Assembly (NCBI GenBank): GCA_020049855.1
Contig: JAGVLJ010000061.1
Location: forward strand, 1 to 46,258
DNA length: 46,258 nt
Source: Bacteroidia bacterium
Lineage (GTDB): Bacteria; Bacteroidota; Bacteroidia; UKL13-3
Direction of reading: 5' to 3'
Below the pieces are notes generated by a model that was given only the letters and a program-made list of their open reading frames with translations, had not been told where the DNA came from and made no database searches. This document shows, one piece after another, positions 1 through 46,258 of the stretch (position 1 is its first letter; each line of letters begins with the position of its first letter). The position numbers and the translations under genes are program-made.

Positions 1-1
1 C

Positions 2-252
2 CAGAAACCGAAGCTTGTCACGCTGAGCCAAAGCGAAGAGTCTGCCCCTAATGGAACCGCAGGTGGACGCGAACTGGTACACGTTGAATTCAACGGCTCG
101 TGGAGTAGCTACGAGGTAAATTATGCAGATACCTCAAATACCCCATTACCACCTACCAAATGAGTTATGAGCACTATTCACTGACCCGTGGAGAGAAGAA
201 CTACGAACTGGTAAATCATTTAGGAAATGTGTTGAACCGCTTTTGCAATTCA
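2..252 (+). pseudogene. RHS/YD-repeat protein remnant
   Basis: The stretch reads in two plus-strand frames. From about 151 to 252 it encodes YELVNHLGNVLN, a hallmark motif of Bacteroidota RHS/YD-repeat proteins, preceded by YSLTRGEKN. The upstream part (2-163) is open in a different frame and ends in TGA at 161-163, so the gene is frameshifted. After about position 250 the reading frame runs into sequence that is simply antisense to the end of rodA, so the normal downstream RHS core is missing. Positions 14-43 also resemble a dispersed intergenic repeat (TTGTCACGCTGAGC type) that I have seen in many bacterial genomes. The left part continues outside the window. The motif is seen directly; the assignment to a broken RHS gene is inference from family knowledge. 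Confidence 0.6.
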
Positions 253-265
253 TGCTGTTATGGGC

Positions 266-1543
266 TTAATAAGTACTTCCCCGCAATTGAAACACGCGGC
301 TTGCATCCAGACGCAGCAAGATAAACAGCAAAATAGTAAAGCTGATTAATGACGATCCCCCATAACTGAAAAAGGGCAGTGGGATTCCTATTACAGGCAA
401 TAGCCCGATGGTCATTCCAATATTGATAGTGAAATGAAAAAACAAAATAGAGGCTACGCAATAGCCATAAATTTTATTAAATCGGTTTCGCTGTCGCTCG
501 GCAATAGCAATTAAACGGATAAACAGCACCACAAAAAGTATAATTAAAACTGACGAGCCAATGAAACCATACTCTTCGCCAACGGTGCAAAATATAAAGT
601 CGGTACTTTGTTCGGGTACAAAATTAAATTTGGTTTGGGTGCCTTCTAAAAATCCCTTTCCTAATAAGCCACCTGAGCCAATGGCGATTTTTGATTGGTG
701 CACATTGTAGCCCGCGCCTTTTAAATCCACTTCTTTTCCCAGCAACACATTTACCCGCTGTTGCTGATGCGGCTGCAATTTGTAGAATAAATAGTCAATG
801 CCTTTAACCACACCTACGCAAAACAATACCACGGCAGCCACCACTATCATGCCCTGTTTAGATGCCCGTAAAAGAAATACTGCTACCATACCTACACCAA
901 TTAAAATGTAGGTGAGCGTGTCCGGATTCATCACTAGTGCCAGCACCGAAATAATTCCCAGTGCCAGGCAAATAAACAAAATCCAACCGGGCAAGCCTTC
1001 GCGGTAAAGCACAAACACAAAGGAACAATAAACCAAAGCCGATCCTGTATCATTTTGTGCCAGAATAATACCCATAGGCAATAAGATAATACCCGCTACT
1101 TTGTACCAGTGCTTTTTGTCTTTGAGGGAAAAATCGTAGTGGCTCATAAAACGTGCGAGCGTTAGGGCTGTGGCAAACTTTGCAAACTCGGCCGGCTGCA
1201 ACCTAAAACTTCCAATCTCAAACCAGGCATGCGCTCCTTTTACCTCCTTACTCAAAAACATCACCGCAATATTCAGCGCAATCATTATTCCGTATGACAT
1301 GTAGGAGAAGGCGTAAAAGAACTTATCGTCAATGAGCATAATCATTAATGCAATAAAAGCGGATACCCCAATCCAAATCATTTGCTTGCCGTAATTTTGG
1401 GTAATATCAAAAATGCTTGAGTGTTCGGGCTCGTAAACGGCCGCATAAATATTTATCCATCCTGCCAAAACAAAGATGGTGTAGATAAGCAATGTTGGCC
1501 AATCAATGTGTTGAGTGTGCAGGTTTTCCTGTTGTTGTCTCAT
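266..1543 (-). CDS. rodA: RodA, SEDS-family peptidoglycan glycosyltransferase
   Basis: This is the peptidoglycan polymerase of the cell-elongation machinery. It works in the inner membrane with its partner PBP2, which is encoded just upstream. The 425-residue protein is rich in membrane segments and carries the SEDS hallmarks VPEQSTDFIF (residues 309-318; D315 lies in the segment of the conserved catalytic aspartate), GxxQ-type GYNVHQSKIAIGSGGLLGKG (278-297) and IPLPFFSYGGSS near the C-terminus. Length and C-terminus are normal for RodA. The choice of RodA over FtsW rests on the position behind mrdA. The start overlaps the 3' end of mrdA by 41 bases, indicating tight co-transcription and translational coupling. 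It is the last gene of the mre operon. Confidence 0.95.
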   Translation of the reverse strand: MRQQQENLHTQHIDWPTLLIYTIFVLAGWINIYAAVYEPEHSSIFDITQNYGKQMIWIGVSAFIALMIMLIDDKFFYAFSYMSYGIMIALNIAVMFLSKEVKGAHAWFEIGSFRLQPAEFAKFATALTLARFMSHYDFSLKDKKHWYKVAGIILLPMGIILAQNDTGSALVYCSFVFVLYREGLPGWILFICLALGIISVLALVMNPDTLTYILIGVGMVAVFLLRASKQGMIVVAAVVLFCVGVVKGIDYLFYKLQPHQQQRVNVLLGKEVDLKGAGYNVHQSKIAIGSGGLLGKGFLEGTQTKFNFVPEQSTDFIFCTVGEEYGFIGSSVLIILFVVLFIRLIAIAERQRNRFNKIYGYCVASILFFHFTINIGMTIGLLPVIGIPLPFFSYGGSSLISFTILLFILLRLDASRVFQLRGSTY

Positions 1544-3374
1544 TGGTTGCTGGCTGATGAATTAAATCGGTGTTTAGTAAACGTTCTTCCATCCAGGGGC
1601 GCGTAATGGTATCAGTAAGGTATTGCTCAATCATTAAACTGGCAATGGGGGCTGCATAGGTGGCACCGAATCCCGCATTTTCAATAACAACGGCAATGGC
1701 AATTTTAGGATTCTCTCGCGGGGCAAAAGCAAAAAATACCGAGTGGTCTTTTCCGTGTGGATTTTGAGCGGTACCTGTTTTGCCGCATACAATAATATTT
1801 TTTAAGCGGGCAATGGTGGCTGTGCCCCGTTCTACTACATCCTGCATGGCATCAATTACAACTCCGTAGTAGGCGGTATCAACCGAGGTAAAATGTTTTT
1901 GTGTAAAAGCAGGGTTATTTAATTTTTTCCCTGCTATGGCTTTCACAATATGCGGGGTAATATAATAGCCGCGATTGGCGAGTATGGCGGTTACATTGGC
2001 CATTTGCAACGGGGTAATTCCTAATTCCCCCTGGCCAATGCCAAGTGAAATGGTGGTAGATGCTTTCCAATGCCCTTGTCCGTAAATTTTGCTGTAATAG
2101 GTAGAAGTAGGCACATTTCCTGTACCTTCTCCCGGCAAATCAATTCCCAAACGCTGACCCAGGCCAAAACTCAAAACATGTTTTCTCCATTGGTCAAAAG
2201 CCGCCTCGGTGGTAGGATATCTGCGGTTATCAATTACGCTGCGGTAAACATTACAAAAATAGGCATTGCACGAAATGGCAATGCCTTGTCGCAAAGCCAG
2301 CGGAGAAGAGTGTGGGTGGCATCCAACATGTACGCTTCCAAAACTTGCTCCCCGCGCACAACCATAAGTTGTGTTAGGGTTTAGTACCCCTTCCTGTTGC
2401 CCCACCAGCGACATGATAATTTTAAAAATAGAACCCGGTGGGTAAGGCGCGGCAATGGGTCGGTTGAATAAGGGCTTCATCGGGTCGCGAAGTAATTTCA
2501 GGTAATTGTTTCCACGCTCCCTGCCAATAAACAAATTGGGATCATAAGTAGGAAAAGATACAATGGCAAGTATTTCTCCGGTTGATGGTTCAATGGCTAC
2601 AATACTTCCGCGCTTATTGGCAATGAGTTTTTCTCCGTACTCCTGTAACTCGTGATCCAGCGTAGTGGTAACATTTAATCCTGCTACCGATGCGGTATCA
2701 AACAGCCCGTCTTTATACCTTCCCTGTGCCCGGTTATGCACATCAACTAATACATATTTTATTCCGCGGGTGCCGCGTAATTCATTTTCGTATGAGCGCT
2801 CAATGCCGTTTACTCCAAAATAGTCGCCCATGCGGTAGTATCCTTTTGATTGCTCTATAATTTTATCAGTTACTTCACCTATGTATCCCATTACATGGGC
2901 AGCACTTTTATACACGTATTTTCTATCGGTACGGGTTTGTACATAAAATCCGGTAAAGTCATAAAGTTTTTCCTGAAATGCTGCATATACAGGAATGGTG
3001 AGTTGTTTTTCAAAAATTACCGCACGGTATTTTGAATAGCCTTTCGATTTTTTAATTCGTTCAAAACGCCTGTCAAATTCATCGCGGCTTATTCCCAATA
3101 CTTCACAAAACCCGGCAGTATCCAATTTTTTGAGTCGTTCAGGTACTACCATTAAATCGTAAATGGCATCGTTGTACACCAGTAATTTCCCGTTACGGTC
3201 ATATACAAGCCCTCGTGCCGGGTACACTACTTCTTCATTCAATACATTGTTTTGTGCAAATCGCACATAGGTATCATCTACCACCTGCAACCAAAAAAGG
3301 CGGATAAGAAAAATAAATCCTACACTGATGAAAATAATGTAGAGGGTTATTTTTTTAGTTGATGAATCAATCAT
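1503..3374 (-). CDS. mrdA: Penicillin-binding protein 2 (elongation-specific transpeptidase)
   Basis: A class B penicillin-binding protein that cross-links peptidoglycan during cell elongation. The 623-residue protein has an N-terminal membrane anchor (about residues 8-30), a PBP dimerisation domain (about 50-220) and a C-terminal transpeptidase domain with all three active-site motifs: S315-I-F-K318 (nucleophile serine), S368-C-N370 and K532-T-G534. Its position between mreD and rodA identifies it as PBP2 rather than the division enzyme FtsI. The start overlaps the mreD stop by 8 bases, and the 3' end overlaps rodA by 41 bases. The C-terminal tail after about residue 600 is threonine-rich and probably disordered. 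Confidence 0.95.
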   Translation of the reverse strand: MIDSSTKKITLYIIFISVGFIFLIRLFWLQVVDDTYVRFAQNNVLNEEVVYPARGLVYDRNGKLLVYNDAIYDLMVVPERLKKLDTAGFCEVLGISRDEFDRRFERIKKSKGYSKYRAVIFEKQLTIPVYAAFQEKLYDFTGFYVQTRTDRKYVYKSAAHVMGYIGEVTDKIIEQSKGYYRMGDYFGVNGIERSYENELRGTRGIKYVLVDVHNRAQGRYKDGLFDTASVAGLNVTTTLDHELQEYGEKLIANKRGSIVAIEPSTGEILAIVSFPTYDPNLFIGRERGNNYLKLLRDPMKPLFNRPIAAPYPPGSIFKIIMSLVGQQEGVLNPNTTYGCARGASFGSVHVGCHPHSSPLALRQGIAISCNAYFCNVYRSVIDNRRYPTTEAAFDQWRKHVLSFGLGQRLGIDLPGEGTGNVPTSTYYSKIYGQGHWKASTTISLGIGQGELGITPLQMANVTAILANRGYYITPHIVKAIAGKKLNNPAFTQKHFTSVDTAYYGVVIDAMQDVVERGTATIARLKNIIVCGKTGTAQNPHGKDHSVFFAFAPRENPKIAIAVVIENAGFGATYAAPIASLMIEQYLTDTITRPWMEERLLNTDLIHQPATNETTTGKPAHSTH

Positions 3375-3888
3375 GCGATGGTTTTACCGTAAAAAACAGA
3401 AACTGTCCCAAAACAATCATCATCAAAGTTACCCCTGTGCTGTAAAGTACCCGCTGCATGGTGGCAAAAAATTCTTTCATGCTGTACACCTCAAGAAAAA
3501 ACAAAGCTAAACTATGTATAAAAATAATACTGGCCGCATAGGTAAAAAACCACACAAAACCCTTGTTGGCAATATTGGGTTCAATATTACCATCAAAGTC
3601 TTCTTTGTTTAACGAAAGGGCAAGAAACCGTGGGCGTATATACCCCACCAAAGTGGTGGCAAATGTGTGAATGCCTACCGTACTCGAGAAAACGTCCATC
3701 AACATCCCTAATCCGAAACCGATTAAAAGCGACTGGGCTTTCGGAACATTTACCCGCATCATCATAATAAGCAACACATAAATGTATGGATTTACATAGG
3801 GAGATAAATTTATATTATTAATGATAAGCACCTGAATAAACAAGAGCAAAACCAGCCTGAGTATTTGTTTTAGTACTTCATTTATCAT
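3367..3888 (-). CDS. mreD: Rod shape-determining protein MreD
   Basis: A small, very hydrophobic inner-membrane protein of 173 residues with about five predicted membrane segments (for example 8-25, 34-46, 52-72, 112-133 and 147-168). It is a component of the elongasome linking MreB filaments to the peptidoglycan enzymes. MreD is poorly conserved in sequence, so the call depends mainly on length, topology and position between mreC and mrdA. The start overlaps mreC by 11 bases and the stop overlaps mrdA by 8 bases. Confidence 0.88.
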   Translation of the reverse strand: MINEVLKQILRLVLLLFIQVLIINNINLSPYVNPYIYVLLIMMMRVNVPKAQSLLIGFGLGMLMDVFSSTVGIHTFATTLVGYIRPRFLALSLNKEDFDGNIEPNIANKGFVWFFTYAASIIFIHSLALFFLEVYSMKEFFATMQRVLYSTGVTLMMIVLGQFLFFTVKPSHD

Positions 3889-4723
3889 CGGTGAGCCTTG
3901 TTTGTGCCTCGATTTCGAGCGAGTCCATTTCTTCTTTGTAAAAGTTATTAATGATATACACTGAAGTTAGGTTCACGAAACCGGTAGCAAGTTTAACCTT
4001 TATGGTATGAAAATTATCACCCGCTTCCAGGCTATGGGTGTATACTTCGCCAATAGGAATATTTTCCGGAAAAATAGTTGAAAAACCGCTGGTAACAATT
4101 CGTTTCCCATTTTCTACTTCCACATGTTTATTTACATCCAACAACCTGCAAATAGTGGGGTCATCCCCATCCCATATAAGTGAACCGAAGGCATTGTTGT
4201 CGGCAATTTTCGCGCTTATTTTTGCATTGCTGTTAAGCAAAGAAAGTACGGTGCAAAAACGATCCGACACGCCCATCACAATTCCAACCACACCATTGTC
4301 GCAAATAACTCCCATCTGTTGTTTTACTCCGTGAATTCTTCCACGGTTAAGAGTGAGGTAATTATTTCGCCTGTTTACTGAGTTATTCAATACTTTGGCG
4401 GCAATGTAGGTATATTGTTGTTTGTATATAGTGTCGTTTACTTTAAAGTCGCGTATTTCGTTATTGTAATAGCTGGTAAAAAGTTCGGAGCGAAGCCGGG
4501 CATTTTCCAGTTGCAGGCTGTCGTTAATTTGCCGCAACCTAAAATACGATTTAAAATTGGCTACGGTGTTGAATACGTTTCCTGAAACCCCGTTTGAGAA
4601 ATTTATAAAGCTGGCCCGTTGGTACGTGTTGTATTGGTATATGAGGTACAGCGAGAAAAACTCAAGTAAAAAAAACAACAGAAAAACGTAATACTTGTAA
4701 ATAAATACAATGATGTTTCTCAT
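3878..4723 (-). CDS. mreC: Rod shape-determining protein MreC
   Basis: A periplasmic elongasome protein anchored by one N-terminal membrane segment (about residues 8-30), followed by a coiled coil (about 58-82) and a beta-rich domain. The block GRIHGVKQQMGVICDNGVVG (about 128-147) is the usual MreC motif, in which the protein states the state of the lumen-facing beta barrel. At 281 residues it has normal length. It lies 15 bases downstream of mreB and overlaps mreD by 11 bases, in the canonical mreBCD order. Confidence 0.93.
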   Translation of the reverse strand: MRNIIVFIYKYYVFLLFFLLEFFSLYLIYQYNTYQRASFINFSNGVSGNVFNTVANFKSYFRLRQINDSLQLENARLRSELFTSYYNNEIRDFKVNDTIYKQQYTYIAAKVLNNSVNRRNNYLTLNRGRIHGVKQQMGVICDNGVVGIVMGVSDRFCTVLSLLNSNAKISAKIADNNAFGSLIWDGDDPTICRLLDVNKHVEVENGKRIVTSGFSTIFPENIPIGEVYTHSLEAGDNFHTIKVKLATGFVNLTSVYIINNFYKEEMDSLEIEAQTRLTDDK

Positions 4724-4738
4724 TCACCTGCTCCGGAA

Positions 4739-5761
4739 TTACGTCATCAGGTTTTTAAATACATGAAGATTTTTCAATGCAATACCGGTGCCACGCACTA
4801 CTGCTCTTAACGGGTCTTCGGCCACATGCACCTGCAATTTTGTTTTGGCAGCAATACGTTTGTCTAAACCGCGCAGCAATGCTCCTCCTCCGGTAAGGTA
4901 TAAACCTGTTTGATAAATATCGGCCGACAATTCGGGTGGGGTAAGCTCAAGAGCTCTCAATACCGCCTCTTCAATTTTAGAAATGGATTTATCAAGAGCC
5001 TGTGCAATTTCACTGTAAGAAACTCTGATTTGTTTTGGCAATCCTGTCATTAAGTCGCGGCCGTTTACTTCATAATCCGGTGGAGGATTATCGAGTTCAG
5101 GGAGTGCTGCACCTACTTCAATTTTAATTTTCTCGGCACTACGCTCCCCTATCAGCAGGTTGTGCTGTCTGCGCATATAGTCAACAATATCATCGGTAAA
5201 TTCGTCTCCGGCCACTCGAATGGACTGGTCACATACAATACCGGCTAAAGCAATTACCGCAATTTCGGTGGTACCTCCTCCAATATCAATTACCATATTC
5301 CCCATTGGTTCAAATACATCTATGCCAATACCAATAGCTGCAGCCATTGGTTCGTGAATCAGGTAAACTTCTTTAGCTCCTGCACGCTCAGCCGAGTCTT
5401 TTACGGCACGCTTTTCCACTTCGGTAATACCCGATGGAATACAGATAACCATACGTAATTGAGGATTGAACAATTTATTCTTGGTGCTGATCATTTTTAT
5501 CAGTCCGCGAATCATGTGTTCTGCTGCATTAAAATCAGCAATTACCCCATCTTTCAATGGCCGGATGGTTTTAATATCTTCATGCACTTTGCCATGCATT
5601 TGCATAGCCTGGTTGCCAACCGCAATTACATTACCTGTGGTGCGGTTAATGGCAATAATTGACGGTTCGTCAACCACTACTTTATCTTTATGGATAATCA
5701 GCGTATTGGCTGTGCCTAAATCAATAGCAAGTTCTTGTGTTAAAAAACTGAATACCCCCAT
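4739..5761 (-). CDS. mreB: Actin-like cell-shape protein MreB
   Basis: A bacterial actin homologue that forms membrane-associated filaments directing lateral wall synthesis. The 340-residue sequence contains the phosphate-1 motif IDLGTANT (13-20), the phosphate-2 motif DIGGGTTE (159-166), IHEPMAAAIG (135-144) and the adenosine motif LTGGGALLRGLD near the C-terminus. The N-terminus MGVFSFLTQE is a plausible membrane-binding stretch. It is the first gene of a five-gene operon running mreB, mreC, mreD, mrdA, rodA. I found no exact TAnnTTTG box in the 200 bases upstream. Confidence 0.97.
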   Translation of the reverse strand: MGVFSFLTQELAIDLGTANTLIIHKDKVVVDEPSIIAINRTTGNVIAVGNQAMQMHGKVHEDIKTIRPLKDGVIADFNAAEHMIRGLIKMISTKNKLFNPQLRMVICIPSGITEVEKRAVKDSAERAGAKEVYLIHEPMAAAIGIGIDVFEPMGNMVIDIGGGTTEIAVIALAGIVCDQSIRVAGDEFTDDIVDYMRRQHNLLIGERSAEKIKIEVGAALPELDNPPPDYEVNGRDLMTGLPKQIRVSYSEIAQALDKSISKIEEAVLRALELTPPELSADIYQTGLYLTGGGALLRGLDKRIAAKTKLQVHVAEDPLRAVVRGTGIALKNLHVFKNLMT

Positions 5762-6147
5762 GGGCTTAAATTATTAAATCAAGGTGAATACTCACGCAAA
5801 ATACGGTTAAAACAAGCTAAAATCAGGGTATTCAAAAAATAAATGTTCACCAGTAATCAACAGGTGGGCATCTTACTTTTTGCTTTCAGTAATTATATTA
5901 CTTCTTTTTAAATGACTACCGTTTTATAAAACAACAGCGATGAATTCGCGTTATACATGGGAGACGGTTTTAGCCTAATGGGCGAATTTAGCCGAGATAA
6001 ATTTCGGATAGGCTTAATATTCAGGTAATCGAAAAAAAATTTTATTTCAGATGAAAAAAAATATCCAGTAAAAATGCGATGCACAAAATCGGTGAATAAT
6101 AAAGGAAAAATGGAGGTAGTGCTACTTTTGCAATAATTTTCAAGAGC
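5762..6147. other. Divergent intergenic region between mreB and the Hpt gene
   Basis: AT-rich, no gene seen. It must hold the mreB promoter on the minus strand and the Hpt promoter on the plus strand. It contains a partly paired element: AGCCTA (5972-5977) and TAGGCT (6009-6014) form outer arms, with a shorter CCGA/TCGG pair inside. Confidence 0.4.
6123..6130 (+). promoter_or_regulatory. Putative -7 box (TACTTTTG) for the Hpt gene
   Basis: Exact match to the Bacteroidota -7 consensus TAnnTTTG, 17 bases before the ATG at 6148. No clear TTG -33 element was seen. Confidence 0.5.
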
Positions 6148-6513
6148 ATGAAATATCAGTTACAAAATACGCCACTTATAGACGAAAAAAGAATGGAGCA
6201 TTTGCGGAAGAAGGGCGAGGGAAATAATTTTTCAGTGGAAATAACTGATATGTTTACTTTGAGGAGCAATGAGTTAATAGGTGGGTTGCACACACAAGCA
6301 TTAAGCAGCAGTGTACCTAAGTGCAAAAAAGCTTTGCATAGCCTTAAGGGTATAGCTCTTACAATGGGAGCAAGCCGACTAGCCGAACTTTGTGTTATGA
6401 TAGACAAATTGATTGCTGAAGGGGAAATGGAAGAAGCTGCAAAACTTATGGAATATATCAAACCTACCTTAGCGGAATCAACCGAGGCAATCCGAACAAA
6501 ACTGAATAGTTAA
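6148..6513 (+). CDS. Hpt-domain phosphotransfer protein
   Basis: A 121-residue single-domain protein with the histidine phosphotransfer (Hpt) signature HSLKGIALTMGA. H64 is the predicted phosphoacceptor, followed by K67-G68. The rest is helical, consistent with the four-helix Hpt bundle. Such proteins relay phosphate between a hybrid histidine kinase and a response regulator. Neither partner is encoded in this window, so the pathway is unknown. It is monocistronic, divergent from mreB, and has its own promoter box. Confidence 0.85.
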   Translation: MKYQLQNTPLIDEKRMEHLRKKGEGNNFSVEITDMFTLRSNELIGGLHTQALSSSVPKCKKALHSLKGIALTMGASRLAELCVMIDKLIAEGEMEEAAKLMEYIKPTLAESTEAIRTKLNS

Positions 6514-6813
6514 TTTAACGTGTATGCTATCCAGTGCCATTCTTTTATAATGTTGTTAAAAGAGCAGGTATAAGCAGCCCATAACCCGAGGTTGCGGATA
6601 CTACCTATCGGGTAATTTTTACGCATACGGATTTATATGTCTATCTGATAACCGGAAAAGCACATAAATACAGTTAAACATAGCGATTAAACAGCAAAAA
6701 ACCACGTGCCCGTGTTTATGTTTAAAGAACTCAACAAGTACTTATCACGGATAATGGGAATATGAACAGCCCCCTCACTTATTTTTTGAACTAATTATTC
6801 AACGGGGTATAAT
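6514..6813. other. Intergenic region between convergent Hpt and waaA genes
   Basis: No gene seen. It holds a weak inverted repeat, ACCCGA (near 6583) with TCGGGT (near 6609), followed by AATTTTT, which might act as a terminator for the Hpt gene. Confidence 0.3.
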
Positions 6814-8079
6814 TTAAGCCAGTATTTTTCTTACTTCTGCCATAATAAGTTTGGTGGCTCCAGTGTTTGAATTGATAAAGGCCGAAGCTTTTGATCCGGC
6901 TTCACTTCGCCAGTTTTCATTGATTATGGTTGTTGCAAAGTGTGCGTAAAATAACTGCTCAGACTCTATGATTACCCCCCCCCCGCTTTCTGCTAAAGCT
7001 TTAGCCTCCCAAAATTTAGAGATATTGGGTCCATACAATACCGGAATTCCATAAACAGCAGCTTCCAGTATATTATGCAGTCCGCTTCCAAAACCACCAC
7101 CAACCAACGCTACATCTCCATATTGATAAATAGAGGATAACAACCCCATTTTGTCAATTAATAACACTTGAAAGTTGGTTGATTTTTTATCCCATTCGCT
7201 GTAAACTTTCCCCTCCGGGAATTTATGCCTTATCTCCTTTATATGGGCTGCTGAAATATCGTGTGGAACTAAAATAAAGCAAAACTCCTTGGCTTCCGGC
7301 TTAGTGTAAATTTCGGCTATCATATTTTCTTCTGCCGGCCAACTGCTTCCGGCTATCAATACCTTTTTACCGGCAGTAAATTGTTTTATATCTTCTAACT
7401 CTTTGCGCTGGTTGCTTATCTCGGTTACTCGGTCAAAACGGGTATCTCCGGCCACAATGCATTGAGATAATCTGAGCTTTGTTGCCTGCGATAGGGAGGC
7501 TGAATTTTGTAAAAAAATAGTTTGAAAGGCATGAAGATAGGAAGTGAAGAAAGAACCAATTAGCGGCTTGAAAAAAATCTGGTCGGGCCTAAAAACGGCT
7601 GAAATCAATATAGCCGGAATGTTTCTGCTTCTAATTTGGTGGAGGTAGTGAAGCCAGAATTCATATTTTACAAAAATTACTAACTGAGGTTTTACCAGAT
7701 TCAGAAATTTTTTGGCATTAGCCGAAGAGTCATAAGGGAGGTAAAAAGTATAATCGGATACTTTGTAGTTTTTTTGGCTGGTATACCCCGATGGCGAGAA
7801 AAACGTAATAACTAGTTTGTACTCCGGATAATCACGCTTCAACTGTTCCATTACCGGTCGTCCTTGTTCAAACTCTCCAAGTGACGCAAAGTGAAACCAG
7901 ATTCGTTTCTCAGATTTATCTCCCATGGCTTTTGCAATTTCTTCCCAAAGGCCGTATCTTCCTTTTACAAAAGCGTTAGCTTTAGCATTAAAAAAACCGG
8001 CAATTCGGGCTGATAACAGGTAGCATTTAAGACCCAATGAATACACAAGTAATAACAGTGCCTTCATTGCTATAAGCAA
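6814..8079 (-). CDS. waaA: 3-deoxy-D-manno-octulosonic acid (KDO) transferase
   Basis: A glycosyltransferase that adds KDO from CMP-KDO to lipid A at the inner membrane, linking lipid A to the rest of the lipopolysaccharide. The 421-residue protein has an N-terminal membrane-associated helix (about 5-30), then FHFASLGEFEQGRP, in which E69 of SLGE matches the catalytic glutamate of WaaA. The C-terminal donor-binding part has LVGGGFGSGLHNILEA. The true start may be the internal ATG at 8067 (MKALLLLV), 12 bases after the upstream gene. A run of ten G (plus-strand C10 at 6975-6984) encodes the Gly-Gly-Gly of ESGGGVI, an unusual mutable tract inside a core gene. It is likely co-transcribed with the upstream predicted outer-membrane protein. 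Confidence 0.92.
   Translation of the reverse strand: MLIAMKALLLLVYSLGLKCYLLSARIAGFFNAKANAFVKGRYGLWEEIAKAMGDKSEKRIWFHFASLGEFEQGRPVMEQLKRDYPEYKLVITFFSPSGYTSQKNYKVSDYTFYLPYDSSANAKKFLNLVKPQLVIFVKYEFWLHYLHQIRSRNIPAILISAVFRPDQIFFKPLIGSFFTSYLHAFQTIFLQNSASLSQATKLRLSQCIVAGDTRFDRVTEISNQRKELEDIKQFTAGKKVLIAGSSWPAEENMIAEIYTKPEAKEFCFILVPHDISAAHIKEIRHKFPEGKVYSEWDKKSTNFQVLLIDKMGLLSSIYQYGDVALVGGGFGSGLHNILEAAVYGIPVLYGPNISKFWEAKALAESGGGVIIESEQLFYAHFATTIINENWRSEAGSKASAFINSNTGATKLIMAEVRKILA
6975..6984 (-). repeat. G10 homopolymer inside waaA
   Basis: Ten consecutive C on the plus strand, so ten G in the coding strand, encoding three glycines in frame. Tracts of this length are prone to slipped-strand mispairing. 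Confidence 0.9.
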
Positions 8080-8901
8080 CTAATAGAAAATATATTCGTC
8101 AGTTTTGCTGGAAGGATAAAGCGGGATAATCCATCCGAAACGAAATCCGGAAAGAACGTCATTTCGCTTTTGTTTATCCTGTCTCATGGTGTCAAAATCC
8201 CAGTCTCTTCGGCTTTGGGTAAATCCATGCATATAGTTATATCCGGCATAAAAATTAATAAAGTGTTTACGATCAAGGTAGTAAACACCAACAAAGCCAT
8301 TTAATACCATACCGTTGGTTAGTCGGTCATATCCCTTTTTATATGTTTTGTTCAAAGCCGGAATATCACCATCGGGGGCGGTAATTTTTAATTTGTGCTG
8401 TATAAAACCTACACCTCCAGATACAATGAAGCCAGAATTTTTATTCTGTTTCAGAAAAGGTATTACTTTACCCACCTTGCTCATTAAAAAGTATCCGCGC
8501 TCGCTAAGGCCTATACGGGAATAAGATCCGTTTATCCCAATTACATTTCCTGAACTGTTTGTAAGGCTATCCAAAATAGTATTTTCTTTTACATTGGGGC
8601 CAAACATAAAACTTAACTCGCCCCCCCATATAAAGTTTGATTTTGTTTTGACAAAACACCCAATACCCAATGCGCTGTTATTCCCGAATCGTTTAGCCAT
8701 ATCTCGTGAAGGGAATTGAAAGTCGTAGTTGAAACTCAGGTTTACAACCTTTCGTTTTTCCATTCCTCTGAATTTTATTTTCAAAGGATCATTGGCAGAT
8801 TTTTTCATAGGAGTCGGGCGTTGACTTGGGTGCTGGCCCGGATGCTGGCCAAAAACCCTCATCACTCCCAAAAAACACAAAAGCAAATATAACGCTCTCA
8901 T
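8080..8901 (-). CDS. Predicted secreted outer-membrane beta-barrel protein
   Basis: A 273-residue protein with an N-terminal signal peptide (about 1-18, ending VFGQ), a proline/histidine-rich linker (19-33), then alternating aromatic and hydrophobic stretches such as GGELSFMFG, GFIVSGGVGF and FINFYAGYNYM that fit transmembrane beta strands. The C-terminus ends in aromatic residues (YIFY). I do not recognise a named family. It ends directly against the waaA start, so the two genes probably form an operon, which suggests a role in the cell envelope. A G7 run lies at 8621-8627. Confidence 0.7.
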   Translation of the reverse strand: MRALYLLLCFLGVMRVFGQHPGQHPSQRPTPMKKSANDPLKIKFRGMEKRKVVNLSFNYDFQFPSRDMAKRFGNNSALGIGCFVKTKSNFIWGGELSFMFGPNVKENTILDSLTNSSGNVIGINGSYSRIGLSERGYFLMSKVGKVIPFLKQNKNSGFIVSGGVGFIQHKLKITAPDGDIPALNKTYKKGYDRLTNGMVLNGFVGVYYLDRKHFINFYAGYNYMHGFTQSRRDWDFDTMRQDKQKRNDVLSGFRFGWIIPLYPSSKTDEYIFY

Positions 8902-8908
8902 AAGCCGT

Positions 8909-8916
8909 CAAATTTA
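8909..8916 (-). promoter_or_regulatory. Putative -7 box (TAAATTTG) for the envelope protein-waaA operon
   Basis: Minus-strand match to TAnnTTTG, 7 bases upstream of the ATG at 8901, implying a very short leader. Confidence 0.4.
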
Positions 8917-8950
8917 AGGCTTTCTGTCTTCATTATTACATAGCAACACA

Positions 8951-8958
8951 TATATTTG
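8951..8958 (+). promoter_or_regulatory. Putative -7 box (TATATTTG) for the aminotransferase gene
   Basis: Plus-strand match to TAnnTTTG, 25 bases before the ATG at 8984. Together with the minus-strand box at 8909-8916 it makes this short gap a divergent promoter region. Confidence 0.5.
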
Positions 8959-8983
8959 CAATCCTTTATTGTAACCCAACGGA

Positions 8984-10132
8984 ATGAAACGAATTCAGAT
9001 GGTTGATTTGGTCAGCCAGCATGATAAAATAAGAGCCGAACTAGACCTTGCCATTGCCCGGGTAATTAACTCGGCTGTATTTATTAATGGGCCAGATGTA
9101 AAGGCATTTGGTGAGGAACTGGCCGCATATACAGGGGCTAAATTTGTTATTCCATGTGCAAATGGCACCGATGCGCTCCAGATTGCTATGATGGCTCTGG
9201 GTTTAAAACCTGGCGATGAAGTTATTGTTCCTGCTTTTACATATGTAGCTACCGCTGAAGTAATTGCTTTACTGGGTTTAACTCCTGTATTGATTGATGT
9301 AAACGAGCAAACTTTTTGTGTAGAGCCCGAACTTATTGAAAAGGCAATCACTGCCAGCACCAAAGCAATTGTGCCGGTTCATTTATTTGGTCAGTGTGCC
9401 GATATGGAACAAATTCTTACTTTAGCTCAAAAACACAATCTTTTTGTTATCGAAGATACAGCTCAAGCCATAGGTGCCGAATACACATTTGCTGACGGAA
9501 CAAAAAAACAGGCCGGTACCATGGGTACCATTGGTACAACTTCTTTTTTCCCCTCCAAAAATTTGGGATGTATGGGAGATGGAGGCGCCCTATTTACCAA
9601 TGACGAAACACTCGCTAAAAAAATATTGATGATTGCCAATCATGGGCAATCTGTCCAGTATATTCATGAGGAAGTTGGGGTGAACTCAAGACTTGATACC
9701 ATTCAAGCAGCTATTTTGCGGGTGAAATTAAAAAATCTTAACTCTTATAAAATAGCCAGACAGCAGGCCGCAGCATGTTACGACAGATATTTTTTAGATC
9801 ACCCTAACTTTCAAATTCCTGTACGAGCACCAAAGTCAACCCACGTATTTCATCAATATACGCTAAAACTCACAGGCGTTGATCGGAAAGTGTTGCGCGA
9901 ATTTCTTGCTTCAAAAGGAGTGCCTTCAATGGTATATTACCCTTATCCGTTGCATTTGCAGAAAGCCTATTCAAATAAAAAATATAAACCGGGGCACTTT
10001 CCGGTTTCCGAATTGTTATGCGAACAGGTTATCTCATTGCCCATAAGTAGTGAAATGGATGATGAACAGTTAGAATATATTTGTAGTTCGGTAACTGAAT
10101 TTTGTTCCATACAAATTAAAAACTCAAACTAA
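8984..10132 (+). CDS. DegT/DnrJ/EryC1-type sugar aminotransferase, WbpE-like
   Basis: A PLP-dependent aminotransferase of nucleotide sugars, 382 residues. CANGTDALQIAMMALG, FTYVATAEVIALLG, FGQCADM and FFPSKNLGCMGDGGA closely follow WbpE/WlbC, which makes UDP-3-amino-2-acetamido-hexuronate from the 3-keto sugar. K192 of PSK is the predicted Schiff-base lysine and D158 should bind the PLP ring nitrogen. VNSRLDTIQAAIL is also typical. A WbpD-like acetyltransferase, the next enzyme of that pathway, lies 3.4 kb downstream, which supports the call. Other DegT substrates remain possible. The UDP-glucose dehydrogenase starts 6 bases after the stop codon. Confidence 0.85.
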   Translation: MKRIQMVDLVSQHDKIRAELDLAIARVINSAVFINGPDVKAFGEELAAYTGAKFVIPCANGTDALQIAMMALGLKPGDEVIVPAFTYVATAEVIALLGLTPVLIDVNEQTFCVEPELIEKAITASTKAIVPVHLFGQCADMEQILTLAQKHNLFVIEDTAQAIGAEYTFADGTKKQAGTMGTIGTTSFFPSKNLGCMGDGGALFTNDETLAKKILMIANHGQSVQYIHEEVGVNSRLDTIQAAILRVKLKNLNSYKIARQQAAACYDRYFLDHPNFQIPVRAPKSTHVFHQYTLKLTGVDRKVLREFLASKGVPSMVYYPYPLHLQKAYSNKKYKPGHFPVSELLCEQVISLPISSEMDDEQLEYICSSVTEFCSIQIKNSN

Positions 10133-10138
10133 TTATAG

Positions 10139-11461
10139 ATGAAAATAGCAGTAGTAGGAACCGGATATGTAGGGTTGGTAACAGGAACCTGTTTAGCCGA
10201 AACCGGTGCCGATGTGACGTGTGTTGATATTGACGCAAAAAAAATTGAGAATCTTAAAAAGGGCATTCTCCCCATTTATGAGCCCGGGCTGGATGAACTG
10301 GTAACGCGAAATGTTCAAAAAGGACGCTTACACTTCTCAACCAATTTAGGGCAAAGTATTCATGATGCCGAAGTTGCTTTTATTGCCGTAGGAACCCCTC
10401 CGGGCGAAGACGGAAGTGCCGACTTAAAATATGTGCTGGCCGTTGCTACCGAGATTGGTAAAACCATGAATCATCATTTAGTGGTAGTTACCAAAAGTAC
10501 TGTTCCGGTAGGAACAGCCCAAAAAGTTAAAAATGCCGTAATCGCTGCACTTAACGAACGTGGTTCCGATTTAGCGTTTGATGTAGCCTCAAATCCTGAG
10601 TTTCTTAAAGAAGGAGCGGCCATTGATGATTTTATGAAACCCGATAGAATTGTAGTAGGCGTTTCTTCTGCCAAAGCCGAAGAAATAATGCACCGCCTTT
10701 ACAAGCCTTTTGTGTTAAATGGTCATCCTATTATTTTCATGGATATTCCTTCGGCCGAAATGACCAAGTATGCTGCCAATGCTATGCTGGCTACCAAAAT
10801 CAGTTTCATGAACGATATTGCTAACTTATGTGAAATAATGGGTGCCGATGTAAACCTGGTGCGAAAAGGAATTGGCAGCGACCCACGCATTGGGAATAAA
10901 TTTATTTACCCCGGAATTGGTTATGGGGGTTCATGTTTTCCAAAAGACGTAAAGGCACTTGCCAAAACAGCAGCCGAAAACGGACATAAAATGCGTATTC
11001 TCGAAGCTGTAGAGGCTGTTAATGAAGACCAGAAATCAGTGTTGTTTAATAAAGTAATGAATCGCTTTGCCGGAAATATTCAAGGGAAAACATTTGCCCT
11101 GTGGGGGCTTTCCTTCAAGCCAAAAACCGATGACATGCGAGAAGCCCCTTCCTTGATAATTATTGAGAAATTATTGGCACAAGGTGCCAACGTTGTGGCC
11201 TACGATCCGGTGGCAATGAATGAAGCAAAACTTACATTGGGCAACACGGTTAAGTACACAGAAAACGAGTACGAAGCACTAAAAGATGCCGATGCTTTGT
11301 TAATTATTACCGAGTGGCCGGAGTTTCGCTCGCCCGACTTTAATCAAATGGGTCGCCTACTAAAAAACAAACTCATTTTTGACGGAAGAAATATATACGA
11401 ACTCAAGGATATGACCCAACTTGGATTTGAATATTATTGTATTGGGGTTAAAACAAATTAA
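10139..11461 (+). CDS. ugd: UDP-glucose 6-dehydrogenase
   Basis: Oxidises UDP-glucose to UDP-glucuronate with two NAD+. The 440-residue sequence has the N-terminal Rossmann motif [15 protein letters not shown], the glycine-rich [36 protein letters not shown], and the catalytic cysteine C266 in [10 protein letters not shown]. The C-terminal nucleotide-sugar domain includes [17 protein letters not shown]. The N-terminal region matches UDP-glucose dehydrogenases rather than WbpA-type UDP-GlcNAc dehydrogenases. The next gene is a UDP-glucuronate decarboxylase, so its product is used directly by the neighbouring enzyme. Confidence 0.94.
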
Positions 11462-11465
11462 GGTT

Positions 11466-12461
11466 ATGCCAAACAAGCGAATACTTATTACCGGAGCCGC
11501 TGGATTTTTAGGTTCTCATTTATGCGACCGTTTTATTAAAGAGGGGTATGATGTGATTGGAATGGATAACCTGATAACAGGTGATCTTAAAAACATAGAG
11601 CATCTTTTTAAGCTCAAACAATTTGAGTTTTATCACCACGATGTAAGCAAGTACATTTACATACCCGGTAAACTGGATTACATACTGCATTTCGCTTCAC
11701 CGGCAAGCCCTATTGATTATTTGAAAATACCCATTCAAACTTTAAAGGTGGGCTCACTGGGAACACATAACTGTTTGGGGTTAGCTTTGGCTAAAAAGGC
11801 ACGTATACTGGTAGCATCAACCTCCGAAGTGTATGGCGACCCCTTAGTGCATCCGCAAACCGAGGAGTATTGGGGAAATGTGAATCCCGTAGGCCCACGC
11901 GGAGTGTACGATGAAGCTAAACGTTTTCAGGAGGCTATGACAATGGCTTATCATACCTACCACGGAGTTGAAACCAGAATTATTCGCATATTTAATACCT
12001 ATGGACCCCGAATGCGACTAAATGACGGACGCGTGCTTCCGGCTTTTATTGGTCAGGCACTGCGGGGTGAAGATTTAACCATGTTTGGCGATGGCTCACA
12101 AACACGTTCATTTTGCTATGTAGATGACTTGGTAGAGGGAATTTATCGTTTATTAATGAGCAATTACGCGCAACCTGTGAATATTGGTAACCCTGATGAA
12201 ATAACCATAAAAGAATTTGGCGAAGAAATTTTAAAACTTACCGGAGCCAATCAAAAACTTGTTTCACTCCCGTTGCCAAAAGACGACCCAAAACAACGCA
12301 AGCCGGATATTACCAAGGCCACACAAATTTTGGGATGGGAGCCTAAAGTTAGCCGTGCCGAGGGATTAAAAATTACCTATGAGTATTTTAAGAGTCTTCC
12401 GAAAGAGGATTTGTACAAATACGCTTACCCGAAAGAGTTCGAAAAGAAAAATAATAAGTAA
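11466..12461 (+). CDS. UDP-glucuronate decarboxylase (UDP-xylose synthase)
   Basis: An extended short-chain dehydrogenase/reductase that turns UDP-glucuronate into UDP-xylose. The 331-residue protein has the NAD-binding GAAGFLG (10-16), [12 protein letters not shown], the serine/threonine of STSEVYGDP (118-126) and the Y148xxxK152 pair of YDEAKR. The open frame extends back to 11421 inside ugd, but I chose the ATG at 11466. It lies 5 bases after the ugd stop, and the protein then begins [10 protein letters not shown] as in homologues. It forms a ugd-uxs unit with the preceding gene. Confidence 0.93.
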
Positions 12462-12474
12462 TAATCAACAGATA

Positions 12475-13470
12475 TTACTGCGACCCCTCAATAGGAAACG
12501 GAGTTGGGTTGCTTCCTTCAGAAAGAATGATTTTTTCAAACAGCCCTAGTTTATCCATTTCTAAGATGGTGCTTTGGTGGTCGGTTGACTGATGATACAT
12601 AGGTACAAATTTAGCCCCCCAATAAATCTCTTCGTGCCGATAAGAATAACGGGTATGCACGGTTTGTGAATAGGTATCGTCAAAGGCTTTAAAAATAAAA
12701 ATAAATTCGATGCCCGCCTCTTTAAAATCCTTTTCGCCCCATCCCTTCAACGGACTTTCATCATCAATCGGATGCACAATGGTCCAGCTCATGGCCAAAC
12801 CGGTTACTTTGTCCCGTTCCAGATTTAGCGGATAAAATCTTCTCAAGCTTCTTCCATTTTCCGTTTCAGTTAAACTCATGAGTAACTGAGCTTCGCATTC
12901 AATCAATTGATTTTTTCGTGCATTGGCAATTCTAAACATCAATGCAGTAATGTTCCTATAAGGAGAAATAAGAGCTTTTTCGCTGTATAAAAGAGTGGCC
13001 CTGGGTCGTGAAAATCTCCCATACAGCAAACCGGTAGCCAAAGCAAACGACATGAGTCCTATAAGGGATTCGAAAGAAGCAATTAATCCCGCTGAATGTC
13101 CAATTGGGTTTACCCGCCCGTACCCCACCGTGGTAAAAGTTTGGCAACTAAAATAAAAGGCTTCAATCCATCTATCTTTAATTCCCTCACTCATTATACC
13201 GCCCAGTTGTTCCACTCCGGTAAGAAAGTAAGCGGTAGCAAACAGGCAGTTAGCTACAACGTACGCAACAAAAACGATGAAGTTAAATTTCCACCACTTC
13301 ATGGTAATCAGGTTGTGGAAATGGTTAAACCGATAAGTAAAAGGAAGACCTGTGCGTTTTACATTAAAACTACCGTCAGCATTCACCAAACGAGAGCCTT
13401 GGGTGGTATCCGAACTGCCAAATCCGGTATTATTATCTTCTTTGAATTTTCGGGAAAGTTGTTTTATCAC
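12475..13470 (-). CDS. KirBac-type inward-rectifier potassium channel
   Basis: A 331-residue membrane protein with two membrane helices around a pore loop bearing the selectivity filter T114-V-G-Y-G118. The N-terminal WWKFNFIVFVAYVVANCLF fits the slide helix and first membrane segment. After the second helix comes the long cytoplasmic immunoglobulin-like domain typical of Kir channels, starting near SRPRATLLYSEKALISPY. It should pass potassium across the inner membrane. It is on the opposite strand to the nucleotide-sugar genes on both sides, tail-to-tail with the decarboxylase (13-base gap), and is functionally unrelated to them, so it may be an insertion. Confidence 0.92.
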   Translation of the reverse strand: MIKQLSRKFKEDNNTGFGSSDTTQGSRLVNADGSFNVKRTGLPFTYRFNHFHNLITMKWWKFNFIVFVAYVVANCLFATAYFLTGVEQLGGIMSEGIKDRWIEAFYFSCQTFTTVGYGRVNPIGHSAGLIASFESLIGLMSFALATGLLYGRFSRPRATLLYSEKALISPYRNITALMFRIANARKNQLIECEAQLLMSLTETENGRSLRRFYPLNLERDKVTGLAMSWTIVHPIDDESPLKGWGEKDFKEAGIEFIFIFKAFDDTYSQTVHTRYSYRHEEIYWGAKFVPMYHQSTDHQSTILEMDKLGLFEKIILSEGSNPTPFPIEGSQ

Positions 13471-13513
13471 GGTTAAATCTGCTTAAACGTTTTGAAAAGG
13501 GGGGTAGTCAGGG

Positions 13514-13521
13514 TATTTTTG
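13514..13521 (+). promoter_or_regulatory. Putative -7 box (TATTTTTG) for the downstream sugar operon
   Basis: Match to TAnnTTTG 20 bases before the ATG at 13542. It would drive the acetyltransferase, galE, rfbB, rfbA, isomerase, moaA and TSUP genes independently of the first sugar genes. Confidence 0.5.
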
Positions 13522-13541
13522 TCTCACAATTTAAATAAAAA

Positions 13542-14114
13542 ATGGATTATTTTGCACATGAAACCGCTGTGGTAGATAAGGGATGCTCCATTGGGAAAGG
13601 AACCAAAATATGGCATTTCTCACATATCATGACAGATTGCGTCATTGGCGAAGGGTGCAATATTGGGCAGAATGTGGTGGTTTCGCCTGGAGTTGTGTTA
13701 GGCAGCAATGTTAAAATTCAGAATAATGTTTCTATCTACACTGGAGTAACCTGCGATGATGATGTTTTTTTGGGTCCATCAATGGTTTTTACTAACGTAA
13801 TTAACCCCCGAAGTGCCGTGAACCGTAAAAATGAATACGCTAAAACACATGTGGGCAAAGGAGCCAGCATTGGAGCCAACGCTACCATTGTGTGTGGCCA
13901 TGATATTGGGAAATTTGCTTTTATAGGAGCAGGTTCCGTGGTCACTAAAAATGTTCCAGATTATGCATTAGTTATTGGAAATCCGGCAAAGCAAACAGGG
14001 TGGATGAGTGAGTTTGGCCATAAACTCAAATTTGATGCCGATGGGAAAGCTTTTTGTACAGAAACTAAAGAGCAATATCAATTGAAAAACGGAACAGTAA
14101 CCAAGCTGGGTTAA
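13542..14114 (+). CDS. Left-handed beta-helix N-acetyltransferase, WbpD/WlbB-like
   Basis: A 190-residue hexapeptide-repeat acyltransferase. The repeats begin at ETAVVDKGCSIGKGTKIWHF and continue through IGEGCNIGQNVVVSPGVVLG and VGKGASIGANATIVCGHDIG. The loop with INPRSAVNRKNEY and the C-terminal IGNPAKQTGWMSEFGHKL match WbpD/WlbB, which acetylates the 3-amino group of UDP-2-acetamido-3-amino-hexuronate using acetyl-CoA. The product would be UDP-GlcNAc3NAcA, an O-antigen precursor. It partners logically with the WbpE-like aminotransferase. The stop overlaps the galE start (TAATG). Confidence 0.88.
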   Translation: MDYFAHETAVVDKGCSIGKGTKIWHFSHIMTDCVIGEGCNIGQNVVVSPGVVLGSNVKIQNNVSIYTGVTCDDDVFLGPSMVFTNVINPRSAVNRKNEYAKTHVGKGASIGANATIVCGHDIGKFAFIGAGSVVTKNVPDYALVIGNPAKQTGWMSEFGHKLKFDADGKAFCTETKEQYQLKNGTVTKLG

Positions 14115-15139
14115 TGAAAAAAATTCTTGTGACAGGTGGAACAGGTTATATTGGCTCACACACCAGTGTGGAGTTACTTAATGCCGGATATACCGTAGTA
14201 ATTGCCGATAATCTTTCTAACTCATCTATTGATGTAGTTGACCGTATTGAGGAAATTGCTGGCAAAAAAATATCGTTTCATAAAGTGGAATTATGTAACC
14301 GAACCGAGGTTGACCTTCTTTTTGAACAGGAAAAAGATATTGATGCCGTTATTCATTTTGCGGCAAAGTTACAAGTGAATCAATCGGTGCAGGAGCCGCT
14401 TATGTATTATGAAAATAATTTGTTCGCTCAAATAAACATATTGCAGTCTATGCTAAAATTCGGGGTAAAACATTTCGTGTTTTCATCGTCATGTACCGTG
14501 TATGGAAACCCCGATACCCTACCTGTAACAGAGACCGCTCAAGTAAAAAAGGCAGAATCTCCTTACGGAAATACCAAACAAATGGGTGAAGAAATTCTGG
14601 AACATTCCTGCAAGACCAAACCCATTGAAGCTATTTCGTTGCGTTACTTTAATCCGGTTGGAGCGCATGAGTCGGGCTTAATTGGGGAAGTGCAGCATGG
14701 AGTTCCGCATCATTTGGTTCCATACATTACTGAAACCGCTTTTGGTAAACGCCCATTTTTAAACATTTTTGGCAGCGATTATAAAACACCCGATGGTACC
14801 TGTGTACGCGATTATATTCACGTGGTAGATGTAGCCACGGCTCACATTGCCGCAGTAGAGCAATTGTTGCATGGGCTAAATAAAAAGAAGTATGAGATTT
14901 TTAATATTGGAACCGGTATAGGATATTCAGTGCTTAATATGGTGAACGCTTTTGCAAAAGCAACCGGAATAAATATACCGTATCAATTATCTCCACGCAG
15001 GGCAGGCGATGTGGAGGCTGTATATGCCGATACAAAAAAAGCATTGAGTGAATTAAAATGGAAAGCAAGATACACAGTAGAGGATATGTTGTGCAGTGCA
15101 TGGAACTGGGAGCAAAAACAAAGAGGGATTATTAACTAA
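14114..15139 (+). CDS. galE: UDP-glucose 4-epimerase
   Basis: Interconverts UDP-glucose and UDP-galactose (and possibly the N-acetyl forms) with bound NAD+. The 341-residue sequence has GGTGYIG (8-14), HFAAKLQVNQS, the SSSCTVYG strand (124-131) and Y151xxxK155 in SPYGNTK. The C-terminal part has the substrate-binding RYFNPVGAHESGLIGE. It is translationally coupled on both sides, with one-base stop/start overlaps (TAATG) with the acetyltransferase and with rfbB. Confidence 0.95.
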   Translation: MKKILVTGGTGYIGSHTSVELLNAGYTVVIADNLSNSSIDVVDRIEEIAGKKISFHKVELCNRTEVDLLFEQEKDIDAVIHFAAKLQVNQSVQEPLMYYENNLFAQINILQSMLKFGVKHFVFSSSCTVYGNPDTLPVTETAQVKKAESPYGNTKQMGEEILEHSCKTKPIEAISLRYFNPVGAHESGLIGEVQHGVPHHLVPYITETAFGKRPFLNIFGSDYKTPDGTCVRDYIHVVDVATAHIAAVEQLLHGLNKKKYEIFNIGTGIGYSVLNMVNAFAKATGINIPYQLSPRRAGDVEAVYADTKKALSELKWKARYTVEDMLCSAWNWEQKQRGIIN

Positions 15140-16197
15140 TGGGAAAACAGAAAATTCTTATAACCGGAGGTGCCGGATTTATTGGTTCGCATGTGGTAAG
15201 GCTATTTGTGAATTCGTACCCCGAATATGAAATTTATAACCTCGATAAACTTACGTACGCAGGCAACTTAGAGAACCTGAAAGATGTAGAGTCAAAATCT
15301 AATTACCGATTTATAAAGGGTGATATTGTTGATGCCGATTTTATAACAAATACATTTACTGAAAATAAGTTTGACGGAGTAATTCATCTGGCTGCCGAGT
15401 CGCATGTTGACCGCTCCATTAAGCATCCGCTTGATTTTGTAATGACCAATGTGGTAGGAACCGTAAATTTGCTTAATGCGGCAAGGCAAAACTGGGAAAA
15501 TGACATGAGTGGAAAACGGTTTTATCATGTCTCTACCGATGAGGTTTACGGGTCGCTTCATGATGATGGCTTTTTTTTAGAAACAACTCCCTATAGCCCC
15601 CAATCGCCTTACTCAGCCTCTAAAGCCAGTTCTGACCATTTTGTGCGAGCATACCGTAACACCTACAACCTTCCCGTGGTAATAAGTAATTGCTCCAATA
15701 ATTATGGGCCAAACCAGTTCCCTGAAAAACTAATTCCTCTTTTTATTAATAATATCAGAAATAATAAACCGTTGCCTGTTTACGGCAAGGGAGAAAATGT
15801 ACGCGATTGGCTGTATGTAATTGATCATGCACGTGCTATTGATAGGGTATATCACCATGGAAGGGAGGGTGAAACATACAATATTGGAGGATTCAATGAA
15901 TGGAAAAACATTGACCTGATTAAAGTGGTTTGCAAAGCCATGGATAAAAAGCTGGGACGTGCTGCCGGAGAATCGGAGAAATTAATTACCTATGTAACCG
16001 ATCGTGCAGGTCATGATTTACGGTATGCAATTGATTCAACTAAAATAATGAACGAGCTTGGATGGCAACCATCATTACAATTTGAAGAAGGTATAGAAAA
16101 AACAATTGACTGGTATTTGTCCAATCAGCAATGGCTCGATGACGTGACCTCGGGAAATTACCTTCACTATTATGAATCCATGTACGTTAACCGATAA
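15139..16197 (+). CDS. rfbB: dTDP-glucose 4,6-dehydratase
   Basis: Second step of dTDP-deoxysugar synthesis: converts dTDP-glucose to dTDP-4-keto-6-deoxyglucose. The 352-residue sequence has GGAGFIGS (10-17), the catalytic T133-D134-E135 of VSTDEVYGS, Y158xxxK162, and the typical NNYGPNQFPEKLIPLFI and VRDWLYV motifs. Its partner rfbA follows 6 bases later. The two later rhamnose genes (rfbC, rfbD) are not in the window, so the final sugar cannot be told. Confidence 0.96.
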   Translation: MGKQKILITGGAGFIGSHVVRLFVNSYPEYEIYNLDKLTYAGNLENLKDVESKSNYRFIKGDIVDADFITNTFTENKFDGVIHLAAESHVDRSIKHPLDFVMTNVVGTVNLLNAARQNWENDMSGKRFYHVSTDEVYGSLHDDGFFLETTPYSPQSPYSASKASSDHFVRAYRNTYNLPVVISNCSNNYGPNQFPEKLIPLFINNIRNNKPLPVYGKGENVRDWLYVIDHARAIDRVYHHGREGETYNIGGFNEWKNIDLIKVVCKAMDKKLGRAAGESEKLITYVTDRAGHDLRYAIDSTKIMNELGWQPSLQFEEGIEKTIDWYLSNQQWLDDVTSGNYLHYYESMYVNR

Positions 16198-16203
16198 CAC
16201 AAA

Positions 16204-17076
16204 ATGAAAGGAATAATATTAGCCGGTGGAAGCGGTACCCGATTGCATCCCCTAACCTTAGCTGTTAGCAAACAACTTATGCCTGTTTACGACAAGCCCA
16301 TGATTTATTATCCGCTGTCGGTTTTAATGCTTGCCGGAATTAAAGAAATACTAATTATTTCTACTCCGCATGATTTACCTGGGTTTAAAAAATTACTCGG
16401 TGACGGATCTCAGGTTGGTTGCCGTTTTGAATATGCTGAACAGCCAAACCCCGATGGACTGGCACAGGCCTTTATTATAGGGGAAAAATTTATAGGCAAA
16501 GATAAGGTGGCACTAATTTTAGGGGATAATATCTTCTTCAGTTCCGGGTTAAAATCACTTTTACAGGCTAATAATGATCCGGAGGGAGGCGTAGTATTCG
16601 CGTATCATGTAAGTGACCCCGAGCGGTATGGAGTGGTAGAGTTTGATGCAAATATGAACGCCTTAAGTATTGAGGAGAAACCAGGAAATCCTAAATCAAA
16701 TTATGCAGTACCCGGACTGTATTTCTATGACAATAGTGTAGTGGAGGTGGCTAAAAACATTAAACCTTCATCGCGGGGCGAATTGGAAATTACCGATGTA
16801 AATAAAGTATATCTGCAACAGGGGAAACTGAAGGTTGGTGTATTGCAACGCGGCACCGCCTGGTTAGATACAGGTACTTTTGATTCACTCATGCAGGCCG
16901 GGCAATTTGTTCAGGTACTTGAACAACGGCAGGGGTTGAAAGTTGGTTGCGTAGAAGAGGTTGCTTACCACATGGGATATATCAATAAAGAACAATTGAA
17001 AGTACAAGCCCAAAAACTTACTAAAAGCGGGTATGGTACTTATTTATTAAATTTAATTTCAAGAGATAAAAAATGA
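16204..17076 (+). CDS. rfbA: Glucose-1-phosphate thymidylyltransferase
   Basis: Makes dTDP-glucose from dTTP and glucose-1-phosphate, the first step of the dTDP-sugar route. The 290-residue nucleotidyltransferase has [11 protein letters not shown] (8-18), [25 protein letters not shown] and VEFD...[22 protein letters not shown], all RmlA signatures. The length fits the RmlA family. The order here is rfbB then rfbA. Its last four bases overlap the isomerase start (ATGA). Confidence 0.96.
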
Positions 17077-18071
17077 GTAATAATCAGATTCAGTTCGATG
17101 CCCTTCGCAAATTTTCTCACCAAATTACTTTCGCGCTAAGTAATTATTCAAATCACGGGTTAAACTTTGGTGATTATACCAACGTAATTATTGGCGGTTT
17201 GGGAGGTTCTGGAATTGGTGCTCGAATTACAAAGACTTGGTTTGTCGATAGCTTTCCGCTTCCGGTTGATATTGTTTCTAACTACCACCTTCCTGCATAC
17301 GCTGATACCAAATCGGTAGTTATTCTTTGTTCCTATTCGGGAAATACCGAGGAAACACTCAGCATTTATGAGGAGGCAAGAACAGCGGGATGTAAAATGA
17401 TAGTAATTACTACGGGTGGTAAAATGGAAGAACTGGCTACACAACATGGAATTAAAATATATAAGGGCGAAGCAGGATTTCAACCTCGTATGGCATTATG
17501 CTATTCACTTACATCCCTGCTTATGATTTTTGCAGAATTGAAGGGAGAGGCGGAAACCATGAGCGAAAATCTAAATCGTGTAGCTTCCAGAGTAAATGAG
17601 AATGGAGTTAATTACGAGCAGGAAGCCTATGATTTGCTTGACATGGTGAAAAAGCAAATCCCCAATAAGGTAATTGTAGTAGCCGACCCTTGGTTAGAAG
17701 GTGTGGGGTTACGTTTTTGCCAGCAAATTCAGGAGAATGCAAAACACGAAGCATTTTTGCATGTGCTCCCTGAGGCCAATCACAATGTCATCGAGTCATA
17801 CTACGGCAACATCCCTGCTGTTTATTTCTTCCTGCGCTCGGGAAATAACCAACGCATCGAATCGCGTTTCGATTTTTTAACTTCATTGCTCGAAGTAGAA
17901 TATCACAAAGTAATCAACCTTGTTTTGGATGAATATGATTTGGGTTCGGTGCTCGCGCTTATTTATCGTCTGGATGCGTTCAGCCTTTATCTGGCTGATT
18001 TGCGTCAGGTAAATGCACTGGACGTTCCCAATATCGCTTCGCTCAAAGAATTTCTGGAAGGATTTAATTAA
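17073..18071 (+). CDS. Bifunctional phosphoglucose/phosphomannose isomerase
   Basis: A two-SIS-domain sugar-phosphate isomerase of 332 residues. [25 protein letters not shown] and [15 protein letters not shown] match the archaeal/bacterial bifunctional PGI/PMI family, and [14 protein letters not shown] supplies the conserved C-terminal histidine/glutamate region. It should interconvert fructose-6-phosphate with glucose-6- or mannose-6-phosphate, feeding hexose-phosphate into the sugar-nucleotide genes upstream. The start overlaps rfbA by 4 bases. Confidence 0.88.
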
Positions 18072-18079
18072 AACAGATA

Positions 18080-19042
18080 TTGAATCTTTTCGATACGTTT
18101 GGCCGTGTGCACAACTACCTCAGGATATCATTAATTGATACCTGTAATTTCACTTGTACCTATTGTGTTCCTCACCAAAAGCCAGATAAGAAAAAAGCGG
18201 AGCAACTGATGAATGCACAGGAAATAGTTGCGATAGCCGGAATTTTTATACGGCTTGGGATAGATAAAATTAGGTTAACGGGCGGGGAGCCTACACTTCG
18301 TAAAGACTTCGGGCATATTATTCGAAAGCTGAGTGAATATAAAGTTCAGCTTACCCTCACCACCAATGGGTTTTTGCTGCACGAGTTTGTCTCCGATCTG
18401 GAAGTTGCCGGTGTACATTCGTTAAATATCAGCATTGATTCATTACAGGAGGAACGCTTTAATTCTATAACTAAAACCAGAGGGTTTCAGCAAGTTTACC
18501 GAAATATTTTTCTCTTGCTTCAAAAAGGGTTTCATATTAAACTTAATGTGGTGTTGATGCGTGGGGTAAACGATGAAGAGGTAGATGATTTTATTGAACT
18601 CACAAAGAATTATCCGTTGCATGTACGCTTTATAGAGTTTATGCCATTTACCGATAATGAGTGGGAAAAGAATAAGGTTATCAGTTTTCAGGAACTTATT
18701 GAGCACCTCGGAGAAAAATATGACCTCATTAAACTCCCGGATCAGGTACATGATACCACCAAAAAGTATAAGGTAGTTGGATATAAAGGAACGCTTGCCA
18801 TCATCAGCAGCGTATCTAATCCGTTTTGCAGCGGATGCAACCGCCTTCGTATTTCGGCCGATGGAAAAATGCGCAATTGCCTGTTTGCACAGGGCAGCAC
18901 CAATTTACTCACTCCCTTCCGAAACGGAGAAGATATTGTTTCGCTCATTGAACAAAATGTAAAGGCAAAAGCATTTCAGTACGGAGGGCAGCAAATGACA
19001 TCAGACATTAAAAACAGCCAGATGCTTTTAATAGGAGGATAA
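18080..19042 (+). CDS. moaA: GTP 3',8-cyclase MoaA (molybdopterin synthesis)
   Basis: A radical-SAM enzyme that starts molybdenum-cofactor synthesis from GTP. The 320-residue protein has the N-terminal cluster C22xxxC26xxC29 (TCNFTCTYC), the LTGGEPTLR SAM-binding loop, and the second cluster CSGCNRLRISADGKMRNC. It ends in the Gly-Gly tail (LLIGG) needed for activity. I placed the start at TTG (18080), since no ATG or GTG precedes FGRVHNYLRISL closely enough and homologues begin within a few residues of it. It lies 8 bases after the isomerase. No other moa/moe gene is in the window. Confidence 0.93.
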   Translation: MNLFDTFGRVHNYLRISLIDTCNFTCTYCVPHQKPDKKKAEQLMNAQEIVAIAGIFIRLGIDKIRLTGGEPTLRKDFGHIIRKLSEYKVQLTLTTNGFLLHEFVSDLEVAGVHSLNISIDSLQEERFNSITKTRGFQQVYRNIFLLLQKGFHIKLNVVLMRGVNDEEVDDFIELTKNYPLHVRFIEFMPFTDNEWEKNKVISFQELIEHLGEKYDLIKLPDQVHDTTKKYKVVGYKGTLAIISSVSNPFCSGCNRLRISADGKMRNCLFAQGSTNLLTPFRNGEDIVSLIEQNVKAKAFQYGGQQMTSDIKNSQMLLIGG

Positions 19043-19046
19043 TACC

Positions 19047-19778
19047 GTGCACCACGAAATTTATTTTGCCGGGGTAGTATTTTCCATCGCATTGTTTTAC
19101 TCATCAGTAGGGCACGGGGGAGCCAGCAGCTACTTGGTATTAATGACACTATGGGGCCTGGAAACCTCACAGGTAAAGTCATCCGCTTTAATACTTAATA
19201 TGCTTGTTTCGGCTATTGCTTTTTTTCAATATACACGTTATGGGCATTTTAAATGGAAATTAACTTGGCCTTTTTTACTTGCCTCTGTGCCTATGGCCTA
19301 TTGGGGCAGCGGCTTTCCTATTGACGCGTCTCTATATAAAAAAATACTGGGGGTATTGCTGTTGTTTTCGGTGTTACGTTTACTGGGCGTGTTTTCAAAA
19401 AACACAAACCAAACGCAACGGGTAAATTTACAACTCGCATTAGCCATAGGGGCTGCTATCGGTTTTGTTTCGGGATTAATAGGTATTGGCGGGGGTATTA
19501 TTCTTAGCCCCATTATATTGCTGTTAGGCTGGGCCGGCATGAAAGAAACTGCCGCTGCATCTGCGCTGTTTATTCTGGTTAATTCAGCGGCCGGGTTAAC
19601 CGGAATGGTACAACACCATACTTTTGTTTTTACCAATGATTGGGTATGGATTGCCGCTGCACTTGCCGGAGGGTTATCCGGAAGCTATTGGGGTAGTAAG
19701 GTTGCCCTTGTAAAACAAATGAGCTATGTGCTGGCTATTGTTTTATTGGTTGCCTCGGTAAAACTCATTTGGTTTTAA
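19047..19778 (+). CDS. TSUP (TauE/SafE, DUF81) family membrane transporter
   Basis: A 243-residue, strongly hydrophobic protein with about seven to eight membrane helices. It shows the family's two repeats, FYSSVGHGGASSYLVLMTLWG near the N-terminus and GFVSGLIGIGGGIILSPIIL (about 149-168) in the second half. TSUP proteins export or import sulfur-containing or organic anions; the substrate here is unknown. The start is GTG at 19047, with an AGGAGG ribosome-binding site at 19033-19038 inside the end of moaA. The 4-base gap suggests co-transcription with moaA, so a link to sulfur or molybdate is possible but unproven. Confidence 0.85.
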   Translation: MHHEIYFAGVVFSIALFYSSVGHGGASSYLVLMTLWGLETSQVKSSALILNMLVSAIAFFQYTRYGHFKWKLTWPFLLASVPMAYWGSGFPIDASLYKKILGVLLLFSVLRLLGVFSKNTNQTQRVNLQLALAIGAAIGFVSGLIGIGGGIILSPIILLLGWAGMKETAAASALFILVNSAAGLTGMVQHHTFVFTNDWVWIAAALAGGLSGSYWGSKVALVKQMSYVLAIVLLVASVKLIWF

Positions 19779-19819
19779 CTAATCGCCCCTCAAAAAGGTA
19801 ATCTTAATTTTGGAGCAAC

Positions 19820-20002
19820 TTAAAATTTAGTTAAGGCATCTCCAAAGTAATGATAGTAGCTGTTATCACACCATTGTTCTACCACACTTAAAATTATGAA
19901 AGTGTTTTGAAATATCAATAACAATATCATGAGCCTGATTGGCTTTGATGGTGCACCATGCGTTAAGCTGCCTAGTTTTGAAAATGCCCCGTCAAAATAA
20001 TT
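19820..20002 (-). pseudogene. Remnant of a DUF772-type DDE transposase (IS5/IS1182-like)
   Basis: Read on the minus strand, this stretch has one open frame from about 20002 to a TAA at 19820-19822. It contains GAPSKPIRLM followed by LSVVEQWCDNSYYHYFGDA. These match the N-terminal DUF772 region of IS5/IS1182-type transposases (PxxPIRLMxGL ... VVxQWxENPYxQYFxG). Only about 60 codons remain; the catalytic DDE part is absent. The recognition is by eye from family knowledge. Confidence 0.65.
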
Positions 20003-20170
20003 TCAATTGGTGTTTTTTTTGCTGAAACAACCAATTTGTGCGCTTTTTTCTGTTTTGAATTACCATGCAAAAGTTTGCGAGTTTTAGAATGGGGGTACGG
20101 TTATTCTTTGCATATTTTTATCTCCAATCTTTTACAGGGTAATTTATTAATGTTTCTACTCGATGTTTTA

Positions 20171-20215
20171 ACCCTGACATGGCTGTTTGATAGAGTCTTA
20201 TAGCCCTGTCAGGGT
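20171..20215. repeat. REP-like palindrome, left copy
   Basis: Arms ACCCTGACATGGCT (20171-20184) and AGCCCTGTCAGGGT (20202-20215) pair with one mismatch around a 17-base loop beginning GTTTGATA. It lies 19 bases beyond the stop codon of the RAYT gene and is followed on the plus strand by a run of T, so it could also end plus-strand transcripts. Confidence 0.85.
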
Positions 20216-20234
20216 TTTTTTGTGTTTACGCTTT

Positions 20235-20801
20235 TTAGGAATTTGTTTCAATAACAAGTTCCGCAATATCCTTTTTATTGCTTGTATGAAAAGTCTCAAA
20301 ATTTTTAATGCCTTCAAAAAAACGAAGGACTTGAGATGATTCAATAAAACCTATTTGATTCGCCAGAATAGCATGATAAGATGACCACGGCCATTTTCTA
20401 AAATCAGCTGCCATCTTATGTCTTTCGGGGTTTGCATGAATGTACCAAATTAACCAAGTCAGATGGTTTTCGTTTGTTACATGCTTTCTTTTAAAGGGTG
20501 TAGTAAACAAACCTCCGCTTCTGCCATATGCTTTATTTATCGCTTGTGCATAGGAGTTAAAAAAGTGAGAAAATGGAATACTTACCTCAGTTGTTGCGGT
20601 TTCTTTAATTTTAACCAATAAGTGAAAGTGATTTTTAAGAAGACAATAAGCATAAATTTCCGAAACAGGAAGCAGGTATTTTTGTAAGCGCTTCAGAAAG
20701 AAAGGGTAGTTTTTTGCCTCTTTAAATAAATCCTCCCCATTTATTCCCCGGTTGTATATATGATAATAGTTCCCCGGAATTAGTTTTTCAAATGACTGCA
20801 T
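20235..20801 (-). CDS. REP-associated tyrosine transposase (RAYT, Y1/HUH family)
   Basis: A 188-residue single-strand DNA nuclease of the IS200-like Y1 superfamily. It has the HUH motif H58-F-H60 (LLKNHFHLLVK), the probable catalytic tyrosine Y84 in FNSYAQAINKAYGR, and the conserved GGLFTTPFKRK and WYIHANPERHKM blocks. This is normal RAYT length and the frame is intact. Two palindromes of the same sequence flank it, at 20171-20215 and 20841-20884, as expected for RAYTs, which act on REP hairpins. It may therefore be a domesticated or active REP spreader. Confidence 0.92.
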   Translation of the reverse strand: MQSFEKLIPGNYYHIYNRGINGEDLFKEAKNYPFFLKRLQKYLLPVSEIYAYCLLKNHFHLLVKIKETATTEVSIPFSHFFNSYAQAINKAYGRSGGLFTTPFKRKHVTNENHLTWLIWYIHANPERHKMAADFRKWPWSSYHAILANQIGFIESSQVLRFFEGIKNFETFHTSNKKDIAELVIETNS

Positions 20802-20819
20802 AGTTTAAAATAGTCAATT

Positions 20820-20827
20820 CAAATTTA
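20820..20827 (-). promoter_or_regulatory. Putative -7 box (TAAATTTG) for the RAYT gene
   Basis: Minus-strand match to TAnnTTTG, 18 bases upstream of the ATG at 20801 and just outside the right palindrome. Confidence 0.4.
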
Positions 20828-20840
20828 ACTCTAAAAACAA

Positions 20841-20884
20841 ACCCTGACAGGGCTGTTTGATAAAGCCGAGAGCCCTGTCAGGGT
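20841..20884. repeat. REP-like palindrome, right copy; likely purE terminator
   Basis: Perfect 14-base arms ACCCTGACAGGGCT (20841-20854) and AGCCCTGTCAGGGT (20871-20884) around a 16-base loop that also starts GTTTGATA, so both copies have the same orientation. On the minus strand it lies 12 bases after purE and is followed by TTTGTTTTT, so it may double as an intrinsic terminator. Confidence 0.85.
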
Positions 20885-20896
20885 TAGATTTGGGTT

Positions 20897-21418
20897 TTAC
20901 AACTTAAATCCGATGGAAGAGTTCTTGGCGGCAATTTGTTCTACCTGTGCTGCTTTTTTCAGCACTTCACTTTCCATATCTTCTTTATATTTAATCAGTG
21001 CTTTTTCAATTTTTTTATCTGCTACCGATAGAATTTGCAAAGCAAGTAACCCTGCATTCTTAGCTCCGTTAATGGCTACGGTAGCCACAGGTACTCCCGG
21101 TGGCATTTGCACAATACTGTACAAAGAGTCAATACCCGACATGGCTTTGCTTTGCACCGGAACGCCTACCACCGGCAAATGGGTGAGAGCTGCAACCATA
21201 CCCGGTAAATGAGCAGAGCCACCTGCACCCGCTATAATTACCTGAATGCCATTTTTAGAGGCATGCTTCGCAAAATCGTACATGCGTTGGGGGGTGCGGT
21301 GAGCCGATACAACAGTCATTTCATAGGTAACTTTAAACTCGTCAAGAATTTTAGCCGCCTCCTGCATTACAGTAAGGTCGGAGTCGGAACCCATAATAAT
21401 GGCTATTTTTGGTTTCAT
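20897..21418 (-). CDS. purE: N5-carboxyaminoimidazole ribonucleotide mutase
   Basis: Purine synthesis: rearranges N5-CAIR to CAIR. The 173-residue cytoplasmic enzyme has [12 protein letters not shown] (7-18), SAHRTPQRM with the active-site histidine, and [20 protein letters not shown], all class I PurE motifs. It overlaps purK by 4 bases (ATGA) and is translated after it, so the two steps are coupled. Confidence 0.97.
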
Positions 21419-22581
21419 GCTGCGGTAATTTTAACGGTGTTACGTACAAAGGTAGCTTTTTCCTTTACATCCTTCACGGTATCGGCCAGCACGGTAATAT
21501 GCCCCAACTTTCGCATAGGACGGCTTTCTCTTTTCTCATACAGATGCACATATATACCCGGTTGCTGAAGGATTTTTTCTATTCCTTCAAGTTTATAAGT
21601 GCCCGAAAATCCCTCACCACCCAGCAAGTTAATCATGGCAGCCGGACGAATGATGTCTACACTTCCCAAAGGCAGGCCCAGCAGTATTCTCAACAATTGG
21701 TCATATTGCGAACTGTAATTTCCTTCAATGGTATGATGCCCTGAATTATGCGGGCGCGGGGCAATTTCGTTTACTAAAATTTTCCCCTGCTTATCCAACA
21801 TCATCTCTACCGCAAATAACCCAAATCCATTGAGTTTAGTAATGGCATCCATGGCTACCTGCTGCGCCTCTTCTTCTATGTAATGATTAATTTCAGCCGG
21901 ACTAAACAAATAGGTCACCAGGTTAGCCACCGGGTCAAATTCCATTTCTACTACCGGAAAGCTCACTGTTTCTCCATCCATTCCGCGGGCTACTATAACC
22001 GAAAGCTCCTTGGCACAATCTACAAAAGCTTCGATAACTGTTTCCACGTTGAAAGGAATTGAGTCCGGGTGTTTTTTAATCTGTTCAGTGGTTAATAAAG
22101 CAACGCCTTTTCCGTCATACCCGCCTTTACAAAGTTTGGCAGCAAATTTTTCGGCTCTCATACTTTCCGCTGCATATACCCACTCATTCGGGTTTTTTAC
22201 AATGCGAAAATCGGCTGTGGGAATGCCATTGTTCAGGTAAAATTGTTTCTGTAATCCTTTGTTCTGGATAATCTGCAAAATGCGTGGCGATGGAATAATG
22301 GGTTTTTCCTCGGCTTCCAGTTTAAGCAAAGCATCCGTATTTACATGTTCAATTTCGTAAGTAAGCACATGGCTGGTGGCCGCCAGTTGGCGAATAGCCT
22401 GCTCATCCATCAGGGAACCTTTAATAAACTCGTGGGCCACCAATTTGGCCGGGCATTCGTCATCGTTTTCCAATACCGCGCACCGTACATTCATTTTCAG
22501 GGCATTTTCTATAAACATCCGACCCAGCTGGCCGCCACCAATAATTCCGATTGTAAAGGGAGAGGGGATATTAACCGACAT
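21415..22581 (-). CDS. purK: N5-carboxyaminoimidazole ribonucleotide synthetase
   Basis: Purine synthesis: ATP- and bicarbonate-dependent carboxylation of AIR to N5-CAIR. The 388-residue ATP-grasp enzyme has the N-terminal [11 protein letters not shown] (12-22), [12 protein letters not shown] (ATP-binding loop) and the metal-binding [15 protein letters not shown]. It is the first gene of the purK-purE operon. A TATCTTTG box ends 5 bases before the ATG, suggesting an almost leaderless transcript. Confidence 0.97.
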
Positions 22582-22586
22582 GGCTG

Positions 22587-22594
22587 CAAAGATA
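22587..22594 (-). promoter_or_regulatory. Putative -7 box (TATCTTTG) for purK-purE
   Basis: Minus-strand match to TAnnTTTG, only 5 bases from the purK ATG at 22581. Confidence 0.5.
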
Positions 22595-22613
22595 AAATCT
22601 TATCTGACGCTGC

Positions 22614-23171
22614 CTACTTTTTTGCCTGATTAAATAAACCGGCTACATAGGCCGCATATTGCTGCTGGGTAGTATCCATTTGAATCATGTCCTCATCCAT
22701 GTTCTGCACAAATTTCTTCTCGTCAACATTGGCCTCTTTTTCGCTCATAAAAGCATCCCCCCTTTTCAACGATTTAATGAGATGCCCGTTCAGGAAATAG
22801 TTTTTTATTTCCCACGCACAAAATTTATTGCCGTGGCAGTTTTTCGAAGTTTCTTTAATGTGAGCCAGTACCAGTTGGTTATTTTGCAGGTAAAAGACCA
22901 AGTATTTTTGTCCATCTGTCTTTATCCCCTGAGCAACAAACTTTACCAACTGCCTGTCTTTAAAAACCCCTGTGTAGGTTCCGGTAGTGGTGCCCTCTGA
23001 TAAGGGAATCGTTTGGCTTTTTAAATCGCCTGCCGACTCTATCTGCTGCACATATTCCTTCACAGGCGAAATCAGGGGATCAAAATCAGGGGTGGTGTGC
23101 AATGATTTAGGCTCTCCTGAACCGCAGGAAATCAACAATACGAGAAGGATAACAAATGAAAAAAACTTCAT
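22614..23171 (-). CDS. Predicted lipoprotein of unknown function
   Basis: A 185-residue protein with a signal peptide and lipobox LISC (about 13-16), followed by GSGEP, so it should be lipid-anchored. The mature part has TTTGTYTGVFKDRQLVKFVAQG (two short stretches typical of a small beta-rich fold) and a charged C-terminus (EANVDEKKFVQNMDEDM). I do not recognise the family. It begins 2 bases after the META-domain lipoprotein, so the two are probably one operon. Confidence 0.7.
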   Translation of the reverse strand: MKFFSFVILLVLLISCGSGEPKSLHTTPDFDPLISPVKEYVQQIESAGDLKSQTIPLSEGTTTGTYTGVFKDRQLVKFVAQGIKTDGQKYLVFYLQNNQLVLAHIKETSKNCHGNKFCAWEIKNYFLNGHLIKSLKRGDAFMSEKEANVDEKKFVQNMDEDMIQMDTTQQQYAAYVAGLFNQAKK

Positions 23172-23173
23172 AT

Positions 23174-23581
23174 TCAGTTTTGCGGGTCAAATTCAAGCAC
23201 GACTTTTTTGTTAGTGAATAAAATAAGTTTTGACTGGGTGATGCTATATCCGTTTGAGCGGATAAGTAAATCCATGTATAAAGCGGAAAGTTTATTATCG
23301 GAGCAGGCCCTTTGGGTAGATATAAAGCTGCTGAAGGTAATAGTGTTTTTATCTGTTTGGAATTTGCCGGTAAACTCGTTACAACCGTCAAATCCGGTAA
23401 CGATTTGATCATCGTTTAATTTCAGCATAAGTTTGCTTCCATCAGCAGTAATAGGATTAGCCTGTTTTTCCATCAGGGTCACTACCCAGGTTTTACTAAC
23501 GGGTTTTCCGCCTGTGGGAGTAGTGGTTTTACACCCGGCAAAAGAAATAACTAAGCATATAAGAGGTACAAAATGCTTCAT
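23174..23581 (-). CDS. META-domain (HslJ-like) lipoprotein
   Basis: A 135-residue protein with a signal peptide and lipobox SFAGC (cysteine at about 17). The mature part carries the META/HslJ signature GFDGCNEFTGKF and ISTQRAC. In E. coli the family member HslJ is linked to heat and novobiocin tolerance; other members have no settled role. Its promoter box sits 4 bases before the ATG. It is the first gene of a two-lipoprotein unit. Confidence 0.83.
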   Translation of the reverse strand: MKHFVPLICLVISFAGCKTTTPTGGKPVSKTWVVTLMEKQANPITADGSKLMLKLNDDQIVTGFDGCNEFTGKFQTDKNTITFSSFISTQRACSDNKLSALYMDLLIRSNGYSITQSKLILFTNKKVVLEFDPQN

Positions 23582-23585
23582 GGGT

Positions 23586-23593
23586 CAAAGATA
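23586..23593 (-). promoter_or_regulatory. Putative -7 box (TATCTTTG) for the META lipoprotein
   Basis: Minus-strand match to TAnnTTTG, 4 bases from the ATG at 23581; the same box and near-leaderless spacing as purK. Confidence 0.5.
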
Positions 23594-24154
23594 ATAATCC
23601 TGATTAGAAAAGAATAGGCAACTTATCGTTAAGGGGCTTAAGCGATTTTAGTGTGCTATTGCTTGTGGTGTTTGGCGCAGATGGACGTATTTCCAATTTT
23701 ATTTTTACAAGGGGAATATACCCAGCTACTCTTTAAGGTGACGTTAATTTAGCAAAAATTGCTTTAACCAAAAATTATACGGCAACTTTTTTATCTACTA
23801 ATTATTTGGCATAAAAACATACACATCCTGAAAGGATTACTAAATGTAAATTGAAGAATGATTAAGCTAATACGCCAACTATTGATGCAATAAACATTTT
23901 ATAACTCCATTTTTGATGTATTAAAATGACGAATTTTTTTCATAGCCTATTGTTTGCGGCCTGCCGTGGGGGCGGTGTAAGATGTGTTTCAAAGTCTACC
24001 TCTACTCAAGTAAATGAATTGCTACACACTTTCCGGTTGTGAGTCCCCCGCCATTACGGTAAGGTGCTGTGTGCGCTGCCCATTTATTTTCGGTAAGTGT
24101 ACGAGGTAATGTCACCAAGATTTGCAGATAATATGTAGGTAAGTATAAATATAA
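23594..24154. other. Gene-free stretch
   Basis: About 560 bases with no coding frame or RNA that I recognise. The left part is AT-rich. The part at 23950-24115 is more GC-rich and holds a 7-base direct repeat CGGTAAG (24057-24063 and 24091-24097). The change in composition could mark the edge of an inserted segment. Confidence 0.35.
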
Positions 24155-24874
24155 TTATATTATCAATAACATAGCAGCACTCATTGCAATCATTATTGCA
24201 TCTTCAATTATTGTTACTGTGCTCATTGGCAAATTGAAAATTGCCCCCAAACAAGCGCATTGAATTTTCTTTTTGTTCAAAACACTTTGCAAAACGCCTA
24301 TAATGCTGATGCTCATTACAACAAGTGTGGCGAAGTTTGTAATGAATGGATTGAAGTTTATCGCATATGCAATTCCCAAACTCAGTTCCACAAACGCATA
24401 TATGTAAGCCCAAACCGGAATACGCTTTGCCAACACATCATACATTACATAACTGTCTGCAAACCCTTTCAGATTTAATAATTTGAAGAATGAAAAGGTG
24501 AGAAAAAACCCTGCCATAAAAATTTGCATAAAGTACATCGGATGAATCATTCCGTTTTGAAATGATGCGATAAAAGCCACAGTTGAAATATAACCAAAGA
24601 TTAAAATAATGGGTCTATAAGTCGTAAACCAATCCTTTGTTTGTTCAGTAACCTCGCTGTGTTGCGTTGCACTAATTTGGTATTTGCTCTCTGGCCCACC
24701 AATAGCATTTTGTAATTCTGATAAAGCGATATGCTTTGTCATACCGATTACGGCTGTGTTATTTTCTTTTGAAACTTCAACTGTTGAAACTTCAGGAAGT
24801 GAAAGTAATTTACTTTTTACTTTGGCTTCGCAGCCTGAGCAGGTCATACCTGTGAGTTGATATGTATGTGTCAT
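24155..24874 (-). CDS. HMA domain fused to a MauE/DoxX-like membrane domain
   Basis: A 239-residue protein. The N-terminal heavy-metal-associated domain (1-68) carries the metal-binding pair C12xxC15 in GMTCSGC. A linker leads to four membrane helices (about 88-106, 112-132, 153-172, 178-199), and a second pair, C206-A-C208 in QCACLGAIFNLP, precedes a last hydrophobic segment. The membrane part resembles MauE, a thiol-redox membrane protein. It could handle a soft metal or a disulfide at the inner membrane; the substrate is unknown. An AraC regulator with its own HMA-like motif lies 84 bases upstream in the same direction. Confidence 0.82.
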   Translation of the reverse strand: MTHTYQLTGMTCSGCEAKVKSKLLSLPEVSTVEVSKENNTAVIGMTKHIALSELQNAIGGPESKYQISATQHSEVTEQTKDWFTTYRPIILIFGYISTVAFIASFQNGMIHPMYFMQIFMAGFFLTFSFFKLLNLKGFADSYVMYDVLAKRIPVWAYIYAFVELSLGIAYAINFNPFITNFATLVVMSISIIGVLQSVLNKKKIQCACLGAIFNLPMSTVTIIEDAIMIAMSAAMLLII

Positions 24875-24958
24875 TTTTTGTTTTGATTTTTAACGACACA
24901 AAATTGATCATAAACTCCCACAACACGGTTATACAATTTTGTAAACGATTGACATAAT

Positions 24959-25519
24959 TTACAGTTCTTCAATCGGAGTTCTTTTGCGTTCTTTCAGTTT
25001 CTTGTAGTACGTAGGTGTAAAACCAGTTACCTTTTTGAACTGCTTGCTTAAATGTGAAACGCTGTTGTAATTCATCTGTAATGCAATTTCACTTACCGAA
25101 AGTTCGTCATAAACCAAAAGTTCTTTTACTCGTTCAATTTTTTGTGAAATAAAATATTGTTCAATCGTAGTTCCTTCAACATCTGAAAAAAGATTGCTTA
25201 AATAATTATAGTTGTGGTGCAGTTGGTTGCTGATATATTCCGAGAAATTCGTTTTGAGTTGTTCGTCCGAGTAATGAACATGGTTTATAATTGTATTTTT
25301 AATCTTCTCGATAATTCTACTTTTCTTGTCGTCAATAAGCAGAAAACCAAAAGTCATTAATATGTTATTGAGGGTACTTTTTTGCTTTGCATTTATTTCT
25401 TGTGCAATAGTTACTTCACCTAATTCAACTAATATAGGATGCAATCCAATCTTTATGAGTTGGTCTTTCACTACCATTTTGCAGCGGTTACATACCATAT
25501 TTTTTATGTAGAGTTTCAT
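24959..25519 (-). CDS. AraC-family regulator with an N-terminal HMA-like metal motif
   Basis: A 186-residue protein. Residues 1-62 look like an HMA fold with a CxxC pair (C10, C13 in NMVCNRCKMVV). Residues 85-180 form the AraC DNA-binding domain: SVSEIALQMNYNSVSHLSKQ (141-160) is the second helix-turn-helix region and FKKVTGFTPTYYKKL the usual tail. The frame stays open to 25693, but I chose the ATG at 25519, because the extra residues show no domain and homologues start at MK.YIKNMVC. It probably senses a thiophilic metal and controls the HMA-MauE gene downstream. Confidence 0.82.
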   Translation of the reverse strand: MKLYIKNMVCNRCKMVVKDQLIKIGLHPILVELGEVTIAQEINAKQKSTLNNILMTFGFLLIDDKKSRIIEKIKNTIINHVHYSDEQLKTNFSEYISNQLHHNYNYLSNLFSDVEGTTIEQYFISQKIERVKELLVYDELSVSEIALQMNYNSVSHLSKQFKKVTGFTPTYYKKLKERKRTPIEEL

Positions 25520-25794
25520 TTGGGGTCGTTCATTTCTTAAGTTCGCACTGTCGCCATCCCAATGCCATTTTGTTAATACGGATGTTAGGAAAATTTCCGC
25601 ATGTACGTGTGTCAAAATGGAATGGCAACACGCTGAACAGTTAGGGAAAATTAGTGAAACTGGAGCATGAAACAAAATCGGGGATGTTGGCACATACGGT
25701 TTTTACGTTCGCCAGCTGAGGTAAGAGGGCAAGTGATAGAAGGGCTTATGCAGCCTTGGCCGGATAGCGTGCCCGTCTGCAGAATTTGACAGGT
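25520..25794. other. Intergenic region upstream of the AraC gene
   Basis: No gene seen. It contains an imperfect inverted repeat around TGCCATTTTG (25563-25572) and CAAAATGG (25613-25620), which could be a regulator site or an element scar. No TAnnTTTG box was found on the minus strand. Confidence 0.3.
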
Positions 25795-25838
25795 AAAAAA
25801 AACTGGCATACCTGAATTTAATCTTGGTTATGCCAGTT
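25795..25838 (-). terminator. Intrinsic terminator of the tRNA gene
   Basis: Perfect 10-base arms AACTGGCATA (25801-25810) and TATGCCAGTT (25829-25838), followed on the minus strand by eight T. It begins immediately after the tRNA CCA end. Confidence 0.88.
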
Positions 25839-25915
25839 TGGTGGGCCCTGTTGGAATCGAACCAACCACCCTCTGATTATGAGTCAGATGCTCTAACCGA
25901 ATGAGCTAAGGGCCC
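25839..25915 (-). tRNA. tRNA with CAU anticodon, probably tRNA-Ile2
   Basis: A full cloverleaf with an encoded CCA: acceptor GGGCCCU/AGGGCCC, D arm GCUC/GAGC, anticodon stem UCUGA/UCAGA with loop CUCAUAA (anticodon CAU), and T arm GUUGG/CCAAC with UUCGAUU. CAU can be initiator Met, elongator Met or lysidine-modified Ile2. The C4-G69 and C5-G68 pairs are those recognised by the lysidine synthetase TilS in E. coli, so I favour tRNA-Ile2 over elongator tRNA-Met. Confidence 0.9.
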
Positions 25916-25954
25916 CTGATAGATTGCTCTATCTGTTTTAGGAGCGCGAAAATA

Positions 25955-25962
25955 TATCTTTG
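25955..25962 (+). promoter_or_regulatory. Putative -7 box (TATCTTTG) for the HAD gene
   Basis: Match to TAnnTTTG 19 bases before the GTG start at 25982. Confidence 0.5.
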
Positions 25963-25981
25963 CTGCCAATTTTCAAACCAC

Positions 25982-26608
25982 GTGATCAAATCATCTTCTA
26001 TCAGGCATATTATTTTTGATTTTGGCGGGGTGCTTATTAACCTCGATTACGCTCTTACCAACAAGGCGTTCAGGGCACTTGGCTTTGATATAGACAGGCA
26101 CTTTACCCAATTGCAACAAAGCAATCTTTTTAATGCGTATGAAACCGGAAAGGTGAGCAGTGCCTTTTTTTACAATGAGCTGCGCCAGTTGGGAGGAAGC
26201 CAGTTAACCGATGAACAATTGGCCACCGCCTGGAGTGCCATGATTTTGGATTTACCATTGGAACGGGTAAAAATGCTGAAGCAATTAAAGAAAAAATATA
26301 ACCTGTATCTACTTAGCAACACCAATCAAACCCATTACGAAACTTTTGCTCCTTACCTTGAAGGGCTATTGGGTGTAGGAGTATGGGACACGTTGTTCAA
26401 CAAGGTATATTACTCCCACCAAATTGGGTTACGCAAACCTGATAAGGAAATTTTTGAATACCTAATCTCCGATGCCGGGCTACAACCGCAGCATTGTTTG
26501 TACCTGGATGATTTGGAAAAAAACCTGGCAGCTCCTGCCGCTATGTGTATGGAAACGATACTGGTAAAAGAACAACCGGTAACAGTGTTGATTAAAGAGT
26601 TAATCTAA
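25982..26608 (+). CDS. HAD-superfamily phosphatase, YihX-like
   Basis: A 208-residue haloacid-dehalogenase-type hydrolase. Motif I is IIFDFGGVLINLD with D13 as predicted nucleophile; the second aspartate is replaced by glycine, as in YihX-like members. Motif II is LLSNTNQTH, motif III lies in GLRKPDKEIF, and motif IV is LYLDDLEKNL. The alpha-helical cap follows motif I. YihX removes phosphate from sugar phosphates such as glucose-1-phosphate; the substrate here is not known. The start is GTG. It is divergent from the tRNA gene and stands alone. Confidence 0.88.
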   Translation: MIKSSSIRHIIFDFGGVLINLDYALTNKAFRALGFDIDRHFTQLQQSNLFNAYETGKVSSAFFYNELRQLGGSQLTDEQLATAWSAMILDLPLERVKMLKQLKKKYNLYLLSNTNQTHYETFAPYLEGLLGVGVWDTLFNKVYYSHQIGLRKPDKEIFEYLISDAGLQPQHCLYLDDLEKNLAAPAAMCMETILVKEQPVTVLIKELI

Positions 26609-26617
26609 GCTATTCTT

Positions 26618-26643
26618 CTTTGCGCCTTAGCGGGCTTTGAGTG
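26618..26643 (+). repeat. Dispersed repeat TTTGCGCCTT..., copy 1
   Basis: Near match to copies at 27976-28001 and 28067-28092. A GC-richer, gene-free motif seen only between genes here. Confidence 0.6.
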
Positions 26644-26675
26644 CGAATCGTCATTTAAATCCTTCTTATCAATGA

Positions 26676-26825
26676 TTAGTCAAAGTCAGTAAGGTCTCTC
26701 AAGTTTACCTCTAATGCTTCTGCAATGTCTAATAAGTAACTTATCGTTGGGTTTGTTTTGCCGTTTTCAACCCTTTCAATGCTTTGCCTGTCTTTCATAC
26801 ATAATCGAGCTAAGTCCGATTGGGG
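26676..26825 (-). pseudogene. C-terminal fragment of an XRE-type HTH regulator
   Basis: On the minus strand, about 49 codons read DLARLCMKDRQSIERVENGK followed by TNPTISYLLDIAEALEV and end in TAA at 26676-26678. This is the second half of an XRE/Cro helix-turn-helix domain, including the recognition helix. The N-terminal start and first helix are missing; upstream of about 26825 the sequence belongs to a different gene fragment on the other strand. It is a broken gene, not a functional regulator. Confidence 0.75.
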
Positions 26826-27126
26826 AAACAATCAATCTGCACAACCCAACTCTGTATTAGATATGACTGATTTTAAACAAACAATATCCCTATACCCAAA
26901 TCCAATATTTTATCAAGATTTAGAAGTAAGGTCTAATAAAACGTTGGAAGGTTGTACGATAGTAGTTGTTGATTTGATTAGAAAGGAAATAAGAAGAGAA
27001 AAAATAGTAACTGTAGTTAAAGAGTTTTCACTTCCATTGAAAGGAACAAAAGAAGGGGTCTATATTGTTACAATTATCAATAAAGAAGGAATCAAATTGG
27101 TGAACGAAAAGGTAGTTGAATATTGA
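26826..27126 (+). pseudogene. Orphan T9SS C-terminal sorting domain (truncated gene)
   Basis: About 95 codons ending at 27126 carry the type A T9SS sorting domain pattern: SLYPNPIFYQDLEV, then a DLIRKEIRREK strand, LPLKGTKEGVYIVTI and a lysine-rich end. Normally this forms the last 80 residues of a large secreted protein. Here the cargo part is absent: the open frame back to 26758 is only the antisense of the XRE fragment. So this is the tail of a deleted gene. An intrinsic terminator follows at 27138-27162. Confidence 0.72.
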
Positions 27127-27137
27127 AATTGGATTTT

Positions 27138-27180
27138 GTCCACCGGATTTATTCCGGTGGACTTATTGTTTTACTTTTTT
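27138..27180 (+). terminator. Intrinsic terminator
   Basis: Nine-base perfect stem GTCCACCGG (27138-27146) / CCGGTGGAC (27154-27162), 7-base loop, followed by a T-rich tract to 27180. It is the surviving terminator of the truncated T9SS gene. Confidence 0.88.
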
Positions 27181-27191
27181 ATATTAGCGCA

Positions 27192-27929
27192 ATGAAAATG
27201 TGTTTATACAAAAAACTCATATTGCTTTTATTCTTTACTATGGTTTCGTTTGGCAGTTTTGCGCAACGCAAAATCCAATCAAGCATATCTTTCGCACCTT
27301 TAGTAAGTTTTTTGACTCCGTATAAAGTAACCCAGGGATTTAATCTATACCGAAATGATTTATATGATTATGAAACATTAGCAAGAGGCTTTAAAATTGG
27401 TTACACAGCACGAATAGATTTATCAAAGAAATTAGCATTAAAACTTTCTTTAGACTTGCAGGAAGAGCAATATATCCTTCAGCAAAGGATGCAGGACAGC
27501 AGTGGCACAACCGCTAAGTTTATCAATACTACCAGATTTACGTTATTGCATCCGTCTATTGGAATTTCTTACATACTGCCTCAGTTAGATAGTATTCGTT
27601 TTTTTTTCGGGCTAGGTTACAAACATTTTTTCTTTGTTGGCGGAGGTGTATCACAATATGAAGATGTGCGAGGCAATTTTTCAGGGTTGGTTTCAACTCA
27701 AGCCAGTACTGAACCCTTGAAGGGATATGCAAATTTAATATTTGGGTTGTCAAAGTTAACCAAGAGTAAAAGATTTGAATATGGTATATATTATCAGGTA
27801 GCTAAAGGGTCATATCCACGCACCAACTATCGAAATCAATTAGGCTCGGTAATAAGCGAAGGATGGAGTGCTCCAAGGGTTAACAGTTTGCTTTTTCAGT
27901 TAAACTACAATCTCGGGAGGAGGTTTTAA
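27192..27929 (+). CDS. Predicted outer-membrane beta-barrel protein
   Basis: A 245-residue protein with a signal peptide (KLILLLFFTMVSFGSFAQ) and then repeated amphipathic strands (FKIGYTARIDLSKKLALKLS, FFFGLGYKHFFF, FEYGIYYQVAKG) ending in an aromatic residue, LNYNLGRRF. It looks like a small porin-like outer-membrane protein. The open frame begins at 27123, but the first 23 codons cover the terminator hairpin of the previous gene, so I chose the ATG at 27192 (27198 is also possible). Function is unknown. Confidence 0.72.
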   Translation: MKMCLYKKLILLLFFTMVSFGSFAQRKIQSSISFAPLVSFLTPYKVTQGFNLYRNDLYDYETLARGFKIGYTARIDLSKKLALKLSLDLQEEQYILQQRMQDSSGTTAKFINTTRFTLLHPSIGISYILPQLDSIRFFFGLGYKHFFFVGGGVSQYEDVRGNFSGLVSTQASTEPLKGYANLIFGLSKLTKSKRFEYGIYYQVAKGSYPRTNYRNQLGSVISEGWSAPRVNSLLFQLNYNLGRRF

Positions 27930-27975
27930 CAAAGTATAAAAGGTTAAGTTGTAAATGTTATTGTAGCTCGTTTTC

Positions 27976-28001
27976 CTTTGCGCCTTTGCGGGCTTTGCGT
28001 G
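27976..28001 (+). repeat. Dispersed repeat TTTGCGCCTT..., copy 2
   Basis: CTTTGCGCCTTTGCGGGCTT followed by TGCGTG. Related to copies at 26618 and 28067. Confidence 0.65.
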
Positions 28002-28066
28002 AAATTTTTCCCGCTGATCTCGCAGAAACCCGCATAAATTCCATGCTAATATACACAGAATATTTT

Positions 28067-28092
28067 CTCTGCGCCTTTGCGAGCCTTGCGTG
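28067..28092 (+). repeat. Dispersed repeat TTTGCGCCTT..., copy 3
   Basis: CTCTGCGCCTTTGCGAGCCT followed by TGCGTG. It lies 65 bases after copy 2, separated by a CGCAGAAACCCGCA motif of the same general type. Confidence 0.65.
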
Positions 28093-28137
28093 AAATAACT
28101 AGGAACTCGCGCATCCGTAAACTCAGCGAGACAGGCT

Positions 28138-30024
28138 TCAATCCATCAACGATACCACATACATTTTGGCAATCTCATCTGCATATTTTTGTTCCACCAC
28201 TTTGCGTTTGATTGACATTTTAGGAGTCATTTCCCCATCATCTATACTGAACAAGGTGCGTTTTACCACAAAATATTTAATGCGCTCAAACTTGGCTAAT
28301 TTGTTACTGAGTTTTTTTACATCTTCCTGTATCCAGCCAATAATATTTTCATCGCGAATAAAAGGGTCAATTTGTGTAAAAAAATCATCACCTTTTTTAA
28401 ATACCTCTTTCAACTCATCTTGATTGGGTACTATAATAGCGGTAAGGTATTCTTTGCGGTCGCCAATCAAAAAAATCTGTTCAATGCGGTTACTGAGCAG
28501 GTAAGTATTCTCAATGGGCGAAGGGTAAATATTTTTGCCAAGCGATGTTTTGAGCATGTTTTTAATGCGGTCGGTAATTTTTAAATAACCTTTATGAAAC
28601 TTGCCTACATCGCCCGTGTGAAACCAGCCTTCACTATCAAAAACAGCAGCCGTTTCCTCTGTTTTATTCCAATAGCCTTTCATAATATTCGGACCCTTGA
28701 TTAAAATTTCTCCCTCTCCGCTTTCAAATTCCGGATCAAAGGACTCATAGGTTTGCACGGTAAGTATTTTTCCGCTTTCCAAATCCTGTATTGCTACCGA
28801 TTGCTCGGGGGCAATGCGTCCGGTGGTGCCATAAACCTGCCGGTGAAATTCATTTACGCATACAAACGGAGAAGTTTCGGTAAGCCCGTATCCTTCCTGT
28901 ATGCGGATACCCATATTGCCAAAAAATTCGCCTACATGTTGTGGCAATGGTCCGCCACCCGATACAAACAGTTTAATGCGTCCGCCCAGCCGTTCTTTAA
29001 TTTTTGAAAACACTAATTTTTCAGCCAGCGCATATTGGGCACTTAGCAACATGCCGGGTTTTTTATTTTGTTCAACAATTTTGCGATAGGATTCCCCGGT
29101 TTGCTGACTCCACCAAAAAATACGCGCTTTCAAGCCACCCTGCTGTGTGGCATTTTTTTTCACCCGTTCTTCAATGCGCTCCAGTAAACGTGGCACACAA
29201 CACATAATGGTAGGTTGAATTTCGCCTACATTTTTTACTATGGTTTCTATGCTTTGGGCAAAAGCTACTTCAGAGCCTATGTAGGTGCTGAGGTAATACG
29301 TAGCCAGCCGTTCGTACACATGACTAAGCGGAAGAAATGACAAAAAACGGTCGTCACTGTTTATGCTTGGCACCAGAATTTTTGCGGTAATAGCATTGCT
29401 CATAAAATTTTCGTGAGTAAGCATTACTCCCTTGGGTACACCGGTAGTACCTGAGGTATAAATGAGCGCAGCCAAATCCGATGGCTGAACTGTTTTGTAC
29501 ACCTGTTCAATTTTGTCTTTAAGCGATGTATGAAGTTGTGTGCCTTCTTGAAGCAATTGCTGGTGAGTAATTATTTTTACGGTCGTATTTTCGTGTGGGA
29601 AGAGTGTAACAATTCGTTCTACTTTAGGGCAGGCAGCCTCTATTTTTAAAATTTTTTTTAATAAAAATGCATTTCCAACCACCAGCACTTTTATTCCTGA
29701 ATCGTTTACAATATACTCAATTTCACTTTCACTTAACGAGGGGTAAATAGACACATTTACCACCCCTATTTGCTGCATTCCCTGATCGTATGAATAATAT
29801 TCGGGACAGTTATCCATCATCATTCCCGCCCGGTCGCCTTTGGCAAAACCCATATGAAGGAGGTAAGCCGAAATGGCATTAAGCTGGGAAAAAACTTCTT
29901 TGTACGAAATAGCTCTGTAGCCGGCTTCTTCCCGTTTATGCAAAAAGGCACGCTCAGGTATTTTTATTTTTAAAGCTGCATCTCTTAAAAACTGGTGCAG
30001 GGATGAATATCCTCGGTAACTCAT
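28138..30024 (-). CDS. Long-chain fatty acid-CoA ligase (AMP-binding)
   Basis: Activates fatty acids to acyl-CoA with ATP. The 628-residue adenylate-forming enzyme has the phosphate-binding loop LIYTSGTTGVPKGVM (187-201), the A5 motif GYGLTETSPFVCVNE, GWFHTGDVGK and the C-terminal hinge DRIKNMLKTSLGKNIYPSPIE in two parts. Its length and a C-terminal domain with several insertions match the FadD15-like ligases common in Bacteroidota. The exact chain-length preference cannot be read from sequence. It stands alone and is divergent from the T9SS cargo gene. Confidence 0.92.
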   Translation of the reverse strand: MSYRGYSSLHQFLRDAALKIKIPERAFLHKREEAGYRAISYKEVFSQLNAISAYLLHMGFAKGDRAGMMMDNCPEYYSYDQGMQQIGVVNVSIYPSLSESEIEYIVNDSGIKVLVVGNAFLLKKILKIEAACPKVERIVTLFPHENTTVKIITHQQLLQEGTQLHTSLKDKIEQVYKTVQPSDLAALIYTSGTTGVPKGVMLTHENFMSNAITAKILVPSINSDDRFLSFLPLSHVYERLATYYLSTYIGSEVAFAQSIETIVKNVGEIQPTIMCCVPRLLERIEERVKKNATQQGGLKARIFWWSQQTGESYRKIVEQNKKPGMLLSAQYALAEKLVFSKIKERLGGRIKLFVSGGGPLPQHVGEFFGNMGIRIQEGYGLTETSPFVCVNEFHRQVYGTTGRIAPEQSVAIQDLESGKILTVQTYESFDPEFESGEGEILIKGPNIMKGYWNKTEETAAVFDSEGWFHTGDVGKFHKGYLKITDRIKNMLKTSLGKNIYPSPIENTYLLSNRIEQIFLIGDRKEYLTAIIVPNQDELKEVFKKGDDFFTQIDPFIRDENIIGWIQEDVKKLSNKLAKFERIKYFVVKRTLFSIDDGEMTPKMSIKRKVVEQKYADEIAKMYVVSLMD

Positions 30025-30106
30025 GGGCTAAATAATTTGTGCTAAAATACAATAACGGTAAAAATCTTTTTATCGAAAGTTGTGACAATGTTAAGAAAAG
30101 GCTGTT

Positions 30107-30114
30107 TATATTTG
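30107..30114 (+). promoter_or_regulatory. Putative -7 box (TATATTTG) for the T9SS cargo gene
   Basis: Match to TAnnTTTG 24 bases before the ATG at 30139. A TTG at 30080-30082 may be the -33 element, although the spacing is a little long. Confidence 0.5.
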
Positions 30115-30138
30115 ACTCTCTAACCCAAACTTAATTAT

Positions 30139-31734
30139 ATGAACAAATTTTACTTATTGGTTTTCGCATTCATGCTGCACGTGTCGGTTTTTGCTCAAAC
30201 TCAAATTGCTTATCAGGGTTTTGAGGGCAGCGATACCTGGCCATTTACTGCTAACCCTACCCGTTACAATTGTTTTCCGGAAGATACCTGGGGCGATACT
30301 ACACGGTTGTTTGATATTACTTCGGCTTTTAAAGGAAATAAATTTTGGGGCCTCAATGATTTGGACAATAGCACCTGCGGAGGGGGAAACTTCTACCATT
30401 TTCTTACTTTCCCCTCAAAAAATGTGGCTTCCTATGCCAGTGTATTTATACGTTTTAAATATTACACCTCCAGTTTTGATGCTACCGACCTGATAGGGTA
30501 CATGGTTCAATACAATAACAGCGGCTCGTGGGGGGTAATTCGTGAATTAGATAAAAACACAAATAAATGGGATTCAGTTACCATTAATGTTCCCACCGGA
30601 ACCACTTCGGTGCAATTTAGAATTGTAGCCCAGCAAAATGGGGGTACTGACTTTGCCGCGGTTGATGATATTGAACTGGTGGGAGCTACTTCTGATATTT
30701 TTGCTCCTTATGTGTTGGGGGTAAAAGAAATGAGTGCCTCACAAATACGTATCCGCTTTAGTGAAGCAGTAACGGCTGCATCGGCCATTACCACGGCCAA
30801 CTATACAGGACTAGGCAGCATTAGCAGCATTACACAAAGCAGCAGCGGAGATACAGTATTGCTTAACCTGGCAACTGCTCTTACGCAGGGAGTGTTTTAT
30901 AACCTCACCATTCAAAATGTACAGGATGCGGCAGGAAATGCCGTGACTCCCCATATTGCAAGAATTATTTACAACTCAACTACAGCCGATATTCGTTTAA
31001 GCGAAATCATGTACAACCCGCCCGATACAGCACCTTTGGAATTTGTAGAATTATACAATGCCGGAAACGCTGTTGCTCAATTAGGAGGTTACAAATTTGT
31101 TGATGGGTTTAAATTTGAGTTTCCAACCTTAACCCTTGATCCGGGAAAATATATGGTAGTGGCTGCCGACTCACAGGCATTCCGAAACTTTTTTAATATT
31201 CCTGCTTTGCAATGGAGCAGTGGAGCACTTGGCAATGCCGGAGAGTTAATTACTCTCGAAAACTCGGTAAACATGACCATTGACTCGGTGCAGTATAATA
31301 ATAAATTGCCCTGGGATACTTTGGCCGATGGGAATGGCTATTCATTGGTAGTGTGTTATCCTGCTTCGGCCGATAATTCACTGCCTTCTACCTGGAGTCG
31401 TGCAGCCGATTTCAAAGGTAAATGGGCCGGAATTGATTCGGTATGGGCCAATCCCGGAACCGGGTGTTTTCCTGTTGGCATAAAAACCGCAATGAAAGAT
31501 TTGATAAAAGTGTATCCCAATCCGGCTGCTAAAGGTATAACTCTTCAGGTGCCATTTGCCCAATTGTATAGCATCGAGTGGTATGATGTATTGGGTAAAC
31601 TTGTACAAAAACAAATCGGATTAAGTGGAACACAACAAGTTGAAATTAATTCTTTTAAAAACGGGAACTACTGGATTATTGTAAAAACAGAAAAAGGCGA
31701 AATTTATAAACATCAACTCAGCATTCAACACTGA
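30139..31734 (+). CDS. Secreted protein with lamin-tail domain and T9SS sorting domain
   Basis: A 531-residue exported protein. In order: signal peptide (1-20, ending VFAQ); a choice-of-anchor-J-like jelly roll with YQGFEGSDTWPF and FAAVDDIELVG (about 22-182); an SbsA-type Ig-like domain with QIRIRFSEAV (about 188-278); a lamin-tail domain starting RLSEIMYNPPDTAPLEFVEL (about 284-400); and a type A T9SS sorting domain starting KVYPNPAAKG (about 455-531). It should cross the outer membrane through T9SS and be surface-attached or released. No enzyme motif is visible; a carbohydrate-binding or structural role is possible. No T9SS machinery gene lies in this window. Confidence 0.87.
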   Translation: MNKFYLLVFAFMLHVSVFAQTQIAYQGFEGSDTWPFTANPTRYNCFPEDTWGDTTRLFDITSAFKGNKFWGLNDLDNSTCGGGNFYHFLTFPSKNVASYASVFIRFKYYTSSFDATDLIGYMVQYNNSGSWGVIRELDKNTNKWDSVTINVPTGTTSVQFRIVAQQNGGTDFAAVDDIELVGATSDIFAPYVLGVKEMSASQIRIRFSEAVTAASAITTANYTGLGSISSITQSSSGDTVLLNLATALTQGVFYNLTIQNVQDAAGNAVTPHIARIIYNSTTADIRLSEIMYNPPDTAPLEFVELYNAGNAVAQLGGYKFVDGFKFEFPTLTLDPGKYMVVAADSQAFRNFFNIPALQWSSGALGNAGELITLENSVNMTIDSVQYNNKLPWDTLADGNGYSLVVCYPASADNSLPSTWSRAADFKGKWAGIDSVWANPGTGCFPVGIKTAMKDLIKVYPNPAAKGITLQVPFAQLYSIEWYDVLGKLVQKQIGLSGTQQVEINSFKNGNYWIIVKTEKGEIYKHQLSIQH

Positions 31735-31860
31735 TAAATAATGAGGGGATATGGGGCAACTTGCCTGACAGTAAGTTAAAGATAATGTAGCTGGCCAAAG
31801 GCAAACGGATTTTTTAAAAAAATAAATAGCAGGGATATTTCCTTATCTCGCGGGTAATCC

Positions 31861-31868
31861 TACTTTTG
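31861..31868 (+). promoter_or_regulatory. Putative -7 box (TACTTTTG) for the DUF47-PiT operon
   Basis: Match to TAnnTTTG 20 bases before the ATG at 31889. Confidence 0.5.
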
Positions 31869-31888
31869 TTGCGTAAACAAAAATTGAA

Positions 31889-32536
31889 ATGAGCCTCAAC
31901 AGCATTTTACAGATTTTCCTTCCAAAGGATAGAATATTTTTCTCTCTTTTCGAATCAGTAGCCATGAATGTATCGGCTATGGGAGTTTTAATAACCGAAG
32001 TGGTAGCCGAGCCCGACTTTGACCAACGGGGGGCACTCATTAAAAAACTCGAAGACCTGGAACATGCTAATGACGAACTCACCCACCAGATTTTTCAGGA
32101 GCTGGGCAAAAACTTTATTACCCCTTTTGACAGGGAGGATATTCATTACCTTGCCATAGCCCTTGATGATATTTGCGATTATATTTTTGCTTCGGCCAAA
32201 AAAATTAATTTTTACAAAGTAAATCCAAATGATAGCGGAATTCAGAAAATGGCTCAGATTATCCGTCAGGGATCTGACGAAGTAAAAACGGCTGTGCTTG
32301 AATTGCGTAATATGAAAAACATAAAGAGCATCACCGATGCCGTGATTCGGGTGAACAGTTTCGAAAATCAGGCCGATGACGTATTTGATATGTGTATTGA
32401 ACGATTGTTTGACACCGAAACCGATGTTAAAGAGCTCATCAAAAAAAGGGAGATTTATCAGGTAATGGAAATTGCTACCGATAAGTTTGAAGATGCCGCA
32501 AATGTAATTGAGTCAATCGTGGTAAAATACGCTTAA
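31889..32536 (+). CDS. DUF47 (PhoU-like) phosphate transport accessory protein
   Basis: A 215-residue all-helical protein of the DUF47/PhoU-like family. Its conserved elements are ERLFDTETDVKELIKKREIY, DKFEDAANVIESIV and the early DLEHANDEL segment. These proteins are nearly always encoded next to a PiT transporter and are thought to modulate it, as PhoU does for Pst. The phosphate transporter begins 14 bases downstream, so this is a two-gene operon. Confidence 0.92.
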   Translation: MSLNSILQIFLPKDRIFFSLFESVAMNVSAMGVLITEVVAEPDFDQRGALIKKLEDLEHANDELTHQIFQELGKNFITPFDREDIHYLAIALDDICDYIFASAKKINFYKVNPNDSGIQKMAQIIRQGSDEVKTAVLELRNMKNIKSITDAVIRVNSFENQADDVFDMCIERLFDTETDVKELIKKREIYQVMEIATDKFEDAANVIESIVVKYA

Positions 32537-32550
32537 CCGGTTAAGGATTT

Positions 32551-33951
32551 ATGACTTATTTAGTGGTTATCATTATTCTGGCTCTGGTGTTTGATTACAT
32601 CAACGGATTTCACGATGCTGCCAATTCCATAGCTACTGTTGTTTCAACCAAAGTACTTACTCCATTTCAGGCAGTGTTATGGGCGGCTTTGTTCAACTTT
32701 GTTGCTTTCTTTTTGTTTAAGGATCATGCGGTAGCCAACACTATTGGTAAAACAGTGTACAAAGAGTTTATTACCCTCCCGGTTATTTTCTCCGGGCTTA
32801 TTGCCGCTATTATCTGGAATCTTACTACTTGGTGGTATGGTATTCCTTCCTCTTCTTCCCATACACTTATTGGCGGATTTGCAGGAGCCGCAATTGCACA
32901 CGCCATCCAAACAAAAGGCTTTGTTCCGTTCAATTCCATTATTGAAATGGATAAAATTACCAAAACCCTGTTGTTTATTTTTCTTGCCCCCCTTATCGGG
33001 ATGGTTATTTCAATGGGGATAAACCTGATTACCATTATGCACAATACCTGGCTTCGGGTGCTGATTATGATGGTTTCGGCTGTGGCGTTATGGGCTTTGT
33101 TCGACAAATTCGAACAAAATAAAATGGAGGAAAATGTGAGCAAAATGTATCAGGTAGATAAATTGAAGAAGGAGGTGGCAAAGGATCCTTCCTTGGCTCC
33201 AAAACTTGATTTGGCTAAGGCAAAAGTTACAGCCATTGTTCCGTTTATTGTGGCATACGATGACTTGGGGGCCACACAAATTGCCAATAAAGTAAAGGCT
33301 ACTATCGATCCGGGGATTGATGAAGTGAAACTGGTGAAAGAATTAAAGAAGGCCGATAATTCGGCATTGGTTTATTGTATTATGCTGGTAATGCTTGTCT
33401 TTATCTTAGCCTATATTTATGTTGAGAAAATAAGAACACCCACAGCCTATAAAATGTCAAATATGTTTAAAAAGCTGCAACTGCTTTCCTCGGCAGCATT
33501 CAGCATAGGGCATGGGGGAAACGATGCACAAAAAGTAATGGGAATTATTGCTGCAGCTATGATTGCCAATGGGAATATTCAGGACATAAAACAAATGCCC
33601 GATTGGGTTCCATTGGCCTGTTATGCTGCCATTGGTTTAGGAACGATGAGCGGAGGATGGAAGATTGTTAAAACCATGGGGACGCGAATTACTAAAGTAA
33701 CTCCGCTTGAAGGAGTGAGTGCCGAAACATCGGGTGCTTTAACTTTATTTATGACCGAGCAAATGGGAATTCCCGTAAGCACTACACATACCATTACCGG
33801 TTCCATTATGGGTGTGGGTGCCACCAAACGTCTTTCGGCTGTGCGCTGGGGGGTAACGGTAAATTTGCTTTGGGCATGGATTCTTACTATTCCGGTAAGT
33901 GCCGTGTTGGCCGGAGTTACTTACCTGATTGTAAACTGGGTTAGCGGATAA
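32551..33951 (+). CDS. PiT-family inorganic phosphate transporter (with DUF47 partner)
   Basis: A 466-residue inner-membrane symporter. The two inverted PiT signatures are present: FDYINGFHDAANSIATVVST near the N-terminus and IGHGGNDAQKVMGIIAAAM in the second half. WYGIPSSSSHTLIGGFAG and MGIPVSTTHTITGSIMG are the matching family loops. A cytoplasmic insert (about 195-260) separates the halves and is rich in lysine and acidic residues. It should move phosphate with H+ or Na+, or metal-phosphate. It is convergent with a second PiT gene 42 bases away. Confidence 0.94.
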   Translation: MTYLVVIIILALVFDYINGFHDAANSIATVVSTKVLTPFQAVLWAALFNFVAFFLFKDHAVANTIGKTVYKEFITLPVIFSGLIAAIIWNLTTWWYGIPSSSSHTLIGGFAGAAIAHAIQTKGFVPFNSIIEMDKITKTLLFIFLAPLIGMVISMGINLITIMHNTWLRVLIMMVSAVALWALFDKFEQNKMEENVSKMYQVDKLKKEVAKDPSLAPKLDLAKAKVTAIVPFIVAYDDLGATQIANKVKATIDPGIDEVKLVKELKKADNSALVYCIMLVMLVFILAYIYVEKIRTPTAYKMSNMFKKLQLLSSAAFSIGHGGNDAQKVMGIIAAAMIANGNIQDIKQMPDWVPLACYAAIGLGTMSGGWKIVKTMGTRITKVTPLEGVSAETSGALTLFMTEQMGIPVSTTHTITGSIMGVGATKRLSAVRWGVTVNLLWAWILTIPVSAVLAGVTYLIVNWVSG

Positions 33952-33993
33952 ATTCTTTTCTGCTTATTTCCCTCTTTTCTAACTTAGTTTTTA

Positions 33994-35397
33994 TCAGAGG
34001 AAAAATCTTAATATGATAAACAATCCGCCCGAAACAAAAATGGTTACAGGTAGTGTAAGTGCCCACGCAATAAAAATATTGCGAATAGTTTTTTTCTGAA
34101 GATTTTTGATTCCTTTGTTTGCCACCATGCTTCCGGCAATTCCTGATGATAATACCTGAGTGGTACTCACCGGCAAACCCAGAGAAGTTGACAAGCTTAT
34201 GGTGGTGGCGGCTACCAGCTCAGCCGATGCACCCTGTGCATAGGTAAGGTGTTCCTTCCCTATTTTTTCTCCTATGGTCTGCACAATTCTCTTCCAGCCA
34301 ACCATAGTGCCAAGTCCCAGCGAAATGGCAATCATAATGATAACCCATTTGGGAGCATACTCGGTAATTTTTTTGATTGACGAAGTTTTTTCTTTAAATG
34401 CTTTTTTATCTTTAACACTTAGGTTCAGGTCTTCGCTTTCTAATAATTTTTTGCTTGTTTTACCAATAACGATCAGATCCTTTCTTATAGCGAATTGCTC
34501 TTTTTTATTTATCCCCGAAAATGAAGTTATTGAGTTAATTTTCATATCTAAATCAACCATAAGCGAATTCATTTTGGCATATTCAAAGCTATCGGGTTTA
34601 GCCAGTGATCTGGTGTCAATTTTTTGCATCAGTATTTTTAGGTCATTCAACTCGTGCTTGTAGTCATTAATATCAAAAGAGGTATTGATGGCAAAATAGC
34701 CCGGCACTATGGCAATAAGGATAAGCATTACCAACCCAACTCCTTTTTGTCCGTCATTTGACCCATGGGCATAACTCACGCTGGTGCAGGTAAGCAATAG
34801 CACTAATCGAATCCAGAAAGGGGGCGGTTGATTGGTTACTGGCTCTTTAAAAATAGTTTTATTTTTGATAATCTGCTTTAATACATACATCACCAAAATA
34901 GCCAGACTGAATCCTACAAATGGCGAAAGAAAGAGGGATAGTCCTATATCGGTTGCTTTATTCCAGTTTACATACGAGGCCGATGCATCGGGTGCAATGA
35001 ATGAATAAGCTAATCCAACACCCAGAATAGAACCAATCAGGGTGTGGGAACTGGAACATGGAATACCTAAATACCATGTGCCGAAATTCCAAAAAATAGC
35101 CGTTAACAGCAATGAGAGAATTAAGGCCACGTTGTGAAAAATATCAGCATCAGTAAGCACCTCAACAGGCAATAGGTTGCTAATACCCATAGCCACTGTA
35201 ATGCCTCCCGCCAATACTCCTATAAAATTCCATATACCCGACCATAAAACGGCAATCCAGGGTTTAAGTGAATTGGTGTAAATAACAGTAGCTACCGCAT
35301 TTGCGGTATCATGAAACCCATTGATAAACTCAAATACACACGCTGCCAGCAAACATAAAATGAGCAGCGCAGTGAGTGTTGCATCTAAACCAAACAT
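33994..35397 (-). CDS. Second PiT-family inorganic phosphate transporter
   Basis: A 467-residue PiT homologue with FEFINGFHDTANAVATVIYT and SYAHGSNDGQKGVGLVMLI as its two signatures, plus YLGIPCSSSHTLIGSILG and LGLPVSTTQVLSSGIAGSM. It has a long charged, helical insert (about 235-345) in the cytoplasmic loop, much larger than in the facing transporter. It lacks an adjacent DUF47 gene, so that insert may replace the regulator (inference). It is clearly a distinct subfamily and not a recent copy of the neighbouring gene. Confidence 0.93.
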   Translation of the reverse strand: MFGLDATLTALLILCLLAACVFEFINGFHDTANAVATVIYTNSLKPWIAVLWSGIWNFIGVLAGGITVAMGISNLLPVEVLTDADIFHNVALILSLLLTAIFWNFGTWYLGIPCSSSHTLIGSILGVGLAYSFIAPDASASYVNWNKATDIGLSLFLSPFVGFSLAILVMYVLKQIIKNKTIFKEPVTNQPPPFWIRLVLLLTCTSVSYAHGSNDGQKGVGLVMLILIAIVPGYFAINTSFDINDYKHELNDLKILMQKIDTRSLAKPDSFEYAKMNSLMVDLDMKINSITSFSGINKKEQFAIRKDLIVIGKTSKKLLESEDLNLSVKDKKAFKEKTSSIKKITEYAPKWVIIMIAISLGLGTMVGWKRIVQTIGEKIGKEHLTYAQGASAELVAATTISLSTSLGLPVSTTQVLSSGIAGSMVANKGIKNLQKKTIRNIFIAWALTLPVTIFVSGGLFIILRFFL

Positions 35398-35414
35398 ATA
35401 AAACCTTTTACGGG

Positions 35415-35422
35415 CAAAGGTA
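35415..35422 (-). promoter_or_regulatory. Putative -7 box (TACCTTTG) for the second PiT gene
   Basis: Minus-strand match to TAnnTTTG, 17 bases upstream of the ATG at 35397. Confidence 0.5.
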
Positions 35423-35482
35423 CCTAGCTACCCGTGAGCCAAAGTTAAGGGATTGTTAAGTTTTGAAACAAGTGAAATAAAA

Positions 35483-36526
35483 TCAACCCTTAAACGCAGA
35501 CAACACCGTACAAAGCCTTTCAAAAAGCTCACTGTCTATATCAAGGTGCATTACAAAACGAATTAGTTGTTTACCCATACTTACGTCTTTAACTCCTTTA
35601 TTTTGCAGGTGGGTTAAAAAAACTTCCATAGGAAATGCATCTCGTAATTTAACTATTACTACGTTGGTTTCAACGGGCATCACTGTTTCTACATAGTTTT
35701 GCGACAGAAGTAATTGCTCAAGTGATTTTGCCTTATCATGATCCTCGCTCAATCGTTGTACATGATAGTTTAGGGCGTAAATCCCTGCTGCTGCCAAAAA
35801 ACCTGCCTGACGCATACCGCCACCAAATACCTTACGAATTCTTCGGGCTTTTTCAATATGGCTGCGGGTACCAAGTAAAAGAGAACCTACGGGGGCACCT
35901 AATCCCTTCGATAAACAAATGGAAATGGTATCAAATAAATTTCCGTACTGCGCGGGCTGCTCGCCTTTTGCGATGAGCGCATTAAACAATCGGGCACCAT
36001 CTAAGTGAAAAGCCAGCCCATTATCGGTACAAGCGGCTTTTATCTTCTTTAATTCGTTTAAGTCCCAACAGCAGCCCCCTCCCTTGTTCACGGTATTTTC
36101 AACACCTACCATGCGGGTCAGTGCAAAGTGCACATCTGTTTTTTTATTTATATTTTCAATTACTTTTTGGGCAGTAAAACGGCCACGGTCACCGGGAAGT
36201 AACCGTACCGATGCCCCAGAATTAAATGCAATGCCCCCTCCCTCGTACAGATAAATATGAGCCAACTCTGAGCAAATAACTTCATCGCCAGGCTGAGTAT
36301 GTACTTTTATGGCAATTTGATTTGTTTGTGTGCCACTGCAGCAAAACAAGGCGGCTTCCATCCCAAATAAATGTGCGGCCTTTTCCTGTAAGGCATTTAC
36401 TGTTTCATCCTCCCCAAATACATCATCACCCACCTTTGCCAGCATCATGGCTTCCAGCATTTCTTTGGTAGGTTTGGTAACGGTGTCACTTCTTACGTCA
36501 ATGACGGATGATAGTTGATGGTTCAT
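35483..36526 (-). CDS. ltaE: Low-specificity L-threonine aldolase
   Basis: A PLP enzyme that cleaves L-threonine and allo-threonine to glycine and acetaldehyde. The 347-residue protein has [14 protein letters not shown] at the N-terminus, [16 protein letters not shown], the D176 of [11 protein letters not shown] and the Schiff-base lysine K207 in [13 protein letters not shown]. Length and motif spacing are normal. The start overlaps the S23-type gene by 4 bases (ATGA), placing it third in a thyA operon. Glycine formation fits loosely with one-carbon/folate use by thyA. Confidence 0.92.
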
Positions 36527-36879
36527 GGGTTATAGTTTTTTCGTACGGTATGTATCATTTTTACCAGACTTTCTTCCTCTTGATAGATAAGATTAAAATC
36601 TTCTTCAGAAATAATTTTTCTCTTTCTGGCTACAAAAGTACACGCCACTACTTCAATATCCGAGCGTAATGCAATACCAAGGAACCGATTGAATTCAACC
36701 TTGGACTGACCTTGTGAACCTTCTGCAATATTAAGTGCTGTTGAATCGGCTGCCCTTTTAATTTGACCTGTCAAAACATACAGTTCTTCTTTAGGAAATT
36801 TAGCAGCTACGGTAGTAACAATTTCGGTAGGATCTAAAGCCCGTTGCCAGATTTGTAAATCTTTAAATTGAAATGCCAT
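36523..36879 (-). CDS. Four-helix-bundle protein (23S rRNA intervening-sequence type)
   Basis: A 118-residue protein of the S23/IVS four-helix family. [12 protein letters not shown] at the start, [20 protein letters not shown] in the middle and [20 protein letters not shown] are the family blocks. Members were first found inside 23S rRNA insertions but are mostly stand-alone; the function is unknown. The frame is open to 36975, but I start at the ATG at 36879, where the conserved protein begins; the extra part is repeat-derived intergenic DNA. It is coupled to ltaE by an ATGA overlap. Confidence 0.88.
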
Positions 36880-36937
36880 AGTATAAAAATTTATAGCTTG
36901 TTTTTTAGTAATCTCATCACCTAAACCATCCGTTATC

Positions 36938-36977
36938 AACCATGAACTATTAACTATCCACCATGAACCATCCACTA
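36938..36977 (+). repeat. Imperfect tandem repeat CCATGAAC(C/T)AT...
   Basis: Two near copies, AACCATGAACTATTAACTAT (from 36938) and ACCATGAACCATCCACTA (36960-36977). A third, CCATGAACCATCAACTATC on the minus strand, lies at about 36511-36529 and supplies the ltaE start codon and first residues. The second copy includes the thyA stop. Confidence 0.55.
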
Positions 36978-37769
36978 AACAGCTACCGGAGCTTTAATGG
37001 CAGGATGCGGGTCGTAGTCTTCTACCAAAAAATCTTCGTAAACAAAATCGAAAATAGACGTGCGTTCTTTATTTATTTTCATGGCTGGATAAGCACGCGG
37101 CACGCGACTTAATTGCAATTGCACCTGCTCAAAATGGTTGCTGTAAATATGGGCATCGCCAAAAGTATGTACAAAATCTCCCGGTTGTAATCCACATACC
37201 TGTGCCACCATCACGGTAAGCAATGCATACGAAGCAATATTAAAAGGTACTCCCAAAAACATATCGGCACTGCGCTGATACAACTGACAACTTAATTTAC
37301 CATCGGCCACATAAAACTGGAAAAAAGCGTGACAGGGCATTAAAGCCATTTTAGGTAAATCAGCAACGTTCCACGCACTCACAATCATCCTGCGCGAGTC
37401 GGGATTTTTCTTAATAGTTTCTATAACTTCGGTAAGCTGGTCAATATGTTTTCCATCGGGGGCAGGCCAGCTGCGCCACTGGTATCCATACACCGGCCCA
37501 AGGTTACCTTCTTTGTCGGCCCATTCATCCCAAATGCTCACCCCATGTTCCTTCAGGTATCGGGTATTGGTTTCTCCCTTAATAAACCACAGCAATTCAT
37601 AAATAATGGATTTGAGGTGCACCTTTTTGGTGGTGATAAGCGGAAATCCTTCCTGTAAATTAAAGCGGAGTTGCGCTCCGAAAACACTTTTGGTTCCGGT
37701 GCCGGTGCGGTCGCTTTTAAACGTACCGTGCTCATAAATATGGCGTAAGAGAGTCTCGTACTGATTCAT
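36975..37769 (-). CDS. thyA: Thymidylate synthase
   Basis: Makes dTMP from dUMP using methylene-tetrahydrofolate. The 264-residue protein has the same length as E. coli ThyA and its nucleophile cysteine at the same place, C146 of [10 protein letters not shown]. Also present are the [11 protein letters not shown] phosphate loop, [21 protein letters not shown], the [18 protein letters not shown] block and HIYSNHFEQ. It is the first gene of a probable thyA, S23-type, ltaE unit. Confidence 0.98.
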
Positions 37770-37845
37770 TGTTCTTCAAAATTCCCGTTTTTGCCGACAA
37801 AGTTGTGCGGATGTTTTCAACAGTAGCGAAAATCAATTCTATGTG

Positions 37846-37853
37846 TATTTTTG
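37846..37853 (+). promoter_or_regulatory. Putative -7 box (TATTTTTG) for pdhC
   Basis: Match to TAnnTTTG 21 bases before the ATG at 37875. Confidence 0.5.
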
Positions 37854-37874
37854 TTGCCTCAATAAAATCATCTT

Positions 37875-39107
37875 ATGGCTGAAGTAATACGTATGCCCAA
37901 AATGAGCGACACCATGACCGAAGGGGTTATAGTGGCCTGGCATAAAAAAGTGGGCGACACTGTGAAAACGGGTGATATTCTGGCTGAAGTGGAAACCGAT
38001 AAGGCTACCATGGAGCTCGAAAACTACGCAAAAGGAACGTTGTTGCATATTGGCATTGAAACGGGCAAATCGGTTCCGGTTGATGCCATTATAGCCATAG
38101 TGGGTAAACCGGGCGAGGATATTTCGGCTTTGCTGAGCACAGCTCCTGCCACTGCGGCTGCACCGGCCCCTGCTGCCGAAAACAAAAAAGAAACTGCGGT
38201 TGAAACAGCTTCGGTTGCTGTTACCACTTCAGGCAATAGCGCAGATGATACCCGCATTAAAGTTTCTCCACTGGCTAAAAAACTGGCTCAGGATAAAGGC
38301 ATAGATATTAAATCGGTGCATGGTAGCGGAGAAAACGGCCGCATTGTAAAACGCGATGTAGAAAAATTAGGTACTGGAGCCAATGGGTCAACACCTGCTT
38401 TCCCTACACCTGCCGTTACGGGCAAAGAAAGTTTTGAAGATATTTCACTTTCGCAAATGCGCAAAGCTATTGCCCGCAGATTGAGCGAGAGTAAAAATAC
38501 CGCTCCGCATTTTTACCTCAAAGCATCCATCAATATGGATAAGGCAATGGATGCACGCAAATCGTTAAACGAGGTGGCCCCGGTAAAAATATCGCTGAAT
38601 GATATGGTGGTGAAAGCAGTTGCAGCATCACTGCGCCTGCACCCTAAAGTAAATTCAAGCTGGCTGGGAGATAAAATACGAATAAACCATCATATTCATA
38701 TAGGCATTGCCGTGGCTATTGACGATGGATTGATTGTGCCCGTGGTAAAATTTGCCGACAGCAAAGGTATTTTTCATATTAGCACTGAAATAAAAGAGCT
38801 GGCCGATAAAGCCAAAAACAAAAAGTTACAGCCTCAGGAATTTGAAGGCAACACATTTACCATTTCCAATTTGGGCATGTACGGCATTGATGAGTTTACG
38901 GCTATTATAAACCCGCCCGACTCGTGCATACTGGCCGTGGGTGCTGCCAAAGAAACGGTGATAAGTGAAAACGGACAAATTAAAGTGGCGCAGGTAATGA
39001 AAGTAACGCTTAGCTGCGACCATCGCTCTGTTGACGGAGCCATTGGTTCTGCCTTTTTGCAAACACTCAAGGATTACCTCGAAAATCCGGTAAAACTGTT
39101 GGTGTAA
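37875..39107 (+). CDS. pdhC: Dihydrolipoamide acetyltransferase, E2 of pyruvate dehydrogenase
   Basis: Core subunit of a 2-oxo acid dehydrogenase complex. The 410-residue protein has one lipoyl domain (1-78; lipoylated K43 in ETDKATME), an Ala/Pro linker (90-105), the E1/E3-binding domain (127-163; RIKVSPLAKKLAQDKGIDIK) and the catalytic domain (about 185-410) with H383xxxD387 in SCDHRSVDG. MRKAIARRLSESK and INPPDSCILAVGA fit the pyruvate E2 subfamily of Bacteroidota. The E1 and E3 genes are not beside it, so the complex is assembled from dispersed genes. Confidence 0.93.
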   Translation: MAEVIRMPKMSDTMTEGVIVAWHKKVGDTVKTGDILAEVETDKATMELENYAKGTLLHIGIETGKSVPVDAIIAIVGKPGEDISALLSTAPATAAAPAPAAENKKETAVETASVAVTTSGNSADDTRIKVSPLAKKLAQDKGIDIKSVHGSGENGRIVKRDVEKLGTGANGSTPAFPTPAVTGKESFEDISLSQMRKAIARRLSESKNTAPHFYLKASINMDKAMDARKSLNEVAPVKISLNDMVVKAVAASLRLHPKVNSSWLGDKIRINHHIHIGIAVAIDDGLIVPVVKFADSKGIFHISTEIKELADKAKNKKLQPQEFEGNTFTISNLGMYGIDEFTAIINPPDSCILAVGAAKETVISENGQIKVAQVMKVTLSCDHRSVDGAIGSAFLQTLKDYLENPVKLLV

Positions 39108-39173
39108 GCAGTGTTGGTTGTTAAGTAAAACAAAGCCCTCATCAAAAGATTCACATCCTTTTTTCTTCTTGCT

Positions 39174-39213
39174 CCCGCAGAAAAACGCAGACTGTTCCGC
39201 GCAAATCTGCGGG
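39174..39213. repeat. Inverted repeat CCCGCAGA/TCTGCGGG between convergent genes
   Basis: Eight-base perfect arms at 39174-39181 and 39206-39213. It belongs to the same CGCAGA-type motif class as the stretch at 28010-28035. It may help separate pdhC and the facing hydrolase gene. Confidence 0.55.
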
Positions 39214-39282
39214 TTCTACGGGACAATAAAAGTTCTTCTATTCTTAACCTGTAAGCCAATTGCATTGGCAACGGTTAACATT

Positions 39283-40350
39283 TTAATTCCCTTTTTTCTT
39301 CATTAACTCAGCTTCTAATTCAGGAATAACTTTATTAGTAGGATCAGCCAGTTTATAAAGGGCAATCATTTTTTCGGCAGTTATCAAATCATATTGCTGC
39401 AACGAGCGGGTGGTGAGTGAATAACAGGCAAGCGAAATAAAGCCAAGCAGGCGTTCATACATTGGGTCGCTTTTCTTTTTGCTGTTCAGCAGGGCCACTT
39501 CTTTTTTCCACCAGTTTAAATCCTGCACCTGAAAAGCCTGCATGTATTTTTCTTTGTATTGCTGTTCGGCATTTACCTTTTCAGGAGTGATGCTTATGTT
39601 TAAACGGTCAATTTTTGCCTCAGCTCCATGCACCATTAACTCAAAGGCATTTTTAAAAATTTCGGCTTTCGGAAATTCATGCACTCCGTTCCACTCAAAA
39701 AAATAATGCGGAAGATTACTTTTTCCCAGGCTCCATTCAAACGAAACAAGGTCGGTGTAGTTCATATCTTTTGTTCCGCCAAATCCTATTAAGGTAAAAG
39801 GGTGAGTAGGGCTAACCTGTGCCACTGCCCCGGTATAAATAATGGTAGAAACCTGTGCTAACCTGGCCCCGCTTATTAAGGCTACTTTTGCTCCACCGCT
39901 ATGGCCGCAAAAGGTTATTTTCGTTTCGTCAATGGATAGCCTGCTGCTTATATCCTGCAGCAACTGCAGCGCAATGGTTTCACTCCGTTCAAAGGGTAAT
40001 CCGTTTTTTGAGGTGTTAGAACCCGCCAATATCACCTGGTAATCCTCGGCCAGTTTTTGATATAAAGTTACCGGGTAAACTCCGGCTCCGTGAGGGTCGA
40101 AAAAAATAATAACCGGGTACTTTTTTGCTGAAGTATATCCATTGGGCAAATACAGCGAAAACGAATCGGAAGGCACATTTTTTAACGCAATGGCCGGAAT
40201 AACTTTCCCCGTTTCAAAAGAATCTTTTGGTAAAGGAGTAGTTTGTTCAACCGGGGTAAGTACTTCTTCGGGTAATGTTTTCTTTGCCCCCGATTCGCAG
40301 GCAGTAAATAAAAGGAATAAGCCAAAGGCCAAAGCTGTTTTAGCGTACAT
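39283..40350 (-). CDS. Alpha/beta-hydrolase lipoprotein
   Basis: A 355-residue protein with a signal peptide and lipobox LFTAC (C18), so probably anchored in the envelope. The hydrolase fold starts with the strand YPVIIFFDPHGAG, a likely oxyanion site, and the nucleophile elbow is G149-H-S151-G-G in TFCGHSGGAKVAL. The histidine of GVHEFP is a good candidate for the catalytic base. The C-terminal third (about 245-355) is helical. It resembles esterase/dienelactone-hydrolase-type proteins; the substrate is unknown. Confidence 0.82.
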   Translation of the reverse strand: MYAKTALAFGLFLLFTACESGAKKTLPEEVLTPVEQTTPLPKDSFETGKVIPAIALKNVPSDSFSLYLPNGYTSAKKYPVIIFFDPHGAGVYPVTLYQKLAEDYQVILAGSNTSKNGLPFERSETIALQLLQDISSRLSIDETKITFCGHSGGAKVALISGARLAQVSTIIYTGAVAQVSPTHPFTLIGFGGTKDMNYTDLVSFEWSLGKSNLPHYFFEWNGVHEFPKAEIFKNAFELMVHGAEAKIDRLNISITPEKVNAEQQYKEKYMQAFQVQDLNWWKKEVALLNSKKKSDPMYERLLGFISLACYSLTTRSLQQYDLITAEKMIALYKLADPTNKVIPELEAELMKKKGN

Positions 40351-40355
40351 GCGTT

Positions 40356-40463
40356 CTATTTCTTTTTGAGCGGCTGAAGCAAATACTCCAGTCCGTTTAT
40401 TTTTATTTCATATAGAGTTTGCAGCTGCATGCCAATGGGATCACAAAAAAGCTGGTAGAAGTT
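40356..40463 (-). other. Possible C-terminal gene fragment
   Basis: On the minus strand 35 codons are open between TGA (40464-40466) and TAG (40356-40358), reading NFYQLFCDPIGMQLQTLYEI and ending GLEYLLQPLKKK. The composition is protein-like and the stop lies 5 bases before the hydrolase ATG, as at an operon junction. I do not recognise it, and chance is possible. Confidence 0.25.
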
Positions 40464-40466
40464 TCA

Positions 40467-40678
40467 GCATTTTGTTTTTCAATCCCATTAAGATTTTATC
40501 ACGCCACTGACAAGGCCAATAAATGTAATTTTACCTCTTCACACCACTTAAACTACACACAATAGGTACCCAGAGTATCGCTCACAAACCTATATGAGAT
40601 ATAATCTCCGGTCTAAAAGTATAGGATTGTGACCGATAGCAATAGAATATTTCATTAATCCATAACTTCAATTATTAT
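40467..40678. other. Intergenic region downstream of the secreted hydrolase gene
   Basis: AT-rich, no gene, RNA or clear terminator seen. Confidence 0.35.
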
Positions 40679-43600
40679 CTATCCTTTAATTATCAGTTTC
40701 CTTTTTTGCACCAATATTCCATCCTTAAATATAACTAACATGTATACACCTGGGGTTAATTGCGATATTTCACAGGATATAGTATTCAACCCTTCCTGCT
40801 TTATTGTATGCAACTCAATAATTCTTCCTGTTATATCTACAGCTTTAATATCAAATTTTCCCTGACTTTCTTTCGTTATAAAATCACTCGAAATATTAAC
40901 TATTTGCTTTGCCGGATTTGGATAAATTCGGTATTCTTTATTTTCTATTATCCTTTGGTTGGAATTAGGTTCTTCTCTTTTCCCATAAAACACTTCACTA
41001 TTCACATCCGTTTCGGTAATCGCACCGCATGAATAAGAAATAGAGGTACTGCGCTCAGACCCTATGGTGCCTACAAGTGTTACACCGAAATATAAACTAT
41101 ACATACCTGATGGAATAGAGTAAGTGGGACTGTACCCGTAAAAATACCAGTAATTAGAAGTGAGATGAAGGGCGTGGTAACTGCTATTGGTTACATTACC
41201 TCCAATACTGTATGATGCCGGACTTGAAGAATAGTTAGGATAAAGGAACGTATTGTTTCCGTCTAAGGTTAATAAATCAAATGCGTCACTAAGACCAATA
41301 TCATAATCGGCAACGTTAGTAAACCGATTGTTACCACCTGCCACGGTTGAAGTACCCGCTGCATTTGAGCCGTTGGTACCTGTACTCAGGTTCAGGGTTA
41401 CTCCATCATTTGCAAGTACAGAGGCGTTGTTATCTTCAAATTCGCTACAAGAAATGGTTGCTTGCAGCGCACCAAATACCTCTACAGCCGACCCATTCTC
41501 AGAAAATAACGACTGCTCTATTAGCAGGTGTGCATTGTTGCCTCCACTATAGTAAATACCTTTTTGTGATGAGCCTAAAATACGACCTTTAAACTGACTT
41601 AGCCCTTCCATTTCGGTGGCATACCAAGCATAATCGCAATTGGTAAACTGGTTATTGTTCAGATAAGCACGGTAGCCTTCGGTAACAATGGCTTTTTCAC
41701 AATCGGTAAATTTACACCCACGTATCTCTAATAATGTTACATCTGCTGACGATAGTTTATTTAAGGCAATTTTCGCCTTACCGAATTCACAAAATTTAAC
41801 GGTAAGACTGCTTCCATTTTGCCCATCAAAAGTTATTCCCTTATATTTATCTGAAGTAGCCCATGGCAATGGGGCAAACTTCACACTTTCTAAATGAGTG
41901 GAAGATGAAGTTTTTATCTCTGCATCGGCCCCCATTTCTACCAATCCATTTTTTAGTTCCACCTGATTAAAGCCTGATGCATTAATTCCTCCTCCTATCA
42001 CACGCAACACCAGATCGGTTTTGCTACTTCCCTCTAATTGTAAAGAGCAACTGCCTGTTTTACTAATGGAGGCATACCCGCTGCTTTGCGAAATAATTGT
42101 GATAAAACCACTGCCCGAAAAAGTAAGATCATAATTATCTAACTCCAGGTAACCGCCCATCTCCAAGTTAGAGCCATCATCCTGCAATAAAATAGTTCCT
42201 CCGTTTAACTCAAGAGTAGCCCCGTGCTTAATGGTGAGCTTAGAGTTTTTATAAATTTTTAAACTCGAGCCGGGATTCAATATTAAACGGGAACCCGAAT
42301 TAATGGTAAGCCCTGCGTGGTGGTCGGTGCCGGCATCGCCAAGTTGCAACTCGCCATTTACAGTAATGGTAACAGGGTCAGATGTGCAGTTGTTGTCGTG
42401 TACAAAGGTTTCTACAAAAAAGGTAGAGCCCTCAGGAGGTTCGCTATTATTGAAATTATCATCGGTATATCCGGCTTTTACATTTTTATTTATGGCCAGT
42501 GTGCCGTTTACAGTTACATCGCCAATCCAATCGCTTACTGGTGCACCATAGTTGTAGGTTTTACCGCTGGGTATGGTGGCCGGGGCGGTGTTAAGCATTT
42601 CGTTTTCGAAAATTTTAACAGTGTATGGAGTGAAATAGGCATGGGCTCCATTTCTTTCTGATGGAATGGGTGGTTCGTAATCATAAGTTATGAAGCGTTT
42701 CGCCTTAACTTCATTGTTACCAGGAGTAGTATTAACAATCAAATTGTAATCAATTACATTGCTATTTACTGCGCATGAACTAATGGTAGGGATAAAACAT
42801 ATATTAGGAAAATGAGTTTGAATCCCTCCTTTTTTAACAACCGTAGGTAAAGAATTTCGTAATGCGCTTATCATATTTCCTCCCGCTATTGCGGCAGGAG
42901 GGCCTGCACTTCCCGGTTTGCAATCTAAACCATTCCACATAGTTGCCGGAGCTATAGATTGGCTATAATATGGATAGATAATTGTTCCAGCCAACTTATT
43001 TACAATTGCCCCTTCAAATACTTTTTTGTGAGGTGAAGTATCCACTGGCTGGACCCAGATATTAAAGACTAATCCGGGAATTACCTTTCCATCGGTACTC
43101 ACATAAGCGGCATCATATGACAAAATCAAATCAGAAGGTGCCATGTAAGTGATGCCGCCTGATGTACCTGTTTTTTTCCCTTGTTGCACTCCGCTACCGG
43201 AACCATCACATATGGCAACAAACTTACATCCTAAATTATCAACACCTGCCATTATATCTAATGAATCGTACAATTCCTGATGCAATGACGAAGGTTTGAT
43301 GTAATTAATAACCATTTGCTCTACTGATTTGGCTATTAATGTTTGGTAATCCCAATACACATCAGAGGTTTCAACCACAGGCACATTCTGGTTATACACA
43401 AAGTAATATTTGTGCATAGCCTTTATAAATGCCTGAATACCCAGAGAGGCATTGGCTCCGCGGTGGGGCGAATCGTGGGTAATGAGCAAACGGGTATCGT
43501 GGTCGGCCGAGTCGTGGTCAAGGTGCTGCTTGTGCATATCACCCAATGCATATCGCGAAATGATACCCCCAAGGCTGTTGCCAAACACCACATTTTGCGT

Positions 43601-44284
43601 ATGCGAGCCATTTGCCTCTTTTTCATGGTTTACCCATTTAATAATATCCTCAAATACCAGTGCATTGCGCTGTATATAATCGGTGGGATCATAAAAATCA
43701 ATAAAAATAAGGTCGTACTCTTGCTTCAGAACTTCTGGGACAATTGTATTTGAATTAAAAACATCTTGCTTGCCAACCTTACTCCAAAAATTATCCCCAA
43801 TAATTGGCCCGTAAAATTTAGACGCACCGGTCAGGCTTATGGGGGTATGAAACCCGCCCGCCACTATAAACGGCCTGCGTATTTTATGATCGGGGTTGCA
43901 CTTGGCATAATTAATAGAAATATAGGCCTTGCCCGGAGCACCTTGATAATTGCCTGACGACTGTACCAGCAACCATTCATCACAAAAATGCCAATTCCCT
44001 TCAGCATCTTTAAAAGCACCGTTCGGGTGTCGCTCTATAATAAAAGAAGAACTTAATGTAGTAAGGTCGCTCAGGTAAACCTTGCACTTTACCTCGTACA
44101 TACCAGCTGTATCATATTCCACCAACACGGCTTCGTCAAACTGCACCGTCTTCCAGCCTTGCCCGTCTCCAAAATCCACTTTTATCGAATCTACCCCCCT
44201 TTCATCGTTGCTCACATACAGGTGTTGCGGAAAAATAAACTGCACCAGGGTATCTCGTGTGCCCAGCACACCGGCAGCAGCCAC
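40679..44284 (-). CDS. Secreted alpha/beta-hydrolase-like, beta-helix protein with T9SS domain (3' part of a frameshifted gene)
   Basis: A 1201-codon frame whose GTG at 44284 is only the first possible start, not a natural one. It reads: a PKD-like domain (VDFGDGQGW, about 30-82); a hydrolase-like domain with nucleophile elbow G235-N-S237-L-G-G240 and DSPHRGA; a linker with a beta-rich region; a parallel beta-helix (about 640-1080, with repeated GCKFTDCEKAI-type rungs); and a type A T9SS sorting domain (YRIYPNPAKQ, about 1120-1201). The upstream 194-codon frame at 44212-44796 supplies the missing N-terminus. Removing one copy of the 5-base tandem duplication at 44319-44328 joins both into a protein of about 1370 residues. 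The substrate, possibly lipid or peptide esters, is unknown. Confidence 0.78.
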   Translation of the reverse strand: MAAAGVLGTRDTLVQFIFPQHLYVSNDERGVDSIKVDFGDGQGWKTVQFDEAVLVEYDTAGMYEVKCKVYLSDLTTLSSSFIIERHPNGAFKDAEGNWHFCDEWLLVQSSGNYQGAPGKAYISINYAKCNPDHKIRRPFIVAGGFHTPISLTGASKFYGPIIGDNFWSKVGKQDVFNSNTIVPEVLKQEYDLIFIDFYDPTDYIQRNALVFEDIIKWVNHEKEANGSHTQNVVFGNSLGGIISRYALGDMHKQHLDHDSADHDTRLLITHDSPHRGANASLGIQAFIKAMHKYYFVYNQNVPVVETSDVYWDYQTLIAKSVEQMVINYIKPSSLHQELYDSLDIMAGVDNLGCKFVAICDGSGSGVQQGKKTGTSGGITYMAPSDLILSYDAAYVSTDGKVIPGLVFNIWVQPVDTSPHKKVFEGAIVNKLAGTIIYPYYSQSIAPATMWNGLDCKPGSAGPPAAIAGGNMISALRNSLPTVVKKGGIQTHFPNICFIPTISSCAVNSNVIDYNLIVNTTPGNNEVKAKRFITYDYEPPIPSERNGAHAYFTPYTVKIFENEMLNTAPATIPSGKTYNYGAPVSDWIGDVTVNGTLAINKNVKAGYTDDNFNNSEPPEGSTFFVETFVHDNNCTSDPVTITVNGELQLGDAGTDHHAGLTINSGSRLILNPGSSLKIYKNSKLTIKHGATLELNGGTILLQDDGSNLEMGGYLELDNYDLTFSGSGFITIISQSSGYASISKTGSCSLQLEGSSKTDLVLRVIGGGINASGFNQVELKNGLVEMGADAEIKTSSSTHLESVKFAPLPWATSDKYKGITFDGQNGSSLTVKFCEFGKAKIALNKLSSADVTLLEIRGCKFTDCEKAIVTEGYRAYLNNNQFTNCDYAWYATEMEGLSQFKGRILGSSQKGIYYSGGNNAHLLIEQSLFSENGSAVEVFGALQATISCSEFEDNNASVLANDGVTLNLSTGTNGSNAAGTSTVAGGNNRFTNVADYDIGLSDAFDLLTLDGNNTFLYPNYSSSPASYSIGGNVTNSSYHALHLTSNYWYFYGYSPTYSIPSGMYSLYFGVTLVGTIGSERSTSISYSCGAITETDVNSEVFYGKREEPNSNQRIIENKEYRIYPNPAKQIVNISSDFITKESQGKFDIKAVDITGRIIELHTIKQEGLNTISCEISQLTPGVYMLVIFKDGILVQKRKLIIKG

Positions 44285-44796
44285 AAAGCAGGTATGGTTT
44301 TCATATGGGCTTTCGGTGCGCCCCGCCCGTCCACATCATATATTTCAATGCCATCCATACGCAGTAGGCTATCGGCAAAGGCACTATCTTTAATGCAACT
44401 GTAGCGGTAGTTGAGTATGGCTATGGGCACCTGCCCACTGTCCAAATAGGTTTGCATGGTATCCACCAGGTGTTGCAGGGTAAGCGTATCATGTGCAAGG
44501 GCCGTATCCACATGGGCACGGGTAAGGGTGCCAAAAGCTTTGCGCCACAAAAAAAGGTTTACCTGGTTGCTGTCATTCTCCACCCCGTTAAACTGGAATA
44601 CATTGGTAGTGGGCATGGCTTTTTCTATTAAAATGCCTGTAGGCACCTGCCCCAAATCTACATGCTTAAAACATGAGTCTATGATGGTTTCAAATGAAAC
44701 CTCCAGAGTAGAGTCGGTAAAAAGGGAATCACTTTGAGCATGAGTTGCAGTTGTGCATAATATCAAGAGGATAGTAGCAAGAAGACTTTGTTTCAT
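44212..44796 (-). CDS. N-terminal part of the frameshifted secreted hydrolase
   Basis: A 194-codon frame with a signal peptide (1-20, ending ATHAQ) and a predicted N-terminal domain containing DLGQVPTGILIEKAMPTTNV and, later, DSGQVPIAILNYRYS, apparently an internal duplication of one motif. After R158 (DVDGR) the frame shifts: the remaining residues of this frame are not natural sequence. In the other frame the text continues TESPYENHTCF and then the 1201-codon frame. It follows the lipoprotein at 44833-45366 by 36 bases. A truncated paralogue lies at 45429-45686. Confidence 0.75.
   Translation of the reverse strand: MKQSLLATILLILCTTATHAQSDSLFTDSTLEVSFETIIDSCFKHVDLGQVPTGILIEKAMPTTNVFQFNGVENDSNQVNLFLWRKAFGTLTRAHVDTALAHDTLTLQHLVDTMQTYLDSGQVPIAILNYRYSCIKDSAFADSLLRMDGIEIYDVDGRGAPKAHMKTIPALWLLPVCWAHEIPWCSLFFRNTCM
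44319..44328. repeat. 5-base tandem duplication causing the frameshift
   Basis: CGCCC CGCCC on the plus strand (GGGCG GGGCG in the coding strand). Taking out one copy turns GAC-GGG-CGG-GGC into GAC-GGG-CGC-ACC-GAA and restores one continuous frame. Confidence 0.85.
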
Positions 44797-44832
44797 ATTT
44801 TAAGATTTTGATGAATTTTTGTAAAAAAAAAA

Positions 44833-45366
44833 CTAAGGCATTAACAAATCAAAACGACCAGATTCTACTTTTACAAATGAGGTTCCTTTATCATTAAAAA
44901 GTAGGAAATTAAATGTTCCAGATACAAAACCATTTACTGTATCTAGCCTTGAAATATTAAGGTCTAAATAATTACCTTTATTTAGTGAAGCATCTGAAAA
45001 ATAACCAGTTTCATTATACCTAACAGCCGCAAAACTCTTATTGTAATCTTTAAAACTCAATAAAAAAGAACCCGGTTTATTAACTTCAATTGTGCGAAAA
45101 TGCACCCATATTTTGTCAAGACTAAGTTCATTTTCCCTTATGTAGTACCCAACATCTAACATTCCATTTTGGTAACTCACCTGCACATAATGATACCCCT
45201 TTTCATAAATAGGCCAAGCCTTGCCATTTACCAGGCACCCAAACGTACCTAACCCGCTGGCGGTAGCCGGGGGTAGTTTGTCAATTTCTTCTTCATCGCG
45301 TTTGCATTGGGTAAAAAGCAGGCAGGTAGTAAAAAATAAAAGAAGGATATGCAGGGGTGTTTTCAT
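44833..45366 (-). CDS. Small lipoprotein paired with the secreted hydrolase (copy B)
   Basis: A 177-residue protein with a signal peptide and lipobox LFTQC (C21). The mature N-terminus, EEIDKLPPATASGLGTFGCL and NGKAWPIYEKG, is nearly identical to copy A at 45700-46227; the rest (about 65-177) has diverged but keeps the same plan, ending ESGRFDLLMP. The KLPPATxSGxxTFGCLVNG motif recurs in Bacteroidota lipoproteins of unknown role. It sits 36 bases upstream of the secreted hydrolase and probably shares its transcript. Confidence 0.78.
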   Translation of the reverse strand: MKTPLHILLLFFTTCLLFTQCKRDEEEIDKLPPATASGLGTFGCLVNGKAWPIYEKGYHYVQVSYQNGMLDVGYYIRENELSLDKIWVHFRTIEVNKPGSFLLSFKDYNKSFAAVRYNETGYFSDASLNKGNYLDLNISRLDTVNGFVSGTFNFLLFNDKGTSFVKVESGRFDLLMP

Positions 45367-45384
45367 GGGGTAAATTGATTATAA

Positions 45385-45392
45385 CAAAAATA
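45385..45392 (-). promoter_or_regulatory. Putative -7 box (TATTTTTG) for lipoprotein B
   Basis: Minus-strand match to TAnnTTTG, 18 bases upstream of the ATG at 45366. Confidence 0.45.
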
Positions 45393-45428
45393 AAGGGATA
45401 TTGCGCATAAAAGCAAGTTGTAGTTTGA

Positions 45429-45686
45429 TTAAAAATTAGAGGAGAAACCCTGGTTGCTGTCATTCTCCACTCCGTCAAACTGAAATACATTGGTGGTGGG
45501 CATGGCTTTTTCTATTAAAATGCCTGTGGGCACCTGCCCTAAATCCACATGCTTAAGACATGAATCCATCATTTCCTCAAAGGAGTATTCAAGGGTTGAA
45601 TCGGTGAACAATGAATCTTCTTGTGCCTTGCTCGTTTTTGGTAGGCAAATGCACAATAAAGAAAACAGTAAAATTAGTCTTTTCAT
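45429..45686 (-). pseudogene. Truncated paralogue of the secreted hydrolase N-terminus
   Basis: An 85-codon frame with a signal peptide ending SKAQ. It then repeats the first domain of the 44212-44796 protein, including DLGQVPTGILIEKAMPTTNV and GVENDSNQ, almost unchanged. After NSDQ-equivalent residues SNQ it ends in six unrelated residues (GFSSNF). The remaining 1,300 residues seen in the other copy are gone. It therefore looks like the stub of a second module whose 3' end was deleted. It follows lipoprotein A by 13 bases. Confidence 0.8.
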
Positions 45687-45699
45687 AAGGGTATTTTAA

Positions 45700-46227
45700 T
45701 TAATAATTCACATCAAAACGTCCTGATTCAATTTTAATATATGAGGCTCCTCCTTTATCAAATAAGGAGTAGCTAAACTTTCCCGCTATAAAGTTTGAAA
45801 TGCTATCGAACCTTGAAATATCCAAGATTGCAAAACCATTGGAGTTAATAATATCTCTTGAGAAATAAGATACTTCTTTTTGCCTAGCGGATAAATTCCC
45901 GTGATTTTTATCATTAAACAACAAAGTATAGTAACCCTGTTTATTAATCTTCGATGTTATAATCCTTATCCATTCCTTATCTAAGCCACTTATATCGTCT
46001 CTTATATAATAATATATATCTAACTCTCCGTTACTATAGCTTACGTGCAGATTATGGATACCCTTCTCATAAATAGGCCATGCTTTCCCATTAATAAGGC
46101 ACCCAAACGTACCTAGGCCACTGGCAGTGGCTGGGGGCAGCTTGTCTATTTCCTCTTCTTTTTTGCAGCCTGCATATAAGAGGGAAATGCAACAAAACAG
46201 AACAAAAACTTTATGCGGTTTATTCAT
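45700..46227 (-). CDS. Small lipoprotein of the truncated module (copy A)
   Basis: A 175-residue protein with a signal peptide and lipobox LYAGC (C20). Its mature N-terminus EEIDKLPPATASGLGTFGCL is the same as in copy B, and NGKAWPIYEKG follows. The C-terminal two-thirds differ (for example GLDKEWIRIITSKINKQGYY versus SLDKIWVHFRTIEVNKPGSF) but align in length and end alike, ESGRFDVNY. Function is unknown. The gene keeps an intact frame although its partner gene is reduced to a stub. Confidence 0.78.
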   Translation of the reverse strand: MNKPHKVFVLFCCISLLYAGCKKEEEIDKLPPATASGLGTFGCLINGKAWPIYEKGIHNLHVSYSNGELDIYYYIRDDISGLDKEWIRIITSKINKQGYYTLLFNDKNHGNLSARQKEVSYFSRDIINSNGFAILDISRFDSISNFIAGKFSYSLFDKGGASYIKIESGRFDVNY

Positions 46228-46249
46228 TTGAGTTTTATTTTATTAATTA

Positions 46250-46257
46250 CAAAATTA
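46250..46257 (-). promoter_or_regulatory. Putative -7 box (TAATTTTG) for lipoprotein A
   Basis: Minus-strand match to TAnnTTTG, 22 bases upstream of the ATG at 46227. Confidence 0.45.
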
Positions 46258-46258
46258 A

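Follow-up and report, generated by a model that had tools for sequence, protein, structure and literature searches.

A five-base tandem duplication that probably caused a recent loss of function in a family of T9SS-exported alpha/beta hydrolases

Two groups of described systems lie close to the locus presented here, namely the pentanucleotide contingency loci and the effector-immunity arrays. In the former, at least five pentanucleotide repeats are found in 83% of the meningococcal opa genes, and the variability is 0.007 per month at five repeats or fewer against 0.16 at nine or more, a rate that is more than 20-fold lower (PMC7157529). In the T6SS arrays of Vibrio cholerae, effectors are replaced and immunity genes are kept (PMC5361080). 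Concerning lipoproteins, Tli3 is described as an outer-membrane lipoprotein in the available part of its report (PMC9860674), and the available part of the report on Riean_0653 names no partner hydrolase (PMC7881567).

The window, meaning the whole stretch of 46,258 nucleotides that was analysed, carries a gene that is split into two ORFs by a second copy of GGGCG (Table 1). The reading favoured here, which is regarded as probable, is a recent loss-of-function duplication; the gene belongs to a family of T9SS-exported alpha/beta hydrolases that occurs in many copies and recombines. An earlier note on this DNA had described the tandem duplication and the two halves in different frames, and both the doublet GGGCGGGGCG and the two ORFs are indeed found where it placed them. 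When one copy is removed, the reading continues over 1370 aa by way of DVDGR-TESPYENHTCF and without an internal stop, and the rest of the frame is intact, as no other stop falls within the 1200 codons of ORF2. Family homology stops at about residue 158 of ORF1 and begins in the frame of ORF2 at 44323. The sequence GGGCGGGGCG occurs a single time in the window, where shuffles expect 0.05; bare 5-base doublets are not rare, with 69 start positions in the window and 7 inside the split gene, so that the doublet owes its meaning to the comparison with homologues. A run of ten T at 44823-44832, in the non-coding gap that separates the lipoprotein gene from the hydrolase gene, is more slippage-prone than the GGGCG doublet.

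Table 1. Features of the split hydrolase gene and its surroundings, in window coordinates
Feature	Position	Strand	Basis or remark
GGGCG x2, frameshifting +5 tandem duplication	44319..44328	-	window count and homologue alignment
ORF1, 194 aa: signal peptide and N-terminal domain	44212..44796	-	signal peptide by inspection
ORF2, 1201 aa, with an alpha/beta hydrolase, a region of beta-rich repeats and a T9SS tail	40679..44284	-	
GNSLGG, GxSxGG nucleophile-elbow motif	43565..43582	-	in 15/15 aligned homologues
T9SS type A C-terminal sorting domain (PF18962 / TIGR04183)	40685..40927	-	HMM
Mosaic block 1, 5' part	44400..44796	-	about 70-80% DNA identity to C73 and C26 types
Mosaic block 2, holds the duplication	43530..44400	-	about 90-99% identical to G002:C73
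Mosaic block 3	42640..43530	-	about 88% identical to G002:C26, far from C73
Mosaic block 4	40679..42640	-	about 86-97% identical to G002:C73 and C35
Intact lipoprotein gene, 177 aa, directly upstream of ORF1	44833..45366	-	NCBIfam NF052634, 120.5 bits (cut-off 57)
TATTTTTG, fitting the -7 promoter consensus of Bacteroidota (TAnnTTTG), upstream of the 177-aa lipoprotein gene	45385..45392	-	consensus match only
85-aa 5' fragment of a second hydrolase copy	45429..45686	-	75% identical over residues 2-78
Second lipoprotein gene, also intact, 175 aa; close to the contig end and upstream of the 85-aa fragment	45700..46227	-	NF052634, 110 bits (cut-off 57)

The closest homologue, with 82% protein identity, belongs to a sister species (G002:C73, locus L046). 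Its site reads GATGTGGAC-GGGCG-CAGCGAAAGCCC and that of the window GATGTGGAC-GGGCGGGGCG-CACCGAAAGCCC, an exact gain of five bases inside a surrounding stretch that is free of gaps. The event is therefore a +5 tandem duplication, arisen either in the window's lineage or in its assembly, and set against one-copy homologues it is supported as the cause of the break. Alignment of the homologues, which the earlier note had proposed as a check, established that they form a single protein, with about 19 comparable family sites all in frame and devoid of a second GGGCG. The paralogues of the same genome on C83 and C56 cross the site in a single frame (DIPGRTQSPYE and DVSGRSESPFE), the motif GR(T/S)(E/Q)SP(Y/F)E spanning the break site in both, and the comparable sites of the two sister species (G001 and G002) are single-frame as well. 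These two species hold 14 full-length homologues that are intact as single ORFs of 1326-1398 aa, and one that is broken (G002:C38); a scan of the genome contigs yielded a single locus, which was the G002 gene itself. Variation of the repeat number at the site was seen in none of the comparable homologues. As a separate observation, splits in three genomes (window 44320; L063:3893; L190:3290) fall within residues 131-157 of about 1370, and the three share the frame direction (-1/+2), a pattern based on small numbers and noticed post hoc.

The single-frame homologues also bear on the idea that the two ORFs yield two functional products, as separate genes or as one gene read by programmed -1 frameshifting. 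G002:C38 and G013:C29 are split nearby (at about residue 131 and about residue 141, respectively) and in the same direction, -1/+2, which speaks for this idea. Nevertheless, it is very improbable, given that the full-length homologues are single ORFs (n = 14), that the conserved motif GR(T/S)(E/Q)SPYE crosses the break, and that ORF2 is without a signal peptide and opens with GTG start codons that lack a clear ribosome-binding site. Programmed frameshifting in particular was rejected on inspection, which found no slippery heptamer where the homology changes frame.

As to the nature of the product, ORF2 gives a weak match to hydrolases of the PGAP1/DUF676 type, and its sorting domain scores E 1.7e-12 with PF18962 and 30.2 bits with TIGR04183 (cut-off 23). 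The T9SS machinery of the window's genome includes SprA, in a frame of 2401 aa (E 7e-166). The label of surface protein given in the earlier note is plausible on these sequence features, that is, a signal peptide seen by inspection, a T9SS tail detected by HMM and SprA in the genome. Searches with the Tle families produced one match, PF11678, at E 0.031 and 14.3 bits (below the cut-off of 23), and this match lies in ORF1, outside the hydrolase. PDB sequence searches with the hydrolase and with the lipoprotein gave nothing useful, PADLOC returned no match, and no phage match was found. The confidence of the structure predictions, with pLDDT of 47.9 for the lipoprotein (3 sequences) and 28.8 for the hydrolase (2 sequences), was too low for a fold search.

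Judged by its similarity to L046 and L047, the split gene combines two paralogue types in a mosaic, whose similarity switches lie near 44400, 43530 and 42640. In comparison with G002, residues 1-133 are diverged from both the C73 and C26 types, residues 133-420 track C73 with dS of about 0.15, residues 420-720 track C26 (dS about 0.6 and dN 0.026, versus dN of 0.3-0.5 to C73), and the remainder after residue 720 tracks C73/C35. A duplication placed exactly on a recombination junction was rejected, as it lies inside block 2 and about 75 bases from the nearest switch (about 44400). Part of the mosaic could also come from misassembly of paralogues.

This last point leads to the explanation that the duplication is an assembly or consensus error, in which case the real genome would have one copy and the 1370-residue gene would be intact. 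The mosaic structure with a switch 75 bases from the duplication agrees with such an error, as do the membership of the locus in a family that has many copies and contig breaks, and the otherwise perfect state of ORF2 across 1200 codons. The frequency of frame breaks elsewhere was assessed in sampled stretches, 791 kb of the window's genome and 1.58 Mb of G002. Comparison of G002 with the window's genome gave 6 frame changes in 248 orthologue-like matches (91,315 codons), four of which were different queries matching the split gene, one lay in the C67 family relict and one elsewhere; the reverse comparison gave 3 frame changes in 208 matches, and one of these was again the split gene. With a count so low, frame errors are no general feature of the MAG, and a generic assembly error is made unlikely by the 248 matches; the earlier note had listed an assembly error among its explanations. 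Furthermore, a two-copy repeat of 10 bases is readily spanned by reads, and a broken copy is unsurprising where four further family copies in the assembly bear lesions too. Overall, an assembly error, which would then be a local one, is considered an unlikely source of the second GGGCG; the population may also be mixed at the site.

Of those four further copies, all from the window's genome, none is whole: C83 has one frameshift, C56 has two, C61 has a stop and a frameshift, and C67 is a relict. Their lesions, which consist of 1-base shifts, a stop and deletions, are unrelated to repeats and differ from that of the window, which is decay. The break in the window is recent, in agreement with the earlier note, in view of the absence of a further stop in 1200 codons and of any surplus of amino-acid replacements along the branch of the window. 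For residues 760-1370, the branch-specific changes are 21N:32S for the window and 27N:54S for C73 (p = 0.47), and the lack of a difference between the branches means that the break is too recent for relaxed selection to show, a result that fits a recent loss and fits equally an assembly error or a switch. Family copies are present at several contig ends of the window's MAG (C1, C4, C7, C22 and C74). On G000:C52, the C-terminal 787 aa of another copy are read without interruption as far as the contig edge. Since the contigs of the MAG often end within the family, the counts of copies and of intact copies are lower bounds, and an intact hydrolase copy may exist in the window's genome.

According to the favoured reading of a recent loss of function, a 5-base tandem duplication of the slippage type would recently have inactivated one member of the family. 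Translation from the real start would give a truncated product of 194 aa, endowed with a signal peptide and devoid of the hydrolase and sorting domains; the remainder of 1201 codons would have neither a signal peptide nor a good start, so that this gene would export nothing functional. The lipoprotein gene upstream stays intact, and the lesion would form part of a wider decay of the family in the window's species. We infer that the whole population carries the duplication and that it does not revert. The locus resembles frameshift pseudogenes in multi-copy bacterial surface-protein families, in that a short tandem duplication shifts the frame, sister species keep intact relatives and the remaining copies in the window's genome bear different lesions. 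Unlike them, the window keeps the adjacent lipoprotein gene intact, and the broken gene is pieced together from two types of paralogue.

The earlier note had instead proposed phase variation, in which slippage between one and two copies would reversibly toggle export of the protein. The tandem arrangement is suited to this, as simple slippage could delete the duplicate again, and the remainder of the frame is preserved. The locus also shares with the pentanucleotide contingency loci, such as Neisseria opa (PMC7157529), a five-base coding unit early in the gene whose copy number sets the frame. However, known pentanucleotide switches have many copies, usually at least five in opa, whereas the window has only two, and copy-number variation at the site is seen in no homologue. 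For phase-variable simple-sequence repeats in general, a multi-unit tract is expected (usually at least five units for pentanucleotides), together with a repeat number that varies between related alleles; the tract found here has two units, and the related alleles are constant. The other copies in the genome, moreover, are broken by lesions that do not involve repeats. Reversion by simple slippage is possible and would be rare. A reversible on/off switch is therefore highly doubtful and the idea should not go forward, the frameshift itself being probably ordinary.

The genes next to the lesion are of a different interest. Matches to NF052634 number 14 in G000, 24 in G001 and 48 in G002, and most other relatives have few or none. 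In the genus, each of the 14 hydrolase genes of full length is directly preceded by a lipoprotein ORF of the same strand, which ends within about 40 bases of the hydrolase start or overlaps it, and the pairing recurs in G010, G013, G023 and G025; near the more distant homologues of eight further genomes, no lipoprotein was detected with the model used. A shorter relative from G025 (L192:1264-3912) has its signal peptide directly before the hydrolase domain and is still preceded by a lipoprotein, an architecture that makes the N-terminal domain dispensable for the pairing. Additional lipoprotein genes take turns with fragments of the hydrolase 5' part that are 69-253 aa long, and arrays with such effector-like remnants occur in the window (44833-46227) and in L047, L048, L053, L059, L060 and L203; L193 (G001:C76) has ten consecutive lipoprotein ORFs. 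The variable middle of the lipoprotein gives a Mantel r of 0.75 with hydrolase residues 560-730 and of 0.21 with the sorting domain, values taken from 15 pairs and confounded by linkage and shared ancestry.

One tentative interpretation of the family as a whole is an unrecognised polymorphic system delivered by the T9SS, in which lipase-like effectors would be paired with cognate NF052634 lipoproteins as immunity proteins; the window would then be a case of weapon lost, immunity kept. A co-secreted partner or a chaperone would also fit the covariation of lipoprotein and hydrolase. In the window the hydrolase is lost and both lipoproteins are still open, but the hydrolase is about eight times longer than the lipoprotein, so that its more frequent breakage is by itself no evidence of selection. 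The arrays would grow by recombination inside the hydrolase gene, which would insert a new module (promoter, lipoprotein and hydrolase 5' part) before the conserved 3' half, and after each insertion the previous lipoprotein gene and a shortened hydrolase 5' fragment would be left upstream. This family, with up to 48 lipoprotein matches per genome, giant T9SS hydrolases and immunity-like arrays, is more interesting than the lesion it surrounds.

Several known systems can be compared with it. Riean_0653 of Riemerella is the namesake of NF052634 and belongs to the same NCBIfam lipoprotein family; according to the available text, it differs in having come from a transposon screen for haemolysis, and the recombinant protein was not haemolytic (PMC7881567). 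TANFOR polymorphic toxins of Bacteroidetes, as presented in the available part of PMC7073777, are likewise large proteins, for which a role as polymorphic toxins has been proposed, and T9SS-secreted proteins are enriched in their vicinity; unlike the window family, in which no TANFOR match was seen, they have an N-terminal TANFOR domain, a C-terminal DNase domain and a downstream immunity gene. The EsaG immunity strings (PMC9484751) are similar as tandem, non-identical small genes held in strings by recombination, and different as part of a Firmicutes T7SS with proteins unrelated to the window family. In the phospholipase effector-immunity pair Tle3/Tli3, again from the available text (PMC9860674), a serine hydrolase adjoins a lipoprotein partner as it does here; Tle/Tli pairs, however, are delivered by the T6SS and not by way of a T9SS tail, and the window family has no significant Tle match. 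The V. cholerae T6SS effector-immunity displacement arrays (PMC5361080) share with this family an effector-like gene beside a small partner gene, mosaicism, and diverse partner genes in arrays with remnants of displaced effector-like genes. They differ in that the family described here has its partner gene upstream, 5' fragments as remnants, a constant part at the 3' side (the T9SS tail) and a toxicity that is putative. If the effector-immunity pairing is true, the T9SS would gain a lipase-based antagonism system, whose arrays would be the mirror image of the immunity arrays of the V. cholerae T6SS and of Rhs.
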